Positions 1 through 64,000 of a stretch of DNA of 64,000 nucleotides are shown here, one piece after another. Below the pieces are notes generated by a model. It did not search any database. It was not told the origin of the DNA and worked only from the letters and a program-made list of their open reading frames with translations. A program made the translations under genes and the position numbers. Origin of the DNA: Paucihalobacter ruber (GTDB lineage: Bacteria > Bacteroidota > Bacteroidia > Flavobacteriales > Flavobacteriaceae); NCBI RefSeq assembly GCF_006494535.1, contig NZ_VHIQ01000004.1, forward strand, positions 1 through 64,000. The letters are read 5' to 3'. Numbering within the stretch: the stretch's first letter is position 1; each line of letters starts with the position of its first letter.

Positions 1-1583
1 TATCATCAACAATCACTGTTTGTGTTTGTGTTGATGTATTCCCGTTACCATCATTGTAAGTCCAAGTGATGGTGTAGGTTCCCTGTACGCTATAAGTTAA
101 CGGATTAGTAGTCGTTGCAGTGATAGTTCCTTCGCAGTTATCAGAAGCGGTTGGCGCAGTAACAGTAACCGAACACTCTCCCGTTGCATCAGGTAAGGTA
201 GCCACATCTGGAACCGGTGCAGTGGTATCATCAACAATCACTGTTTGTGTTTGTGTTGATGTATTCCCGTTACCATCATCGTAAGTCCAGGTGATGGTGT
301 AGGTTCCCTGTACGCTATAAGTTAACGGATTAGTAGTCGTTGCAGTGATCGTTCCTTCGCAGTTATCAGTAGCTGTTGGAGCAGTGACAGTAACCGAACA
401 CTCTCCTGTTGCATCAGGTAAGGTAGCCACATCTGGAACCGGTGCAGTGGTATCATCAACAATCACTGTTTGTGTTTGTGTTGATGTATTCCCGTTACCA
501 TCATCGTAAGTCCAGGTGATGGTGTAGGTTCCCTGTACGCTATAAGTTAACGGATTAGTAGTCGTTGCAGTGATCGTTCCTTCGCAGTTATCAGTAGCTG
601 TTGGAGCAGTGACAGTAACCGAACACTCTCCTGTTGCATCAGGTAAGGTAGCCACATCTGGAACCGGTGCAGTGGTATCATCAACAATCACTGTTTGTGT
701 TTGTGTTGATGTATTCCCGTTACCATCATTGTAAGTCCAAGTGATGGTGTAGGTTCCCTGTACGCTATAAGTTAACGGATTAGTAGTCGTTGCAGTGATC
801 GTTCCTTCGCAGTTATCAGTAGCTGTTGGAGCAGTGACAGTAACCGAACACTCTCCCGTTGCATCAGGTAAGGTAGCCACATCCGCAACCGGGGCAGTAG
901 TATCATCGATTACCACATTCTGAGTTTGAGTAGAAGTATTCCCGTTACCGTCATTATACGTCCATGTAATAACTGTTGTACCTTGTGTAGTTATTGGTAA
1001 AGTAGCGTTATGAGAAACAGTAACCACACCACCGCAGTTATCCGTGGCAGTTGGAGGAGTTAAAGCAGTGACTTCACATTCGGCAGTAACGTCACTTAAA
1101 GTAGCAAGATCAGCTACTGGAGCTGTAATATCATCAATAACTACGTTCTGAGTTTGCTGCGAAGTATTCCCGTTTACGTCTTCATAAGTCCATGTAACAA
1201 CAGTTGTACCTTGTGTAGTTATTGGTAAAGTAGCGTTATGAGAAACAGTAACCACACCACCGCAGTTATCCGTGGCAGTTGGAGGAGTTAAAGCAGTGAC
1301 CTCACATTCGGCAGTAACGTCACTTAAAGTAGCAAGATCAGCCACTGGAGCTGTAATATCATCAATAACTACGTTCTGAGTTTGAGTTGAAGTATTCCCG
1401 TTACCGTCATTGTGCGTCCATGTAACAACTGTTGTACCTTGTGTAGTTATCGGTAAAGTAGCATTATGTGTAGCTGTTACCGTTCCAACGCAATTATCAG
1501 TAGCAGTTGGAGCAGTTAAAGCAGTCACTTCACACTGTGCGGTAACATCAGTAAGTGTAGCCACATCCGCAATTGGTGCCAAA
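1..1583 (-). repeat. Tandem HYR-coding repeats of 225-228 bp
   Basis: Unit boundaries, marked by TATCATC on the plus strand, fall at 1, 226, 451, 676, 901, 1129 and 1357. The spacing is 225 bp for the first four units and 228 bp for the next ones. The four leftmost units are almost identical to each other. The units at 901-1583 are more divergent and form a second subfamily. All keep the reading frame, so each adds 75 or 76 residues to the surface protein. Confidence 0.9.
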
Positions 1584-2653
1584 TCATCCACCACCGTCAC
1601 AACAGCAGTACAACTATCCGTTTGGCCTAAAGAATCAGTAACAGTTAGTGTTACAGTATTAGGTCCGAGATTGCTACAATTGAATGAGGTTATATCGATA
1701 CTTAATGTAGGAGTGTCAAAATCATCAGAACTTCCATTATCTATATCTTCAGCAACAATATTAACATTTCCTGAGGCATCAAGTGTAATTGTTCTGTCTT
1801 GACAAACTGCCACAGGCGGATTATCAGCTCTAAAAGTAGCTCTATAGTTATTTCCACCGTTGTTTGCTGTATGTGGAAAGTCAGGAACTACAGTAGTACC
1901 TGGTGGATCTTCATATGTAAAGTCTGCATGCGTGTAAACCTCCAAGTAATAATCTCCTGAAGGTAAGCCATTTCTTAAGTCATTGGTTCCATCACTTAAT
2001 TCCCATTCTTGGTCTTGACATCCATCACCAGCCCCGACGATATTTTCTTTGAATGGCAAATTAATTGAATTAAATGATGGAGGGCTGGTATTAGTTTGAA
2101 GATAAATACGATAGTTAAGCCAACCATTTAGTATGTCGTCACCATTGCATTTGAATGTCTTATTTTGAGCACCTTTTAAAATTAGTTGATTTGACTGTGA
2201 AAATGTACTTGAAAACGCTGTAAAATCAGGATTAGCAGTCGCTGCCTGTAAGTCATAGAATTGATTTCCAGAACCTGTATCAAGAATAATATAACTTTCG
2301 AAAATCCCAGAATCTCCTGCTAACAAACCAGCGTCTTCACCTCTTTCAAAATTCCCATCCTCAGCCTCATCAATCGGAGTGAGGAGTTCGTTATAATTAA
2401 CCTCTGCCGGGCCCATTTTAGTCTCAGGATTACCGGTATTAACCGCGTTACCGGCATATTCACTTAGCTTGTCGTCTTCCGCAAAAGGATTATTGCCGGA
2501 ATCGTTATCAGTTTTGGGTTGTAATACATGACTAATGTAACGGAAACCGGAGTTATTCTCTAAATCTATAAGTTCTTTAAATAAACCGGAGGTTGCTGCA
2601 ACCACCAATCCTGTAATTAGAAGTAATGCTAAAAAAGTAATTTTATTCCTCAT
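1..2653 (-). CDS. HYR-repeat surface protein, N-terminal part
   Basis: Large secreted protein. The reading frame starts at 2653 and runs off the left edge, leaving about 884 visible codons. Residues 1-20 (MRNKITFLALLLITGLVVAA) look like a signal peptide. A unique region of about 300 residues follows, with paired cysteines. A section typical of HYR/Ig-like domains comes next (VTVTDSLGQTDSCTAVVTV), then repeats carrying TAPTATDNC and WTYNDGNGNTSTQTQ. Such proteins in Flavobacteriia are usually exported by the type IX system and act as adhesins or gliding proteins. The C-terminal sorting domain that would confirm this lies outside the window. The repeats and signal peptide are seen; the adhesive role is inferred from the family. 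Confidence 0.85.
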   Translation of the reverse strand, partial: MRNKITFLALLLITGLVVAATSGLFKELIDLENNSGFRYISHVLQPKTDNDSGNNPFAEDDKLSEYAGNAVNTGNPETKMGPAEVNYNELLTPIDEAEDGNFERGEDAGLLAGDSGIFESYIILDTGSGNQFYDLQAATANPDFTAFSSTFSQSNQLILKGAQNKTFKCNGDDILNGWLNYRIYLQTNTSPPSFNSINLPFKENIVGAGDGCQDQEWELSDGTNDLRNGLPSGDYYLEVYTHADFTYEDPPGTTVVPDFPHTANNGGNNYRATFRADNPPVAVCQDRTITLDASGNVNIVAEDIDNGSSDDFDTPTLSIDITSFNCSNLGPNTVTLTVTDSLGQTDSCTAVVTVVDDLAPIADVATLTDVTAQCEVTALTAPTATDNCVGTVTATHNATLPITTQGTTVVTWTHNDGNGNTSTQTQNVVIDDITAPVADLATLSDVTAECEVTALTPPTATDNCGGVVTVSHNATLPITTQGTTVVTWTYEDVNGNTSQQTQNVVIDDITAPVADLATLSDVTAECEVTALTPPTATDNCGGVVTVSHNATLPITTQGTTVITWTYNDGNGNTSTQTQNVVIDDTTAPVADVATLPDATGECSVTVTAPTATDNCEGTITATTTNPLTYSVQGTYTITWTYNDGNGNTSTQTQTVIVDDTTAPVPDVATLPDATGECSVTVTAPTATDNCEGTITATTTNPLTYSVQGTYTITWTYDDGNGNTSTQTQTVIVDDTTAPVPDVATLPDATGECSVTVTAPTATDNCEGTITATTTNPLTYSVQGTYTITWTYDDGNGNTSTQTQTVIVDDTTAPVPDVATLPDATGECSVTVTAPTASDNCEGTITATTTNPLTYSVQGTYTITWTYNDGNGNTSTQTQTVIVDD

Positions 2654-2678
2654 ATTGAAAACCATTTAAACGTTTTAA

Positions 2679-2759
2679 GCAACCCAATTTATTTAGGTTG
2701 CTAGTACAATGGATTAATTAAGTGCTATTAATAATCGTATAAGGGATAGGTCAAAAGTA
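2679..2759 (-). promoter_or_regulatory. Probable promoter and leader hairpin of the HYR gene
   Basis: On the minus strand TACTTTTG (2752-2759) fits the Bacteroidota -7 consensus TAnnTTTG. No good -33 TTTG is visible. A hairpin AGCAACC/GGTTGCT (2679-2702) lies in the predicted leader, 25 nt before the start codon. The rest of the 2654-3088 stretch holds no convincing gene. Confidence 0.45.
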
Positions 2760-3089
2760 AATCTAATTCAGTCTTTTGATTAAAATAATCGTTAAAATAC
2801 CTAAATAAACTACGAGGTGTAATAATCATATTTTCAGGCATTTATAATGGAAAATTCTTACAGGAAAATTCTTATAAAGCATAGTTGAAGTGTAGCCTTT
2901 TGACGATGAATTAAGCACATTACTAGAAGCCTTCACATAGGGAAGATTATGCAATATTTGGTTTGAGATTTAGCTCGTAGTACATCTAAAATGGGAAGCT
3001 TTACATCTTGCAAACACACTAAATTTTATTTTACTGTCGGGTGTTAGATATTTTAATATTTTTAAAGGAAACTTGAAATTAGGGCACAA

Positions 3090-3119
3090 AAAAACCCTGA
3101 AATTTTTATCAGGGTTTTT
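3090..3119 (-). terminator. Terminator after tRNA-Met
   Basis: Perfect inverted repeat AAAAACCCTGA / TCAGGGTTTTT with an 8-nt loop, placed 5 nt beyond the 3' end of tRNA-Met. T-runs on both sides would let it work in both directions. Confidence 0.85.
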
Positions 3120-3124
3120 AACTG

Positions 3125-3198
3125 TAGCGAGAGCGGGGCACGATCCCGCGACCTCCGGGTTATGAATCCGACGCTCTAACCAGCTGAGCTACCTCGCC
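3125..3198 (-). tRNA. tRNA-Met (CAT)
   Basis: The minus strand reads GGCGAGGTAGCTCAGCTGG and so on, a 74-nt cloverleaf. It has a 7-bp acceptor stem with two G-U pairs, a normal D arm, the anticodon loop TTCATAA (anticodon CAT) and a T arm with TTCG-type loop. CCA is not encoded. A CAT anticodon can also belong to tRNA-Ile2 with a modified C; I did not separate the two. Confidence 0.92.
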
Positions 3199-3324
3199 AT
3201 TTTAGGGTTGCAAATATAGCAACAAATTTAATGCTTACAAACATCACTCTTTAAAATAATTTTTTAAAATAAGTTTTAAACTCAACAATTAATGTATATA
3301 TTGAGCACTTTAATGAAAAAGTGT

Positions 3325-3717
3325 ATGGAAGAAAAAATAAAATTTGAAATTGAATTTCCAATTCAAGCCTCACCACAACTGTTATATCAGTATTTATCAA
3401 CACCTTCGGGGTTATCGGAGTGGTTTTCTGATAATGTTAATTCCAGAGGTGAAATCTTTACTTTCTTCTGGGACGACAGCGAAGAACAAGCCAAGTTGCT
3501 CAGCAAAAAGTCGGGTGAACGCGTCAAATTTAGATGGCTCTTTGATGAAGAAGAAGGCCATGCTTATTATTTTGAAATAAGAATTCAGGTAGATGAAATT
3601 ACCAAAGATGTCTCTCTCATCGTAACAGACTATGCCGATGAAGACGAAATAGACGAATCCAAGATGCTTTGGACCAACCAAATTTCAGATTTAAAACAAG
3701 TTTTAGGCTCGGCTTAA
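3325..3717 (+). CDS. START-like domain protein
   Basis: About 130 residues with the layout of the Bacteroidota START/SRPBCC-like family: a helix-grip fold beginning MEEKIKFEIEFPIQASPQLL, then LSTPSGLSEWFSDNV and FFWDDSEEQA, acidic in its second half. Such folds bind hydrophobic ligands, but no ligand can be read from the sequence. In-frame ATGs at 3292 and 3313 are possible. I chose 3325 because the family homology starts at MEEK. A terminator hairpin follows directly. Function unknown; the family call is fairly safe. Confidence 0.75.
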   Translation: MEEKIKFEIEFPIQASPQLLYQYLSTPSGLSEWFSDNVNSRGEIFTFFWDDSEEQAKLLSKKSGERVKFRWLFDEEEGHAYYFEIRIQVDEITKDVSLIVTDYADEDEIDESKMLWTNQISDLKQVLGSA

Positions 3718-3739
3718 CAGCATTGGCTTTTTTATAAAT

Positions 3740-3773
3740 TATATTTGTCCCGATTTTTAAATCGGGATTTTTT
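3740..3773 (+). terminator. Terminator overlapping a promoter element
   Basis: TCCCGAT (3748-3754) pairs with ATCGGGA (3761-3767), followed by six T, which ends the START-like gene. TATATTTG (3740-3747), a TAnnTTTG -7 element, sits immediately before it. The next ATG is directly after the T-run. The hairpin may therefore end one transcript and also lie in the short leader of the next. Confidence 0.65.
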
Positions 3774-4622
3774 ATGGTGAATTTTAACGGTACAATTCAG
3801 CCAAATCAGGCATTACTTTCAATAGAAAACAGAGCTTACAAATTTGGGGATGGTCTCTTCGAAACTATTAAATGCATAAACGGTACACCACAGTTTTGGG
3901 AAGATCACTACTTTAGATTAATGGCTTCCATGCGTATATTGAGAATGGAAATACCTATGACCTTTACCATGGAATTTCTTCAGGAAGAAATTTTTAAAAC
4001 CCTTCAGGCCAACGGACTGGATAAAAAATCGGCACGTGTAAGATTGACTATAGACAGGGGAGAAGGTGGTAATTATTTACCTACCAATAAAAAGATTAAC
4101 TACAGCATTTCGGCTTTTTTACTGAATTCAGATAGTTATAGTATTGACGAAGCAAAAACCTGCCGGGTTGATTTGTTTAAAGATTTTTTTGTGAACGAAA
4201 GTTTACTGTCTACCTTAAAATCGGCCAATAAAATGATTCAAATTTTGGGAAGTATCTACGCTCAGGAAAACGATTTGGATAACTGTTTACTTTTAAACAA
4301 CGCTAAAAATGTGGTAGAATGTTTAAACGGTAATGTTTTTTTAATTGAAGGCACTACTATTAAAACACCACCCTTATTTGATGGTTGTCTCAACGGTATT
4401 TTAAGAAAGCAAATTTTAAGTTTGCTTAAAAATCATGATACCTATACAGTTGCGGAAGAATCTATTTCAACTTTTGAACTTCAAAAAGCAGATGAACTTT
4501 TTTACACCAACGTGATACAAGGGATTGTACCCATCACCAACTATCGTAAAAAGGGATATGCTAATGAAATTTCAAGGGAAATAGTAACACTTTTAAACAG
4601 CCAATTGGGCTTACAGACTTAA
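3774..4622 (+). CDS. Class IV aminotransferase (PLP)
   Basis: 282 residues of the fold type IV PLP family, which includes branched-chain aminotransferase, D-amino acid aminotransferase and 4-amino-4-deoxychorismate lyase. The N-terminus carries the family signature YKFGDGLFETIK (residues 23-34). The catalytic lysine is probably in LLSTLKSANKM. The block NAKNVVECLNGNVFLIEG is the PLP phosphate-binding region, and TPPLFDGCLNGILR is the typical C-terminal segment. Size fits a 4-amino-4-deoxychorismate lyase or generic branched-chain enzyme; substrate cannot be settled. Its 3' end overlaps the convergent YqgE/AlgH gene by 4 nt. Confidence 0.8.
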   Translation: MVNFNGTIQPNQALLSIENRAYKFGDGLFETIKCINGTPQFWEDHYFRLMASMRILRMEIPMTFTMEFLQEEIFKTLQANGLDKKSARVRLTIDRGEGGNYLPTNKKINYSISAFLLNSDSYSIDEAKTCRVDLFKDFFVNESLLSTLKSANKMIQILGSIYAQENDLDNCLLLNNAKNVVECLNGNVFLIEGTTIKTPPLFDGCLNGILRKQILSLLKNHDTYTVAEESISTFELQKADELFYTNVIQGIVPITNYRKKGYANEISREIVTLLNSQLGLQT

Positions 4623-5179
4623 TTGTAACTGGGATGTTCCGGTGCATTAGACCAAATACTGTAGCGTTCGTCTAATTCCAGCATTTTCTGTTTCCAGATA
4701 CCGCTGTCGCAACTTTCAATAAGTTTTGATTCGTAAATGTTAGGTGTTACCAGCCAGGTATTGGCATCAATTTCATCTTTAAGCTGATTTTCTTCCCAGC
4801 CTGAATAACCTAAAAAGAATCTGATATCGTGTTTAGTCAAACTGTGGCTGTTGATCAATGCCAAAGTAGTGTCAAAATCGCCACCCCAGTACATACCTTT
4901 AGATATTTCAATACTATCGGGTATTAAATTGGGCTTGTTATGAATAAAATAAAGATTGTCTTGTTCTACCGGTCCGCCATTGTAAATGATAAAATCTGAA
5001 GACGTATTTTTTAAAACATCTTTCAGCGTAAAGTCTAATGGTTTATTTAATATAAAACCTATGGCACCTGTGGGATTGGTATCGGCCAGAATAATCACCG
5101 ATCTGTTAAAGGTGACATCACCCAAGATAGCGGGTTCTGCAATAAGTAAATCTCCTTTTATAATTCTGACTGAACTCAT
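4619..5179 (-). CDS. YqgE/AlgH family protein
   Basis: 186 residues, the usual family length. The conserved start GDLLIAEPAILGDVTFNRSV and the GAIGFILNKPL and GGPVEQDNLYFIH blocks are all present, as is GYSGWEENQLKDEI near residue 125. The family is widespread. AlgH was first linked to alginate regulation in Pseudomonas, but the biochemical role is unclear. Convergent with the class IV aminotransferase gene, with a 4-nt overlap of the ends. Confidence 0.88.
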   Translation of the reverse strand: MSSVRIIKGDLLIAEPAILGDVTFNRSVIILADTNPTGAIGFILNKPLDFTLKDVLKNTSSDFIIYNGGPVEQDNLYFIHNKPNLIPDSIEISKGMYWGGDFDTTLALINSHSLTKHDIRFFLGYSGWEENQLKDEIDANTWLVTPNIYESKLIESCDSGIWKQKMLELDERYSIWSNAPEHPSYN

Positions 5180-5249
5180 AACGATAGATTTTAACTAAAT
5201 TTAAAACTTATTTTTTTAAAAACCAATAAATTATTCTGAAAGTAAACAA

Positions 5250-5276
5250 AAAAGCCCGCTTTTAAAGCAGGCTTTT
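5250..5276 (-). terminator. Terminator after HU gene
   Basis: Inverted repeat AAAAGCCCGCTTT / AAAGCAGGCTTTT just downstream of the HU stop codon, with A and T runs on either side. It could serve both convergent genes. Confidence 0.8.
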
Positions 5277-5297
5277 GAATTATTCTTTAAATGCTTA

Positions 5298-5570
5298 TTA
5301 GTTAATAGCGTTAGTTAAATCAGCTCCCGCTTTAAATTTCACAACATTTTTAGCTTTAATCTTGATGGTTTTTCCGGTTTGTGGATTTCTTCCTTCTCTG
5401 GCAGCTCTTTTAGAAACCGACCAAGAACCGAAACCTACTAAAGAAACACGGTTACCTTTTTGAAGCGCACCTTCTATGTCAATTAAAAGCGCATCTAATG
5501 CTTTTTTGGCAGCGGCTTTAGTGATACCTGCATGCTCTGCCATTCCATTGATTAAATCTGTTTTGTTCAT
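5298..5570 (-). CDS. HU-family DNA-binding protein
   Basis: 90 residues, full length. It shows the HU architecture: MNKTDLINGMAEHAGITKAA, then LVGFGSWSVSKRAAREGRNP, then TGKTIKIKAKNVVKFKAG. The NP of GRNPQTG is the arm-tip proline that intercalates into DNA. HU dimers bend and compact DNA and assist replication and repair. It stands alone between a terminator and its own probable promoter, consistent with high expression. Confidence 0.95.
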   Translation of the reverse strand: MNKTDLINGMAEHAGITKAAAKKALDALLIDIEGALQKGNRVSLVGFGSWSVSKRAAREGRNPQTGKTIKIKAKNVVKFKAGADLTNAIN

Positions 5571-5626
5571 AAACTTAAATTTTAGTTATTAAAATGTTGA
5601 TGTAAACGTTGATGTTTAAACATCTA

Positions 5627-5634
5627 CAAATTTA
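5627..5634 (-). promoter_or_regulatory. -7 element of the HU promoter
   Basis: TAAATTTG on the minus strand matches TAnnTTTG, about 57 nt upstream of the HU start codon. A CTTG at 5654-5657 is at about the right distance for a weak -33 element. Confidence 0.5.
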
Positions 5635-5759
5635 TACGGAAAATGTTGCTATACAAGTAATAACAAGGGTTTTTCGAATATTTGTTAATAACTTTAAAGA
5701 AATGTTAATAAAGAAGTGCATTTCATCGAAATTCTATAAAACCACAATGAAATCAGCAC

Positions 5760-6713
5760 TTAGCGAACGAAAGCTTCATCATAGAATTTATAGCCGTTTA
5801 GCAATGCCTGAACGTCCATTTTTTTCTTTCCTGGAAATTGAATGGTTTTGATGATGATGTAACCGCCTTTAACCGCAATTTTTAAATTAGACTTATTTGT
5901 AAGAACAGTACCAATAGTTTTTTGATGCTGTGTTAATTCTTTTTCAATATCAAAAATTTTAATATCCAGTTTCTCATCAGAGTTGTGCAAGGTAGTCCAG
6001 GCCGATGGAAACGGATTTAATCCGCGTATTTTGTTATATATGGTATCAATATCGGCTTCCCAGTCAATTTTACAATTGTCTTTATTGAGTTTGTAAGCTG
6101 TTTTTAATTCTGCCGATGCAGGCTGAATGGTAGTTTGAACTTTATTATTTTCAATGAGTTCAACGGTTTCAAGGACTAATTGGCTACCCAAGGTCATTAG
6201 TTGATCGTGCAGCATCCCAACCGTTTCATCGGGTGCAATGTTTACACTTTTTGATGCGATAATAGCGCCTGTATCAATTTTTTCATCTATGAAAAAAGTG
6301 GTGACACCGGTTTTTGTTTCACCATTTATAATGGCCCAATGTATGGGTGCAGCACCTCTGTATTGGGGTAACAACGACGCATGTAAATTAAAAGTACCGT
6401 ATTGCGGCATGCGCCAAACAGCCTCAGGCAGCATTCTAAAAGCCACTACAATTTGTAAATTGGCCTTTAAACTACGGAGTGTGTTTAAAAACACCTCGTC
6501 TTTAAGATTGATAGGTTGTAAAACTTCTAACCCTTTTTCAACCGCATAAACCTTTACGGCAGATTGCTGTAGTTTTTGGCCTCGTCCCGCCGGTTTGTCG
6601 GGTGCCGTAATAACACCAACAATGTTATAACCGGCATCGATTAAGGCTTTAAGACTTGCCAGTGCAAAATCGGGCGTGCCCATAAAAACAATACGTAAAT
6701 CTCTTTTGGTCAT
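5760..6713 (-). CDS. fmt: Methionyl-tRNA formyltransferase
   Basis: 317 residues, normal length. It formylates initiator Met-tRNA using 10-formyl-tetrahydrofolate. The N-terminal formyltransferase domain shows MGTPDFALASL (residues 11-21), TAPDKPAGRGQK and the catalytic region NLHASLLPQYRGAAP (109-123, with Asn109 and His111), then FFIDEKIDTGAII with the catalytic Asp. The C-terminal OB-like tRNA-binding domain starts around residue 205. It lies 2 nt downstream of recQ and was probably transcribed after it. Confidence 0.95.
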   Translation of the reverse strand: MTKRDLRIVFMGTPDFALASLKALIDAGYNIVGVITAPDKPAGRGQKLQQSAVKVYAVEKGLEVLQPINLKDEVFLNTLRSLKANLQIVVAFRMLPEAVWRMPQYGTFNLHASLLPQYRGAAPIHWAIINGETKTGVTTFFIDEKIDTGAIIASKSVNIAPDETVGMLHDQLMTLGSQLVLETVELIENNKVQTTIQPASAELKTAYKLNKDNCKIDWEADIDTIYNKIRGLNPFPSAWTTLHNSDEKLDIKIFDIEKELTQHQKTIGTVLTNKSNLKIAVKGGYIIIKTIQFPGKKKMDVQALLNGYKFYDEAFVR

Positions 6714-6715
6714 GG

Positions 6716-8617
6716 TTATTTAATTATTTGATACGTGTTTTCTGAAGTGATGGTTAATAAATTTAACTCCAAACCAAGGCGTAAGGCATTAATTATGATT
6801 TGATTTGAATAATTTAACCGGGTTGAAATAGCTCTAGAACTTAGCGATTCGCCTTTGAGCAAAACCGTAATTTCTTTGAGCACTTCTAAAGGTTGTGATG
6901 TATCCCTAGCCGTTATTTTTTGCAAGCAAACCGAACATTTCCCACAAGTTTTCGTTTCCTTTTCGCCAAAATAGGCCAAGAGTTGAAGATTTAAACATTC
7001 ACTTTGATTAAACACATAACTAATAACAGCTTCTATCTGTTCTCGTTTAACATTGTGCTGGGCTTCAACGTCCTTAGCAATCATATTAATGGTGATATCA
7101 TCTTCACGAGGTACTAAAAAAGTGATTTCGGCATCTGTTTTTTGCTGGGTTAAATTAATGATACCGTCTTTTTCTAAAATACTTAAATGCTTCAATAAGG
7201 CATCTTGACTTAATTCTATTTTTTTAGCAATTAAACCCGGATTTATTTGTGTATCAAAATCAAAAATACCGCCATAGGTTCTTAATAAAGCTTTTAGTAC
7301 AAGCGATTGCTGTGGTTGTTTTTGCAGATATGAAAAAACAGCATTACTGGTAACTATTACCTGTACTTTACATTGGTGATTAAATTCCTGATTAAAACTA
7401 ATAATACTGTGTTTATCGAATATTTTAAAAGCGTTAAAGGTCACCTCGGTTGGAAGTTGATAGGTGTTACAAAACTCTAAAAAGTTAAAATAATGCGAGG
7501 TTTCCTGACCTTCGCCATAGGCAATTCCGAAATAATTATTCAGCTTTTTGTAAGCTAACTTTAAAAAGTTGGTATCGGGAAGATTGCTTAAAAATTGCTT
7601 TTTTAGATGTGCATCGTCGTCTTTTTTTATCAAAATATACGCCGAAGATGCTTTGCCATCTCTGCCGGCCCTACCTGATTCCTGATAGTAACTTTCTATA
7701 CTTTCGGGTAGGTTAAAATGAATGATGGTGCGCACATTGGCTTTGTTGATACCCATGCCAAAAGCTGTGGTAGCTACCATCATCGGAGTGGTATCGTTTA
7801 ACCAGTTTGTGAGTCGGTTTTGCTTTTCGTCTTTGGTTAATCCACCGTGAAAAAACGAACTTTTAAATCCACAGGTGTTTAAAAAATGAGATATTTCAAC
7901 GCTGGCTCTTCGACTTCTAACATAGATAATGCCCGCGCCTGGTTCCTGTTTTAAAATGCGTTCTAAATGGTAATACTTGTCTTCTGTAAAAACATTGTGG
8001 TATGCAATATTTTGGCGTTCAAAAGATGCCTTAAACACTTGTGCATCTAACATATCTAAATCGCTAATAATTTCATTAGCAACAATTGACTTGGCCGTAG
8101 CAGTTAAGGCAATAACGTTAACGCTTGGTTGTAATTCTCTTAAGGTGCGAATGTGCTTATAAGCTGGCCTAAAGTCGTGTCCCCATTGCGAAATGCAATG
8201 CGCTTCGTCTACGGCTATTAAATTGACGTTCATTTGCTGAATCCTTTCTTTTACAAGGCTTTGCTGAAGTCTTTCGGGAGACAAATACAAAAATTTGTAG
8301 TTGCCATAAATACAATTGTCGAGCATGGTATCTAAATCGTTGTAACTAATACCACCGGTGATGGCCATGGCTTTGATACCTTTTGATTTTAAATCGTTTA
8401 CCTGATCTTTCATTAAGGCCACTAATGGTGAAATCACAATACATATTCCGGGTTTAATCAGCGCCGGAATTTGAAAACAAACCGATTTACCACCGCCGGT
8501 TGGCAGTATGGCCAATACATCGTTATTGTTTAAAACCGCTTCGATAATGTCTTCCTGAAATGGTCTGAAAGAAGTATGTTGCCAGTAACGCTCTAATATG
8601 TTGATGGGGTGACTCAT
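6716..8617 (-). CDS. recQ: ATP-dependent DNA helicase RecQ
   Basis: 633 residues. A superfamily 2 3'-5' DNA helicase for recombination and repair. Motifs in order: Walker A LPTGGGKS (39-46), DEAH box (137-140), ALTATA, the motif V/VI block MGINKANVRTIIHFNLP and ESYYQESGRAGRDG. The RecQ zinc cluster follows (CGKCSVC near residue 563, with an upstream Cys). The C-terminal region resembles a helix-turn-helix more than a clear HRDC domain, as in shorter RecQ paralogues. The start codon overlaps the end of the ATPase gene by 4 nt, so the two are translationally coupled. Confidence 0.93.
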   Translation of the reverse strand: MSHPINILERYWQHTSFRPFQEDIIEAVLNNNDVLAILPTGGGKSVCFQIPALIKPGICIVISPLVALMKDQVNDLKSKGIKAMAITGGISYNDLDTMLDNCIYGNYKFLYLSPERLQQSLVKERIQQMNVNLIAVDEAHCISQWGHDFRPAYKHIRTLRELQPSVNVIALTATAKSIVANEIISDLDMLDAQVFKASFERQNIAYHNVFTEDKYYHLERILKQEPGAGIIYVRSRRASVEISHFLNTCGFKSSFFHGGLTKDEKQNRLTNWLNDTTPMMVATTAFGMGINKANVRTIIHFNLPESIESYYQESGRAGRDGKASSAYILIKKDDDAHLKKQFLSNLPDTNFLKLAYKKLNNYFGIAYGEGQETSHYFNFLEFCNTYQLPTEVTFNAFKIFDKHSIISFNQEFNHQCKVQVIVTSNAVFSYLQKQPQQSLVLKALLRTYGGIFDFDTQINPGLIAKKIELSQDALLKHLSILEKDGIINLTQQKTDAEITFLVPREDDITINMIAKDVEAQHNVKREQIEAVISYVFNQSECLNLQLLAYFGEKETKTCGKCSVCLQKITARDTSQPLEVLKEITVLLKGESLSSRAISTRLNYSNQIIINALRLGLELNLLTITSENTYQIIK

Positions 8618-9159
8618 TTTAGATTTTCAACCTCATTTAAAATATAGTCTACACGCGCATTAACCGGTGCAAATGGCACATCGATTAATTTGTAATTGAA
8701 TTTTTGATAGGTCTGTAACAAATAATCGTGAATTTGTATAGCCTGTTCAAAGTTTTCATATCGCTCGGCATCGCTTTTAAAAATTTCTTTCCAGGGCGCT
8801 AGTACAAATACTTCGTCGTAATAATGATTGAGGCAAATATCATTAAATGCAGATGGGTATCTATCTCCAATAAAATCCATATAGGCCAACACATCGGGCA
8901 TGCCTCGATCAAAAAACACTAAAGGTAAATTGCTATTTGTGGCCTGTAAATACTGTTGCTGTCTGGCATTGATAATTTTTTCGCTAAACAATAACGGATT
9001 TGTTAAAAATAGCTGTTCGGTGCCATCTTTTCTAGCTTCCCTAGTGATTTGTCGCGAAATTTCTTCTAAACAAAAGAAGCCTCTTTTGATCAATTCATTG
9101 ATCACCGAAGACTTTCCGGTTCCGGGACCACCTGTAATTACAATTTTTTTTGTCTGCAA
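8614..9159 (-). CDS. P-loop ATPase of the AAA_28/NadR-like type
   Basis: 181 residues. It opens with KKIVITGGPGTGKSSVINEL, a Walker A at residues 10-17, followed by LIKRGFFCLEEISRQITREA. An aspartate-rich segment VFFDRGMPDVLAYMDFIGDR near the middle fits a nucleotide or kinase-like active site. Small ATPases of this kind resemble the kinase half of NadR, but substrate is unknown. It is the first gene of the set ATPase-recQ-fmt (4-nt overlap with recQ). The family call is firm; the function is not. Confidence 0.75.
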   Translation of the reverse strand: MQTKKIVITGGPGTGKSSVINELIKRGFFCLEEISRQITREARKDGTEQLFLTNPLLFSEKIINARQQQYLQATNSNLPLVFFDRGMPDVLAYMDFIGDRYPSAFNDICLNHYYDEVFVLAPWKEIFKSDAERYENFEQAIQIHDYLLQTYQKFNYKLIDVPFAPVNARVDYILNEVENLK

Positions 9160-9220
9160 GAAATCTAAATTAGGTGTAAAAATCGTAATTATTAAACGAA
9201 ATTAAAAATGTGAATTAATG

Positions 9221-9228
9221 TATCTTTG
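9221..9228 (+). promoter_or_regulatory. -7 element before the DUF493 gene
   Basis: TATCTTTG fits TAnnTTTG. It lies downstream of an in-frame ATG at 9218, so that ATG would fall inside the promoter. This supports starting the gene at 9251. Confidence 0.55.
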
Positions 9229-9250
9229 TAAACATAAAAATTCCCGAAAA

Positions 9251-9544
9251 ATGAGCGACAACCAACAAGAAGACGCATTTTACGAAAAACTAAAAAAACA
9301 ACTTCAGGATACTTCTATGTGGCCTTCGCCGTACTTGTTTAAATTCATCATTAAATCTGATGCGGTAAAAGTGAATCAAATCAATACCATATTTGATAAT
9401 TTAGGTGCTGTAATTGAAACTAAACCCTCAAAAAAGGGCAATTATACCAGTCTTTCTATTAATGTGAAAATGAAAGATCCTGATGCCGTGATAGATAAGT
9501 ACAAACAAGTAGCAGAAAAGGTAGAAGGTGTTATTTCGTTATAA
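9251..9544 (+). CDS. DUF493 (YbeD-like) protein
   Basis: 97 residues starting MSDNQQEDAFYEKLKKQLQD. WPSPYLFKFIIKSD and the ferredoxin-like alpha/beta pattern through GNYTSLSINVKM and VEGVISL fit DUF493/YbeD, a small fold resembling regulatory ACT domains. Function is unknown; E. coli YbeD lies near lipoic acid genes. An ATG at 9218 is in frame but overlaps the -7 element, so 9251 is preferred. First of three plus-strand genes ending in murA. Confidence 0.85.
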   Translation: MSDNQQEDAFYEKLKKQLQDTSMWPSPYLFKFIIKSDAVKVNQINTIFDNLGAVIETKPSKKGNYTSLSINVKMKDPDAVIDKYKQVAEKVEGVISL

Positions 9545-9547
9545 ATG

Positions 9548-9578
9548 TTTGGTTTCGAACACAAATATTTTTACTTTG
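9548..9578 (+). promoter_or_regulatory. Promoter of the DUF4290-murA unit
   Basis: TTTG (9548-9551) followed after 20 nt by TACTTTG (9572-9578), close to the Bacteroidota consensus TTTG-N19-23-TAnnTTTG. The predicted transcription start is some 35 nt before the DUF4290 start codon. Confidence 0.5.
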
Positions 9579-9622
9579 CAAACAATAGTAAAACTTCATA
9601 GTAAATCATCAATTAAATTATT

Positions 9623-10261
9623 TTGACAGACAATTTAGAATACAATACAGAGCGCGAACATTTAATCATTCCCGAATACGGCAGACATCTCCAGAAGATG
9701 ATTAATTACGCCAAAGCCATCGAATCTCGTGAAGAGCGCAACAAGGTGGCAAAGTCAATTATTGCCGTGATGGGCAATTTACAGCCGCATTTAAGAGACG
9801 TGCCAGATTTTCAGCATAAATTATGGGATCAGCTGTTTATCATAGCCGATTTTGATTTGGATGTAGATTCGCCATATCCAATTCCCGATAGAGAAGAATT
9901 ATTTCGCAGACCTGAACGGTTGCCATATCCGCAAAATCATCCTAAATATCGTTTTTACGGAAACAATATTAAAACAATGATAGACGTGGCCATTACCTGG
10001 GAAGAAGGCGATTTAAAGGACGCTTTGGTTTACACCATAGCCAACCACATGAAAAAGTGCTTTTTAAACTGGAATAAAGATACCGTTGAAGACGATGTAA
10101 TCTTAGCGCATTTAGCAGAGTTGTCTAACAATCAATTAACCCTTAAATCTTCTTTTGACGATTTAAGCGATGCCAACAGCCTGTTAAAAACCAGAAAAAA
10201 ATACACCAAGAAAAGTAAAAGAACACAACACACTAATCGCACCAACCGAAAGCGCTATTAA
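9623..10261 (+). CDS. DUF4290 protein
   Basis: 212 residues, TTG start. The protein resembles DUF4290, which is restricted to Bacteroidota and commonly lies next to murA. It opens LEYNTEREHLIIPEYGRHLQ and carries YPQNHPKYRFYGNNIKTMID. The tail is very basic (TRKKYTKKSKRTQHTNRTNR), suggesting nucleic acid or ribosome contact, which is inference only. It is 5 nt upstream of murA, so almost certainly cotranscribed with it. Confidence 0.85.
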   Translation: MTDNLEYNTEREHLIIPEYGRHLQKMINYAKAIESREERNKVAKSIIAVMGNLQPHLRDVPDFQHKLWDQLFIIADFDLDVDSPYPIPDREELFRRPERLPYPQNHPKYRFYGNNIKTMIDVAITWEEGDLKDALVYTIANHMKKCFLNWNKDTVEDDVILAHLAELSNNQLTLKSSFDDLSDANSLLKTRKKYTKKSKRTQHTNRTNRKRY

Positions 10262-10266
10262 AATTT

Positions 10267-11574
10267 ATGGGAACGTTTAAAATTGAAGGCGGGCATCAAT
10301 TAAAAGGTAGTATCAAACCGCAAGGCGCCAAAAATGAAGCACTACAAATTTTGTGTGCTGTTTTACTTACCGACCAAAAGGTAACCATCCACAACATCCC
10401 TGATATAGTTGATGTTAATAAACTAATTGCGCTTCTTCAAAAGTTAGGCGTAAAAGTAGCTTCGGTAGGAGCTAATGCTTATTCTTTTCAGGCAGATGAC
10501 ATCAATTTAGAATATCTGGAGTCTGAACAATTTAAAATAGACGGTGGCAGTTTACGCGGTTCTATTATGATTGTTGGTCCGTTATTAGCAAGATTCGGTA
10601 AGGGTTACATTCCTAAACCCGGAGGAGACAAAATAGGCCGACGCAGATTAGATACCCACTTTGAAGGTTTTATTAGATTGGGTGCCAGTTTTAGATACAA
10701 CCGGGAAGAACACTTTTACGGGGTAGAAGCCAAGCAACTCACGGGCACTTATATGTTACTCGATGAAGCTTCGGTAACCGGAACCGCCAATATTGTAATG
10801 GCGGCTGTTTTGGCCAAAGGCACCACAACCATTTATAATGCGGCATGCGAACCTTATTTACAGCAACTTTGTAATATGCTCATAAGAATGGGCGCCGAAA
10901 TAAAGGGCGTTGGTTCTAACTTGCTAATTATTGAAGGTGTTGAAAAGTTGGGCGGTACCACTCACACGATGCTACCCGACATGATAGAAATTGGCAGCTG
11001 GATTGGATTGGCAGCCATGACCAAAAGTGAATTGACCATTAAAGATGTTAGCTGGAAAGATTTAGGTCAAATACCCAATGTTTTCAGAAAACTAGGCATC
11101 ACCGTTGAGCAGAAAGGAGACGACATTCATGTTCCCGCACATGCCAACGGTTATAAAATTCAGAAGTTTATTGACGGATCTATTTTAACCGTTGCCGATG
11201 CGCCATGGCCGGGATTTACGCCGGATTTATTAAGTATAGTTTTGGTAATAGCCACCCAAGCCGAAGGTGAAGTACTGGTGCATCAAAAAATGTTTGAAAG
11301 CAGATTGTTCTTTGTGGATAAATTAATAGATATGGGGGCTAAAATTATTTTATGCGATCCGCACCGTGCTACGGTTATCGGGCATAACTTTAAATCGCAG
11401 TTAAAAGCCACTACCATGACCTCGCCCGATATTAGAGCCGGAATATCGTTATTGATTGCAGCACTATCTGCAAAAGGCACTTCTATTATTCACAATATTG
11501 AACAAATAGATCGTGGCTACGAGCGTATTGATGAGCGTTTACGGGCCATTGGCGCCAAAATAGAACGGATATAG
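10267..11574 (+). CDS. murA: UDP-N-acetylglucosamine 1-carboxyvinyltransferase
   Basis: 435 residues. First committed step of peptidoglycan synthesis: transfer of enolpyruvate from PEP to UDP-GlcNAc in the cytoplasm. Family blocks: IKPQGAKNEALQIL (17-30, Lys22 and Asn23 in the active site), GGSLRGSIMIVGPLLARFG, and PDMIEIGSWIGLAAM. The active-site loop reads KPGGDKIGRR, so the residue equal to E. coli Cys115, the fosfomycin target, is Asp121. Known Asp-type MurA enzymes are active and insensitive to fosfomycin. A strong terminator follows the stop codon. Confidence 0.96.
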   Translation: MGTFKIEGGHQLKGSIKPQGAKNEALQILCAVLLTDQKVTIHNIPDIVDVNKLIALLQKLGVKVASVGANAYSFQADDINLEYLESEQFKIDGGSLRGSIMIVGPLLARFGKGYIPKPGGDKIGRRRLDTHFEGFIRLGASFRYNREEHFYGVEAKQLTGTYMLLDEASVTGTANIVMAAVLAKGTTTIYNAACEPYLQQLCNMLIRMGAEIKGVGSNLLIIEGVEKLGGTTHTMLPDMIEIGSWIGLAAMTKSELTIKDVSWKDLGQIPNVFRKLGITVEQKGDDIHVPAHANGYKIQKFIDGSILTVADAPWPGFTPDLLSIVLVIATQAEGEVLVHQKMFESRLFFVDKLIDMGAKIILCDPHRATVIGHNFKSQLKATTMTSPDIRAGISLLIAALSAKGTSIIHNIEQIDRGYERIDERLRAIGAKIERI

Positions 11575-11579
11575 ACATC

Positions 11580-11606
11580 AGAAAAGCTCTGATTTTCAGA
11601 GCTTTT
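11580..11606 (+). terminator. Terminator after murA
   Basis: GAAAAGCTCTGA / TCAGAGCTTTTC with a 3-nt loop, starting 6 nt after the murA stop codon. The short T-run suggests it could also act on the opposite strand. Confidence 0.8.
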
Positions 11607-11736
11607 CAAACTTGTTTATGGAATGGTTACATGGTGTAGCTGCAAAGAACTTCTCAAATAATACGCAACTACATTAAACCTCTAACGATAGTATTATTTC
11701 TTTATTGTGTGAGTTCTAAAATATTTTAGAAAAAAT

Positions 11737-13035
11737 TTAAGAAACTGCAGTTTTGTAAACTTGTAAACATCGTTCCCGTGCCATTTTATGGTCTACAATG
11801 GGTGTTGGATAGTCTAAACTGTTCAAGTTTTTTACCCACTTATTGATGTATTTGTGTTCTTTATCGAATTTATCGATTTGTGTAGTTGGATTAAAAATTC
11901 TGAAGTAAGGCGCAGCATCTACACCACAACCTGCAACCCATTGCCAGTTACCAACATTACTGGCCATTTCGTAATCGTGTAATTTTTCGGCGAAGTAGGC
12001 TTCACCCCAACGCCAGTCAATTAACAAATGTTTACATAAAAAGCTTCCAACTAACATCCTTACGCGATTATGCATAAAACCTGTTTCGTTGAGTTGTCGC
12101 ATTCCGGCATCTACTAACGGATAACCGGTATTGCCATCACACCATTTTTTGAATTCTTCTTCGTTGTTACGCCATTCAATCCTGTCGTATTGGGGTTTGA
12201 AACTTTTATGAGATGTATTTGGAAAATGCCATAATATCTGCATAAAAAATTCTCGCCAAATCAATTCTTTTAAATAGGTTTGGTTTTGTCGTATCGATGC
12301 TTTTTCCACCAATCTTCTCACACTAACAGTTCCAAATCTCAAATGCGGACCAACACGCGAGGTTTCGTCTTTAGCCGGGAAATTTCGTGTGGCTTCGTAA
12401 TCGTCGATAAGTGAATTATCAATTTGGAAGTTAGCGACCTTAATTGGAGACGGTACGAACCCAATATCGCTAAGACTTAAAAAAGGTAAATTGTCATCTT
12501 TAAAACAATGATTTAATAAACCTTCAGAATTAAAAGGTTTAACGTGGTCTGCACTAAATAATTCAAGCCATTTTCTGGAGTATGGCGTGTAAACAACGTA
12601 AGGTTTGCCATCGTTTTTCACAACCTCATTTTTTTCAAAAATCACCTGGTCTTTAAACGTTTTAAAAGCTATGTTTCTTGACTTAAGAAATTCAGAAATT
12701 GAGTTGTCACGCTCGGTCGCGTAGGGTTCGTAATCTCGGTTGGTAAATACTGTTTTAACAGCATATTGATGAACTAATCTATTAAAAACATCTAACGGTT
12801 TTCCATGGAAAATAGATATACCACTAGTGTGTTTTTTAAGTTGGTTGTTAATGTTTGAAAGTGTATCGTGAATAAAATTTACTCTACTATCGTTTTTGGG
12901 TAGCTTGTTAAGAATATCTTCATCAAAAATAAAAATGGGCAAGACCGGTAATTTTTCATTGAAGGCATGAAATAATCCGGCGTTGTCCTCAAGTCTTAAA
13001 TCTCTTCTGAACCAAAAAATATTGATTTCCTGCAT
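11737..13035 (-). CDS. phrB: Class I deoxyribodipyrimidine photolyase
   Basis: 432 residues. It repairs cyclobutane pyrimidine dimers with blue light via FAD. The N-terminal antenna domain begins INIFWFRRDLRLEDNAGLF. The FAD domain shows SRVGPHLRFGTVSVRRL, LIWREFFMQILWHF, PLVDAGMRQLNETGFMHNR and NVGNWQWVAGCGVDAAPYF, the class I signature set. The protein is slightly shorter than the E. coli enzyme (472). It is the last gene of a run that includes an SRPBCC protein and TspO with gaps of 4 to 9 nt. Assigned as a CPD photolyase by overall pattern; 6-4 activity cannot be fully excluded. Confidence 0.88.
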   Translation of the reverse strand: MQEINIFWFRRDLRLEDNAGLFHAFNEKLPVLPIFIFDEDILNKLPKNDSRVNFIHDTLSNINNQLKKHTSGISIFHGKPLDVFNRLVHQYAVKTVFTNRDYEPYATERDNSISEFLKSRNIAFKTFKDQVIFEKNEVVKNDGKPYVVYTPYSRKWLELFSADHVKPFNSEGLLNHCFKDDNLPFLSLSDIGFVPSPIKVANFQIDNSLIDDYEATRNFPAKDETSRVGPHLRFGTVSVRRLVEKASIRQNQTYLKELIWREFFMQILWHFPNTSHKSFKPQYDRIEWRNNEEEFKKWCDGNTGYPLVDAGMRQLNETGFMHNRVRMLVGSFLCKHLLIDWRWGEAYFAEKLHDYEMASNVGNWQWVAGCGVDAAPYFRIFNPTTQIDKFDKEHKYINKWVKNLNSLDYPTPIVDHKMARERCLQVYKTAVS

Positions 13036-13044
13036 TCTAAATCG

Positions 13045-13515
13045 TTATTTTAAAGTGTATTTTCCAAATTTAGCTTCAAGGGCTTGTGTTCTGTAATTGA
13101 ATATTTCTTCTAATTTTGGTTTCACTAAAAAAGGATGTACCAACTTTCCTAAGAATCCGAAAGGTATCTTGTAATGCACCAAGTCTTCCATTTCAACGCC
13201 GCCTTCAATTTCTTTTATAAAATGCTGATGATGCCACAAAGCATAAGGACCAAAGCGCTGCTCGTCAACAAAATATTTGAGAGCTTCAACATGGGTGATT
13301 TCGCTTACCCAACTGGTTTTGATACCCAAAAGCGGTGTTACAATGTATTCAATCATTTGTCCGGCATACATTGGTCTGTCTGCTCCAGAAATGATTTTGA
13401 AGGTCATATATTCAGGAGTAATGACCTTGAGATTTGCCGGATTTGATAAAAACTCCCAGGCTTCTTCCAAGCTGATAGGTAATTTTTGGGTGGCGTGTAA
13501 ACAGTATAAAGACAT
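13045..13515 (-). CDS. SRPBCC family protein
   Basis: 156 residues of the helix-grip SRPBCC/START superfamily. It shows HATQKLPISLEEAWEFLSNP (residues 7-26), AGQMIEYIVTPLLGIKTSWV and EDLVHYKIPFGFLGKL. Close relatives are routinely encoded beside photolyases in Bacteroidota and Proteobacteria, where the ligand is unknown. It is 9 nt upstream of the photolyase gene and 4 nt downstream of tspO, so one transcription unit is likely. The fold is well supported; a role in light stress is inferred from position. Confidence 0.82.
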   Translation of the reverse strand: MSLYCLHATQKLPISLEEAWEFLSNPANLKVITPEYMTFKIISGADRPMYAGQMIEYIVTPLLGIKTSWVSEITHVEALKYFVDEQRFGPYALWHHQHFIKEIEGGVEMEDLVHYKIPFGFLGKLVHPFLVKPKLEEIFNYRTQALEAKFGKYTLK

Positions 13516-13519
13516 TTTA

Positions 13520-13981
13520 TTAATTATAAAAGTAAGCGTAAGCGTTCAATGAGCAGGCAATTATTAACCAAATGGCGTAAGGTGCTAAAAGCAATTGTTT
13601 GTATTTAAACTCAGATATATAAAAAAGGCTTAAAAACAAAATGACCAGCGTTAAAGCAATAATTACGACTAAAGCAGTAAGTATTTGGTATTGATTAAAA
13701 AAGATATAATTCCAACTGACATTCAACAGCCATAAAACGACGAATAAACCGATTTTAAAGTTATTAATTTCGGCTTTAAAAAAGTAGGCCAAGTACAACG
13801 AGAAACAAATCATGATGAGCGTCCACGCTGCGCCAAAAACCCATCCCGGCGGTGTCCATGGTGCTTTATTAAGATTGAGGTACCAATTTGAGCTTGGACC
13901 TTCTCCCATCAACCAACTTCCGATGGCTAGACCTCCAAAATTTAAAATAAGAAAGAGAATTATTAAGTAGCCAAATTTCAT
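13520..13981 (-). CDS. tspO: TspO/MBR family protein
   Basis: 153 residues with five hydrophobic segments, as in the tryptophan-rich sensory protein family. It carries the signature NKAPWTPPGWVFGAAWTLI (residues 37-55), followed by the LWLLNVSWNYIFF segment. TspO is an inner or outer membrane protein that binds and degrades porphyrins in light and responds to oxidative stress. The start overlaps the glutathione peroxidase gene end by 4 nt, so the two are coupled. Position in the photolyase run fits a porphyrin and light-stress role. Confidence 0.93.
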   Translation of the reverse strand: MKFGYLIILFLILNFGGLAIGSWLMGEGPSSNWYLNLNKAPWTPPGWVFGAAWTLIMICFSLYLAYFFKAEINNFKIGLFVVLWLLNVSWNYIFFNQYQILTALVVIIALTLVILFLSLFYISEFKYKQLLLAPYAIWLIIACSLNAYAYFYN

Positions 13982-14517
13982 TTTAAGTGTTTTGTTATTT
14001 TTGAACTCATAGGGTTCGTCATTGAACCATACGAATCTACCAAATTTCCTTCTGGATTGATCAAAAATTTATGAAAATTCCACTTAACACTACTATCTTT
14101 TTTACCATTTAGATATTTATTGGTGAGCCATTTGTAAAGCGGGTGCTGATTACTGCCTTTTACATCGAGTTTTTCGGTAATGATAAATGAAACACCGTAG
14201 TTACGCTCGCAAAATTCTTGAATATCACCGGCACTGCCCGGTTCCTGATTGCCAAATTGATTGCAAGGTGCGCCAATGACCACCAACTTGTCTTGATAGG
14301 TTTGATATAGTTTTTCTAAATCTTTGTATTGCGGGGTGAATCCGCATTTAGAGGCTACGTTAACAATGAGGATGAATTTTCCTTTAAATTCTGAAAGCTG
14401 AATCGCTTGTCCTTGAAGACTGTTTATTTCAACATCGTAAAAAGGCGATTTAGGTGGAGTTTCGGGTGAGTTATTGTTTTGAAACAAAGTATTGGCAAAT
14501 ATTTTAAATGGGTTCAT
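13978..14517 (-). CDS. Glutathione peroxidase family protein (Cys type)
   Basis: 179 residues. Thiol peroxidase that reduces hydrogen or lipid peroxides. The catalytic block NVASKCGFTPQYKDLEKLY places the peroxidatic residue at Cys58, not selenocysteine. The family tripartite site is completed by the PCNQFGNQEPG block (Gln) and KWNFHKFLI (Trp). An N-terminal extension of about 25 residues contains no clear signal peptide. It overlaps tspO by 4 nt and lies 3 nt after the SDR gene, so it belongs to the same unit. Confidence 0.92.
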   Translation of the reverse strand: MNPFKIFANTLFQNNNSPETPPKSPFYDVEINSLQGQAIQLSEFKGKFILIVNVASKCGFTPQYKDLEKLYQTYQDKLVVIGAPCNQFGNQEPGSAGDIQEFCERNYGVSFIITEKLDVKGSNQHPLYKWLTNKYLNGKKDSSVKWNFHKFLINPEGNLVDSYGSMTNPMSSKITKHLK

Positions 14518-14520
14518 AAT

Positions 14521-15204
14521 CTATAATTTAAAACTTACGATACCGCAATCTAACTCGAAAATCTGTCCCGATATTTTCGAAGCTTTGTCTGATAGTAAAA
14601 AGTATGCCATATCGGCAACGTTTTCCGGTTGTAGGAAGGTTTTCATTGGGTGGCGCTCGTTCATGTTTTCAATCATTTTGTCGTTGCGCAGTAACTTAGA
14701 AGCCAAGTCGGTATTGGTTACAGTTGGCGCAATAGCGTTAACTCTTATGGTTGGTGCCAGTTCAGCTCCCAATGATTTGGTTAAACCTTCAACGGCCGAT
14801 TTAGCCGCCGCTACACTGGCGTGAAAAGGCATCCCTAATTTCGCTGCTACTGTACTAAAAAGTAAAATAGATGGGTTATGACCGTTTTTTAATACCGGTA
14901 AATATTGCTGAATAGCCTTAACAGCTCCAATCACATTGATGTTAAAATCACTTTGAAAATCTTCAACACTCAAACGGTTGATAGGTTTTAAATTGATACT
15001 TCCCGGTGCATAAACCAAACCGTCTGCTTCTGAAATTTCGGGTAACTCATCTGATAAAACATCACAGGTATAGTGCGTTAAGTTTACGTGACTTTCTGAA
15101 GGTTCAGTTCGGCTGATATTTACGACTTTATGTTCGGTTAAAAGCGACTTGACGATGGCATTTCCAATACCTTTGCTGCCGCCAATTACTATGTACGTTT
15201 GCAT
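14521..15204 (-). CDS. Short-chain dehydrogenase/reductase
   Basis: 227 residues, classical SDR size. The cofactor site is IVIGGSKGIGNAIVKSL (residues 5-21, TGxxxGIG-like). The region LLFSTVAAKLGMPFHASVAAAKSA shows Ser and the YxxxK-equivalent zone altered: the usual catalytic Tyr is replaced by Ser or His (HASVAAAKSA). It ends SGQIFELDCGI. The missing Tyr makes normal alcohol dehydrogenase chemistry uncertain. It heads the unit SDR-gpx-tspO-SRPBCC-phr, directly after a terminator. Confidence 0.85.
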   Translation of the reverse strand: MQTYIVIGGSKGIGNAIVKSLLTEHKVVNISRTEPSESHVNLTHYTCDVLSDELPEISEADGLVYAPGSINLKPINRLSVEDFQSDFNINVIGAVKAIQQYLPVLKNGHNPSILLFSTVAAKLGMPFHASVAAAKSAVEGLTKSLGAELAPTIRVNAIAPTVTNTDLASKLLRNDKMIENMNERHPMKTFLQPENVADMAYFLLSDKASKISGQIFELDCGIVSFKL

Positions 15205-15236
15205 TTGTTATAATTTAGTTGTTTATAATTTTAAAA

Positions 15237-15272
15237 AAAGCCAAAGGTTTCGTAGAGAAAGACTTTGGCTTT
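15237..15272 (-). terminator. Terminator between the folE unit and the SDR-phr unit
   Basis: AAAGCCAAAG / CTTTGGCTTT with a 16-nt loop. On the minus strand it is followed by a run of seven T. It ends transcripts coming from folE and the 74-residue gene, so the genes at 11.7-15.2 kb need their own promoter. Confidence 0.8.
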
Positions 15273-15277
15273 GATTT

Positions 15278-15502
15278 TTAAGCGTTTAATGGAACACCTT
15301 TGAGCCTTTTTTCGATTTTTTGTTTTACCGCTGTCAGACGTTTCATCAGGTCCATTATTTTTTGATCTTTCTTTTTCTTGTAAATTTCGTTTAAGCTCAA
15401 AATTAAATCTTTTGCTTCTCTGGCAGCCACAATGCGGTCGCTGGTAGTTTTAAACTTAAACTTTCTTTGCTCAAACTCTTGAGCTTTAGCAATTAGTTCC
15501 AT
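15278..15502 (-). CDS. Small basic helical protein, unknown
   Basis: 74 residues, not recognised as a named family. It is rich in Lys and Glu and appears to be two long helices (KAQEFEQRKFKFKTTSDR, then a segment ending KKKKDQKIMDLMKRL), suggesting a coiled coil or nucleic-acid contact. It lies 3 nt downstream of folE and just before a terminator, so it should be the last gene of the folE unit. A small lysine-rich protein beside folE may be a conserved companion in this light-stress block, but no function can be assigned. Confidence 0.65.
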   Translation of the reverse strand: MELIAKAQEFEQRKFKFKTTSDRIVAAREAKDLILSLNEIYKKKKDQKIMDLMKRLTAVKQKIEKRLKGVPLNA

Positions 15503-15505
15503 AAC

Positions 15506-16207
15506 TTAATCATTTATATAACTTTGCAATTCTCTTATTTTTTCAGCATTGTTAAATGCACCACCATAGAATGTGGTAACCGTTGCTGAAGTATCGTCTT
15601 TAATGCCTCTTGACGACACACAAAGGTGTTTGGCATCGATGATAACCGCAACATCTTTTGTGCCTAAAATTTCCTGTAAATCTGTCCCAATTTGATTGGT
15701 TAAACGTTCTTGTACTTGCGGACGCTTAGCATAGAATTGTACAATTCGGTTTAACTTAGATAAACCAATCACTTTACCCGAAGAAATATAAGCCACATGT
15801 GCTTTTCCAATAATCGGCACAAAGTGATGTTCGCAATTAGAATAGAAAGTGATATTCTTTTCTACCAGCATTTGATTGTACTGATATTTATTATCGAATA
15901 GCGCCACTTTCGGTTTATTCTTTGGATTTAATCCAGAGAAAATTTCGTCGATATACATTTTGGCAACGCGGTCTGGAGTGCCTTGCAGTGAATCATCGTT
16001 AAGATCTAAGCCCATAACTTCCATAATTTCTCTAAACAGTATGGAGATACGTTCTTTTTTTTCGGCATCAGACATTTTAAAAGCGTCAGCTTTCATGGGA
16101 GTTTCTAACCCGGTGTAAAGGTGATCATCACCAATTTCCTCTAGTGAAAATCCATTTAATTTACTGCCGTTTACTTTTTTTGGTACTACTAATTTTTCTG
16201 TGTTCAT
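15506..16207 (-). CDS. folE: GTP cyclohydrolase I
   Basis: 233 residues from the ATG at 16207 (MNTEKLVVPKKVNG). It turns GTP into 7,8-dihydroneopterin triphosphate, the first step to folates and pterins. Conserved blocks: YSNCEHHFVPIIGKAHVAYI with the zinc ligand Cys and His residues, IGLSKLNRIVQFYAKRPQVQERLT and AKHLCVSSRGIKD with the second zinc Cys. The frame stays open upstream to 16348, but that extension overlaps the TIGR03643 gene and adds unrelated sequence. Beside photolyases, it may supply the folate or pterin antenna chromophore. Confidence 0.9.
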   Translation of the reverse strand: MNTEKLVVPKKVNGSKLNGFSLEEIGDDHLYTGLETPMKADAFKMSDAEKKERISILFREIMEVMGLDLNDDSLQGTPDRVAKMYIDEIFSGLNPKNKPKVALFDNKYQYNQMLVEKNITFYSNCEHHFVPIIGKAHVAYISSGKVIGLSKLNRIVQFYAKRPQVQERLTNQIGTDLQEILGTKDVAVIIDAKHLCVSSRGIKDDTSATVTTFYGGAFNNAEKIRELQSYIND

Positions 16208-16262
16208 AGTGTCTTTTTTGTGTGCTGTCTTTAAGGACTCCAATCTTAAAGCAAAGCACGAT

Positions 16263-16538
16263 TCATCGTTTTGAAATGGAGTTGTTTGATATACTCTTTT
16301 GTCTGCTACACTTAAATCTACCTTCGGTAAAATTTCTAAGTTTTGCATGTTTTGTTTTTCTTCCGCTAACTCTTTTTCGCCATAATTTGAAACTGCCCGG
16401 TTTCATTTCACGCCGCATTAAGTTAATAACTTCTTGTTCTTTCAAATTAAACTGAAGTAAAATAGCATCGAAGGGTGTGCGATCTTCCCATGCCATTTCA
16501 ATTATCCGATCAATTTGTTCTGGATTTAAATGCTTCAT
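16263..16538 (-). CDS. TIGR03643 family protein
   Basis: 91 residues. The first 67 closely follow the TIGR03643 pattern: LNPEQIDRIIEMAWEDRTPF, FNLKEQEVINLMRREMKPGS and WRKRVSGRKTKHAKLR. The last 24 residues (FTEGRFKC onwards) are not typical. The helical N-terminus looks like a small DNA-binding or adaptor fold, and the family often travels with photolyases and cryptochromes. It overlaps the upstream hypothetical gene by 4 nt and precedes folE. The family is well matched; the role is unknown. Confidence 0.85.
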   Translation of the reverse strand: MKHLNPEQIDRIIEMAWEDRTPFDAILLQFNLKEQEVINLMRREMKPGSFKLWRKRVSGRKTKHAKLRNFTEGRFKCSRQKSISNNSISKR

Positions 16539-16963
16539 ATATGAGGCATCTCGTATTGTAAGTCGTAATTAACCTTTGCATCTAACAACTTACTGAAAAA
16601 ACTTTTGTTTTCTTTGAACAATTTGTTATTTCTAAACCTCACGAATCTGCCTTGCGCGTGAATACTGGCTCCGTTGGTTTTATAAATTACCAGTTGATAA
16701 AATGGAATAACCCAGGTGAAATTTTTTAAACCTTTATTAATATGTAATAGAACACCATTAGGTCTCATTTCAATATTGCCATAATTGATATCGGAAACAG
16801 TGTTCATGTATGATTGAAAATTCGGACTAACCTCTTCAATCATCATGCGTTTCGAGCCTGTACCACCCATTTTAATCGACTGAATAAATGAATAAGGTCT
16901 CCCTACGATATCGTTAATTAAATTATCGTGTTCCTTGTTGTTGTAAGTTGTATCTAGAACCAT
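16535..16963 (-). CDS. Conserved protein of unknown function
   Basis: 142 residues, no named family recognised. It looks beta-rich and soluble (MRPNGVLLHINKGLKNFTWV, QLVIYKTNGASIHAQGRFVR), with no signal peptide or membrane segment. Such a layout is compatible with a small PH-like or barrel fold, which I offer only as a description. It overlaps the TIGR03643 gene by 4 nt and probably heads the folE unit, with about 110 nt of upstream region separating it from the next photolyase-family gene. Confidence 0.7.
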   Translation of the reverse strand: MVLDTTYNNKEHDNLINDIVGRPYSFIQSIKMGGTGSKRMMIEEVSPNFQSYMNTVSDINYGNIEMRPNGVLLHINKGLKNFTWVIPFYQLVIYKTNGASIHAQGRFVRFRNNKLFKENKSFFSKLLDAKVNYDLQYEMPHI

Positions 16964-17072
16964 TATTTTAATTTCTACTCAAAGATAAAAAATGTTTAAT
17001 GTTTAAACGGAAAGATTAAACAATAATTAACAGTTTGATTTTTTTGATTGGATTAGAAATAAAAATGAATAT

Positions 17073-18563
17073 TTAATCACTTTTCAACATTCTGCTTCGA
17101 TTTGACAGTGTGTGCTTTTTTAAAATCCGAAGACTTTCTGTTTTAACATCGTTTTGTTTTTGCATGTTCCAAAGCACATCCGAAGCTTTTTTTCTTGTTT
17201 TTTGAAGGTTTACAATGGGTTTTGGATAGTCTTCACCTAAAGTAAAATTGAAGAGTTTTTCTTCTAATGGCGTTAACAAATAAGGCTCGTGGATAAAGGC
17301 AATGGGCAGATTTTTTAACTCCGGCACCCAACGTTTAATAAATTCTGCTTCGGCGTCGTGCTCCTGACTATTTTTAATGGGATTATAAATGCGCAAGGTG
17401 TTAATGCCAGTTTCGCCGGCCTGCATTTGTAACTGTGGATAGTGAATGCCGGGTTCAAAATCTAAAAACATGCGCGATAAATGTTTTGAAGCGTCCTGCC
17501 ATGGTTGCCATAGGCAATGGGTAAAGAATGACACCACTAATGCGCGCATTCTAAAATTGAGATAACCTGTTTCCTTTAAACATCGCATGCTGGCATCTAC
17601 CAATGGAAAACCGGTTTGGCCTTCTCGCCAAGCTTCTTGATATTGAAGCGAAATACTTTTCTTAAGTTTCTGATAGGCTTTGTTGATACTTACAAATTCC
17701 ATACTGCACTCCATTTCAAACTTTTGAATAAAATGTGCTTGCCAACGCAATCTTGAGGCAAATGCAGCGATGTGTCTGGCGTTGTCTCGATTTTTGGTCG
17801 CCTGCGCATGCTGATACACTTGCCTAACGCTTAAATTGCCCCAAGCTAAATAGGGTGAAAGCCTGCTGCAACTTCTGCGTGCCAGTTCAGGTTTTGAAAT
17901 ATGAAACATGTAATTTTTATGTCGCTCGTCAAAAAAACTTTTTGCATATTTTAATCCTGTAGTAGTACCGCCTTTTTGAAATGGAGATGCACTGTTAGTA
18001 GTTAAATTAGGTATATAGAAATAGTTTTCAAGTTGTTCGACCTGTGAAATTGGTAGTAATTGTTCAGGTTTTGGATGAAATTCTATTTGAGGTTTACTCA
18101 TGTAATCGTCCCAACTTTCGAACCATTGAACGCGGTTTTTTAAACCTCTAACAACACCATTATTAATATTTTGATGCCAGGTGATTAAACTGTTTTTACA
18201 ATAACGCTCAAAGGCTTTGTCTCTGTCGTAGGTTACTTTAATACCGGTTTCCTGGTGTGAATATACTGCATCTATTTTATAAAATTGAAGTAGCTGATTG
18301 ATGGCTGCCATGACATCGCTCTTCACCACCAGTATTTTACTGTTATGAACTTTAAGTCGTTCGTTTAAATCGCGTAAAGACTCTTCAACAAAATCCCAGT
18401 GACGTTGGCTGTAATGTTCGTCGTTAAGTAGCATGTCTTCAAAAGCATACAACAGCAAAACCTTGTTACCAGATTGCAAGGCATTGTAAACAGCCTCATT
18501 ATCATGCAATCTTAAGTCTCTCTTCAGCCAAACTAGTGATATGTTTTGTTTGCTACTGTTCAT
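17073..18563 (-). CDS. FAD-binding photolyase/cryptochrome family protein
   Basis: 496 residues. Two-domain photolyase/cryptochrome fold: antenna domain [20 protein letters not shown] (8-27), FAD domain with [59 protein letters not shown] and [11 protein letters not shown]. The asparagine- and tryptophan-bearing NVGNWQW block of the class I enzyme is replaced by [19 protein letters not shown], which is typical of a separate bacterial clade often encoded beside DPRP proteins. Repair or signalling role is not decidable. It overlaps the DPRP gene by 11 nt. Confidence 0.87.
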
Positions 18564-20040
18564 CTAATGTTTTTAGAAATCTTTGCGCATTATTTAGGTG
18601 ATTCAACTGCTTGTCTTTAGACATTTTATCAAAAGTTCTTATCAACATGCCCAATCTGGGATTGCTCAGGAAAAATTCACGGTTTTTATCCATAAAGTTC
18701 CAGAATAAACCGTCCCAAACATCTTGCCAAGCTCCTTTTTTATAATTACTCATTTTTATAACATAATTGCTACCACTTATATAAGGTTTGGTAGACATGA
18801 GTCCGCCATCGGCAAACTGGCTCATGCCATAAACATTAGGCACCATTACCCAGTCATAGGCATCAATGTACATTTCCATAAACCATCGGTACACTTCGTC
18901 AGGATCAAATTCGCACAACAGCATAAAATTGCCGAGTATCATTAATCGTTCAATGTGATGTGTGTAACCTGTTTTAAGTACTTTTTTAATACTGTCGTCA
19001 ACGGGTTCAATTCCAGTGGAGCCATCGTAAAATGACTTTGGAATTTTGCGTTTAAAGTTCCAGAAATTCTTAGTGCGTTCTTCCCGACCTTTCACCTCAT
19101 AGATACCTCTTATAAATTCGCGCCATCCAATAATTTGCCTTACAAATCCTTCAGTAGAATTTAGAGGAATATTGTGCTTTTCAGCAAATTCAATGGTCGT
19201 TTCTACCACGTATTTTGGGCTTAACAAGCCAACGTTGATCAATGGTGACAGTAAACTGTGATTGAGGATAATTTCTTCTTTAACGATGGCATCTTCATAA
19301 GGACCAAATTCTTTAAAACGATGTTTTAAAAATTGATCAAACCAGTCTTGTGCTGTACTAAAATTGGTGGGATATAAAGGCGTTTTGCCAATTTTGCCAA
19401 AATGACTACTAAAATATTGATCCACATAATTAACGGCTTCTTCATAATGGCTGTCAACCTCAGGAAATTCTATATTTGGCGGCGTCTGTTTGGCAGGATA
19501 TTTTTTACGGTTTTCGTCATCATAAGTCCATTTACCGCCTTCGGGTTGTGAATTTGCAGTTATCAATAAAACCAATCGTAGGCGCTCGTCTTTGTAAAAG
19601 GCTGTTTGAAAAAATTTCTTTTTTTTGGGTTGGAAAAAACCTGATAAATCTGCAGTAGTGTTGATAAACAACGGATTTTCAAACTTGTTTAAAATTATTT
19701 CATTTTTTGCAGCTGCTGAAATTAATCGCCTGCTCAACCAATCGTCGGTTGGATCTATGTAGTTGATTTGTTCAAGGCCATATTCCTTCAAATTTCGTAA
19801 TAAAAGCCGCACATCCGAAAGTTCTGAAACAGCCTCAATGTAGTGCGTTTTTATACCCTTTTCTTTCAAAAATGCTTCATATTGTTTCATACTGCTTCGG
19901 TGGAATGCGATTTTTTGCTTATGAAACTTATACTGTGTGAAAAACAAATCCACTTCAACCAAATACAGGTCGCCTTCAGCCTTAAACAAAGGCGACTCTT
20001 TAAATAATTGATGTGGAAAGATGAGGTTAGCTATTGTCAT
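18553..20040 (-). CDS. DPRP (PhrB-like) photolyase-related protein without Fe-S cysteines
   Basis: 495 residues of the deoxyribodipyrimidine photolyase-related family that includes Agrobacterium PhrB, a 6-4 photolyase with an Fe-S cluster. Conserved parts: [15 protein letters not shown] (5-19), [33 protein letters not shown], and [19 protein letters not shown]. In PhrB the segment after PYISGSNYV carries a CxxC; here it reads [18 protein letters not shown], with no cysteine. Only one cysteine (near LLCEFD) is seen in the C-terminal half. The cluster is therefore probably lost. The gene overlaps its neighbours on both sides. Confidence 0.87.
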
Positions 20041-20861
20041 TTTAGTTTTTTCAAGTTTGCATTTTGAACCAATGAAGTCATTTGGGTAATAGCAATATTG
20101 TTTAATTGTTGTAAACGTTCAGTCGGTGAAATTCCTTGACGAATTAAGACAGCGTTAATGCTTTCTAAGTTTGAAAGAACTACCAATTGCTCTAATGTAG
20201 CTTCATCGCGAATGTTACCTTTAGCTTCAGAGTTTCTAATTCGCCATTCAGCAGCTGTTTTTCCAAATAGTGCCATGTTTAGTAAATCGGCTTCTGATGC
20301 ATATACTAATGAGGTCTGTTTGGCAGTAAGTCTCTCTGGAATTAGTCTTTCTTTAATTGCATCAGTATGAATAGTATAGTTTACTTTGGCTAATGTGCGT
20401 TGTAAATTCCAGTCAAGTTTTTGGCGGTTGTTTTCTTCTTGTTTGAGGCGTTGAAATTCTTTAATTACATATAATTTGAATTCTATAGAAATCCATGAGG
20501 CAAACTCAAATGCAATATCTTTATGAGCGAAAGTACCACCATATCTGCCTGATTTTGATATAATACCAATAGCATTTGTGGTTTCAATCCAACGTTTTGG
20601 TGTAAGAACAAAGCTATTGAGACCTGCTTGTTTTCTAAACCCGTCGAATTCGACGGGTTTAAAATTGGGATTATACATCTGTTCCCAAAAACCAAGTAAT
20701 TCTATAGTGTTTCTGTTGCGTAACCAGTTTTTAATAATGTCATCGGTTTGTGCTGAATCTTTATATTTGGCAATGTCTGTGAGCGATATATAGTCGTCTA
20801 CCGCTCCTTTGTAAATTCTAATTTCTGTTCCTTTAACTGTAATATTTTTATTTTTTGTCAT
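20037..20861 (-). CDS. KilA-N domain protein
   Basis: 274 residues. KilA-N is a DNA-binding domain common in phages and large DNA viruses. Seen here: DDYISLTDIAKYKD (residues 22-35), NWLRNRNTIELLGFWEQ, and the C-terminal part of the domain RYGGTFAHKDIAFEFASWIS with EFKLYVIKEFQRLK. The remainder is a helical region ending LKKLK. It overlaps the DPRP start by 4 nt (ATGA), which predicts coupled translation within a photolyase operon. Either a recent insertion that kept the operon intact or a stable DNA-binding partner. Domain firm, role unknown. Confidence 0.88.
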   Translation of the reverse strand: MTKNKNITVKGTEIRIYKGAVDDYISLTDIAKYKDSAQTDDIIKNWLRNRNTIELLGFWEQMYNPNFKPVEFDGFRKQAGLNSFVLTPKRWIETTNAIGIISKSGRYGGTFAHKDIAFEFASWISIEFKLYVIKEFQRLKQEENNRQKLDWNLQRTLAKVNYTIHTDAIKERLIPERLTAKQTSLVYASEADLLNMALFGKTAAEWRIRNSEAKGNIRDEATLEQLVVLSNLESINAVLIRQGISPTERLQQLNNIAITQMTSLVQNANLKKLK

Positions 20862-20924
20862 GAATACTATTTTTAAGAATAGTAAATTTAAAAAACCTTG
20901 TTTAATTATTAATTGTCAATTACT

Positions 20925-22232
20925 TCAAAACAAAGTTTCTTGTAACCAAATACGCTGATACTTCCCATGCGGGTCGTAGTTATTGGCTTGAAGTTGCACA
21001 TTAAAAACGCGGTCTCGCGGGTCGTTCCCAACGCCGGCTACATACATCCAGTTGCCATAATTACTGTGAACATCGTAGTCGAGTAGGAGCGATTCAAAAT
21101 AGGCGGCACCAATGCGCCAATCTAACTTGAGTGTTTTGGCAAAGTACGAAGCTACGTTTTGTCGACCGCGATTGCTCATCCAACCGGTATGTTTTAACTC
21201 TAGCATATTGGCGTTGACAAATGGTTCTTTTGTTTGGCCGTTAATCCAGTTGTTAATGTCTTTTTCGTGATGGTACCAATCGTAATTAACGTTTAAAATA
21301 CCTCCCAATTTAAAGATGTCATCGCCATGCTTAAGCGACACGTATTTAAAATAGTCGCGCCAGATTAACTCAAAAATGAGCCAATAAGTAGAATCGTTTT
21401 TAAAATGTTCTTTTTCAAAACGCTTTACATTCCAAAAAATAGTTCTAGCCGATATACTGCCATTGGCCAACCATGCCGAAAATTTTGAACTGTAATCTGT
21501 GCCAATAAGTCCGTTACGAGTTTTTTTGTAAACCCCTAACTTTTTGGTTTGAAAAAAATAATCATTTAATCGATTGATAGCTTCGGTTTCGCCGCCTTTA
21601 AATGGAAAAGCCGAGTTGGGATGTGTTTCAAAATCTTCGAAACCCAAGTCTTCCAAAGAAGGAATATCAGCATCATTTTCGATTAAATTGTCTTTTGAAA
21701 ACATTGGTGTTTCAACTGCAGGACGCACTGTACTTTGTTTTTCAACATGCTTTCTAAAAACGGTGAACCCATTCGGAATTTCCTGAAAATCCATTTTAAT
21801 ATCATCTGGTTGATATAAAAACTGGTTAAACAAACTAACTAGTGTTACGTGAGATTGGAGTTGTTTTTGTAGTTGATTTTCAACTTCTCGTTCCTCAAAA
21901 GTCCACTCTTTTTGGAAGAAAATGCTTTCAATACCATATGCTTCGCACAGTTCGGGAATAATATCTTCGGGTTTGTCGAGAAAAACCAATAGAGAAACAC
22001 CTTGAGTTTTTAAATTGTGTTTCAGGTTAACCAGGGTTTCCAATAAGAACTTTGCTCTAAAGTTTTCGGTTTTTTTAAATCCGAATGGGTCAGTTTCAAA
22101 TTGCCTGGGATCGATACAGTATACGGCTAATAAACTATGAGTGTTGTGCGCTGCTTCGGTTAAAACCTCGTTGTCATTTATCCTTAAATCATTTCTAAAC
22201 CAAACCAGATGTTTTATTTGTTTCTTCTGCAT
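20925..22232 (-). CDS. DASH-family cryptochrome
   Basis: 435 residues. Cry-DASH proteins bind FAD and usually methenyltetrahydrofolate and repair dimers in single-stranded DNA. The antenna domain starts [19 protein letters not shown] (residues 6-24). The FAD domain has [36 protein letters not shown] and [17 protein letters not shown]. The DASH hallmark [19 protein letters not shown] closes it. It overlaps the start of the DUF2256 gene downstream of it on the minus strand by 19 nt, which makes translational coupling likely. FolE nearby could serve its folate antenna. Confidence 0.92.
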
Positions 22233-22345
22233 TTTTCACTGCAATATTTAACTTCTTCCCAATTGTTCTCCCATTTTTTGCGCCATGAAAAAGGTCGATG
22301 ACATACGGGACATATTTTCTGTGGAAGCTGTTGTTTCTTAATCAT
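22214..22345 (-). CDS. DUF2256 small zinc-binding protein
   Basis: 43 residues, shorter than most gene-finder limits. The pattern [20 protein letters not shown] followed by [11 protein letters not shown] is a close match to DUF2256. Four cysteines in CxxC...CxxxC spacing suggest a zinc ribbon. Its ATGA start overlaps the stop codon of the SDR gene by 4 nt and its end overlaps the DASH cryptochrome start by 19 nt, so the three genes are coupled. The family frequently sits beside photolyases or cryptochromes. Function not known. Confidence 0.9.
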
Positions 22346-23769
22346 TTTTCTTTTACGATAGCATTGATCATACCATCAAAAACAAACCAATGAAAAGGCG
22401 TTACAGCATACCAATAAAGTCGTCCAGCCAATCCCTTAGGTCTAAATGTGGCGGTTTGATATAATATGTTATCTTCTATTTTAAACTCCAGCCAGGCTTC
22501 TCCCGGTAATTTCATTTCAGCGTAGAGCAATAATTTTTGTTTTTCCTTATTGGCGTAAATAACTCGCCAGAAGTCTAGAGCATCTCCTGCATTTAGTTCG
22601 TTTGGATGTCTTCTTCCTCTACGTAAACCTGTGCCACCAAAAAACTGGTCCATGAATCCGCGAATTTTCCACAGAAAAGTTCCGTAATACCAACCGGTAT
22701 CGCCACCAATTGCCCAAATTTTATCAATGACTTTATTGGTGTTTTTAACAGGTCTGGATTTAAAATCTTTAAAACAACCGTAAGTAGGAACATTGATAAA
22801 GGTATGAACGTAATTTTTTAACTTTCCGCTGCTGATGTAAGAATCCTTCCAGCTGGAAATAATACTATTCTGTTCTATTTTTACGAAGGCCAGACTTACC
22901 GCTTTTTTGTAAGACATGGGTTCAATTTCCAATTTTGAATTGATATCACTTGGGTTTCCAATCACTTCAACACCCATGCTATTTACAAGTGAAGCCGCCA
23001 GTTTGTACGAAGTTGAGGTTACAAAATACAGCCAGTACGAGGATAACCTCGGTGTCATTACCGGAACTGTTAAAATATAGCGTTTTAAGCCGCGTGTTTC
23101 AGCAAACTGAAGCAGCATTTCTTTGTAGGTAAGAACGTTGGGGCCAAAAATATCATAACTTTGGTTGTATAGGTCTTCTCTGCCAAGGGCTTTGGTTAAA
23201 AAGCTTAAAACATCCCTAACGCCAATGGGTTGTGTTTTGGTGTTAAGCCATTTTGGAGCAATCATAAATGGTAATTTTTCAACCAAATCCCTGATGATTT
23301 CAAACGATGCACTACCAGAACCGACTATAATACCGGCTTTAAAAACAGTTAAGGCATAGTGATGAGACTGTAATTGCTCTTCTACATTTTTCCTCGACAG
23401 CAGGTGCTTTGAGAGTTTGGTATCATTGGTAATGCCGCTTAAATAAATAACTTGTTTTACCCGAGTGCTTTCGGCATAACGTTTAAAATTGAATGCGCAT
23501 TTTTCTTCCAGTACATGAAATTCCTTAGCCGAATTACTCATAGAATGAATGAGATAATAAGCGGCATCAATATCTTTTGGAAGGTTCTTTAGCGTATCGG
23601 CTTTTAAAAAGTCGGCCTCAACTAATTCAATATCTTCTTGGTCTTTAAATAATTGTTTTACTCTTGGAATGTCTCTTACCGCACAAATTACGGTATGACC
23701 TTCTTGTAACAAAAGCGGAATAATTCTTTTGCCAATATATCCAGTTGCTCCTGTTACTAATATTCTCAT
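22342..23769 (-). CDS. SDR-type NAD(P)-binding protein with DUF2867 domain
   Basis: 475 residues. The N-terminal Rossmann domain begins [20 protein letters not shown] (GATGYIG glycine motif at 7-13). Blocks YLIHSM, VIYLSGI and [20 protein letters not shown] follow. The C-terminal part (about 300-475) carries the DUF2867 pattern: [28 protein letters not shown], with [12 protein letters not shown] and [12 protein letters not shown]. This fusion is often encoded next to photolyase genes in bacteria. The substrate is unknown. It overlaps DUF2256 by 4 nt. Confidence 0.88.
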
Positions 23770-23893
23770 TGGTTGGTTATATTTGGTATCTATCCTTTAT
23801 TCAATAAATCACGGTACTTTGACATCTAATTATATTTGTGTTTTTTACCGCTAAGTCGCGAAGATCGCAAAGAATTTAATGGCAGTAGTCACC

Positions 23894-24532
23894 TTAATCC
23901 TCCCGTCGTGCATAACCGTCTTTCGGTCTTTGATACTCAAGTCTTAAATGCGCATTAGGTACTGCATAAGCATCTAAGCCATTAATGGCTGCTACTTTTG
24001 CTTTTGACAAATCTATAAAACCGTCGTTGTGTAACAGATCTTCATCTACGTATAAATGTACAATTTTTCCAACTACCAAAATGGTATTATTAGCAGGAAT
24101 GGGATGTTCTTCTACAAATTCCATGGCCAGTTGCACCGGACAACCACCAACAAAAGGTGCGTGAAAATTGTCGCGATAAATTTGGTTTAAAGCGGTAACG
24201 TCAAATTCAGATACCTCTTTGGCATATTTGGCCGAGGTGTGATGTGCCTCTTCTAAAATATTTTCGTGAATATGATTGATGGTGAAGAACCCTGTTGATT
24301 TAATATTGTCGTAAGTATGACGCATGACGGTCGTTGGTCTTAAAAAGAAGCCCAGTAAGCCGGGATTTGATCCCAAATGCGTTACTGAGCTAAACACTGC
24401 CACATTGCTGTAACCATCCTGAGATTTTGTGCCTATAAGGTTAGCCGACTTATAACCTGAGCAACTGTTAATAAGGTTGATACGGTATAAGTGATGCAGT
24501 TGATCTATATCGTCACTGTTAAACTGCTTCAT
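23894..24532 (-). CDS. Flavin reductase family protein
   Basis: 212 residues of the flavin reductase-like, FMN-binding split-barrel family. Typical blocks: SYKSANLIGT-like opening (GYKSANLIGTKSQDGYSNVA, residues 22-41), FSSVTHLGSNPGLLGFFLRPTTVMRHTYDN and GFFTINHIHE. The last residues are KDGYARRED. Members use NAD(P)H to reduce free flavin or act as flavoproteins. The start overlaps the AarF gene end by 14 nt. A flavin reductase in a photolyase block could help keep FAD reduced, which is inference. Confidence 0.87.
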   Translation of the reverse strand: MKQFNSDDIDQLHHLYRINLINSCSGYKSANLIGTKSQDGYSNVAVFSSVTHLGSNPGLLGFFLRPTTVMRHTYDNIKSTGFFTINHIHENILEEAHHTSAKYAKEVSEFDVTALNQIYRDNFHAPFVGGCPVQLAMEFVEEHPIPANNTILVVGKIVHLYVDEDLLHNDGFIDLSKAKVAAINGLDAYAVPNAHLRLEYQRPKDGYARRED

Positions 24533-25841
24533 TCAGTTTGTGAAAATTATTGATTTGTACGTTCTGAGCTTTTAAATCGAACATTAAATTATAGAGTCCA
24601 AAAAACGTTCTATTCATGTAGATAAAATGTTTAGAACCACGATTGCCATTCATTTTTCTCAATTCGGTGCTTTTCGTGTAACGCTCACTTAATTCACCAA
24701 TTTTATCAAAAAAGGTGTGGTCTGAAAAATCGAAAGTTTCATTGTGAAATGGCTGTGTAAACAAACTCAACAAATCGTGGAATAGGGCAGAGAAGAACTT
24801 AATTTCCTCAGGGCTATCGTCTGTTCTTAAAATTTCAAGTTCATAAAGCTTTTGCATGAAAAACGCTTTATTTTCAATGCTGTCTTTTCTGGCTAATTCA
24901 AAATAAGGCACATAGAAATCGTCGGGAATGATTTTCATACAGCCAAAATCTAGTGCGATTAATTCACCGTCTTTAGAAATTAAAAAATTTCCGGGATGCG
25001 GATCGGCGTGCACCTTTCTCAATACGTGAATTTGGTACATGTAAAAATCCCAAAGCGCTTGACCTAACTGGTTAGACATTTCCTGACTGGTGTTGTGCTT
25101 TACAAATTCAGATAAGTGTTCGCCTTGCATGTAATCCATCGTGATAATTCGATCTGAAGATAACTCTTCGTAATACTTAGGAAAACGTAAATTTGGAATG
25201 TGACTGCAGGCGTTGGCAACCTCTTTACTTTGTTGTACTTCTAAAATGTAATTGGTTTCTTCAACCAACTTATCTTCAACTTCTTTAAAGTACTTATCAG
25301 AATCTTTTCCTTTGATATTAAACATTTTAATAGCAATTGGCTTTACCAAAGCCAAATCTGATGCGATACTATTGGCTACACCCGGATATTGAATTTTCAC
25401 AGCAAGTTTTTTCCCATCCTTTTCAGCTAAATGTACCTGACCAATACTGGCGGCATTTACCGATGTGGTGTTGAATTGATCAAACAGTTCGTTTGGGTGT
25501 TTACCAAAGTAATTTTTAAATGTTTTTACAACCAGAGGTGGCGATAATGGAGGTACTGAAAATTGCGCTAATGAGAATTTTTCAACATAAGCTTGCGGCA
25601 AAATGCTTTTTTCCATGCTTAGCATTTGCGCTACTTTTAAAGCGCTGCCTTTTAATTGCTTTAAGCCATCGTAAATGTCTTCGGCATTATTTTCGTTGAG
25701 ACGTTGTTTCGCTTCAACTTCGGTTTTGGTGATTTTATCACCGTAGTATTTAATATAGTTTACGCCCACTTTTGCACCGGTTTGAACCAGTTTTGTAGCG
25801 CGTTGAATTTTTGATGTAGGTATACTATTTAAGGTTTTCAA
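24519..25841 (-). CDS. AarF/UbiB (ABC1) kinase-like protein
   Basis: 440 residues of the ABC1/UbiB atypical kinase family. Marks: the KxGQ-like motif region replaced by GLKQLKGSALKVAQMLSMEK (family KGSALKxxQ helix, residues 59-78), AEKDGKKLAVKIQYPGV with the ATP lysine, RKVHADPHPGNFLI catalytic loop and ALDFGCMK. UbiB-like proteins support quinone biosynthesis or lipid homeostasis. The C-terminal residues lack an obvious membrane anchor. It lies 15 nt after the TetR-like gene. Confidence 0.9.
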   Translation of the reverse strand: MKTLNSIPTSKIQRATKLVQTGAKVGVNYIKYYGDKITKTEVEAKQRLNENNAEDIYDGLKQLKGSALKVAQMLSMEKSILPQAYVEKFSLAQFSVPPLSPPLVVKTFKNYFGKHPNELFDQFNTTSVNAASIGQVHLAEKDGKKLAVKIQYPGVANSIASDLALVKPIAIKMFNIKGKDSDKYFKEVEDKLVEETNYILEVQQSKEVANACSHIPNLRFPKYYEELSSDRIITMDYMQGEHLSEFVKHNTSQEMSNQLGQALWDFYMYQIHVLRKVHADPHPGNFLISKDGELIALDFGCMKIIPDDFYVPYFELARKDSIENKAFFMQKLYELEILRTDDSPEEIKFFSALFHDLLSLFTQPFHNETFDFSDHTFFDKIGELSERYTKSTELRKMNGNRGSKHFIYMNRTFFGLYNLMFDLKAQNVQINNFHKLNEAV

Positions 25842-25856
25842 TAGGATTTTATTTAA

Positions 25857-26513
25857 TTAGTTCATTTGCATTCTTTCTTTGAAAAGAAATTTTCCAAAGT
25901 CAATCACACTTTTAAGGGGCTGCGTATTGATAACGTCGAAACTGGTTTTAAGCGATTTTTCTATGAAAATATCGGTTTTTTCAAATCCGGCTGAGGTGTC
26001 ATCCATCCAAAACTTGATGGTTACTAATAACTGTAACCAAGCTGTTTCAACAATGGTACGCTGTTGTATTTTTTCGATTTGTTCTTGATCAATATTGAAG
26101 GTTTCAATTTCAAGACTTTTAATATAGTCTGAAAATTCAGATTTGAGTTTTGACAAGGACTTAATAGCATTTAATGGCTTATCCTCGCTGTTTAGTGCAT
26201 GAATAACGTAACTGCGGTTGGCAGTTAAAATCTCGAAAAACGTGTAGTAAAAACTTAGTAACTTGTTTCTGGCATCAAAAGATTGGTAATCTTCGTTAGT
26301 AGCAAGCAAGTTTAATGCGTTGTGAAAAAACGCTGTGAAAATCTTTTGCTCTAATGCTTTGAAATTGCCAAAATGATTGTAAAATAATGCTTCTTCAAAG
26401 TTATTGTCTTTAGCAAATTTATAAACCGAATGTGGTGATTTACCATGCTCTAACACGTAATCCATGTAAAAATCGATAAGGTTGTTTTCCGTAATAGTTT
26501 TTTTCTTGGCCAT
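25857..26513 (-). CDS. TetR-like regulator
   Basis: 218 residues, all-helical, with an N-terminal helix-turn-helix spanning roughly 8-55 (LIDFYMDYVLEHGKSPHSVYKFAKD, then LFYNHFGNFKALEQKIFTAF), the TetR DNA-binding pattern. The C-terminal helices are a ligand or dimer domain not assigned to a subtype. It heads the minus-strand block that includes AarF, flavin reductase and photolyase genes. As first gene it may regulate itself and the AarF/flavin reductase genes, but no operator could be confirmed. Confidence 0.8.
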   Translation of the reverse strand: MAKKKTITENNLIDFYMDYVLEHGKSPHSVYKFAKDNNFEEALFYNHFGNFKALEQKIFTAFFHNALNLLATNEDYQSFDARNKLLSFYYTFFEILTANRSYVIHALNSEDKPLNAIKSLSKLKSEFSDYIKSLEIETFNIDQEQIEKIQQRTIVETAWLQLLVTIKFWMDDTSAGFEKTDIFIEKSLKTSFDVINTQPLKSVIDFGKFLFKERMQMN

Positions 26514-26640
26514 GATGATTATTTTAAAGTGTAAAGGTACAAAATGTTTAAAGAATTAATTTAAAAGTTAAACAATATTAGTTGAACTTTAACACTGTTG
26601 TCGATAGGGCTCTTAATGCCGTTCAATGTGTTTGACGACC

Positions 26641-27546
26641 TTATTCTTCGGATGGTTTTATGGTTTCATATTTATTGTGAACCAATAATATAAGTAAACC
26701 AAAGACAATAGACGATAGGATTAAAATATTGTTGAGTAGTCCTTCCGCAGAAAACGATAATCGCAACAATATGGTTGAAATAATAAAACCTGAATTGCGA
26801 ATAACTTTATGAAAACTATCGGTGTAAAAAAACGAAATGAGTAATAGTAAAACATCTACAATTATTAAAACAGTAAAAAATTCTTCGAAGAAAATATTGT
26901 TGATTTTAACGAATGAACCAAGATTTAAATCGTCATTCCAGTTAATGCCAGACAGCCATCCAAACAGTGAATAAGCAGCTAAGATAATGATTACAGGCAC
27001 CAATGTAACAGCAATTAACTTTTTTAAATTGATGAAATATTCGATATTAAGTTTGGTTAAGTTTTTGTCTTTGTCGCTTAGGGATTGTTTTTGGATATTT
27101 TTTTTGAAAAGGTAAATGATAAAGAAAATGAGTATCGCCAAAAGTATATCATAAGTAAATTGTAAATCTCCTTTAATCTCAAGCCAGTCTTTTGTGAGTT
27201 CTAAATCGGAGAAATCTTTAAACAGTCGTCTTATTACAATAAGTGTAATGATTTCATATTGCTTACTAACATAAGTGGTAACCGATTTTGGCATGTAGAA
27301 TACCAGTAAATACACTTCGTAGATAAGTATGAATGAAAACGGCGTATAGATAGCGGCAATCGGGTTTTTAAAAAGTGTAATTTCGGCACTTACAGTTAAC
27401 ACGCCAATATTCACGAAATAGATAAGTAGTAAGTGGATTAAAAAAGATACAATAGCTAAAACCAGTATAACCCGTTCCAGTTTTTCTTTTGTATCGACAG
27501 AGAGGAATTTATTAAATAAATAACTCAGTAATTTGGTGTTTTTCAT
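26641..27546 (-). CDS. Multi-pass membrane protein, unknown
   Basis: About 301 residues from the ATG at 27546 (MKNTKLLSYLFNKFLSVDTK). The open frame extends to 27585, but those residues look unstructured. About seven hydrophobic segments can be picked out, for example LVLAIVSFLIHLLLIYFV, YTPFSFILIYEVYLLVFY, YDILLAILIFFIIYLF, LIAVTLVPVIIILAAYSLF, FTVLIIVDVLLLLISFF and NNILILSSIVFGLLIL. No family recognised. It stands alone, with short flanking gaps. Possibly an ion or stress-related channel given its MscS neighbour, but this is a guess only. Confidence 0.65.
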   Translation of the reverse strand: MKNTKLLSYLFNKFLSVDTKEKLERVILVLAIVSFLIHLLLIYFVNIGVLTVSAEITLFKNPIAAIYTPFSFILIYEVYLLVFYMPKSVTTYVSKQYEIITLIVIRRLFKDFSDLELTKDWLEIKGDLQFTYDILLAILIFFIIYLFKKNIQKQSLSDKDKNLTKLNIEYFINLKKLIAVTLVPVIIILAAYSLFGWLSGINWNDDLNLGSFVKINNIFFEEFFTVLIIVDVLLLLISFFYTDSFHKVIRNSGFIISTILLRLSFSAEGLLNNILILSSIVFGLLILLVHNKYETIKPSEE

Positions 27547-27745
27547 AATGCATGTTAAGCCCGATGATATTGGCTGTTTTTGCATTGATTGATGAGAAGT
27601 TGGTTGATTGGAATTTTTTTAATTGCCTGATTTGAAAGCATAATTTCTAATCAGTTTCTTTTAATATTACTGTTCGAAGATATATAATTTAATTGAATAT
27701 TTTCTAATTTAGGTAAATAACATTATAGATCGACTTTTAAAAACG

Positions 27746-28645
27746 TCATTCCATATTTTTAATATGGAGTGTTTCGGCTCTAAACTTATTTTTACCAAAA
27801 TCTAAAGTTCTGATAGGGAACGGAATATTGATGTTATTAGCGTTGTAAGCAGCTTTAATGGCCATAATACCTTTACTTTGAGCGTCTAAAATATCTTTTC
27901 GGTCTTTAATGGGCGTCCAAAATCTGATGAGATAATTAATGGAACTATCGCCAAAAGCGGTGTAGAAGAACTCAATTTCTTCGTTTTTTTCTTGTTTAAA
28001 TAGTTCGGCTATGGCTTTGGTAGTAACTTTTTTCACAAGTTCTAAATCGCTTTCATAGCCAACGCCGCAACTTATAGTTATTCTTGAGCGTTTGGTACCG
28101 GTAAAATTTTTAAAAGGCGCATCAATTATTTTAGAATTGGGAATTACCACAGCATTATTATCGGCCTCCATAATGGTTACACTTCTCAGGTTGATGTCTA
28201 TAACTCTTCCCTCGTGATTATTGGTAACAATCCAATCGCCAATTTGAATATTGGGTAAAAACGACAAAATAAACCCCGAAAATGTATTATGTAAGGTACC
28301 CTGTAGTGCCAGACCAATGGCTAAACCAACCACACCGGCACCGGCAAGTACTGAGGTGAGTACTTTGTCTAAATCTAATATGGCTAGTGCGGTAAAGAAA
28401 CCAACCAATACAGTAACTATAAAGGCGGTTCGGGCTAAAATTGCTTTGATGGATTCTTGACCAACCTTTTTTAGCAGAACTTTTTTGATAAAATGTCCAA
28501 AGTATTTGCCAGCGTACCAGAACAACACAAAAACAACAATGGCTAACAGGAAGTTAGGGGTTGCTAATAAGATATCTTCACCCCAGCCATAAAGTTTATC
28601 AAGTATTTTTTCGAAAGCCCTTTTTATATCGAAATCTTTGAACAT
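27746..28645 (-). CDS. Mechanosensitive channel of the MscS family
   Basis: About 299 residues from the ATG at 28645 (MFKDFDIKRAFEKILDKLYG). In-frame starts at 28678 and 28726 exist, and 28726 would overlap the DoxX gene. The TM3 pore helix region reads LTSVLAGAGVVGLAIGLALQ, Gly/Ala-rich as in MscS. The beta domain follows with IQIGDWIVTNNHEGRVIDIN and VVIPNSKIIDAPFKNFT. Small-conductance osmotic safety valve of the inner membrane; a short, three-helix member. The family is clear. Confidence 0.92.
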   Translation of the reverse strand: MFKDFDIKRAFEKILDKLYGWGEDILLATPNFLLAIVVFVLFWYAGKYFGHFIKKVLLKKVGQESIKAILARTAFIVTVLVGFFTALAILDLDKVLTSVLAGAGVVGLAIGLALQGTLHNTFSGFILSFLPNIQIGDWIVTNNHEGRVIDINLRSVTIMEADNNAVVIPNSKIIDAPFKNFTGTKRSRITISCGVGYESDLELVKKVTTKAIAELFKQEKNEEIEFFYTAFGDSSINYLIRFWTPIKDRKDILDAQSKGIMAIKAAYNANNINIPFPIRTLDFGKNKFRAETLHIKNME

Positions 28646-28709
28646 TAGCATAGCTATTGGTATTGACAAGTTATACATAAAGTTAGTGTTTAAAGATATT
28701 AAATTGTAA

Positions 28710-29054
28710 TTAAATCCCGAGTACAACCCAAAAAATATAAGCGTTTAAACACATAAAAAACAAAGCAGGAAGCGAGATCCATAGGCTGTCATTTAATCTA
28801 AGACGCACAATTAACCCGAGCAACATTAGCAATGCCAATCCTCCTGAAGCTGCTAAGACTAACGGTTTGGAAAGCCAAAATCCGATGATTAATCCGAGTC
28901 CGCCTGAAATTTCCAAAATTACCACCAACAACCCTAATTTTTCTAATTGAAAGCGTTTAAACTCGCTTTTCATATGTGTTCCGGTGAAATACGAAATCCC
29001 GTAACCCAAGAACGATAAGCCCGAAAAGAAAACACAAAATGTGTATAGGTTCAT
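28710..29054 (-). CDS. DoxX-like membrane protein
   Basis: 114 residues with four hydrophobic helices, the DoxX family plan. Helix 1 is FCVFFSGLSFLGYGISYFTG. The conserved middle reads FQLEKLGLLVVILEISGGLG, and LVLAASGGLALLMLLGLIV follows. Family members are thought to be small redox or quinone-linked inner membrane proteins, though roles differ. It is 2 nt after another small membrane gene with the same fold (29057-29401), so the two form a pair. Confidence 0.8.
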   Translation of the reverse strand: MNLYTFCVFFSGLSFLGYGISYFTGTHMKSEFKRFQLEKLGLLVVILEISGGLGLIIGFWLSKPLVLAASGGLALLMLLGLIVRLRLNDSLWISLPALFFMCLNAYIFWVVLGI

Positions 29055-29056
29055 AT

Positions 29057-29401
29057 TTAGATGATATCAGCTGAACTAACAGCGATAAAAATACAGAGTA
29101 GCAGCAAAATTAATGAAGGTAAACGCTGTTTAAAAGGGTTACCGGCTTTAAAGTGAAAATACTGTGCAGCTACCATAAACAAACCCATTAATACAGCAGA
29201 AGCCAATACCAAAGAATCATACCAAATACCTACAATTAATAAGGTTGCAAGCGATGTTTTAGCGAAGCCAACAAAACTTCGGGTAATATCGTTTAGTTTG
29301 AACTGATTAAATTCTTTTATAACATTATGAATTCTAAAAATCCAAACGAAAGCCACTGAGACCGCCACTGCAATTTGGGCAGCTATTACTAATTGATTCA
29401 T
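29057..29401 (-). CDS. Small four-helix membrane protein, DoxX-like
   Basis: 114 residues, same length as its downstream neighbour. Helices: LVIAAQIAVAVSVAFVWIF, FVGFAKTSLATLLIVGIWY, LVLASAVLMGLFMVAAQYF and LPSLILLLLCIFIAVSSADI. The second half (DITRSFVGFAKTSLATLLIVG, split as shown) recalls DoxX-like sequences with conserved charged residues between helices. Probably a tandem-duplicated or heterodimeric DoxX-like pair with the next gene. The membrane topology is clear; the family is likely. Confidence 0.7.
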   Translation of the reverse strand: MNQLVIAAQIAVAVSVAFVWIFRIHNVIKEFNQFKLNDITRSFVGFAKTSLATLLIVGIWYDSLVLASAVLMGLFMVAAQYFHFKAGNPFKQRLPSLILLLLCIFIAVSSADII

Positions 29402-29471
29402 TATATAGGGTGTTATTTAGTTTGTAATAAAGGTACAAACATTATTACTATTAAGAATGGAAACGCTCATT

Positions 29472-29864
29472 TTATTCTTTTTCGATATCAATTAAATGAA
29501 TATTAAGTGCTTTAACACTTATTTGAATTTCAATGATTGAAAAAATAAGTGAAATCATCAATAGCACTAACGAAACCCCAAAAACGATACTTCCAAAAAC
29601 CTGCCAATTTTCGTAAATAGCAAACATACTTACCACACAAAGCAGGAGTGAAGCAATACCTGTTAACTGCATGTTTTTTATGAGATTAACACGTTTTCTT
29701 AAATTAGCAATTTGCGCTTTAATATTTGGGTCGGCACCATCTTTAAACTGTTTGTGTAATGTTCTTATTAAGGTGGCTAGTGTTAAAAATCTATTAGTAT
29801 AAGCCAAAAGCAATAATGAAATTGCAGGAAATAATAATGCCGGGGTTGTAAGTGATATTTCCAT
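29472..29864 (-). CDS. DUF2721 membrane protein
   Basis: 130 residues with three hydrophobic segments: TPALLFPAISLLLLAYTNRF (residues 7-26), ASLLLCVVSMFAIYENW and FGSIVFGVSLVLLMISLIFS. Between the first two lies a conserved amphipathic region RFLTLATLIRTLHKQFKDGA and RKRVNLIKNMQLTGI, typical of DUF2721. Function unknown. It stands between proC and the DoxX-like pair, in the same direction. Confidence 0.8.
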   Translation of the reverse strand: MEISLTTPALLFPAISLLLLAYTNRFLTLATLIRTLHKQFKDGADPNIKAQIANLRKRVNLIKNMQLTGIASLLLCVVSMFAIYENWQVFGSIVFGVSLVLLMISLIFSIIEIQISVKALNIHLIDIEKE

Positions 29865-29895
29865 TCAGCCTTTTGTAATTTACAGCAAAAATAGG

Positions 29896-30696
29896 TTATT
29901 TACCCAATTCTTGTGCTCTTTTAAAGGCGGCATTTGCACCACCAACAATAATATTATTTAAATTTTTTTCGTTAAAGTGTTTCACAGCGGCTTCGGTAGT
30001 ACCACCTTTAGAGGCTACTTTTTGTATCCACTCTTGGCAATTGTGGCTGCTTTGTCGGTAGAGGTGTAAAGCACCTGAGAAGGTCTGTTTTACCAGCATT
30101 TCGGCCTCAACGGGTTTGATGCCCATATCGATAGCCGATTGAATCATAGCATCCATAAAGTAATAAATATATGCAGGTCCTGATCCCGAAATCGCCGTGA
30201 CTGCATCGATGAGTGTTTCATTGGCAACATTCAAAGTCTTTCCGGTGGTTTGCAGCAAGTTTTGAACCCATTGTTCTTCAAGCCTCGAAATAGCATCGGT
30301 GCAGGTAAAAGCCGTCATACCGTGACCAATTTGTGCCGGCAGGTTAGGCATGGCTCTAATAATTTTATCAACTTTTAAATTATCTTTAATGGTTTTAATA
30401 GTGATACCCGCCATAATACTCAACACCACCTGATCTGCTTCGATGTGACCCACAATTTCGGCAAACAATTTGGGAACATCTTGAGGTTTAACGGCCAGAA
30501 TAATTAACTCAGCTTTTTTAATGGCTTTATAATCGGTAATGATTTCGGCTATTTTTAGCTGTTTAAGCTCGTTAATTTTATCAGGATTATCTTTTTCCAA
30601 AATCATTAAATGCTCAGGCGTTACCACATGAGAGTTGATAAAAGCCTTGGCATAGGTTAAGCCCATATTTCCGCCACCGATGATTAGAATGTTCAT
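29896..30696 (-). CDS. proC: Pyrroline-5-carboxylate reductase
   Basis: 266 residues, usual length. Last step of proline synthesis: NAD(P)H-dependent reduction of 1-pyrroline-5-carboxylate. It starts with the Rossmann motif IGGGNMGLTYAKAFINS (residues 6-22). LAVKPQDV, SIMAGITI, IIRAMPNLPAQIGHGMTA and the family signature AISGSGPAYIYYFMDAMIQS, then VKQTFSGALHL and KGGTTEAAV, are all present. Stands alone, with 30 nt to the DUF2721 gene. Confidence 0.95.
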   Translation of the reverse strand: MNILIIGGGNMGLTYAKAFINSHVVTPEHLMILEKDNPDKINELKQLKIAEIITDYKAIKKAELIILAVKPQDVPKLFAEIVGHIEADQVVLSIMAGITIKTIKDNLKVDKIIRAMPNLPAQIGHGMTAFTCTDAISRLEEQWVQNLLQTTGKTLNVANETLIDAVTAISGSGPAYIYYFMDAMIQSAIDMGIKPVEAEMLVKQTFSGALHLYRQSSHNCQEWIQKVASKGGTTEAAVKHFNEKNLNNIIVGGANAAFKRAQELGK

Positions 30697-30782
30697 AACA
30701 ATGTTTTTAAAATGCTGATTTACAATTTAAATTGTAAAAATAAACTAATGACCTAATTAAAAGTACTTATAAGTTTAATTAT

Positions 30783-31247
30783 TTAGCATCCGCAGTGGCC
30801 AAATATAGCTGTTTCAAATGTTTGTTCGTTATTCGAAGTTAATTTAAGTATCCCTTCGTGAACCCAAATCTCATCGATAGCATCTATTTCATAAGTTTCA
30901 ACACGTAGTTCAAAATTGTCATTCTTCCAAATTTTTAGGCGCTCTTTTTTTGAGTTTAAGGTGTCATTAGACACCAGATTTAAAGTTTCAGTTTTGCCGT
31001 TGACTTTAATAAGCGCTTTACTAAAATAATCGTCAATCACCAGATAGCGTTGGCTTCTAAAATCTTCTTTATTTTTTGATGAATAGCATGAGCAACCCAT
31101 GACTTCTTCCGGCCATATGGTGAAATTTTCAATTTGAAGTACAGTATCAGTTGAAGGTTGTTGTGTGGTTTGGCTGTCTTTTTTGGTGTGATTTTTACAA
31201 GATTGAAAAAAGAATGCTATTGAAAGGATTAAAATTAATAGTTTCAT
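30783..31247 (-). CDS. Lipoprotein, unknown
   Basis: 154 residues. The N-terminus LLILILSIAFFFQSCKNHTK is a lipoprotein signal with lipobox FQSC (Cys16). The rest has no recognised domain: a beta-rich region around IWPEEVMGCSCYSSKNKEDF and the end IFGHCGC. Four or five cysteines, two CxC pairs, could bind metal or form disulfides. Lacking the +2 aspartate rule information for this group, outer membrane placement is presumed. No functional context; proC lies next downstream. Confidence 0.72.
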   Translation of the reverse strand: MKLLILILSIAFFFQSCKNHTKKDSQTTQQPSTDTVLQIENFTIWPEEVMGCSCYSSKNKEDFRSQRYLVIDDYFSKALIKVNGKTETLNLVSNDTLNSKKERLKIWKNDNFELRVETYEIDAIDEIWVHEGILKLTSNNEQTFETAIFGHCGC

Positions 31248-31339
31248 GACTTTAAATGAATGATAACGATAAAATTAAGGAATTTTAAAGATTTATAACC
31301 CATTGCGTTATAGATTTTCATTTCATTGGATATCATCGC

Positions 31340-31400
31340 ATTAACTGTCTTCATCTCGGTTGTGGAATCGAATACCATATTCAAATGCTTTGGGTAATTG
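31340..31400 (+). repeat. Degenerate copy of the 34.6-kb 111-bp repeat
   Basis: The stretch starts ATTAACTG and includes AATACCA followed by TCAAATGCTTTGGG. It lines up with 34619 onward and 34730 onward, keeping most bases across 60 nt. It lies in the intergenic gap of 31248-31554, outside the predicted island. Otherwise that gap holds no gene. Confidence 0.6.
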
Positions 31401-31554
31401 ACTAGGTTTCTTCAATTTCAAACTATGAGTTAATAAAAAATATTAACGTCACCATTTTACTTAATCGCGTAAAAAATCTTAAAACGTAATAATTAATATT
31501 ATTACAATTATTTCTGTTTTTTTAAAATTATTAATTTCATTAATGATTTTGTTT

Positions 31555-32712
31555 TTAATACCTAAACAATGCGTTGATTTTTGAATTTGGATTCGGCATA
31601 TCTTCCTTATCTAGTAAATAAACGTCTCCACCCTTTAAAAATGTTTGTATTGCAGCTACATTCATTAATGAAATTGAATCGTCATTGTCCTCACTTACAG
31701 AAAGCGTTATAGTCCCATTTTCTTTTTTGTAAGTACCATAAATATCAGCCATATTTTCACAAAATAAAGTCTCAATTTTTCCATCAAAAGCTGCTGGCAA
31801 TATGGCTTTAATTTCAACAGCCGTTTTACCTGTGCCTTGATCTGCTAAAAAATGTGCTATTTTATCCTTTCTGGCTTGGTCAAATGTTGGAGCCATTTTT
31901 TCCCATGCCATCTCATGAATGTCAAAAATGTCAATAGCATCAAAATCAACTTTAACATATTGCTTTACTAGATTCTGATACGTATTAATCTCTTTGTAAA
32001 TGGAAAAAAGATACTCTTGAGTAACAATAAGTAATGGGCTGTCTTCATTACTTAAAATTGTTCGGAGGCCATCATTTATGGCTCTAAAATAGGCCTTAAT
32101 TTCTTTTTTGTCTTTTCCTGTGGCACCTTCTTGACCATGAAATATGGCCTGACCTTTACCTCCTTGTTGCGTTCTAAATTGAAGATTCTTTTCCTCATAA
32201 TCATAGCCTACCCTTTCTTGTAAGTTTTTAGGTATTAAATCATCGATGACAATCTCGGTAAAACTATATTTGGTGCATTCATATAATTTTACAGTTTCTA
32301 ATTGAAGCGTCATCAAATAAAAAGTCCCATTACCAACAAACATAGGCATCAATGGTTTTAAATAAAAGGAATCTGCAACAGCGTTAAATTCTTTAAAATA
32401 TATAGGAAGCGTATATTTTCTAAAAAAACTATCGGTTAAAAAAATTGCCAAACCATCAGATTGATTACTCCAAAACCGACTATCATCTATTAATTTTTCT
32501 ACAGGAACTAACATTTTACTGATATCCAAATCCTGAAGTCCTTTTTTTGACAACTTATGTTTCACTTGTTTTACTTGTGTTTTTAAAGCTAACACATCTT
32601 TATGATTCAATACTTCTTCACCTGCTCTATGCGTAGGAACAAATAAAGAAATACAATTTTCTGCATTGACCTTATTTAATTCTTCAATGTCTTTTTTATA
32701 TAGTAATGACAT
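31555..32712 (-). CDS. baeRF-like protein (archaeo-eukaryotic release factor family)
   Basis: 385 residues. It resembles the bacterial archaeo-eukaryotic release factor (baeRF) families: an N-terminal domain beginning LLYKKDIEELNKVNAENCIS and then LFVPTHRAG, a middle RNase H-like segment with FYLMTLQLETVKLYECTKYS, and an eL30-like C-terminal part with LMNVAAIQTFLKGGDVYLLD and MPNPNSKINALFRY. The family is thought to act on ribosomes, perhaps in rescue or as anti-defence; experimental support is scarce. It lies 453 nt upstream of dodecin on the same strand. Subfamily number uncertain. Confidence 0.75.
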   Translation of the reverse strand: MSLLYKKDIEELNKVNAENCISLFVPTHRAGEEVLNHKDVLALKTQVKQVKHKLSKKGLQDLDISKMLVPVEKLIDDSRFWSNQSDGLAIFLTDSFFRKYTLPIYFKEFNAVADSFYLKPLMPMFVGNGTFYLMTLQLETVKLYECTKYSFTEIVIDDLIPKNLQERVGYDYEEKNLQFRTQQGGKGQAIFHGQEGATGKDKKEIKAYFRAINDGLRTILSNEDSPLLIVTQEYLFSIYKEINTYQNLVKQYVKVDFDAIDIFDIHEMAWEKMAPTFDQARKDKIAHFLADQGTGKTAVEIKAILPAAFDGKIETLFCENMADIYGTYKKENGTITLSVSEDNDDSISLMNVAAIQTFLKGGDVYLLDKEDMPNPNSKINALFRY

Positions 32713-32840
32713 GATGTTTGTTTTTTAAAATTATTATTTATTATATGGGTAGCCACAGTAAACCATGCTCTGGTTTACTAAAAATACTGTCTATTAGTAT
32801 TGCCATAAAAATTATTCTACCCTTAAATACTTTAGAACAA

Positions 32841-32890
32841 AAGGATTTCACAAGGTAAATTAGTAAAGTATTTACCTTGTTGAAATCCTT
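32841..32890 (-). terminator. Terminator after dodecin
   Basis: A long imperfect hairpin: AAGGATTTCA with TGAAATCCTT, and inside it AGGTAAAT with ATTTACCT. It follows the dodecin stop codon by 8 nt on the minus strand. No clear T-run follows, but the stem is strong. Confidence 0.7.
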
Positions 32891-32897
32891 GTCTTAA

Positions 32898-33101
32898 CTA
32901 ATCGGTTATACCAAAACTAACTTTCGTAGTCACTCTGAACTGGGTTACCTGATTGTTGTCAACAGTTGCCTGCATATCTTTTACATAAACAGACTTGATA
33001 TTTTTTACTGTTTTGGATGCTTCTTTAACAACGTTTTTAACTGCGTCATCAAAACTTATTGTAGAATTTCCTAAGATTTCTATTACTTTTAATACTGACA
33101 T
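32898..33101 (-). CDS. Dodecin family flavin-binding protein
   Basis: 67 residues, exactly dodecin size. Sequence VLKVIEILGNSTISFDDAVK (residues 3-22) with NIKSVYVKDMQATVDNNQVT and FRVTTKVSFGI matches the family. Dodecins form hollow dodecamers that store or buffer flavins (FMN, riboflavin) and quench excited flavin. The Trp found at the flavin site of archaeal dodecins is absent. Together with photolyases and flavin reductase elsewhere in the window it fits a light-exposed life. Confidence 0.9.
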   Translation of the reverse strand: MSVLKVIEILGNSTISFDDAVKNVVKEASKTVKNIKSVYVKDMQATVDNNQVTQFRVTTKVSFGITD

Positions 33102-33318
33102 AATTTATTGATTTAATATTAATATGAAAGCATAATAGTGATTAATTATGTCTTATAAAATGATCTTTATCAGTTTTTGAAACTTTTAGCATCACTTTAA
33201 AAGGTTTATCATATTGTAAGCTTCCCCAAAAACAGAACTGCTTAAAAGAAAGAAATTATTATCAACTTTAAATAGTACTTGATAGAAAGACATCAATTTA
33301 TACCAAATATGACTAGTA

Positions 33319-34334
33319 ATGGTAAAAGCACATTTTGAAAACATAAGACAAACCATTTTAGAGTAGCTTGATTGTGCGACTGAAAATATAGTTGTTGCCG
33401 TTTTTGGTTTACGAACCAAACATTGTTTCAAAAATTAATAACAAAACGCTCTCAAGGACTAAAAGTCGAGTTGATAATTCACAACGATTATATTAACAAC
33501 CGTGAATCTGGACTAAACTTTCAAGGCTTTATTGATTGCGGAGGAGACTTTTATTTTCTGACACCTTCAACCCGATGCATAATAAGTTTTGTGTTCAAGA
33601 TGCATAATATGTTTTGTGTTATTGATAATAAAACACTAATCAATGGTTCATACAATTGGACTTACTACGCGGAGGACCGAAATAGAGAAAATATTCTTCT
33701 GATTAAGGATGAAAAAGAAACTATTGATGCTTTTATCTCAGAGTTTGAAAGACTCAAATCTATGACTAAAAGGGTTGAAAAAATTCGACCATTAACAAAG
33801 TTTGAAGTTGACGAATTTAACTTACTAAGAGCGCGGGACTACTTAGCATACGACATTGTGTTTGAATCCAAAGCAACAGGACGTAAAGAGATAATAGAAA
33901 GTGCATTTCAAATAGCTCCCGGGAACATTGCAGTTCAAAAGACAGCGTTTGATCTTAAATTAACAAGACGATGAAAGTTAAAGTATTCGATTGGTTCAAG
34001 TCTTCAACATAATAAATATTTAGTGATCGTTCCAAAGGGTACTTTTATTCCAGTAACGAAAACTGAAATTGTTCAGACGAGTGTGGATAATCAAACAAGC
34101 TCAACTGCAACAATCCATTATGGGGAAAAACCTTATGCACGGCAAAACATCGAGTTTGCTAGAATGACTATTAGAGGACTTACTAAAAAACCGGCAGGAC
34201 AGGCTAAGATTAAATATCACTTCACCATTGACATAAATGGAATCTTAAGAATGGAAAAATTTTCATTAGATAATGGTGTAAGATAGATAATCAACAAAGA
34301 AATAACACCGCTACTTGAAGAAGAAACGGATTAG
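33319..34334 (+). pseudogene. Decayed PLD nuclease gene (paralogue of 57455-58447)
   Basis: Aligns along its whole length with the intact PLD gene at 57455-58447. The start ATG at 33319 is kept, but a TAG follows after 15 codons. There are several further frameshifts. A 25-nt tandem duplication of the HKD motif region (GATGCATAATAAGTTTTGTG near 33577, repeated near 33602) breaks the active site, and a TGA replaces an Arg codon near 33972. Two open fragments (33423-33974 and 34023-34286) remain. The homology continues past the stop into the 12-bp repeats and a decayed att site. Confidence 0.9.
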
Positions 34335-34501
34335 CTTTACCAAAACACAATAATAAAAGTTAAAATTAAACTTCCATGTTGAAGTTTTGATTTTTATTAA
34401 ACGAATAGAGTCATAATTTTAGTATTGTATTGTTTTTTATAGGTCCTTTATTTAAGAAGTTCCGAAATAGTATAATAGAAAAAGTGTACATTATTTCGTT
34501 A

Positions 34502-34561
34502 AAAATGTAAACCAAAATGTAAACCAAAATGTAAACCAAAATGTAAACCAAAATGTCAAAT
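34502..34561 (+). repeat. Five tandem 12-bp repeats (AAAATGTAAACC)
   Basis: Four copies of AAAATGTAAACC at 34502-34549 and a fifth, AAAATGTCAAAT, at 34550-34561. The same unit with C for A occurs at 35020-35055 and 58603-58626, next to the island ends. Placement suggests arm-type integrase sites. Confidence 0.85.
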
Positions 34562-34603
34562 CAAAAAATAAAGCACTGTATATCAACATATAAAGGACTT
34601 TTT

Positions 34604-34621
34604 GACGGAGGAAGAGGGATT
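34604..34621 (+). other. Decayed att-like copy of the tRNA-Ser 3' end
   Basis: GACGGAGGAAGAGGGATT differs at 2 of 18 positions from the tRNA-Ser 3' end at 58670-58687. The 40 bp before it also match the region left of tRNA-Ser, including a broken version of the terminator hairpin. Confidence 0.7.
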
Positions 34622-34839
34622 AACTGCGTTGATCCTTAAGAGGGAATCCAATACCACAATCAAATGCTTTGGGCTATCGCCCTCAATGCATTTTTTGTTT
34701 TGCTGTCAGAAGCCTTTTGTTTTAGTGTGATTAACTGCGTTGATCCCCGAGAGAGAATCCAATACCACAATCAAATGCTTCGGGCTATCGCCCTGATAGC
34801 ATTTTTTGTTTCGCTCCAAATTTCAAGCAAGCTTGATTT
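34618..34839 (+). repeat. Two direct repeats of 111 bp
   Basis: GATTAACTGCGTTGATCC begins at 34618 and again at 34729. After it come AATCCAATACCACAATCAAA and TGCTT(T/C)GGGCTATCGCCCT in both copies. The 3' halves diverge. No protein is credible here; an apparent frame at 34664-34885 merely crosses the repeats. Confidence 0.8.
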
Positions 34840-34891
34840 TACGCGAAACAAAAAATGCTCCGCAACTACGTTGCGAAGCATTTGATTGTGG
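34765..34891. repeat. Large palindrome abutting the left att site
   Basis: CCACAATCAAATGCTTCG (34765-34782) pairs perfectly with 34874-34891. Inner arms continue: GCATTTTTTGTTTCGC pairs with GCGAAACAAAAAATGC. The total stem is over 40 bp, with inner mismatches and a loop containing AAGCAAGCTTGA. The right arm ends exactly where the left att core starts. Confidence 0.8.
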
Positions 34892-34912
34892 CGGAGAAAG
34901 AGGTTATCGAAC
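34890..34912 (+). other. Left attachment site of the island
   Basis: GGCGGAGAAAGAGG is identical to 58669-58682 in the 3' end of tRNA-Ser. The next nine bases also match in six positions (ending TCGAAC in both). It is 186 bp upstream of the integrase start codon. Confidence 0.75.
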
Positions 34913-35019
34913 TTACTTGAAATAAACATAATTTATTATTGTTTAAAACTCACTTTTTTAACTGATATGTTGGTAGTTATATATTTTAATATATATTTGA
35001 CATATATTTAAAATTGATT

Positions 35020-35055
35020 AAAATGTCAACCAAATTGTCAACCAAAATGTCAACT
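35020..35055 (+). repeat. Three 12-bp repeats before the integrase
   Basis: AAAATGTCAACC (35020-35031), AAATTGTCAACC (35032-35043) and AAAATGTCAACT (35044-35055), contiguous, 42 bp before the integrase ATG. Same unit as at 34502 and 58603. Likely integrase arm sites or a self-regulation operator. Confidence 0.75.
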
Positions 35056-35097
35056 AGATATTGAATTAAATTTTAAGAGACACTGAAATAAAAATCT

Positions 35098-36357
35098 ATG
35101 AAACATACTTTTTTTCTGAAAAAACCCAAATCTAATGAAAAGACATTAATCCTCTTTACCTGTTACTTTAAGGATGAAGCTAAAAAATTTGTCTATTCCA
35201 CAGGTGAAGTCATTGAACCAAAGTATTGGAATGCAACTGAAAAAATGCCATACAAATCAGGTAGAAATGTTGCTCCCGATGTAGTAAGCATATTGGAACA
35301 ATTGAATAGGTATTCAAGTGTATTTTATAAGGTTGTTGAGAGATTCAAACTTATGGAACAAACCTTCACGGCTTCAGATCTTAAAAATGAATTCAACAAG
35401 GAGTTTAAGAAATTTGCAATCGATAAAAATCAATTCTATCAAGTCTTTGAAGAATTTATCAATCAAAAGAAAGGACTAAGAGAGTGGAAGCCATCTACCA
35501 AAAAAAGATATGATTATTTAAAAACTTTACTTGAAGATTTCGAAGAGAAGGAAAATTATAAAATATCATTTAATACCATAAATGAAAAATTTTATAATAA
35601 ATTTTTAGAGTTTTGTTATACAACCAGGAATCATTATTCTAACACCGTTGCTAGAAATGTAGGCTTATTAAAAACCTTTTTAAATTGGTCATTAGAACAG
35701 AGAATCAGTTTTAGAGATGATTTTCGGAAATTTAAAACTCCAAAAAAAGTTATTACTAGACAGGAAGCACTTTCTTTAGATCAGTTAAACGAAATTATAT
35801 CTCATAAATGTAGCTCGACGAAACTAGAAAGAGTAAGAGATATTTTTATATTTCAATGTTTTACTGGTATGCGATACAATGAATTATTTAGAATAAGCCC
35901 CAGAACTGTCTATAAAGATTATCTCATTTTGAAGGAAGAAAAGGATAGCACAAAAAAAGATAGAAAAATCCCGTTAACTGATGCTGCTAAATTTATTCTT
36001 CGAAAGTATAAAAACAATTTACCACTCATTTCAAATCAAAAACAAAATGAATATATCAAGAACTTATTAAAGGAAATGGAATATAATCGTGAAGTTGAGT
36101 TTACAAAAACTAAAAACAAAGAGCAAACCACAATTACTAAGAACTTTTTTGATCGCATTTCAACTCATACTGCGCGCCGCACTTTTATAACTCTCATGCG
36201 CAATAACAAGGTGCCTATTAAATCCATCATGGCCATTACCGGACATAAGGATATTAAAATTATTGAATCTTACTATAGTGTTAATGATGATACAACAAAA
36301 GATGCTGTAATTGATACATTTAAGACGGTTGAAATCCCAGTTCTAAAAAAAGCATAG
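35098..36357 (+). CDS. Tyrosine recombinase (island integrase)
   Basis: 419 residues. Site-specific recombinase that should insert and excise the island at tRNA-Ser. N-terminal arm-binding domain: FFLKKPKSNEKTLILFTCYF, with PKYWNATEKMPYK typical of Bacteroidota integrases. SAM-like core-binding domain around 120-215. Catalytic domain: first Arg in FQCFTGMRYNELFRI, the HxxR box STHTARRTFITLMR, GHKD, and the nucleophile Tyr in IIESYYSVND. Complete, so probably active. It lies next to the left att site. Confidence 0.95.
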   Translation: MKHTFFLKKPKSNEKTLILFTCYFKDEAKKFVYSTGEVIEPKYWNATEKMPYKSGRNVAPDVVSILEQLNRYSSVFYKVVERFKLMEQTFTASDLKNEFNKEFKKFAIDKNQFYQVFEEFINQKKGLREWKPSTKKRYDYLKTLLEDFEEKENYKISFNTINEKFYNKFLEFCYTTRNHYSNTVARNVGLLKTFLNWSLEQRISFRDDFRKFKTPKKVITRQEALSLDQLNEIISHKCSSTKLERVRDIFIFQCFTGMRYNELFRISPRTVYKDYLILKEEKDSTKKDRKIPLTDAAKFILRKYKNNLPLISNQKQNEYIKNLLKEMEYNREVEFTKTKNKEQTTITKNFFDRISTHTARRTFITLMRNNKVPIKSIMAITGHKDIKIIESYYSVNDDTTKDAVIDTFKTVEIPVLKKA

Positions 36358-36409
36358 TGCTCTATTAAAGATTCAAGCCAATGAACAGAAATTATTAAAA
36401 AGGTAAGTT

Positions 36410-37456
36410 TTGAAGCATTTAAAATATAAAGGAATTTTGGATCGAAATAATTATCAAACAAGCGCAGAGCTTGATTTAATAATCCAAAAAATGATTAAGA
36501 ATAATATTATTAAACCTAGATCAGAAGCAGGTTCAAATGATAAGTATAACTTAATTTCATTTCTACATCTAAATGATTCTGAATATAGAATTTGTAAATC
36601 AGTTACAAAGGAGATCTATTTTTATATAAAAGAAATAATTGAAGAGAATATTTCTGCTGCCTATGAAATATCGATGATTAGCTATAAATTAAATGGGATT
36701 TTTTCTAAACATGATAAAATAAAGTTTTTAAATCAATATTATTTTGATACACTCCCTTCAGATTTATGGTTTGCAAGTTACGATTCAAATTTTTCAAGTA
36801 TAAAATTTTACCCTTCTTCTTGGCAATCGTATATTTTGATGCAAATTGATGTTGCTGAAACAATGATAGAAATGTATTTGAAAGAAGGAAATTTTGATCT
36901 AATTCAATTAATTTTTTCTAATGAAACAAACACAAGTTCGACATATCCTAAGATAGATGGAGTATTAAAACTTTGGAAAAAGTTTTTTATTGCATCCAAA
37001 GTTTTGGCATTTATAAGAGAACAGCAAAGTTACTTAAATGATAAAGGTCACTCTCCAAGAGAATTAAAATGCCTACAAGAATTAATAGGTGAAAATAATT
37101 TTAATGAATTCATTAAAGAATTAAAAAAAGCTTCTTTTATAAATGAGTCATTAATTATCCATGAAAATTTTGATTATGGACATAGACTGAATTCTAAACA
37201 AATGGCTGTTGCTATTGCCTTTTATTTGAGAAAAAAGTACAAGCATCTTGTAGATAAGGATATAAGGTTTTATTTTAATAATCAAAATTTAAGAAAACTA
37301 ATGCATAATACCTTCCCAAATACTCCTTCCTATTCAAGGTTTTCTGCACTTATCAAAGAGTATGAGGAGGCAGATAAATTTTCCAATAATGAATTGAATG
37401 AACATTTGTTGGCCCATTCTGTAATAAAATTGTTACGAGATCTATTTAAATGTTAA
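36410..37456 (+). CDS. Unknown island protein
   Basis: 348 residues, TTG start at 36410 (first residues MKHLKYKGILDRNN). No family recognised. It is mostly helical, with charged C-terminal segments: QMAVAIAFYLRKKYKHLVDK and KDIRFYFNNQNLRKLMHN. Position between integrase and HTH protein is where Bacteroidota elements often carry a regulator or accessory recombination factor, such as RteC-like proteins; I see no firm RteC signature. A different upstream start is not available within 50 nt. Confidence 0.6.
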   Translation: MKHLKYKGILDRNNYQTSAELDLIIQKMIKNNIIKPRSEAGSNDKYNLISFLHLNDSEYRICKSVTKEIYFYIKEIIEENISAAYEISMISYKLNGIFSKHDKIKFLNQYYFDTLPSDLWFASYDSNFSSIKFYPSSWQSYILMQIDVAETMIEMYLKEGNFDLIQLIFSNETNTSSTYPKIDGVLKLWKKFFIASKVLAFIREQQSYLNDKGHSPRELKCLQELIGENNFNEFIKELKKASFINESLIIHENFDYGHRLNSKQMAVAIAFYLRKKYKHLVDKDIRFYFNNQNLRKLMHNTFPNTPSYSRFSALIKEYEEADKFSNNELNEHLLAHSVIKLLRDLFKC

Positions 37457-37542
37457 TTTAAAAGTAATACAGGAATATTCTTATAATCTCATGTCTTAAT
37501 ATCGCTTGGTAATACTTTTCCATTCAAATATAAATTTTAGCC

Positions 37543-37830
37543 ATGAAAGGAATCGTATTACAAGAAATCGACAAAGAAAAATTCGAAACTTTATTCAAAA
37601 AAGTTCATGACATCGAAAAAAAATTAGACGAACTTTTCGATGACAAAAAAAGTGAAAAAATCTCACCGGAAGAGGCAGCTAGAGAATTAAATCTCACCAC
37701 TCAAACAATTTATCTCTACATTAAAAAAGGTATCATACCGGCAGCAAAGACTGGACGTAAACTTCTCATAAAAAGAGAAGATTTGGAAGCAATACTCAAA
37801 GAAGTAAAATCCCTAAAATATAAGCGATAA
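37543..37830 (+). CDS. Excisionase-like helix-turn-helix protein
   Basis: 95 residues. An N-terminal coiled part (EIDKEKFETLFKKVHDIEKK) leads into a winged HTH_17/MerR-like excisionase domain: SPEEAARELNLTTQTIYLYI, then KKGIIPAAKTGRKLLIKRED. This small protein type is typical beside integrases, where it directs excision or regulates the replication module. It is followed by a hairpin with perfect 8-bp arms. The domain is clear; its exact target is inferred. Confidence 0.85.
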   Translation: MKGIVLQEIDKEKFETLFKKVHDIEKKLDELFDDKKSEKISPEEAARELNLTTQTIYLYIKKGIIPAAKTGRKLLIKREDLEAILKEVKSLKYKR

Positions 37831-37860
37831 AACCTTGTTTCTCTCCGTAGATACAAGGTT
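37831..37860 (+). terminator. Hairpin after the HTH gene
   Basis: AACCTTGT and ACAAGGTT (8 bp) enclose a 14-nt loop, starting directly after the HTH stop codon. No T-run follows, so termination is only possible. Confidence 0.5.
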
Positions 37861-37890
37861 AAAAGGATATTATAAGTTAAAATAGCAATA

Positions 37891-38088
37891 ATGACAGAAC
37901 CAAATATAAATCATGCAAATTCGCGGCAAATAGTTTATAAAAAATTTGTCGGTAATTGGAATTTTGATGCACAGCGTCACCCTATACATAAAGTTGTGTT
38001 GCCGATTTTAATCAAACAAATTAAAGAATTTCATTCAGCAACAGTTAATCGCTACATGAAAATTTATACAGACTCAAATCAAATTTAA
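37891..38088 (+). CDS. Small island protein, unknown
   Basis: 65 residues, no family recognised. It reads MTEPNINHANSRQIVYKKFV onwards and has an even charge pattern with no signal. It is placed 60 nt after the HTH gene and 75 nt before the DUF3987 gene, in the same direction. A small protein in this spot could be a component of the replication module, but this is unsupported. It may be spurious. Confidence 0.45.
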   Translation: MTEPNINHANSRQIVYKKFVGNWNFDAQRHPIHKVVLPILIKQIKEFHSATVNRYMKIYTDSNQI

Positions 38089-38163
38089 AAAACAACCCTA
38101 AAGCATCACCACAATGTTTTATGGTTTTATGCTATTAACACCACCAAGCGAAAATAAAACATT

Positions 38164-39477
38164 ATGCAAGATACAAAAAATCAAACAATTGATAAAATCC
38201 AAAATAAGATTGAAGAAAGGATTTATTCAAATAAGGAAATTGCCTTAATCCAGCTCAATGATATTATATCAAAGCTTCCTCCATCAATAAGTGAGCTAAT
38301 TCAGGAAGGGTTTGACCATAAAAGAATACCCAAAGAATATTTGCTAAGCTCAATTTTGTTTGCTTTTGGAAATGCCAGCGGATTGGCCTTTAAAACAAAG
38401 TGCCTTTCTTACATAAATTATACAAATTTATATTTTGTAATTATTGGTAGTCGTGGAGATGTAAAATCTCCGGCAATGAAGCTCGCATGCGATCCATTGA
38501 ACACCTACGACGATAACGAATATGATTTATACATCAAATCAAAACCAGATGATGAAGACGATAATTCATTTATAGAAGAATCTAAAAAAATAAAACGAAA
38601 ACAATTGTTGGTACAAAACGCCACTATTCAAGCCGTAACCCATATTCATTATCAAAATCCTTATTCAATTGGAATTTTTATTGACGAACTATACTACCTC
38701 TTTGACCAAATGGCAAATAAAAACAGTAGCGATGGAACCGCATGGAGAACATTTCTTCTACAAGGCAACACGAATAGTCATGTTGACATTGCCAGAAAAA
38801 CAGCAGACAGTTATAGGATTAAAAAATCTTGTCCTTACCTGCTAGGATCAATTCAAGATGAATTCATCCCTAAAATGTTTGCCAATGGAAACCTTGAAAG
38901 CGGTTTGATAGATCGATTTTTATTTACAACCAAGCTAACAAATAATTCCAAAATTTCCACTTTAGAAATACCTGTTAGTGTGATGGAAAATTATAAGAAT
39001 TCTTTAACTAACCTATTGAAATACAGAAGAAGTATTGAAGAAACCCAAGAAGAGCTTTTTATTAATTTTGAAAAAGCCGCTTATTCTAAGATACATAAGT
39101 ATTCACAGTCTCTTTTAGATAAAATACAGCGCGAAATTAATGTCGAGTGTGAATATATTTCAAAAATGTTAATTTCTATTCACAAGTTGGTATTATTGTG
39201 TCACTTAATGATAAAGTCTCAAAACGATGCCTATCAGGACAAGATTTCCGCATACACAGTAGAGCTGGCAATACTAATCAACGAATATTATTATACTCAC
39301 TTTAAAATTGTGCTAGAAAAGAGGAAAAACAATTTTGACAACAAAAAGTTCATCACTGAAGTTATTAAAAAAGCAGTAAATAATGAGGTTTCACAAACTG
39401 AGATTGTCAAGCTTACCGGGCTTTCGAAGAGCTATATATCAAAATTGTATGCTAAACAAATAAAAGATGGAAACTAG
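38164..39477 (+). CDS. DUF3987 protein (helicase-like replication protein)
   Basis: 437 residues. DUF3987 proteins of Bacteroidota elements carry a RecA/helicase-like ATPase core. Here: a Walker A-like GSRGDVKS in the middle (after TNLYFVIIGSRG), a Walker B-like IGIFIDELYYLFDQM, and later LLGSIQDEFIPKMF and LIDRFLFTTKL. The C-terminal residues (SQTEIVKLTGLSKSYISKLY) form a helix-turn-helix. Pairs with the primase-like gene beyond a 218-nt gap rich in GGAAAC repeats; together they look like a replication module for the excised element. Confidence 0.82.
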   Translation: MQDTKNQTIDKIQNKIEERIYSNKEIALIQLNDIISKLPPSISELIQEGFDHKRIPKEYLLSSILFAFGNASGLAFKTKCLSYINYTNLYFVIIGSRGDVKSPAMKLACDPLNTYDDNEYDLYIKSKPDDEDDNSFIEESKKIKRKQLLVQNATIQAVTHIHYQNPYSIGIFIDELYYLFDQMANKNSSDGTAWRTFLLQGNTNSHVDIARKTADSYRIKKSCPYLLGSIQDEFIPKMFANGNLESGLIDRFLFTTKLTNNSKISTLEIPVSVMENYKNSLTNLLKYRRSIEETQEELFINFEKAAYSKIHKYSQSLLDKIQREINVECEYISKMLISIHKLVLLCHLMIKSQNDAYQDKISAYTVELAILINEYYYTHFKIVLEKRKNNFDNKKFITEVIKKAVNNEVSQTEIVKLTGLSKSYISKLYAKQIKDGN

Positions 39478-39667
39478 AAACTGGAAACTTTTAATTAAAT
39501 AAGTAAAACACTAGTAAAATCAATACTTTCCGCAGCTTTAGATTAAAATAAAAGTTTCCAAGCCAATCTCAACCAAAAAAATTAGGAAACCAAACAATAA
39601 ACTAAAAATAAGGTTAAGATACTGTAAACGTTTATAATACAACCATTAATTAAAAGTTTCCAGTTTC
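39465..39667. other. Candidate replication origin (iterons and 22-bp inverted repeat)
   Basis: A perfect 22-bp inverted repeat has arms at 39477-39498 and 39646-39667, core GAAACTGGAAACTTTTAATT. Within and beside it GGAAAC or its complement GTTTCC recurs at 39469, 39483, near 39554, 39585 and 39656. The first arm overlaps the end of the DUF3987 gene and the region leads into the primase-like gene. Origins of integrated elements commonly lie next to such genes. Confidence 0.5.
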
Positions 39668-39695
39668 ATGTTTCTTACATAAAACAATTGTTACA

Positions 39696-40661
39696 ATGAA
39701 AAAAAAAGTAGAACAAAAAATGATCTTTGCAAAAAAACGAGACTATAATCTCATCACCCCATGTTGTGGTAAAGTTAATAAAAACGGAGCGTTTCAGCAC
39801 TCCGAAAATTTTGGCAAAAAATTCGGTTATTGTTTCTCTTGCGGAAAAACTACGGCTCCACTACCGATATGGGTTGACGGAAACAATAATGAATTCATAT
39901 GGAATAATGAATTACGAAAATTTGAGAAAAGATTTAAATCATTAGATATTGAAACTACTTCGCTTGTTCCAAAACAACAAGAACTACCGGTGCAAAAATT
40001 TATAAATGAAAACGAAATTTGGAAACACTTTTATGTTGAGCCAGAAAATAACTTATTAAGATACCTTAGAAAAAATTATGGTGATGATAAGATAGATGAA
40101 GTTAAAGAAATGTATGCTATAGGCACATATACAGATGGTGGCACCATGTTTTGGTCAATTAATATTAATAACAACGTTCAAAAACTTAAGATATCATATT
40201 ACAATGAAAACGGCAAGCGAACAAATAACTTCAAAGTTCCATATACAAATGACAGTGGTTATTATTCATGTTTATTTGGTGAGCATCTTCTTATTAAAGG
40301 TTGCAAATCTCAAGTAGTAATTTTAGTTGAAAGTGAAAAAACAGCAATTGTAGGTGCAATTTTATTTCCTAATCACTACACTTGGCTTGCTTATGGTGGT
40401 CTTAACGGACTAACTGAATCTAAAGGAGAGGTATTAAAGGGATTTGAAAAGGTATTAATTGTACCAGATTTCAGTGAAAACGCAGTAAATGCAATACAGA
40501 AAAGGATTGACTTGCTGAATCACCAAGGATTTAATCTCAAAATATGGAATTTGGTTTCAGGCATCGATGATGAAAACTTAAAGAAGCTAGGACTTTATAA
40601 CTGTGACCTTGAAGATATATTTAGAAACCAGGAAAATCCCATATTTAACTCGTTGCTCTAA
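39696..40661 (+). CDS. Zinc-finger Toprim-like primase protein
   Basis: 321 residues. N-terminal zinc ribbon: TPCCGKVNKNGAFQHSENFG and GYCFSCGKTTAPLP, with CC and CxxC ligands. Middle: a region ending NYYNENGKRTNNFKVPY-like. C-terminal Toprim-like fold: LIKGCKSQVVILVESEKTAI with the glutamate, YTWLAYGGLNGLTES, and KVLIVPDFSENAVNAIQKR with the aspartate. This pattern belongs to the DUF6371/primase-like proteins of Bacteroidota mobile elements. Probably primes replication with the DUF3987 protein. Family likely, activity inferred. Confidence 0.8.
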   Translation: MKKKVEQKMIFAKKRDYNLITPCCGKVNKNGAFQHSENFGKKFGYCFSCGKTTAPLPIWVDGNNNEFIWNNELRKFEKRFKSLDIETTSLVPKQQELPVQKFINENEIWKHFYVEPENNLLRYLRKNYGDDKIDEVKEMYAIGTYTDGGTMFWSININNNVQKLKISYYNENGKRTNNFKVPYTNDSGYYSCLFGEHLLIKGCKSQVVILVESEKTAIVGAILFPNHYTWLAYGGLNGLTESKGEVLKGFEKVLIVPDFSENAVNAIQKRIDLLNHQGFNLKIWNLVSGIDDENLKKLGLYNCDLEDIFRNQENPIFNSLL

Positions 40662-40767
40662 AACCGTTCATATTATCCTTAATCTCAAAAAAATCAACAA
40701 AATGCGGAAAACCGTAATGTAGATTAAAAAATTCTCGATATTTTGGAGGTTCAAAAAACTACAGAGA

Positions 40768-43700
40768 ATGGAGTTAACCGAAAAATTTCTTCTTGAATTA
40801 CAAAATAGACTAAAAGTTGGTAGCAGAAGAGGAGTACATTTAAATGCTATTCCAGGTCGGTCTAGATATAAATTTGACCTAACAAGATTATCTCATATCG
40901 ACAAAAATTTACCCCAAAATTTTGTAGATGCCTTACTAACACAGTTACCTCTGAAGTTCAAAATCAGTTGGAAGGATAATGTTCCAGACCTTAATAGTCT
41001 CTTTGAGGATGACCAAGTGCAATTAGTTAAAATCACGAAATCTTTCGAAAATTTAATAAATCAAACTGATGCTATTGAGTCAGAAAAAGGTATTAACACT
41101 TTTGGCTTTGGTTTTCCAATTTTAATTAGACGTGATCAAACTGATAATAAGTTGACCGTAGCACCAGTGTTAATATGGTCATTAAGAATTAAAAGAACAA
41201 AAGATTTTAATACTTGGGAAGTTCAAAGAAATGAAGATGATCCCATTTACATTAATGAAGTTCTAATTAATCACTTACAAAATGATTCAAAAATTGAAAT
41301 TAATCAAATATCAGAAGAACATTTAGAAGATGGTATTATAGATAAAAATGAGCTGATAGATATATGTTTTAATCTTATCGATTCTATAAATACATCAACG
41401 CCTTCAGATTTAAAATCAACGTTTGAAAGAAAATTAAATCAGATCACACCAATAGGTGATAAAAAACATTATGAGTCCTTGCCTTTAACTTCAAATAATT
41501 CTTTTATTGACTTTGGCGGTATATTTTCAATTTTTGAGGTTCAAAAACAGAATATAATAAACGATTACAATGAGTTATTAGAACTAGCTGGTGACACAAT
41601 AGATTTGGAAGATATTGATGAATATTACTTTCAACCAATTTCATCTGTCGAAACAGATCCTTCTCAGCAAGGTATTTTACATTCACTAAATCACTCTCGA
41701 AATATTTTAATTCAAGGACCACCGGGAACAGGAAAAAGTCAGTCCTTAACTGCAATTTTGGTTAATGCACTTGAGAATAAGAAAAAAACTATTGTTGTAT
41801 GTGAAAAGCGAACGGCTTTAGAGGTTTTGAGCAACTCTCTAAATGAAAGAGGTTTAAATTTTCAAACTATCTTAATTAAAGATATAGTCAAAGATAGAAG
41901 GCTTGCCGTTGATTCTGTACGAGATAGAATAGATAACTCAGCTTATAGAAAATACCGATATACGCACTCCAAAGAAACTCTTGATAATATAATTAAGAAA
42001 TCTAAATCTCTAATAGATGCCATAAATAAAAGACATCAAAAATTAGATGAAAAATTACTTGGAAATAGCAATTGGACGAATATAGTAGGGGCATTCTTGT
42101 CTCAGCTTAAAGGGTTTTCAGAAGATTATAAACTCAATTTAAATAGTGAATTGTTTCAGTTCGAAACAGACGAGTTGAATAGATGGCTTGAATTAATTAG
42201 GCAAGGTCAAACGCTTTACCAGGAATATCAACCATATAATGAATTGTCTTTTTTAAATAGTGAAAAATTGGTAGGTGAAAATCCGTTTGTGGTTGAAAGA
42301 AGGATTAAAGAAGACTTCAAAAAATACGAGGATTTTTTAACGAAAATAATTGACAACTGGAATAAATTAAGATTAGAGTATTTTGAGATCAGAAGGAAGG
42401 AGTATGCACAACAAAAAAGGGTCATTGATAAATATTTAAAATCTTTAGGTAATATACTTCGTGAATATCAAGGCTCACCCGATTTTTTTGATGAGAGGAA
42501 GACATCAGGCGTGTTTTATAAAATTTCGGCAATATTTTCAAAGAATAAAAAAGAGTTGATTTCAGCCCAATTAGCTTTTGAAAAGAACTATTCTGAACTA
42601 GTTAGTATATCTGAAACATTTGACGATTTTCAAAATGTTGGAGCTTGTAATTCGATTGCAGAAAAGAAGAAAAAACTCGATGATTATTCAACAAAAATTG
42701 GCAGCGAAGAATTACAATTTCAGAATAAAATTGAAAATGAATATTCTGAATTGAATTTCTTTTCAAATTTGATTGATAAGTATGCTACAGCATCTTATCA
42801 TAAGCTAAAACAGACTTTGAATGACTTAAAATCAAAATTGATTGCAGATGAATGGGTAAAAGATGAAATACCTGAAAAACACCAGGAGTTTCTTACATCG
42901 ATTAACAATTTGATTGCAATAAAAAATCACTATTTCGAATATAATGAAGACCTGTTTTCAAAAGAATTCAAGTGGTTTCAATATTACAATTCTATTTCTT
43001 CAGATGAAAGAATGGTTATTAATCAGTTGTTGCAACAAGATGATTGGCGTAAAATATTTTTAATTAATTATTTTGACTTGCTACTGATTAGTAATGCTAA
43101 TATGGATTTGCCCACAGATGATAATGACCATATTGAACTAAATCATTCTCTCAAGAATTTGAAGACTGAACAAATTAGATACATTACAGAATATTGGTAT
43201 TCTCAACAAATAGACGCAACGCGAGAATTCGATCGCCGTAACCCAAGTTTATCAGTCGAAAATTTATACAATAAACGAGCTAGTTCCAAGTACAGAAGAC
43301 TTTCCCTTAGAGAAATAGTAAAATTTGATATTGATTTGTTTACCACATTTTTCCCTGTTATTCTAACTACTCCAGATGTTGCCAGTAATTTATTTAAAGG
43401 TAAAAACAAGTATTTTCATATTGTAATGTTTGATGAGGCAAGTCAATTGAAACTTGAAGATAATTTGCCGGCCCTTTTAAAGGGTAAACAAATTATAATT
43501 GCAGGTGATGAGCATCAAATGCCACCTTCAAATTATTTCAGTAAGATTTTTGACGGAACAATAGAAGATGAGGATGATTTTGAGGATGAGATTGAAAAAA
43601 TTAAAAGTAATGCAAGTAATTCCTTATTAGACTGTGAATCTTTATTAGATTTTGCCTCTGAATTGGGTTTTGATAAAAGGCACTTAGACTTTCATTATAG

Positions 43701-45147
43701 ATCTAGGCATCCTTATTTAATTGACTATTCGAATTTTGCTTTTTATAATCAAAGACTTAAACCACTCCCAAATGGTTTCGATTACAATCCTATTAAATTC
43801 GTTCAAGTAAACGGTACATATTCAGATAATTCTAATGACGCAGAGGCAGAAATGGTTCTTTCTATTATTGAAAATAACATTTCAAAAATGCCAAATGGTA
43901 AATACCCATCAGTTGGAGTTGCCACATTCAACATAAATCAGCGAAATCTAATTCTTAGTAAAATTAATGAAAGAAGAAAGTTTGATAGTTTTAAGGATTT
44001 TAATGATAAAATTCAAGAGTTTGAGGATAATGGATTCTTTGTTAAAAATTTAGAAAACATTCAGGGAGACGAAAGAGACGTTATTATTCTATCAACAACC
44101 TATGGTATAAATAAAGACGGAAAGTTTGCCCAAAGATTTGGTTCTATAAATCATTCAAAAGGATACAAACTTCTTAACGTTATTATTACTCGTGCAAAAT
44201 ATAAAATATACGTTTGTTCATCTATTCCTCAAGAGGTGTTTTTGAATTATAAGGAACATTTAATAACCGAAGGGTCAAATAATAGAAGAGCTGTATTTTA
44301 TGCATATTTAGCATATGCAAAAGCAGTTAGTGAACAAGATGAAGAAGGAAGATTAGCTATCTTAAACAATCTAGCTGAAAATTCAACTAAGACAACCTCA
44401 ATCGATAGTTTTAATGCAGATTTAGAATCTCCATTCGAGGAAGAAGTTTTTGAGGCTTTAAAAGAACATTTTGATGAATCTAAAATCACCCCTCAACTAA
44501 AGTTTGCCGGTTTTAGAATTGATCTCGTCTACAACTCAAATAAACCGGGGATTCCGCCAATTGCAATTGAATGTGACGGTGCAGATTATCACTCTAGTCA
44601 AGAAGCTTACTTATATGATAGACATAGGCAAAAAATATTGGAAGGTCATGGTTTTGTGTTCCATAGAATCTGGAGTACCAATTGGTGGAGAAATTCAAAA
44701 GCCGAAACACGAAAATTAGTTGAATTTATTAAAGGAGTAGAAAGCCAAATTCATTTACAAATCGAAGATAGATCAAGTACAAGCCAAGCTTTTACTGATA
44801 ATATTGTGCGCGTTGAAGACAAAATAGGAAATTCCAGTCCAGTTTTCGCGAATGATAGCAAAGAAAAGGTTAATTCATTTGGCGAACTTGATCTTATATT
44901 TCATGAGAACGATAAACCTAAAATTGAACTCAATTCTAAAGTAAAAATCAAGTACATCAATTTAGATAAAGATTTAAAAGTTCAACTGGTTGATCAGATT
45001 ATTTTAAATCCTTTTAAAAATGATGGCGTACAAAAAATTAATATAAAATCACCTCTGGCAATAGCTTTAAAAGGCAGGAGCGTTGGGGATACTGTTAAAA
45101 TTGGAAATTTGGATAATTATGTAAAAATTTTGGAAATTTTAAATTGA
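40768..45147 (+). CDS. DUF4011-like superfamily 1 helicase with C-terminal nuclease (Hhe-like)
   Basis: 1459 residues. N-terminal part resembles DUF4011 (FGFGFPILIRRDQ..., then APVLIWSLRIKRTKDFNTWE). Helicase core: Walker A GPPGTGKSQSLTAI (317-330), DEAS box near 890 (VMFDEASQLK), AGDEHQMPPS, HYRSRHPYLIDYSNFAFYN, NIQGDERDVIILSTTYG and NVIITRAKYKIYV. A central insert of about 400 residues is helical. The C-terminal REase_MTES_1575/Vsr-like nuclease has GFRIDLVYNS (Asp1252), ECDG (about 1267) and YDRHRQKILEGHGF. This domain order matches single-gene Hhe antiphage proteins. Motifs complete; defence role from family. Confidence 0.85.
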   Translation: MELTEKFLLELQNRLKVGSRRGVHLNAIPGRSRYKFDLTRLSHIDKNLPQNFVDALLTQLPLKFKISWKDNVPDLNSLFEDDQVQLVKITKSFENLINQTDAIESEKGINTFGFGFPILIRRDQTDNKLTVAPVLIWSLRIKRTKDFNTWEVQRNEDDPIYINEVLINHLQNDSKIEINQISEEHLEDGIIDKNELIDICFNLIDSINTSTPSDLKSTFERKLNQITPIGDKKHYESLPLTSNNSFIDFGGIFSIFEVQKQNIINDYNELLELAGDTIDLEDIDEYYFQPISSVETDPSQQGILHSLNHSRNILIQGPPGTGKSQSLTAILVNALENKKKTIVVCEKRTALEVLSNSLNERGLNFQTILIKDIVKDRRLAVDSVRDRIDNSAYRKYRYTHSKETLDNIIKKSKSLIDAINKRHQKLDEKLLGNSNWTNIVGAFLSQLKGFSEDYKLNLNSELFQFETDELNRWLELIRQGQTLYQEYQPYNELSFLNSEKLVGENPFVVERRIKEDFKKYEDFLTKIIDNWNKLRLEYFEIRRKEYAQQKRVIDKYLKSLGNILREYQGSPDFFDERKTSGVFYKISAIFSKNKKELISAQLAFEKNYSELVSISETFDDFQNVGACNSIAEKKKKLDDYSTKIGSEELQFQNKIENEYSELNFFSNLIDKYATASYHKLKQTLNDLKSKLIADEWVKDEIPEKHQEFLTSINNLIAIKNHYFEYNEDLFSKEFKWFQYYNSISSDERMVINQLLQQDDWRKIFLINYFDLLLISNANMDLPTDDNDHIELNHSLKNLKTEQIRYITEYWYSQQIDATREFDRRNPSLSVENLYNKRASSKYRRLSLREIVKFDIDLFTTFFPVILTTPDVASNLFKGKNKYFHIVMFDEASQLKLEDNLPALLKGKQIIIAGDEHQMPPSNYFSKIFDGTIEDEDDFEDEIEKIKSNASNSLLDCESLLDFASELGFDKRHLDFHYRSRHPYLIDYSNFAFYNQRLKPLPNGFDYNPIKFVQVNGTYSDNSNDAEAEMVLSIIENNISKMPNGKYPSVGVATFNINQRNLILSKINERRKFDSFKDFNDKIQEFEDNGFFVKNLENIQGDERDVIILSTTYGINKDGKFAQRFGSINHSKGYKLLNVIITRAKYKIYVCSSIPQEVFLNYKEHLITEGSNNRRAVFYAYLAYAKAVSEQDEEGRLAILNNLAENSTKTTSIDSFNADLESPFEEEVFEALKEHFDESKITPQLKFAGFRIDLVYNSNKPGIPPIAIECDGADYHSSQEAYLYDRHRQKILEGHGFVFHRIWSTNWWRNSKAETRKLVEFIKGVESQIHLQIEDRSSTSQAFTDNIVRVEDKIGNSSPVFANDSKEKVNSFGELDLIFHENDKPKIELNSKVKIKYINLDKDLKVQLVDQIILNPFKNDGVQKINIKSPLAIALKGRSVGDTVKIGNLDNYVKILEILN

Positions 45148-45240
45148 ATTTTCATTTAAAGTTAAAATATTAGAAAGTTTGAAATTTGTTAAACACTGAA
45201 AATTAATATTTTAAAAAAAATAACTAAATATTTTAAAATT

Positions 45241-45372
45241 ATGGGAATAAAACCAGGGCCTAAAAGGATAGCAAAATCAACAGGTAAGCCAGACAGACGG
45301 CAAAGAGATAACAAAGAGACACCGAGAAATACACCATCCTTAAAACCTCATAAACACAAAAAGGGAGATTGA
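45241..45372 (+). CDS. Small basic ORF
   Basis: 43 residues: MGIKPGPKRIAKSTGKPDRR, then QRDNKETPRNTPSLKPHKHK. Very basic and proline-rich. It lies 93 nt after the helicase-nuclease gene, in the same direction, at the edge of a long repeat region. It could be a real small protein or chance. No family. Confidence 0.35.
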   Translation: MGIKPGPKRIAKSTGKPDRRQRDNKETPRNTPSLKPHKHKKGD

Positions 45373-45421
45373 AAAACTTAAATATCTCTATTACCTTACT
45401 ATAGAATAATTATAAAAGTGA

Positions 45422-45880
45422 AAAACTTTCTCCTACGCCGGTAAATTATTGTTAACCCCAATTCGTAGTAAGAAAGTTTTTCTAATTTCAGGTTAGTTGC
45501 AGCATTAACCTGAAGGTTTATTAATCTTAGCCAGGTTAGCAAATATTAAAAACTTTCTTAATTACTGTATGCACTAAATTAATACGTTATAATTGGACTG
45601 CGCAGGTAAATTACCAGTAATTTACCTACGCCGAGGAAAGTTTTTCTAATTTCAGGTTAGTTGCAGCATTAACCTGAAGGTTTATTAATCTTAGCCAGGT
45701 TAGCAAATATTAAAAACTTTCTTAATTACTGTATGCACTAAATTAATGCGCTATAATTGCACGGCGAAGGTAAAATACCAGTAAAATACCAGTAAAATAC
45801 CAGTAAATTACGAGTAATTTACCTGCGCAGTGGAAAGTTTTTCTAATTTTAGGTTAGTTGCATCATTAGCCGACATTGTT
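45422..45880 (+). repeat. Tandem repeats of 163-197 bp with GAAAGTTTTT ends
   Basis: Copies begin at GAAAGTTTTT at 45473, 45636 and 45833, after an opening AAAAACTTTC at 45422. Each holds GGTTAGTTGCAGCATTAACC and a palindrome GGTAAATTA...TAATTTACC. The third copy is partial and preceded by an expanded 11-bp unit (GTAAAATACCA). A further copy lies at 50926-51045. Confidence 0.85.
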
Positions 45881-45889
45881 GAATGCTAT

Positions 45890-46310
45890 TTGCGTTAAAA
45901 TTAAGTTACGCAACTGCGCAAAACTGCTTGCCAACATTACATAAAACCAATAGACACATGGATCAACACTACTCTATACTAGGGTTGCGCACTCTTTTAA
46001 TTGCAACATTAATGCAACCTTATTACGCGCTGTTTGTATTAAAATTACGCTGTGATATTGCGCAAAACTGGATACCAACATTGTAAAAATCTAATAAATA
46101 TAGGCATTAACAATACCCTACACTTTAAGATTGCACTTTTTAAGTTGCGCAACCTTGCAAATGTAAACGCAAATGAGATAACGCAACCCATCTGCAATAT
46201 TATGTGTTGCACAAAATTGCGCGGGAAGATTGCAAAACTCCAATAAATGTGTGAATTAATAATACTCTGCACCTAATAAGCGCACTTTTTAAGTTCGGCA
46301 AGCGGTTAAC
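45890..46310 (+). repeat. Three degenerate TTGCGC-rich repeats
   Basis: Units recur near 45918, 46062 and 46207. Each shares GCGCAAAACTG, CAACATT, AAAACC/TAATAAA, TTAACAATACTCTACACT and a TTGCGCACTTTTTAA end. Related copy at 51190-51345. Small overlapping frames here (45883-46086 and others) are not credible genes. Confidence 0.6.
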
Positions 46311-46349
46311 TTTAAAAATTGCTAACTTGCAAGAAAGAACCAATAGGGT

Positions 46350-46748
46350 ATGAAACGGTTTATCACAGTAACAGCAGTTATGCTTAGTTTAATAGCTACG
46401 GCACAAAGCCCGATAGAATCTGAGCAATCTACTAACAAATGCACTGCTACGGTTTACAATGCTAAAGATTATGTTGGGCAAAACATAACTGTTTGCGGTT
46501 ATGTGGCTCAGGTAAGTACCGTTGAAAGTATTAATGGACAACCCACATACATTAACATGGGTGGTAAATACCCCAACCACCATTTTACAGCCGTAATTTG
46601 GAAAAAAAATATTCTTAGCTGGGAAGGCGCCAACCTGCAAGAATACAACAATCAACTGCTGGCCATTACCGGTGAAGTGGTCCTTTACAAAGGACAAGCT
46701 CAAATTACGGTTTATACACCGAAGCAAATAGAAATAATTAAGTTGTAG
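46350..46748 (+). CDS. Secreted OB-fold-like protein
   Basis: 132 residues. A signal peptide is plain: MKRFITVTAVMLSLIATAQS. The mature part has the OB-fold rhythm: AKDYVGQNITVCGYVAQVST, INMGGKYPNHHFTAVIWKKN and LAITGEVVLYKGQAQITVY. Similar exported OB-fold proteins bind nucleic acid or are unknown. It stands alone after the repeat region; the flanking arrangement suggests a single-gene cassette. No defence role can be shown. Confidence 0.68.
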   Translation: MKRFITVTAVMLSLIATAQSPIESEQSTNKCTATVYNAKDYVGQNITVCGYVAQVSTVESINGQPTYINMGGKYPNHHFTAVIWKKNILSWEGANLQEYNNQLLAITGEVVLYKGQAQITVYTPKQIEIIKL

Positions 46749-46878
46749 TTCTGCAAGATCTTACGGAATCCCGTAAAAATCTATAAAACAACTTCCGTAT
46801 TTTTAAATTTTTTAAATGTCATATGATTAAAAATAACTTTTTAAACAGTTGGTTGTTAGAGTTTTTTATGATTTTGAT

Positions 46879-46886
46879 TATATTTG
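46879..46886 (+). promoter_or_regulatory. -7 element before the tRNA-like RNA
   Basis: TATATTTG matches TAnnTTTG exactly. A weak TTG at 46853-46855 is the only -33 candidate. Transcription would start near 46893, about 90 nt before the tRNA-like fold. Confidence 0.45.
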
Positions 46887-46985
46887 AAAAAAGATATTAT
46901 ACTAACACGGGAATATCCTGTAAAGTTGGAACAAAACCATTGATAAACTTTATGATATATTCAAGTTAAAAACAAGCTGAAAAAA

Positions 46986-47084
46986 GAAGGATTAGCATCA
47001 AGGTGATGCGCAGGCAATGACGTAATTTTTTTGAAAGAATTTATGTTACTGCCTGTTAGGTTGGTTCGATTCCAACATCCTTCA
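46986..47084 (+). ncRNA. tRNA-like RNA with a long hairpin in place of the anticodon arm
   Basis: Folded by hand. Acceptor stem GAAGGAT / ATCCTTC, 7 perfect pairs (46986-46992 with 47077-47083), then discriminator A and CA. D arm GCATC-AAGGT-GATGC, 5 bp. T arm GTTGG-TTCGATT-CCAAC, perfect 5 bp with a standard T loop. The anticodon arm (47011-47055) starts CAGGCA / TGCCTG and extends to about 18 pairs in 20, with a short AU-rich tip. No anticodon can be read. No tRNA introns of this kind are known in bacteria. The 3' end is 13 nt before the HEPN gene's ATG. Confidence 0.75.
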
Positions 47085-47097
47085 CATATAAAAAAAT

Positions 47098-47844
47098 ATG
47101 ATTGTAAGAACCAACGCTTTTAACACACTACAAAGACAAGTACAAGAAACGTTTGACTTCGCTGTGGTTGTTTGTCATTCGGTTCCTGCCTTAAAACTAC
47201 AAATGACTTTACTGGATAAAGGGACTATAAATCAATTACCAACACCTGACTATTTTACAATTAACTCCACAACAGAATTGAGAGCTCAAGCAAAAGGATA
47301 TAAAGAAAAGCTTGCGACATATTTGTTTCTTAGTTCATTCTCCTTTTTTGAAAATTATTTCGGTTCTGTTTTAAAAGAAATATTTGATTTAAACACATCT
47401 ATACCTGACAAAGCCACTCTTGAAAACAGTCTGAAGAATAATACGAACACAAAACCAAAAAGAGCCTTAATAGGAACTTATAACAAAAAACATCATCAAC
47501 GATATGAAAAGTATTCTTTCGAACTCAAAACAAACGGATATATAACCCCTGACGAACTTTTAAAAATTGTAGCGTTCAACAACTTATACAAAACGATACA
47601 AAATCTAAAAGCCAATGAAATCCCAGATTTTCTAATATCTCATTTTAAAATTGAAATTACAGATTTAGAAAAATCACAATTCAGTAATTATAGACAACTT
47701 AGAAATGATATAGCTCACGGAGATCATCCAAAATTAGATTTAAGGAAAGTAAAAGAAGCCAATGCGTTTTTGAGAAAATTAGCTGCTAAAATAGACGACT
47801 TTTTAACTGAACATTACATAAAATTGAATAACTACTTGGAATGA
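47098..47844 (+). CDS. HEPN domain protein, RiboL-PSP-like
   Basis: 248 residues. HEPN proteins are alpha-helical RNases, toxins or nucleotide-binding domains. The catalytic Rx4-6H motif is present as RNDIAHG (Arg202, His207), preceded by SNYRQL and followed by DHPKLD, as in the RiboL-PSP/MAE-type HEPN groups. The N-terminal 90 residues are helical (LATYLFLSSFSFFENYFG is a conserved helix in this class). The start lies 13 nt beyond the tRNA-like RNA. RNase activity and any link to that RNA are inference; motif presence is direct. Confidence 0.8.
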   Translation: MIVRTNAFNTLQRQVQETFDFAVVVCHSVPALKLQMTLLDKGTINQLPTPDYFTINSTTELRAQAKGYKEKLATYLFLSSFSFFENYFGSVLKEIFDLNTSIPDKATLENSLKNNTNTKPKRALIGTYNKKHHQRYEKYSFELKTNGYITPDELLKIVAFNNLYKTIQNLKANEIPDFLISHFKIEITDLEKSQFSNYRQLRNDIAHGDHPKLDLRKVKEANAFLRKLAAKIDDFLTEHYIKLNNYLE

Positions 47845-47896
47845 AAAGCCATTTGCCAACAACGTCTGTAAAAAATCGTGGTTTAATATACAAACA

Positions 47897-47910
47897 CGTT
47901 ACCGGCAACC
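47897..47910 (+). repeat. Left half of an inverted repeat around DUF262-HEPN
   Basis: CGTTACCGGCAACC. Its reverse complement matches 49580-49593 in 12 of 14 bases. The two copies bracket the DUF262 and second HEPN genes. Confidence 0.5.
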
Positions 47911-47929
47911 TTAAGTGACGATAAAATTG

Positions 47930-47937
47930 TAAATTTG
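47930..47937 (+). promoter_or_regulatory. -7 element of the DUF262-HEPN pair
   Basis: TAAATTTG matches TAnnTTTG, 20 nt before the DUF262 ATG. It suggests separate transcription from the upstream HEPN gene. Confidence 0.5.
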
Positions 47938-47957
47938 AAATAAAGAAATTAATCAAA

Positions 47958-48959
47958 ATGGATAGAGTAGAATATCAATCAATGGTCATTCAAGATATAA
48001 TTAATCTTGAAGATAAAGGAGAACTAAATACAACTCCTTGGTATCAAAGAAGGTCTGTTTGGAATCAAGGACAAAAATCTTACTTGATAAATACGATTTT
48101 TGAAAAGAAACCAATACCATCACTATATATCCGACATTCACTTGACCTAGACAAAGGAATAAGCATCAAGGAAGTTGTAGATGGGCAACAAAGGACGCGA
48201 GCTATAATTAGTTTTTGTAATAATGAATTTACAGCAAGGCATCCGGAAAGCAATAAACTAATTAAGTTTAGTGAGTTAAATAAAACTCAAAAACAGAATT
48301 TTTTACTTACCGCAATTCCTGTGGGCTTCCTTCTTGGCGCAACAGATGCAGACGTTATAGATATTTTTGCAAGAATCAATTCTGTTGCAAAAACACTAAA
48401 TTCACAGGAAAAACGAAATGCACAATTTAGCGGAGAGTTTAAACAATTTAGTGTTAAACAAGCTGTCAAAAGAACCGAGTTTTGGAAGGAGTATGGAATT
48501 TTTACAGGTAACGATATTGCAAGAATGAATGAAGTTCAATTCGTTTCTGATGTCGTTATTAACTTAATGGATGGTCTTACGGCCTACAGTGCAGCAAAAG
48601 TTACGAAGTACTATAAGGATTATGATGAAAATTTGGAAAACATTGATCGTTTAAGTAACAGACTTGACAATATTTTTGACATTTGTGTATCGTTGAATCC
48701 ATCTTCGATAAAACAAACTATTTTTAATCGTCCTCCAATTTTCTTCTCATTGTTACTTGTGTTAGACGAAATAAAAAAACCAAATATTAGTAAAATAGAA
48801 AAAGGATTAGCGGAAATCGATAATAGGTTTAATTCGGATACTCCAGTTTCCGACAGACCTAAAGAAGATATAAATTTTTATAATGCTTGTTCCGCAACAA
48901 CGCAATCCCTACCAAACAGAAAAGTAAGAGCTAATTATATAAAATCATTCATCGAATAG
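47958..48959 (+). CDS. DUF262 (GmrSD N-terminal type) protein
   Basis: 333 residues. DUF262 is the ParB-like NTP-binding N-terminal domain of GmrSD type IV restriction enzymes. Key motifs: TTPWYQRRSVWNQGQKSYLI (residues 24-43) and EVVDGQQRTRAIISF (72-86). The DUF1524 nuclease half of GmrSD is absent. The gene instead overlaps a HEPN gene by 1 nt (TAGTG). In such pairs DUF262 may sense or use nucleotides while HEPN cleaves RNA, which is inference. Confidence 0.85.
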   Translation: MDRVEYQSMVIQDIINLEDKGELNTTPWYQRRSVWNQGQKSYLINTIFEKKPIPSLYIRHSLDLDKGISIKEVVDGQQRTRAIISFCNNEFTARHPESNKLIKFSELNKTQKQNFLLTAIPVGFLLGATDADVIDIFARINSVAKTLNSQEKRNAQFSGEFKQFSVKQAVKRTEFWKEYGIFTGNDIARMNEVQFVSDVVINLMDGLTAYSAAKVTKYYKDYDENLENIDRLSNRLDNIFDICVSLNPSSIKQTIFNRPPIFFSLLLVLDEIKKPNISKIEKGLAEIDNRFNSDTPVSDRPKEDINFYNACSATTQSLPNRKVRANYIKSFIE

Positions 48960-49570
48960 TGCCAAGAGTCAATGTTATAACGACCTTAAATAACAGTCGT
49001 AATGATATCGCTCTTCTAAATAATTACATACAAAGCTCTAGAAATCTTGAAGCAAAGTATCAACATATGATTAGCGAAGTTGTTATGCTAAGACTGTTTT
49101 CAATATTGGAGCATTCGATATCAGAGTTTGCTTTCAAATTCGCTTGTGGTGCTGTTTACAGAAATGGAAGTAGGCCACGTGTTCATACGATATGCAGGAG
49201 CCTACAAGATGCAAATACACAAATGTTATCCTATGGAAGAAGAAATCCACTACCATACCATAGATGGACTAAGGATAATCTTATACAAAAAAGCATTCAA
49301 AATGTATTGGACATTACAGATTCCTTTTTTTTACAAATTCAGGTGCACTCGAATTTAATAGACGAAATGCGGATAGTTAGAAATCACATTGCACATAAAT
49401 CAGCAATTACTAAAAGAGAATACTACACTTTATTGACCAACCTCTACGGTGGAAATCCAAGAATTACAGCAGGTGCATTTCTCGCTTCAACTACTCGACA
49501 ACCGAGAGCTAATATTGCCAAGTATATAATTGCGACTAAAATTATTTTGAATGACATTTCCAACGGTTAA
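48959..49570 (+). CDS. HEPN domain protein coupled to DUF262
   Basis: 203 residues, GTG start overlapping the DUF262 stop (TAGTG). Motif RNHIAH (Arg141, His146) fits Rx4H of HEPN. The helix AKYQHMISEVVMLRLFSILE is another HEPN landmark. No other domain. As second gene of a coupled pair it is likely the RNase effector, with DUF262 as partner. A related HEPN gene lies just upstream and a third follows at 50057. RNase function not shown. Confidence 0.78.
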   Translation: MPRVNVITTLNNSRNDIALLNNYIQSSRNLEAKYQHMISEVVMLRLFSILEHSISEFAFKFACGAVYRNGSRPRVHTICRSLQDANTQMLSYGRRNPLPYHRWTKDNLIQKSIQNVLDITDSFFLQIQVHSNLIDEMRIVRNHIAHKSAITKREYYTLLTNLYGGNPRITAGAFLASTTRQPRANIAKYIIATKIILNDISNG

Positions 49571-49579
49571 AAATGTAAA

Positions 49580-49593
49580 GGTAGCCGGTAACA
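49580..49593 (-). repeat. Right half of the inverted repeat around DUF262-HEPN
   Basis: GGTAGCCGGTAACA, the reverse complement of 47897-47910 with 2 mismatches. It begins 9 nt after the HEPN stop codon. The 49594-49741 stretch after it holds no convincing gene. Confidence 0.5.
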
Positions 49594-49741
49594 GGCGTTC
49601 GGCACAATGGCCGGTTCGTGTGTTATTTGAACATTCTACGTCGCATCAACTTTTGTGCTATTTGGACAGTTTTGAGCTACGAAATCCGCATCGTCGTAAA
49701 GCCGCAAAGCGTTACCACCCATTTGAGAAAAATATTTTGAT

Positions 49742-50044
49742 ATGAAATTTAGGAATTTAATTTTACTTTTTAGTTTGATTTTATTGACAAGCTGCGAATC
49801 TGAAAAGTTCACTACTGCTAACGGAAAAGTTATGGAAGTATCCTCTTTAGCTGGAATGAATGTTTTTGATATCGCTTATGAATACAGCAATTCAAGTCCC
49901 GAAACTTTAACAGGTACCAATAATGAAAGATGGGTAGTTTACTTCGATGATATTGATATTACGCTTGAGACAAGTAAAACAACGAATATCGTTCAAAAAG
50001 CAAAAAAAGGTAAAAAACCTAAGAGCAGTACTTGGGCTAATTAA
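49742..50044 (+). CDS. Small lipoprotein
   Basis: 100 residues. Signal FRNLILLFSLILLTSC with lipobox LTSC (Cys19), so a membrane lipoprotein. The mature part holds no named domain; it ends very basic (QKAKKGKKPKSSTW), unusual for an outer-surface lipoprotein. Lies 12 nt upstream of a HEPN-like gene but probably unrelated. Sits among single-gene cassette-like units. Confidence 0.6.
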   Translation: MKFRNLILLFSLILLTSCESEKFTTANGKVMEVSSLAGMNVFDIAYEYSNSSPETLTGTNNERWVVYFDDIDITLETSKTTNIVQKAKKGKKPKSSTWAN

Positions 50045-50056
50045 CATTACCATTTA

Positions 50057-50650
50057 ATGGAAATACCTATTAAATTAGAAAGTCTTGAAAACGATATCGC
50101 GGAATGTTTAGTACATTTAGAATATCTGAAGAAAATTTCTTTTTTAGGGAAAGAGATAAATGAGTTTGTTGACAATCATAATTTGAACGAGAAGGCGTTC
50201 ATTGATCCTGATATTTCGAATGCTCATTGCATAATAACCATTGCGCAATTGGAAACTTCTTTGATTTTAAAAGGTTTGTATTATTCTACTCATGAATTGG
50301 AAAAGAAGCAACTCTTGAAGAATGGAATTTTGATTATATACGAGGCTATAAAAAGTATTGATGAATTTAACAAAACACTAAATAAGTACTCAAATCAATA
50401 TGTCGAATTGAAAAACGAGCTTAACAAATATTTTAGAGAATTAAAGACATTTAAAAAGGGCATCAAATTCGATAGAGATATCAAAAACATAAGAAACAAT
50501 GTTGCAGGTCACATAAATAAGGATTTTATTGAATATTCAAAATTTATGGAAACTGTGGACGTTGAAAAATCCATAAATTTTTTGATTGCATTTAGGTATA
50601 TTATTAATGGCTTGAATGATTATTTATTTAAGTGTATAATAAAAGAATAG
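50057..50650 (+). CDS. HEPN-like helical protein
   Basis: 197 residues, almost all helical. RNNVAGH (Arg146, His152) gives Rx5H, within the HEPN Rx4-6H range, in KNIRNNVAGHINKDF. Upstream helices (AQLETSLILKGLYYST, KQLLKNGILIIYEAI) resemble HEPN or nucleotidyltransferase-associated proteins. The histidine context differs from the classical NxxAH, so this assignment is tentative. Third HEPN-like product within 3.6 kb. Confidence 0.5.
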   Translation: MEIPIKLESLENDIAECLVHLEYLKKISFLGKEINEFVDNHNLNEKAFIDPDISNAHCIITIAQLETSLILKGLYYSTHELEKKQLLKNGILIIYEAIKSIDEFNKTLNKYSNQYVELKNELNKYFRELKTFKKGIKFDRDIKNIRNNVAGHINKDFIEYSKFMETVDVEKSINFLIAFRYIINGLNDYLFKCIIKE

Positions 50651-50925
50651 CGGGTAAAAGGTGTGTTGCAACAATATATAGAAAATTGTTACAAAGTCGT
50701 TTAATATAAACAAGGGCATGTTTGGATTATCCCCAAATTTGACAACCACTACTGAAACATAGTTTTTATTGAACCCACTCAAAACTGGGATACTTAAAAG
50801 GAAAAAGAACAGACTTTACAGATAAAACTATACAAAAAAACTACGATCAATAGATTGAACGTTCAGACTATATACTAAAAATTCACCTGAAGCAATAAAA
50901 GCTCTCTTCAACTAAACAAAAAACT

Positions 50926-51045
50926 TTCCACTGCACAGGTAAATTTTTAATAACCCCCAATTAGCAGTAAGAAAGTTTTTCTAATTTCAAGCTAATTGCA
51001 GCATTAACCTGAAAGTTTATTAATCTTAGCCAGGTTAGCAAATAT
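50926..51045 (+). repeat. Dispersed copy of the 45.4-kb repeat
   Basis: AAAACTTTCCACTGCACAGG at the start, GAAAGTTTTT at 50971, then GCATTAACCTGAAAGTTTAT and TTAATCTTAGCCAGGTTAGC, matching 45422-45540 with few changes. It ends at AATATTAAAA, where a structured segment begins. Confidence 0.8.
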
Positions 51046-51047
51046 TA

Positions 51048-51156
51048 AAAAAGCTCCGGGAAGATTTGCCGGACACACTTGCCCAACACTTTTCGGAGCT
51101 TTTTAAACTTAAACCCGTTACTATCCGGTACAATTCCGGTAAGTCAGACGGTTTAA
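51048..51156 (+). ncRNA. Two-hairpin structured element, possible small RNA
   Basis: Hairpin 1: AAAAAGCTCCG (51048-51058) and CGGAGCTTTTT (51094-51104), a terminator-like stem of 11 bp with a 35-nt loop. Hairpin 2: TTAAACC (51109-51115) with GGTTTAA (51150-51156), enclosing CCGG (51125-51128) with CCGG (51136-51139). Either a terminator plus a leader, or an RNA of about 110 nt. Pairing is clear; function unknown. Confidence 0.5.
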
Positions 51157-51189
51157 GCTAAAGCAAATATAAAACATTTTTCTTAATTA

Positions 51190-51345
51190 CTTATTGCGCT
51201 AAATTATTGCGCCATAATTGCGCGGCGTAATTGCGCAAAACCGCGCAACAACATTGCAAAACCCTAATAAAACCAAGGATTAACACTACTCTATACTTTT
51301 GGCGCGCACTTTTTTAATCGCGCAATATTCCAAAGTAATTTCCTT
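51190..51345 (+). repeat. TTGCGC-rich repeat upstream of the restriction-modification gene
   Basis: Shares GCGCAAAAC, CAACATTGCAAAACC, AATAAAACC, TTAACACTACTCTATACTT and GCGCGCACTTTTTTAA with the units at 45890-46310. The remaining 51346-51547 is also dense in GCGC. No gene in this stretch. Confidence 0.6.
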
Positions 51346-51547
51346 TTAAAAACCGCGCAAAAAAAACTCTAACGCGCTATTGTTAATAATTTTTCAGAAA
51401 AAAGCGCGCAACACGTTGTTTTACAATCTTATTTCTCAAATCATTTATTTATTTTTAACTCATTAATATTGATTCAATAAGATTAAAGCGCGCGCAGTTG
51501 CATTATATATACGCAATTTGCGCGCCCATAACGCAAAGAAACCATAA

Positions 51548-54500
51548 ATGCCTCTATTTCAAACATCCGTATTAAAGTCTCATTTAGCGCAACAAGATCA
51601 TGGCGCAATTGCGCAACTCTATAAAAAGTACGCAGCCTATTTTCATAACATCACCATTCAGGAAAACATTAAAAACTCTAAAGAAGAACAGTACCAGGCC
51701 AAGTTTTTAGATGAACTGTTTGTAAATATTCTGGGCTATACGCTTAATCCGCATCCTGAATTTAATTTGACAACTGAGTTTAAAAACCAAAAAGGAGCCG
51801 GCAAAGCAGATGGAGCCATTTTAAAAGATAACAAAGCCATTGGTGTGATTGAGCTAAAAGGCACCGGAACCAAAGATTTAGAAAGCATACGCAAACAGGC
51901 CTTCGATTATAAGGCCAATCAAAAAGGGTGCGTTTACGTAATTACTTCCAACTTCGAAAAACTGCGCTTTTATATCAACGATGCCACCGAATTTTTAGAG
52001 TTTAACCTCTTTCAATTGGCACCCGAAGAATTTGCGCTGCTGCATTTATGTCTTCACAAAAACAATTTGCTCAATAATTTACCGCTTAGCATTAAAGAAG
52101 CTTCGTTGGTTGAAGAAGAACACATCACCAAACAGTTTTACAAAGATTATTCTGTATTTAAACGCGAGCTGTTTAGAGACCTGGTTAAGCGCAATGCCAA
52201 AAGATTAAAAGCAGACGCGGCGCAATTAAACAATAATGCGCAAGATGAAGTAATATCCATAGAGAAAAACGTTAAACTATCGCTATTTAAAAAGTCACAA
52301 AAGCTTATAGACCGTTTTCTGTTTATATTTTTTGCTGAAGACCGCGATCTGTTGCCGCCCAACTCCACCATTCAAATATTAGATAAGTGGAAAGCCGATG
52401 TTGACTTTGGAGACGAGCGGCCATTATACAACTTGTTTAAACAGTATTTTCACTTTTTAGATACCGGCAGAAAAGGCACCGGGTCCAGGGCCGAAATTTA
52501 TGCCTACAACGGCGGCTTGTTTAAACCCGATACCATTCTCGATAACCTTGAGATAGACGATCAACTGCTATATAAACACACTTACCAATTAGCCAAATAC
52601 GATTTTAGCTCTCAAGTAGATGTCAATATTTTAGGCCATATTTTTGAAAACTCACTAAACGAAATAGAAAGTGTTAATGCCGAAATTGAAGGCGGCCAGT
52701 TCGATAAGCAAACCAGCAAGCGTAAAAAAGATGGCGTTTTTTACACCCCCAAATACATTACCAAATACATAGTAGAAAACACCGTTGGCAAGTTATGCCA
52801 GGAAAAAAAAGAGACCTTAGGTTTTAAAGAAGAGGCCTATTTTGAAGTTAAAAAGGGCACGCAAACCAACACCAAAAAAGCACTGTTACAAATATTAGAT
52901 GATTACCGTAACTGGTTGTTGCAAATTACCATCTGCGATCCGGCGTGTGGCAGCGGCGCATTTTTAAACCAGGCGTTAGACTTTTTAATTAAGGAGCATA
53001 GATATATAGACGAATTAAAAGCCAAGGTTTTAGGTGGCGGTTTGATATTAAGCGATATTGAAAACACCATTTTAGAAAACAATATTTATGGCGTAGATTT
53101 AAACGAAGAAAGCGTAGAAATAGCCAAATTGTCTCTATGGCTGCGCACTGCACAACCACGCCGAAAGCTCAACGATTTAAGCAGCAATATTAAATGCGGT
53201 AACAGCTTAATAGACGATAAAAAAGTAGCCGGCGACAAGGCTTTTAACTGGCAACAAGAATTTCCTCAAATCTTTACAAAAGGTGGCTTTGATGTGGTGA
53301 TTGGGAATCCGCCTTATGTTAGACACGAATTAATCACTGAATATAAAGATTATTTAGCAGATAATTATTTGGTTTTTCAAAGCACAGCGGATCTTTACGT
53401 TTATTTTATTGAGAAAGGGCTGTTGATTCTTAAATATAACGGATTTATGGGTTATATAACACCAAACAAATTTGTAAGTGTCACTTATGGCAAAAATTTA
53501 AGAGAAATAATCGGTAATAAATACTGGATTGATAAACTTATTGACTTTGGTGAATTACCTGTTTTTTCTGATGCTGCGACGTTTCCCTTTATATCTATAA
53601 TTAGGAATATTTCACCTTCAGCACCTTCAAAATTCGTGAAAATACAAAGCTTAAAAAATCTTGATATTGACATAGCTTTAAAAAATGACGGTATAATCGT
53701 ATCAACAGAAGTATTTAAATTATCAGACTGGAGACTTATACCTGAAAACGAAGGTGATTTGTTAAAGAAAATCTCCATGGTAGGAGTTGAGCTTAAAAAT
53801 TATTTAGAAGTACCTTTTTATAGGGGTATTTTAACAGGGTTTAATGAAGCGTTCATTATTAATGAAGTCACTAAATCAAAGCTAATTGACCAAGACAATA
53901 AATCAAAGGAAATTATAAAACCATTCGTTGACGGGGATGATGTCCGAAATTACCACCTTAGGAGCAAAAATAAATACATAATATTTACTAGGAGAGGAAC
54001 AGATATTGAGAGATATCCAGCTATTAAAAAACACTTACAAGAGTTTTACGACAAGTTGGTCCCTAAGACTAAGAATACGGATAAAGTTGGCAGAAAAAAA
54101 GGTGATTATCGGTGGTACGAGATTCAAGATTCAATAAGCTACTTTAATGAGTTTGAAAAACCTAAAATTATTTACCCAGAAATTGCTAAAGAATCTCGGT
54201 TTACATTGGATTTAAACAAAGTTTATTTAAACAAAACTATTTTTTTTATACCAATAGAGGATTATTACCTATTGAGTATTTTAAATTCTCGCGTTGTTTG
54301 GTTTTTTCTATCTAATACCTGTACGGCCTTGGGAGACCCAAAGAACGGTGGTAGATTAAATATTCAAAAAGTTTATCTTGAAAAGACTCCTATTCCAAAA
54401 GATATTGATAAGAATATTCGCACTTACTTAGAAGAAAAATCAAAAACTCAATTAACACTGTGTACGCAACTGTATAACGACACAAATAAGTTTTTATTCT

Positions 54501-54790
54501 ATATAGAATCTACATTGAATGTGGTTGACTTCAGTAAAAAACTAGAAACCTGGTATGGCTTAGAATTTTCAGAATTCATCACAGAGTTAAACAAAGCAAT
54601 TAAAAAATCCGGCGGCGTTGCTTTGAGTAAAAAAGACGAGTTTGAGTGGTTAGAATTATTTGAAGACAACAAGAAAAAAGCGCAAGAACTGCGCGCGCAA
54701 ATTGCGCAAACAGAAAAGGCCATTGATGATATGGTTTATGATTTGTATGGGTTAACCCAGGAAGAACGAGAGATTGTAGAGAATAGTTAA
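51548..54790 (+). CDS. Single-chain restriction-modification enzyme (type IIG-like)
   Basis: 1080 residues, Eco57I/BREX-PglX-like arrangement. N-terminal PD-(D/E)xK nuclease with GAGKADGAI (Asp88) and IELKG (Glu102, Lys104). Methyltransferase: motif I CDPACGSGAFLNQALDFL (about 462-479) and the catalytic NPPY in VVIGNPPYVRHE (about 583-594), an N6-adenine type. C-terminal specificity region with ILNSRVVWFFLSNT and a terminal helical tail. Both activities in one chain, plus no separate specificity subunit, fit type IIG. Uses GCGC-rich codons unlike its AT-rich neighbours. The next gene starts 18 nt later. Confidence 0.87.
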   Translation: MPLFQTSVLKSHLAQQDHGAIAQLYKKYAAYFHNITIQENIKNSKEEQYQAKFLDELFVNILGYTLNPHPEFNLTTEFKNQKGAGKADGAILKDNKAIGVIELKGTGTKDLESIRKQAFDYKANQKGCVYVITSNFEKLRFYINDATEFLEFNLFQLAPEEFALLHLCLHKNNLLNNLPLSIKEASLVEEEHITKQFYKDYSVFKRELFRDLVKRNAKRLKADAAQLNNNAQDEVISIEKNVKLSLFKKSQKLIDRFLFIFFAEDRDLLPPNSTIQILDKWKADVDFGDERPLYNLFKQYFHFLDTGRKGTGSRAEIYAYNGGLFKPDTILDNLEIDDQLLYKHTYQLAKYDFSSQVDVNILGHIFENSLNEIESVNAEIEGGQFDKQTSKRKKDGVFYTPKYITKYIVENTVGKLCQEKKETLGFKEEAYFEVKKGTQTNTKKALLQILDDYRNWLLQITICDPACGSGAFLNQALDFLIKEHRYIDELKAKVLGGGLILSDIENTILENNIYGVDLNEESVEIAKLSLWLRTAQPRRKLNDLSSNIKCGNSLIDDKKVAGDKAFNWQQEFPQIFTKGGFDVVIGNPPYVRHELITEYKDYLADNYLVFQSTADLYVYFIEKGLLILKYNGFMGYITPNKFVSVTYGKNLREIIGNKYWIDKLIDFGELPVFSDAATFPFISIIRNISPSAPSKFVKIQSLKNLDIDIALKNDGIIVSTEVFKLSDWRLIPENEGDLLKKISMVGVELKNYLEVPFYRGILTGFNEAFIINEVTKSKLIDQDNKSKEIIKPFVDGDDVRNYHLRSKNKYIIFTRRGTDIERYPAIKKHLQEFYDKLVPKTKNTDKVGRKKGDYRWYEIQDSISYFNEFEKPKIIYPEIAKESRFTLDLNKVYLNKTIFFIPIEDYYLLSILNSRVVWFFLSNTCTALGDPKNGGRLNIQKVYLEKTPIPKDIDKNIRTYLEEKSKTQLTLCTQLYNDTNKFLFYIESTLNVVDFSKKLETWYGLEFSEFITELNKAIKKSGGVALSKKDEFEWLELFEDNKKKAQELRAQIAQTEKAIDDMVYDLYGLTQEEREIVENS

Positions 54791-54808
54791 TCAAATAAAA
54801 CATATTAG

Positions 54809-55825
54809 TTGAATACTAAGAAATTCAAAATATTATCAATAGATGGAGGTGGTATAAGAGGTGTTTTCCCTGCATATCTATTAATGCTAATTGAATCTGA
54901 ACTTGAAAAAAGAAAGGACGGAAAAACTAAAATATATCAACACTTTGATTTAATTACGGGAACATCAACCGGTGGAATAATTGCATTAGCTCTTTCTTTT
55001 GGAATACCAGTAAAGGAAATTTATGAGTTGTACTTGAATAATGCCAAAAGCATTTTTGGAAAGAAAAAAAGTTTTATTAAGCAACTATTTTTTGCTTCAC
55101 ATAAAAGTGATTTTTTAGAGAATTTGATAAAGAATAAATTTAAAGAATATAACCGTGGAGTTGATCCTAGATTAAAGGACTGCAAAACCGATGTATGTAT
55201 TCCAATTTATGACCTAGTTAGAGGAAATCCAAGTGTATTAAAAACACCATACCACGAGGCTTTCAATCGAGATTTTCACATACCTGCTTATAAGGTAGCT
55301 ATGGCAACTGCGGCTGCCCCAACTTATTTTAATCCTTATTCTAGTAATTATCTTGACTTGGATAATATTAATAAATCATTTATTAACAAAGTAGATGGAG
55401 GAGTAATGGCCAATAACCCAGCATTAGTTGCGTTTCTCGAAGCAATAAAAGCATTTAATGTTGATATTTCTGATTTGGAAATTTTTTCAATTGGTACTGG
55501 TTATAAAAAGTTTACAGATATTAATTTTAGAAAAAATTGGGGTTTATACTATTGGATGGGCAAGAATAATAGAAAAAGACTCATCGAATTGTTTATGCAA
55601 AGCCAATCTCAACTAGTGGCTAATTATATAAGCTTGTTACATGAAGGAATTGATAGAAGAGAAAAAGAGAATTTTGTCTATGATAGAGTAGATGTTGAAT
55701 TGACCGAAGATAGTCTTTTGGAAATGGACGAATATGATATGAAATTAATTTCAAATTTTGCCGAATTAGCTTCAATTGAGTATCAATATAAAAAAACTGA
55801 GATTTTAAAAAGACATTTTTATTGA
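54809..55825 (+). CDS. CapV-like patatin phospholipase (CBASS effector)
   Basis: 338 residues, TTG start 18 nt after the restriction-modification gene. Patatin fold: oxyanion loop IDGGGIRGVF (GGGIRG 13-18), nucleophile GTSTG (Ser53) and catalytic Asp in VDGGVMANNPALVAF (Asp196). In type I CBASS such effectors are switched on by a cyclic nucleotide and degrade membrane phospholipids. It lies 16 nt upstream of a CD-NTase gene, the expected pair. All catalytic motifs intact. Confidence 0.9.
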   Translation: MNTKKFKILSIDGGGIRGVFPAYLLMLIESELEKRKDGKTKIYQHFDLITGTSTGGIIALALSFGIPVKEIYELYLNNAKSIFGKKKSFIKQLFFASHKSDFLENLIKNKFKEYNRGVDPRLKDCKTDVCIPIYDLVRGNPSVLKTPYHEAFNRDFHIPAYKVAMATAAAPTYFNPYSSNYLDLDNINKSFINKVDGGVMANNPALVAFLEAIKAFNVDISDLEIFSIGTGYKKFTDINFRKNWGLYYWMGKNNRKRLIELFMQSQSQLVANYISLLHEGIDRREKENFVYDRVDVELTEDSLLEMDEYDMKLISNFAELASIEYQYKKTEILKRHFY

Positions 55826-55841
55826 TTATAAATTAAATTTT

Positions 55842-57347
55842 ATGAGTAATCAAATATTATTACAAGTAGCACAGTATCTCGATATATCTCCCTCTGATTT
55901 CAAAATAGCGCAGGAAAGATTTAATGCAGTTAAAACTTGGTTAGATAATGGGATATATCGGTCAGGTTATTTGCCAGATGTATACCTGCAAGGATCATTT
56001 AGACTTGGTACTGTTGTCAGACCTTATTATAAAGATAAAGACGGGAATTTTGACATCGACCAAGTGTGTGAGTTAACAAAATATAATCAATTCAAATCCT
56101 CCGAAGTTTTAAAGAATGATATAGGTGATAGATTAAAAGAAAACAGTGATTATGAAAGAATGCTAGATGAAGAAGGAAAAAGGTGTTGGACAATTGAATA
56201 TGCTACTGAAAATAATAGACCAGGTTTTCATATTGATATTTTACCAGCTTTAAAATCTAATGTAGGAGCATTACATAATATAGATATTACTCACAAAGAG
56301 AAAAACATTTATAGTTGGTCTACCAGTAATCCAAAAGGATATTATTTATGGTTTAAATCAAAAAATATTTATTCTTCTAGCTTTATTGAGTCACAAAGAA
56401 GTACAATTTTCAATGCAAATAGAGAATTATATGAAAGCAAGGAAGATGTTCCTAAACAGTTATTTAGAACTTCCTTACAACGCTCAATTCAAATAATGAA
56501 GCGACATAGAGATGTCCATTTTATTGATAAAGATTTTAAACCAATTTCAATAATAATAACAACGATTACTACACAAGTATATAATTCTGAAAGTAATATT
56601 ATACAGATAATAGATGAGTTTATAAATTACACGTTAAGTCGAAATGAATTTTTAATAAAAAATGGTTATTTAAATAATGACAACATACTTGATTATTCAA
56701 ACGGTAAATGGCAAATACCAAACCCTGTTGACTATGGTAGACCCGAAAGTGAAAAAGAAAATTTTGCAGACCGTTGGAATATGGAACCAAAATTGGCAAA
56801 TGCATTTTTTGAATGGTGTCATCAATTAAAAAGAGACATGAATAGTTTTAAGAAAAGTGGGCTTTCAGATAGTTTAAACCTAAAAACTAAGTCATTTGGG
56901 ATTGGGGAAAAAGTCGATAGAATTTTAATTAAAGAAACCTATGATCTATTTGAAAAGGGTTTGGGTCTATTTTCTTCTGGTAATCGGGAATTGTTAGAGT
57001 TAATTCATTTAGGAATTGAGGGTAAAACTGAATGGGAACCAGTTATAGAATTAGCCGAAAGATTTTATCATAAAGCAAATGAAGGAGAAGGGAAAGATGT
57101 CGCTAAAGTGAATTATTACCAAATTTTTAGTCATAGAGGAAAGTCATTTTCTGATAAAGCAAAAGCGGATATTTTGAATATTTTAAGAAGAAATAGTCAT
57201 TCAGCTTCCTTTGTTTTATGTTGTAATCTCTTGCTTGGTACTGCTAATCAGCAGATGATAAGGGCGTGTATGAAAGAGTTTCATTATGAAAATATTTTAG
57301 AGTGGCCTATAATAAGATTGTACAATAATGCTTTCATTTTAAATTAG
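55842..57347 (+). CDS. CD-NTase (CBASS cyclic nucleotide synthase)
   Basis: 501 residues of the SMODS/CD-NTase family. Active site: QGSFRLGTVVRP (Gly51-Ser52), DID (Asp71, Asp73) in NFDIDQVCEL, and third acidic residue Asp132 in GFHIDILPA. The size is larger than DncV (436). It makes a cyclic di- or trinucleotide second messenger upon phage infection; product identity cannot be read here. No HORMA/TRIP13 or E1/E2/JAB genes follow, so a minimal two-gene type I CBASS with CapV. Confidence 0.9.
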   Translation: MSNQILLQVAQYLDISPSDFKIAQERFNAVKTWLDNGIYRSGYLPDVYLQGSFRLGTVVRPYYKDKDGNFDIDQVCELTKYNQFKSSEVLKNDIGDRLKENSDYERMLDEEGKRCWTIEYATENNRPGFHIDILPALKSNVGALHNIDITHKEKNIYSWSTSNPKGYYLWFKSKNIYSSSFIESQRSTIFNANRELYESKEDVPKQLFRTSLQRSIQIMKRHRDVHFIDKDFKPISIIITTITTQVYNSESNIIQIIDEFINYTLSRNEFLIKNGYLNNDNILDYSNGKWQIPNPVDYGRPESEKENFADRWNMEPKLANAFFEWCHQLKRDMNSFKKSGLSDSLNLKTKSFGIGEKVDRILIKETYDLFEKGLGLFSSGNRELLELIHLGIEGKTEWEPVIELAERFYHKANEGEGKDVAKVNYYQIFSHRGKSFSDKAKADILNILRRNSHSASFVLCCNLLLGTANQQMIRACMKEFHYENILEWPIIRLYNNAFILN

Positions 57348-57454
57348 ATACTGCTGTTAGCTGACTAAAAACCTAATTTTTTTTTGATTAAATGATATTA
57401 ATTCTAACAAGTAATTATTATAAATGAATCCATTTGTAACGAAAACGACTAGAA

Positions 57455-58447
57455 ATGGTAAAAGCACATTTTGAAAACATAAGACAGACAATTTTAAAGG
57501 AGCTCGATGAAGCGAATGAAAGTATAATTGTTGCTATTTATTGGTTTACAAACCAGACCTTGTTTCAAAAATTAATGGCAAAACTATCTCAAGGACTAAA
57601 AGTTGAGTTGATAATTCATAACGATTATATTAACAATCGTGAATTTGGACTAGACTTTCAAAGCTTTATTGATTGCGGAGGGGACTTTTATTTTTCTGAC
57701 ACCTTCAATCCGATGCATAATAAGTTTTGTGTTATTGATAAAAAAACACTAATTAATGGTTCCTATAATTGGACTTATTACGCTGAGGATCGAAATAGAG
57801 AAAATATTCTTCTAATTAAGAATGAAAATGATACTATTGATGCCTTTATCTCAGAGTTTGAAAGACTTAAATCTATGACGAAAAGGGTTGAAAAAATTCG
57901 ACAACTAACAAAGTTTGAAGTTGACGAATTTAACCTATTGAGAGCACGGGACTACTTAGCTAACGATATTGTGTTTGAAGCAAAAGCAACAGGACGTAAA
58001 GAGATAATAGAAAGTGCATTTCAGATAGCTCCTGGGAACATTGAAGTTCAAAAGACAGCGTTTGATCTTAAATTAACAAGACGACGCAAGTTAAAGTATT
58101 CGATTGGTTCAAGTCTTCAACATAATAAATATTTAGTGATTGTTCCAAAGGGTACTTTTATTCCAGTAACGAAAACTGAAATTGTTCAGACGAGTGTGGA
58201 TAATCAAACAAGCTCAACTGCAACAATCCATTATGGGGAAAAACCTTATGCAAGTCAAAATACCGAGTTTGCTAGAATGACTATTAGAGGACTACCTAAA
58301 AAACCGGCGGGACAGGCTAAGATTAAATATTACTTTACGATTGATTTAAATGGAATCTTAAGCATGGAAAAGTTTTCATTAGATAATGGTGTGGGACAGA
58401 GAATCAACAAAGAAATAACATCGCTACTTGAGGAAGAACCGGAATAG
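57455..58447 (+). CDS. Phospholipase D-like nuclease
   Basis: 330 residues. PLDc_2-type domain with one HKD motif: HNKFCVIDKKTLINGSYNWT (near residues 88-107; His, Lys and Asp present), then ENILLIKNENDTIDAFISEF. One HKD suggests it dimerises like Nuc-type endonucleases. The C-terminal half (about 190-330) holds a beta-rich domain of unknown kind. It is the last gene before the right end of the island; a decayed paralogue lies just left of the island. Probably a nuclease for defence or element biology. Confidence 0.85.
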   Translation: MVKAHFENIRQTILKELDEANESIIVAIYWFTNQTLFQKLMAKLSQGLKVELIIHNDYINNREFGLDFQSFIDCGGDFYFSDTFNPMHNKFCVIDKKTLINGSYNWTYYAEDRNRENILLIKNENDTIDAFISEFERLKSMTKRVEKIRQLTKFEVDEFNLLRARDYLANDIVFEAKATGRKEIIESAFQIAPGNIEVQKTAFDLKLTRRRKLKYSIGSSLQHNKYLVIVPKGTFIPVTKTEIVQTSVDNQTSSTATIHYGEKPYASQNTEFARMTIRGLPKKPAGQAKIKYYFTIDLNGILSMEKFSLDNGVGQRINKEITSLLEEEPE

Positions 58448-58602
58448 CTCCAAAGTTTAATAATGTTTTAATGTCAAAATCAAACAACATTGTTGAAGCA
58501 TTTTATTTTTATTAAATGTATAACCCCATGGTAATATCTAATTAATTGAATAAAGAAATTCAGAAATAGGATAATTGGAAAAAAGCATACATTATTTCGT
58601 TA

Positions 58603-58626
58603 AAAATGTCAACCAAAATGTCAACC
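58603..58626 (+). repeat. Two 12-bp repeats near the right end
   Basis: AAAATGTCAACC twice in a row, the same unit as at 34502-34561 and 35020-35055. It lies 43 bp left of the tRNA-Ser 3' end. Confidence 0.8.
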
Positions 58627-58634
58627 ATAAAAAT

Positions 58635-58666
58635 AAAACCCTGTATATCAATGTATACAGGGTTTT
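58635..58666 (-). terminator. Terminator after tRNA-Ser
   Basis: AAAACCCTGTATA pairs with TATACAGGGTTTT around a 6-nt loop, ending 4 nt from the tRNA-Ser 3' end. A degraded copy lies at 34569-34600. Confidence 0.85.
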
Positions 58667-58668
58667 TT

Positions 58669-58691
58669 GGCGGAGAAAGAGGGATTCGAAC
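58669..58691 (-). other. Right attachment site within tRNA-Ser
   Basis: Contains GGCGGAGAAAGAGG (58669-58682), the block identical to the left att site at 34890-34903, covering the acceptor and part of the T arm of tRNA-Ser. Integration keeps the tRNA intact on this side. Confidence 0.75.
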
Positions 58692-58755
58692 CCCCGGAGG
58701 TGTGACCCTCAACAGTTTTCAAGACTGCCGCATTCGACCACTCTGCCATTTCTCC
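58671..58755 (-). tRNA. tRNA-Ser (TGA)
   Basis: 85 nt on the minus strand. Acceptor GGAGAAA / TTTCTCC, discriminator G, anticodon loop CTTGAAA (anticodon TGA) and the long class II variable arm expected for tRNA-Ser. CCA is not encoded. Serves as the island's attachment site. Confidence 0.95.
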
Positions 58756-58942
58756 AAAACACCTAGCGGGCTTGCCCGCCAAGGCGCTGACTTCTGTCGG
58801 TGCGCAGGCGGGTGCAAATATAAAACCCTTTTTAGTACTTTCAAATAAAATAGATTAAAAATTATATTGAATTTTAAGTGGTTAAAATTCAGATTAAAAC
58901 ATCAATAAATCATTTGTTTTTAATAAAATAGATAGATTTTAT

Positions 58943-58975
58943 TTTGGGTAAATGCATGCCTATATCGTAATTTTG
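58943..58975 (+). promoter_or_regulatory. Promoter of the nitroreductase-family gene
   Basis: TTTG (58943-58946), 21 nt, TAATTTTG (58968-58975). Textbook Bacteroidota -33/-7 spacing. Transcription should start about 10 nt before the GTG start. Confidence 0.7.
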
Positions 58976-58991
58976 CTCATAAAAATTAGCT

Positions 58992-59621
58992 GTGAATACT
59001 ATAGATAAATTAAAATGGCGCTATGCCACAAAAAAGTTTGATACCACCAAAAAACTTAGTTATAGCCAAATCAATACTTTAAAGGAAGCGTTTAACCTAA
59101 CTGCAACCTCTTACGGATTGCAAACTATGAAATTGATTGTGTTGGAAGATTCTCAAAAGAGAAACGATATTTTGCCGGCAGCCTACAATCAAAAGCAAGT
59201 GGTAGATGCTTCGCATTTGTTGGTGATTTGCATTCAAAATGAAGTATCTGGAGATGATGTAGATAGTTATTACAAACAACTTCACCAAGAGCGCCAAACG
59301 CCCAATGAAATTTTGGAGCCTTATAAAAATCAGCTTAAAGGTGTAATACAAAATATGAGTGAGGCCAATAGGGAAGAATGGACCATTCGTCAGGCGTATA
59401 TTGCGCTGGGAAATTTAATGACGGTTTGCGCTTTTGAAAGCATAGACAGTTGTCCGATGGAGGGTTTTATTCCTTCAGAAGTAGACAGAATTTTAAATTT
59501 GAATGATTTCAACCTTAAGTCGGTACTATTACTGCCTGTTGGATTTAGAGCCGAAAACGATATGTTTGCATCGTTAAAGAAAGTTAGAAAACCATTAAAC
59601 GAGGTAATTTTAGAACTTTAA
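58992..59621 (+). CDS. Nitroreductase-family NAD(P)H oxidoreductase
   Basis: 209 residues, GTG start (NTIDKLKWRYATKKFDTTKK). FMN-binding marks: the RYATKKFD start, ATSYGLQTMKLIVL, ROL-like IRQAYIALGNLMTVCAFES, and the end GFRAENDMFASLKKVRKPLN, which fit the NfsB/YdgI type. Reduces quinones, nitro compounds or flavins with NAD(P)H. 12 nt before the DegT gene, so an operon is likely. Confidence 0.85.
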   Translation: MNTIDKLKWRYATKKFDTTKKLSYSQINTLKEAFNLTATSYGLQTMKLIVLEDSQKRNDILPAAYNQKQVVDASHLLVICIQNEVSGDDVDSYYKQLHQERQTPNEILEPYKNQLKGVIQNMSEANREEWTIRQAYIALGNLMTVCAFESIDSCPMEGFIPSEVDRILNLNDFNLKSVLLLPVGFRAENDMFASLKKVRKPLNEVILEL

Positions 59622-59633
59622 AAAAATATTTCT

Positions 59634-60827
59634 ATGCCCGGATTTGAATTATTTGGAGATCAAGAACGACATGAAGTTAACGACGTGCTTCAAAACGGCG
59701 TTTTAATGCGTTATGGTTTTGACGGTATGCGCAACGGGCATTGGAAAGCCAAAGAACTCGAGGTGCTTCTTCAAGAAAAATTAAAGGTAAAACACGCTCA
59801 GTTACTTAGCAGCGGTACGGCAGCAGTTACGGTGGCTTTGGCTGTTTGTGGCGTTGGAGCAGGAGATGAGGTCATCATGCCAACCTTCACTTTTGTGGCG
59901 AGTTTTGAAGCCGTGATCGCCTTGGGTGCCATTCCGGTATTAGTTGATATAGACGACACACTTACTTTAGATCCGAAAGCGGTTGAAGCAGCCATTACAA
60001 CCAAGACTAAAGCGGTAATGCCGGTACACATGTGTGGGAGTATGGCGAATTTAGATGCCTTGCGTGACATTTGTGTCAAACATAATTTAAAACTTGTTGA
60101 AGATGCCTGCCAGGCCATTGGTGGTACTTACAAAGGCAAATATTTGGGTAGTATTGGCGATGCCGGTACCTTTTCATTCGATTTTGTGAAGACATTTACT
60201 TGCGGCGAAGGTGGTGCTGTTATTACAAATAACGTTAACTATGCCAAATTAGCTGATCAGTATTCCGATCATGGTCATGATCATCAAGGAAACGACAGAG
60301 GGGCAGAAGAACATCCTTATCTGGGTTATAATTACAGAATTTCTGAACTGAATGCTGCAGTAGGTTTGGCACAATTTAAAAGATTCGACGAGTTTATTCA
60401 GCTTCAAAAAAAGCACTATACCATTATTAGAAATGAACTTTCAAAGATCCCTGAAGTGATATTTAGAACTGTTCCTGCAGGTGGTGAAGAAAGTTACGCC
60501 TTTATCAATTTCTTTCTGCCTTCACTGGAAATTACAAGAAAAGTGGCAGCCGCTTTTAAAACTGAAGGTATTGATGCTTGTTTTCATTACTACGATAACA
60601 ATTGGCATTATGTGCGCAGATGGCAACATTTACTGGAAGCCAAAAGTTTGTTTCCTCTTTCATCAGAACTGACAGCCGGTTTAGCCAAGTTAAACCAGCA
60701 AGAGTTTAAACAATCAGATGATTTTATTGGAAGAAATTTATCGTGTTTAATAAAACTTGGATGGACAGAATCTCAGGTGCAGGAGCGTGCTGAGAAAATG
60801 GCTGGAATTATTATAAAATCTATTTAA
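59634..60827 (+). CDS. DegT/DnrJ/EryC1/StrS aminotransferase
   Basis: 397 residues of the sugar aminotransferase fold I family. Blocks: LSSGTAAVTVALAVCGVGAG (residues 58-77), MPTFTFVASFEAVIALGAIP, LVEDACQAIGGTYKGKYLGS, and the PLP lysine in SFDFVKTFTCGEGGAVITNN. It transfers an amino group to a keto sugar in surface polysaccharide or antibiotic pathways, or acts on a different carbonyl. The gene stands away from sugar clusters, so the substrate is open. Ends convergently on ribB with a 4-nt overlap. Confidence 0.88.
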   Translation: MPGFELFGDQERHEVNDVLQNGVLMRYGFDGMRNGHWKAKELEVLLQEKLKVKHAQLLSSGTAAVTVALAVCGVGAGDEVIMPTFTFVASFEAVIALGAIPVLVDIDDTLTLDPKAVEAAITTKTKAVMPVHMCGSMANLDALRDICVKHNLKLVEDACQAIGGTYKGKYLGSIGDAGTFSFDFVKTFTCGEGGAVITNNVNYAKLADQYSDHGHDHQGNDRGAEEHPYLGYNYRISELNAAVGLAQFKRFDEFIQLQKKHYTIIRNELSKIPEVIFRTVPAGGEESYAFINFFLPSLEITRKVAAAFKTEGIDACFHYYDNNWHYVRRWQHLLEAKSLFPLSSELTAGLAKLNQQEFKQSDDFIGRNLSCLIKLGWTESQVQERAEKMAGIIIKSI

Positions 60828-61972
60828 TAATTAACATATTCCACAATCTCCAAACCGTAACCAATCATACCAACACGCTTCGTTTGTTGCGAATTAGATA
60901 TAAGTCGCAATTTGTGAATATTCAAGTCGTGCAAAATTTGAGCACCAATACCAAAATCTTTGGCATCCATTTCAATTCGCGGTGCTTTAATGAGTTTTCC
61001 TTCGGTTTGTTGCTCTTTTAATATTTGAAGGCGTTTAAGCAAATTAACCGATTCAGGTTGCTGGTTAATGAAAATGATAGCACCTTTTTTGGCATCGCTA
61101 ATAACCTTAAACATATCGTCTAACTTTTCATGGGCATTGTTGGTTAATGTACCCAGTATATCGTTGTTAACTAATGTTGCATTTACGCGAGTTAATACAG
61201 GTTCGGTTGAGGTCCATTCGCCTTTAGAAAGTGCAATGTGTATTTGATTATTGGTGGTTTGTTGATAGGCTCTTAATCTGAAATTCCCAAAACGGGTCTC
61301 CATATTGAAGTCTTCCTTTTTTTCAATAAGCGAATCGTGCCGCATTCTGTAGGCCACTAAATCTTCAATTGAAACAATTTTGAGGTTGAATTTTTTGGCT
61401 ACTTTCATTAGCTGAGGTAATCTAGCCATAGTACCGTCTTCATTCATGATTTCAACAATAACCCCGGCAGGTTTAAATCCGGCGAGCCTTGCAAAATCAA
61501 TGGCAGCCTCGGTATGGCCGGTACGTCTTAAAACGCCACCTTCTTTTGCAACTAAAGGAAAAATATGTCCGGGTCTCGCTAATTCAAATGGTCTGGTGTT
61601 TTCATCGGTTAAGGCTTTGATGGTTTTAGCCCTGTCTGATGCCGAAATACCGGTGGTAACCCCATTTCCCCTCAAATCTACCGACACTGTAAATGCAGTT
61701 TCCATAGGGTCGGTATTGTTGTGCACCATCATGTGCAAATCCAATTCTTTACAGCGTTTTTCAGAAAGAGGCGCGCAAATCAAGCCGCGTCCATGCATGG
61801 CCATAAAATTGATCATTTCGGGAGTAACTGTTTCGGCAGCTGCCAGAAAATCGCCTTCGTTTTCACGGTTTTCATCGTCAACTACAATGATGACTTCACC
61901 ATTTTTAATAGCTGTAATGGCTTCTTCAATGGTGTTTAGCTTAATTTCTGTTTGACTGCTAATTGTACTCAT
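60824..61972 (-). CDS. ribB: 3,4-dihydroxy-2-butanone-4-phosphate synthase with degenerate RibA-like domain
   Basis: 382 residues. The first 205 residues are a complete RibB: IIVVDDENRENEGDFLAAAE (28-47), NFMAMHGRGLICAPL, RPGHIFPLVAKEGGVLRRTG and HTEAAIDFARLAG. It makes the four-carbon precursor of riboflavin from ribulose 5-phosphate. The second half aligns with RibA (GTP cyclohydrolase II) but lacks the zinc cysteines (no CxxxxxxxxCxC). It should not cyclise GTP; a separate RibA is expected elsewhere. Confidence 0.88.
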   Translation of the reverse strand: MSTISSQTEIKLNTIEEAITAIKNGEVIIVVDDENRENEGDFLAAAETVTPEMINFMAMHGRGLICAPLSEKRCKELDLHMMVHNNTDPMETAFTVSVDLRGNGVTTGISASDRAKTIKALTDENTRPFELARPGHIFPLVAKEGGVLRRTGHTEAAIDFARLAGFKPAGVIVEIMNEDGTMARLPQLMKVAKKFNLKIVSIEDLVAYRMRHDSLIEKKEDFNMETRFGNFRLRAYQQTTNNQIHIALSKGEWTSTEPVLTRVNATLVNNDILGTLTNNAHEKLDDMFKVISDAKKGAIIFINQQPESVNLLKRLQILKEQQTEGKLIKAPRIEMDAKDFGIGAQILHDLNIHKLRLISNSQQTKRVGMIGYGLEIVEYVNY

Positions 61973-61999
61973 ACCCTAAATTTGGCGCAAAGATAGGCC

Positions 62000-63973
62000 T
62001 TATTTTATACTTTTTATAAAGTTGCGATCAAAGTCGGTTTTCATTTGATAATTACTAAAATACAATACCAAAGGACAGAGAATTAGGCCGAATAATAAGA
62101 GTAAAAATCTTGATTTATGCTTTTGTTTGGCGAGTTGGTAGAATTTACCTCTAAAAATATTTGAAACTACATAATAGAGTAAAAAGAAACCAAAAGCTAC
62201 AAAGGCCAGATCTTTTGATGCCAATGCCAACTCAGGTAATTTGTTATTATTAAACACAAAATGTAAAACTGTTAACACCAAACCTGTGAAGTATCCCGCC
62301 ATTGCTGGCTTGGTATAATCTTTGTATTGACTGTAATTGTAAAGTAACGATTTAAAAGATGGATTTTCACTTGAAGTTTTAATTTTATATTCCTCAAACG
62401 CATCTTTCTTCAATTCCAGTAATTTGAGCGTAATAAGTTTTTTATCGGTTGTGGCTGTGTTACTTTGGTCTTCTAAAATTTCAATGAGTTGGTGACTTTT
62501 ATAATTTTTTAGATAATTTAAACTTTCACCATCTAATTCGATATTTTCTAATTTATTACCGAAACCAAATAGCTTTTTAATGGGTTCTGTAATGGTGTCA
62601 AATTCAAATAAACCACGATCTTTCGTGGCTCTTGAGGTAAGATAAACACTTAATGGTAACATCACCAAAGTTGACACCCAACTACCAATTAAAGGATTGA
62701 GTGTGCCATTTTTTGCGCTGTTCTTAGCGAAAATTCCTAAAAAGTGATAGGTTAAAAACAACACAATGGCAATAACCATAGGCAAACCAATACCGCCTTT
62801 TCTAATTAAAGCACCTAATGGTGCGCCAACAAAGAACAAAATGATACACGCAAATCCCAAAGCGTATTTATCATGCAATGCAATGATATGGTCGTTTAAC
62901 CATTTGTCTTTACCGGCAAAAGTTTTGCCGGTACTTTCTAAAATCTGTATTGAAGTATTTAGTGTATTATCAACCAGATTTAAAATTTGCACCTTTGCTT
63001 TGGTTTCAAATAAATCTAAAACCGGTCCACTATAAAGTATGGTGTCTTTTGGGTTAATGTTGGTAGGTAGGGCTGCTGCGGTACTTCGGTTGTACATTGT
63101 ATTAGCAAGCGATTTCTTATCAGAACTTTTTACTTCATACAAACTATCAATGGTGTATCTTAAACCTTTTACATCTAGCATGTTATATCTATCTGTAAAT
63201 GATTTTTCCTCAAGATCTACATTGTTTAAACCTTCTAAATCTACATTAATAATATAAGTATCGAAAGCACTTTTAGCATGTGGCTGATTTTGTTTTCTAC
63301 CGCTTCGTTCGTTGAGGAGTTCTTCGTAATAATGACCATCTTTTAATTCAAGTTGAAGAATATTAGAATCTTCGCTACTAATTAGTTCACCATCCTTTGA
63401 TATAATTGCAGTGTAATTTCCTCTTCTGGAAGTTTTTTGTTTGTGAATTACTACATTGTGGAGGTACTGACCTCTATCACCTGATTTACTTTCGACATAA
63501 ATATTGATATCGCCAATTTCATTAAATTGACCTGAAGCTATAGCCATGGCAGGTTTTACTTTGGCGATGTTTCTCCGTAAATTATAAGATTCAAATTCAG
63601 ACCAAGGAATCACCTTATCAGCAAAATAAAAAGCTAAAATAGCAAGTCCGATGGTGAAGAAAGTAAGGCTTCTCATGGCACGCTGTAATGAAATACCGGT
63701 TGATTTCATTGCTGCAAACTCATAGTTTTCTGCAAAACTGCCAAACACCATAATAGACGATAGCAAGACCGTTAGCGGGAGTACCAGAGGCACCATTTTT
63801 GGTGTAAAATAAACGAGAAATTTTGCCACCACAATCAGATCGAGGTCTTTCCCGGCCAATTCTGTGATATATAACCAAATGGTTTGAAGTACAAAAATGA
63901 ACATTAAAATAATGAAAACACTAAAAAAGGTTTTCAAATAGGTGGTTAAAATATACCTATCTAATATTTTCAC
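62000..63973 (-). CDS. LptF/LptG-type permease
   Basis: 657 residues, longer than E. coli LptF or LptG. N-terminal TM block: LDRYILTTYLKTFFSVFIIL with LVLPLTVLLSSIMVFGSFAE. A periplasmic jellyroll region follows (about 105-330), then TM block FACIILFFVGAPLGALIRKG with VIAIVLFLTYHFLGIFAKNS. A further C-terminal part has additional helices. With LptB it forms the ABC transporter that drives lipopolysaccharide to the outer membrane. Located 27 nt upstream of ribB on the minus strand. Confidence 0.9.
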   Translation of the reverse strand: MKILDRYILTTYLKTFFSVFIILMFIFVLQTIWLYITELAGKDLDLIVVAKFLVYFTPKMVPLVLPLTVLLSSIMVFGSFAENYEFAAMKSTGISLQRAMRSLTFFTIGLAILAFYFADKVIPWSEFESYNLRRNIAKVKPAMAIASGQFNEIGDINIYVESKSGDRGQYLHNVVIHKQKTSRRGNYTAIISKDGELISSEDSNILQLELKDGHYYEELLNERSGRKQNQPHAKSAFDTYIINVDLEGLNNVDLEEKSFTDRYNMLDVKGLRYTIDSLYEVKSSDKKSLANTMYNRSTAAALPTNINPKDTILYSGPVLDLFETKAKVQILNLVDNTLNTSIQILESTGKTFAGKDKWLNDHIIALHDKYALGFACIILFFVGAPLGALIRKGGIGLPMVIAIVLFLTYHFLGIFAKNSAKNGTLNPLIGSWVSTLVMLPLSVYLTSRATKDRGLFEFDTITEPIKKLFGFGNKLENIELDGESLNYLKNYKSHQLIEILEDQSNTATTDKKLITLKLLELKKDAFEEYKIKTSSENPSFKSLLYNYSQYKDYTKPAMAGYFTGLVLTVLHFVFNNNKLPELALASKDLAFVAFGFFLLYYVVSNIFRGKFYQLAKQKHKSRFLLLLFGLILCPLVLYFSNYQMKTDFDRNFIKSIK

Positions 63974-64000
63974 TTTTGATTTAAGTTTATAACGTTAAAA

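What the first reader, a model, noticed from the sequence alone, without database searches (positions are those of the whole stretch)
46986..47084. tRNA-shaped RNA with an enlarged anticodon hairpin beside a HEPN gene
The acceptor, D and T arms are perfect (7, 5 and 5 bp), the T loop is standard TTCGATT, and the variable region is 4 nt. In place of a 5-bp anticodon stem and 7-nt loop there is a hairpin of about 20 bp. A neutral sequence would not keep three perfect arms and a long paired extension. The RNA ends 13 nt before a HEPN gene. A mimic could serve as substrate, decoy antitoxin or effector guide for the HEPN RNase, or be a landmark for integration. I know of no named system with such a pair.
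Basis: partly seen in the sequence, partly recalled or inferred. Interest (0 to 1): 0.9.

Follow-up and report, generated by a model that had tools for sequence, protein, structure and literature searches.

The report
tRNA-shaped RNA paired with HEPN ribonuclease
Three bacterial genomes carry, in different surroundings, the same two-part unit: a tRNA-shaped RNA with an oversized anticodon arm followed directly by a gene for a probable RNA-cutting toxin, which suggests a toxin whose antidote is an RNA that imitates a tRNA.

Summary
Window 46986-47084 folds as a cloverleaf (7-bp acceptor, D arm, 5-bp T arm with TTCGATT loop, discriminator A) whose anticodon arm is a 47-nt hairpin of 20 pairs (z -6.4). 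A PF18735 RiboL-PSP-HEPN gene starts 13 nt later. The two other occurrences I found, Aquimarina aquimarini and Galbibacter orientalis, both carry the same 99-nt RNA 12-13 nt before the same 248-aa HEPN gene, among different neighbours. Between window and Galbibacter the RNA is 85/100 identical while four-fold sites of the HEPN gene are 20/59 identical. So the RNA is under selection and travels with the HEPN gene; a chance fold or pseudogene is unlikely. A model of the three RNAs also recovers true tRNA genes end to end. Best reading: a mobile RNA-HEPN toxin-antitoxin or abortive-infection unit, the RNA being released by tRNA-maturation enzymes and blocking the HEPN ribonuclease as a pseudosubstrate. 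It would work like AbiF/AbiFr but is not a member by the features tested. Pairing and selection are shown; transcription, binding, toxicity and neutralisation are inferred. Covariation in the long arm is not shown.

The parts
46986..47084 (+). 99-nt tRNA-like RNA: acceptor 46986-46992/47077-47083, TA at positions 8-9, D arm 46995-47009, enlarged anticodon arm 47010-47056, variable 47057-47059, T arm 47060-47076, discriminator A 47084
   Evidence: fold; invariant alignment columns in 3 loci: acceptor 14/14, proximal anticodon arm 14/14, T arm 16/17, D arm 13/16, distal anticodon arm 23/33, variable 1/3
47010..47056 (+). enlarged anticodon hairpin: invariant 7-bp base (GCAGGCA/TGCCTGT) and an A/U-rich distal helix with a small loop
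47085..47097 (+). 13-nt spacer between RNA and start codon; length kept (13, 13, 12 nt) but sequence not conserved
47098..47844 (+). 248-aa RiboL-PSP-HEPN protein (predicted ribonuclease toxin); HEPN-type motif RNDIAH, residues 202-207, at 47701-47718
   Evidence: PF18735, 47.8 bits, cut-off 28.4; motif invariant in 3; a motif of this type in 20 of the 23 PF18735 loci examined, own included
46971..46985 (+). short leader AACAAGCTGAAAAAA; left border of the homologous unit (AACAAGCT invariant in 3)
   Evidence: a similar ACAAGCTGAAAAA stands before another PF18735 gene, L098
47845..47906 (+). right border AAAGCCATTTGCCAACAACGT, then an imperfect palindrome ending CGTTACCGGC that resembles, by eye, an integron attC site
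   Evidence: no integron integrase over cut-off
46879..46886 (+). candidate promoter element TATATTTG 107 nt before the RNA (weak; TAnnTTTG consensus recalled; one in Galbibacter at -118, none in Aquimarina)

Best explanation
The unit is a mobile two-component toxin-antitoxin or abortive-infection cassette. RNA and HEPN gene are transcribed together (inferred: no terminator-like site between them, 13-nt gap). The tRNA-shaped ends let the host's tRNA-maturation enzymes (RNase P at the 5' end, RNase Z or exonucleases at the 3' end) cut the RNA free (inferred). The free RNA binds the HEPN protein; its long closed anticodon hairpin occupies the active site that would otherwise cut anticodon loops of real tRNAs, and keeps the toxin silent (inferred). 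Loss of the RNA, for instance when a phage shuts off transcription or disturbs tRNA metabolism, frees the HEPN ribonuclease, which cuts tRNA or other RNA and stops the infected cell (inferred). Shown here: the predicted RNA fold, its tRNA likeness, its selection, its pairing with the HEPN gene in 3 of 3 loci, and the unit's presence in different contexts.
For: Pairing in 3 of 3 known loci with 12-13 nt spacing and different neighbours: helicase-nuclease, GmrSD_N and type IIG restriction genes in the window; an HTH_17 gene and five ORFs without Pfam match in Aquimarina, a DNA methylase and an MvaI/BcnI restriction gene in Galbibacter. One forward copy of the RNA per genome in 3 of 3. RNA conserved far above synonymous sites. 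tRNA likeness: T loop, U8-A9, GG in the D loop, discriminator A without encoded CCA; 21 of 24 host tRNAs parsed also lack an encoded CCA; model R1 aligns to true tRNAs end to end. HEPN family and motif. No terminator-like site. Precedents: a ~100-nt RNA before a C. difficile AbiF gene neutralises the toxin by direct binding (PMC12373285, abstract and one results section); AbiFr inhibits the AbiF HEPN nuclease (PMC12737573, passages); HEPN effector Cas13a cuts tRNAs with U-rich anticodons (PMC11042736, passages).
Against: No transcript, binding or toxicity data. Only three occurrences. 23 other PF18735 loci show no such cloverleaf (22 of them also folded upstream), so the family does not need it. 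One compensatory pair only, in the D stem; column shuffles do as well in 319 of 500. Nothing in the sequence shows that the RNA inhibits rather than activates or regulates. No promoter at a common place: TAnnTTTG in 2 of 3 loci at different distances, and 2 sigma-70-like sites in the region against 1.9 expected.
Confidence: 0.45

Rival explanations
1. A cis-acting leader: the tRNA-like structure is part of the HEPN mRNA and controls its translation or stability. The HEPN protein binds or cuts its own tRNA-like leader (autoregulation), or tRNA-processing enzymes trim the mRNA, coupling HEPN expression to tRNA metabolism.
For: 12-13 nt from the start codon, within reach of an initiating ribosome; no terminator-like site between them; in cis in 3 of 3. 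A riboswitch with a tRNA-like fold (yjdF, PMC9142559, search listing with start of abstract only) shows such leaders exist.
Against: A full cloverleaf with discriminator base and conserved D and T arms is more than a leader seems to need (inference). Not exclusive of the antitoxin reading.
Confidence: 0.22
2. The RNA is an activating cofactor or bait: HEPN is silent and the tRNA-like RNA senses a phage event (phage anticodon nuclease, tRNA repair or modification), which turns the bound HEPN on.
For: Setting near restriction and defence-like genes in the window and in L041; tRNA mimicry suits a bait for tRNA-targeting enzymes (inference).
Against: No direct evidence; more assumptions than neutralisation.
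Confidence: 0.15
3. The RNA is a tRNA-derived element with a function apart from HEPN (specialised or decoding tRNA with an odd arm), with the HEPN gene merely next to it.
For: Model R1 also scores true tRNA genes (30-35 bits in 12 other genomes of 104; of 9 loci fetched ARAGORN tRNA-Phe and 1 tRNA-Asn(att)).
Against: 3 of 3 pairing in different contexts; no 7-nt anticodon loop; not seen without HEPN in 396 other family genomes (where only 10 candidates per genome were scored) or in 51 other genomes of the genus of the Aquimarina genome (at most 79 scored per genome).
Confidence: 0.07
4. Integration landmark or tRNA pseudogene left by a mobile element.
For: tRNA genes often flank islands (general knowledge); the unit has attC-like borders by eye.
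Against: The RNA lies inside the conserved unit; none of the 34 host tRNA entries compared matches its acceptor at more than 4 of 7 positions (one tRNA is listed twice and at least one host tRNA was not covered); RNA evolves far more slowly than synonymous sites.
Confidence: 0.04

Closest known systems
AbiF/AbiFr (RCd22) HEPN toxin with RNA antitoxin
   Same: HEPN-type toxin gene directly preceded by a structured RNA of about 100 nt; RNA and toxin co-transcribed by readthrough there, co-transcription likely here (PMC12373285 abstract and one section; PMC12737573 passages)
   Different: here the HEPN is PF18735 with no Abi_2 match; the RNA is a tRNA cloverleaf, with no match to the abiF motif RF03085; no terminator-like site between RNA and gene
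Type III toxin-antitoxin systems (ToxIN and relatives)
   Same: RNA gene just upstream of an endoribonuclease gene (recalled)
   Different: no tandem repeats, no ToxN-type Pfam match, tRNA shape instead of a pseudoknot; type III anatomy is recalled, not looked up
HEPN anticodon nucleases PrrC and RloC, and Cas13a
   Same: HEPN enzymes that cut tRNA anticodon loops (PMC3710099 and PMC11042736, passages)
   Different: those are large regulated proteins; a neighbouring tRNA-like RNA is not known to me for them (recalled)
Pseudo-tRNA tRNAOther of Bacillus cereus
   Same: tRNA-like element not used in translation, beside an island (PMC3399842, abstract)
   Different: no HEPN partner mentioned in the abstract; the shape of its arms was not checked

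Membership tests
RiboL-PSP-HEPN protein family (PF18735) | profile match over the gathering score | tested here: met
   47.8 bits against 28.4
RiboL-PSP-HEPN protein family (PF18735) | Rx4-6H HEPN motif | tested here: met
   R202-NDIA-H207, invariant in 3
tRNA (RF00005) | covariance match over the gathering score; normal anticodon arm | tested here: not met
   no RF00005 hit here; arm of about 20 bp
tRNA (RF00005) | acceptor, D and T arms with canonical T loop and discriminator | tested here: met
tRNA-Sec (RF01852) | score over the gathering cut-off | tested here: not met
   23.5 bits against 47
AbiF/AbiFr | Abi_2 protein family | tested here: not met
   no such Pfam match at E up to 0.1
AbiF/AbiFr | abiF RNA motif RF03085 | tested here: not met
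   no match at E up to 5 in 46750-47110
AbiF/AbiFr | RNA neutralises the HEPN toxin by direct binding | not testable with these tools
   needs an experiment
Type III toxin-antitoxin (ToxIN type) | tandem-repeat RNA upstream of the toxin (feature recalled) | tested here: not met
   no tandem repeat at 46986-47084
Type III toxin-antitoxin (ToxIN type) | terminator between RNA and toxin gene (feature recalled) | tested here: not met
   0 terminator-like sites by a simple pattern in 46740-47200
HEPN-MNT toxin-antitoxin | adjacent MNT nucleotidyltransferase gene | tested here: not met
   no MNT match among the neighbours scanned in window, L040 and L041; not every ORF was scanned

The most novel reading that the evidence does not exclude
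A toxin-antitoxin class in which the antidote is a tRNA mimic: an RNA that borrows the tRNA cloverleaf for processing and recognition and offers an uncuttable, enlarged anticodon arm to a tRNA-cutting HEPN ribonuclease, so that the toxin's own substrate shape became its inhibitor.
Probability: 0.35. Interest if true: 0.9.

Novelty: new variant of a known kind. Interest (0 to 1): 0.77.

Why it matters
RNA antitoxins for HEPN ribonucleases are known from AbiF, the proposed ancestor of Cas13 (PMC12737573, passages). A second HEPN family with a tRNA-shaped partner would suggest that such pairs arose more than once, and would offer a direct test of how a toxin's substrate can be turned into its inhibitor. 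A search for 'RiboL-PSP' with HEPN found no paper in the library held; the RNA gives this HEPN family a testable role: does it cut tRNA, and does the mimic stop it?

Tried and rejected
DNA search of the RNA over 395 order genomes gave 88 genomes with hits at E up to 0.01 (own included), but apart from the window's own match they are fragments of 18-44 bases, many in genomes of about 0.6 Mb; judged chance and not followed. tblastn and blastn in phages and plasmids: nothing at E up to 0.01 for the HEPN protein or the 941-bp unit. The RNA alone against phages at E up to 10 gave 85 records; the 15 listed lie in endonuclease-type or hypothetical genes, best E 0.02, rejected. HEPN in viral contigs: none. 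RNA patterns in viral contigs: none for the D-arm/anticodon-arm patterns, one T-arm hit, L043. PDB by sequence: none at E up to 1. PHROGs and NCBIfam: nothing useful for the HEPN protein; PADLOC: weak matches to CARF-HEPN (E 1.2e-5) and RTasHEPN (0.028) models only. AlphaFold2 on three sequences gave mean pLDDT 52, so no fold search was made. A parent tRNA in the host was sought: one search has parsing artefacts (extra letters attached to sequence ends), so of it only the acceptor comparison is used, which is taken from sequence starts; redid the rest and covers 24 tRNAs (28 loci listed by me, 4 not parsed) of 34 matches. The idea that every PF18735 gene has such an RNA was rejected: 0 of 23 other loci by descriptor. 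Integron membership of the borders was not established: TIGR02249 over cut-off in 0 of 5 genomes, while all 5 and all 14 control genomes have weaker matches; the border motifs are not repeated in the window beyond chance. A resemblance of the arm tip (UGAAA in two of three) to the tRNA-Phe anticodon loop was noted by eye and given no weight. Novelty searches in the paper library; I saw no paper listed on a tRNA-like RNA paired with a HEPN gene, but only open-licence papers are held, the lists are cut (25 of 39, 25 of 240, 12 of 13), and six papers were opened in part.

Full report
What is there. Window 46986-47084 (+) folds into a cloverleaf with a 7-bp acceptor, U8-A9, a D arm with GG in the loop, a T arm GTTGG-TTCGATT-CCAAC, a 3-4 nt variable region and discriminator A. 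In place of an anticodon stem-loop is a 47-nt hairpin of 20 pairs with two mismatches. The folding z-score is -6.4 with 0 of 200 shuffles as good. A strict cloverleaf descriptor finds it once in the window and never in 20 shuffles of it. ARAGORN and Rfam at gathering score do not call it; tRNA-Sec is the best sub-threshold family, 23.5 bits against 47.

Its partner. Thirteen nucleotides on, 47098-47844 encodes a 248-aa protein matching RiboL-PSP-HEPN, PF18735, 47.8 bits against 28.4. It has the motif RNDIAH. A motif of the same type is visible by a fixed pattern in 20 of 23 PF18735 loci, own included; a 24th locus was left out. PADLOC gives only weak CARF-HEPN-type matches. The structure prediction is all-helical but of low confidence (mean pLDDT 52).

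Relatives. One scan of the 84,980-species collection with a method that finds close relatives gave two: Aquimarina aquimarini L040 (92% protein identity) and Galbibacter orientalis L041 (83%). Both have the same 99-nt RNA, 13 and 12 nt before the start codon. Outside the unit the sequence and the genes differ. Each of the three genomes has one forward copy; the weaker second match lies on the opposite strand of the same place. Model R1 found none in 396 other family genomes and 51 other genomes of the Aquimarina genome's genus; these searches used strict filters and scored at most 10 and 79 candidates per genome, so they can miss diverged copies. The HEPN protein or profile found none in 198, 394 and 98 other genomes; samples overlap in part. 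The unit looks rare and patchy, as expected of horizontally moving cargo.

Selection. Window against Galbibacter: four-fold degenerate sites 20 of 59 identical, RNA 85 of 100. Window against Aquimarina: 52 of 71 and 93 of 99. Aquimarina against Galbibacter: 25 of 62 and 88 of 100. The RNA is kept by selection while silent sites between window and Galbibacter have almost saturated. Acceptor, proximal 7 bp of the long arm and all but one T-arm column are invariant; of the arms the distal part of the long arm varies most.

Results against a fully proven structure. There is one two-sided compensatory change (D stem, C-G to U-G to U-A), none in the long arm. Column shuffles reach the observed score in 319 of 500, so three sequences cannot prove the pairing by covariation; structures slid by 1-3 columns pair in 39-51% of cells against 97.3%, a control that favours a structure derived from these sequences. 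In the distal arm single sequences mispair at some positions, and one position between helices is G-U, G-G and A-A in the three. Each sequence nevertheless folds into a long arm of 18-20 pairs.

Real tRNA likeness. A covariance model of the three RNAs, run over 104 class genomes, matched 12 genomes besides the own one, end to end at 30-35 bits. Of 9 of these loci fetched, ARAGORN tRNA-Phe and one tRNA-Asn(att); alignments of the best are. The T arm is identical to that of two of the tRNA-Phe genes, L109 and L116. Host tRNAs mostly lack encoded CCA (21 of 24 parsed), and so does this RNA. Among 34 host tRNA entries none matches its acceptor at more than 4 of 7 positions, so it does not look like a fresh copy of a resident gene.

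How general. Of 345 phylum genomes, 21 have PF18735 matches, 24 in all. None of the 23 other loci has such a cloverleaf. Upstream folding was done for 22 of them (one gave no frame): three had z below -2.5 (L094, L097, L098; own -4.06), and two of these, L097 and L098, are by eye attC-like palindromes. The tRNA-like partner was seen in this subfamily only.

How it most likely works. I read the unit as an RNA-HEPN toxin-antitoxin or abortive-infection cassette: RNA released from a joint transcript by tRNA-maturation enzymes, then bound by HEPN as an uncuttable substrate analogue. Support by analogy: RCd22, about 100 nt, upstream of a C. difficile AbiF gene, neutralises that toxin by direct RNA-protein contact (PMC12373285; abstract and one results section). 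AbiFr inhibits the AbiF HEPN nuclease (PMC12737573, passages). PrrC and RloC (PMC3710099, passages) and Cas13a (PMC11042736, passages) cut anticodon loops. All mechanistic steps beyond pairing, conservation and tRNA shape are inference. The main rival, a cis-acting tRNA-like leader, is compatible with the 12-13 nt spacing and could coexist.

Membership. It is a PF18735 protein. It is not a member of AbiF/AbiFr, ToxIN-type type III or HEPN-MNT by the features tested, and the RNA is not a standard tRNA. It may still work like AbiF/AbiFr.

Mobility. The unit begins with AACAAGCT and an A-rich leader and ends with GCCA(G/T)TTGCCA, continued as ACAACGT in 2 of 3, followed by imperfect palindromes. 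Similar palindromes lie near other HEPN genes: L097 has two, on either side of its HEPN match, and L098 has one with the same leader, by eye. They look like integron attC sites, but no integron integrase passed the cut-off in 5 genomes and the border motifs do not recur in the window, so the vehicle is open.

Noticed in passing
L097 1249-1376 and 2089-2219 (-); L041 3019-3146; L098 upstream of HEPN; window 47855-47906: attC-like imperfect palindromes near HEPN genes in the window, L041 and two same-family genomes, as if these were gene cassettes. A pattern found the L097 and L041 ones; those of L098 and the window are by eye. Integron integrase TIGR02249 over cut-off in 0 of 5 genomes.
   Followed up: partly
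L043 2123-2247: A viral contig carries a 125-nt tRNA-like element with the same GAAGGAT acceptor and T arm and a 76-nt middle part; ARAGORN does not call it. Its fold z is only -1.9. Neighbouring ORFs were listed, not searched against families. No second viral contig had its 5' part; phage records gave only short weak matches.
   Followed up: partly
L110 1501-1581: tRNA-like element of 81 nt, called tRNA-Asn(att), with an odd anticodon region, beside ORFs that look phage-like by eye; its minimum-energy fold is not a clean cloverleaf.
   Followed up: partly
window 47958-49570: GmrSD_N/DUF262 gene (PADLOC NsnA 113 bits) directly followed by a second HEPN-like ORF with RNHIAH motif (below Pfam cut-offs); a possible further two-gene defence unit.
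   Followed up: no
window 40768-45147: 1459-aa helicase-nuclease (AAA_11/12, MTES_1575 REase; PADLOC PDC-S37 and Hhe) with a GreA/GreB C-terminal domain.
   Followed up: no
window 51548-55825: Type IIG restriction-methylase match followed by a protein matching PADLOC phospholipase effectors: the unit sits among defence-like genes.
   Followed up: no
L041 5013-6832: Group II intron signals with a maturase ORF shortly downstream of the HEPN gene in Galbibacter.
   Followed up: no
window 45472-45784: 164-bp tandem repeat, 1.9 copies, in the long stretch upstream without a clear gene.
   Followed up: no
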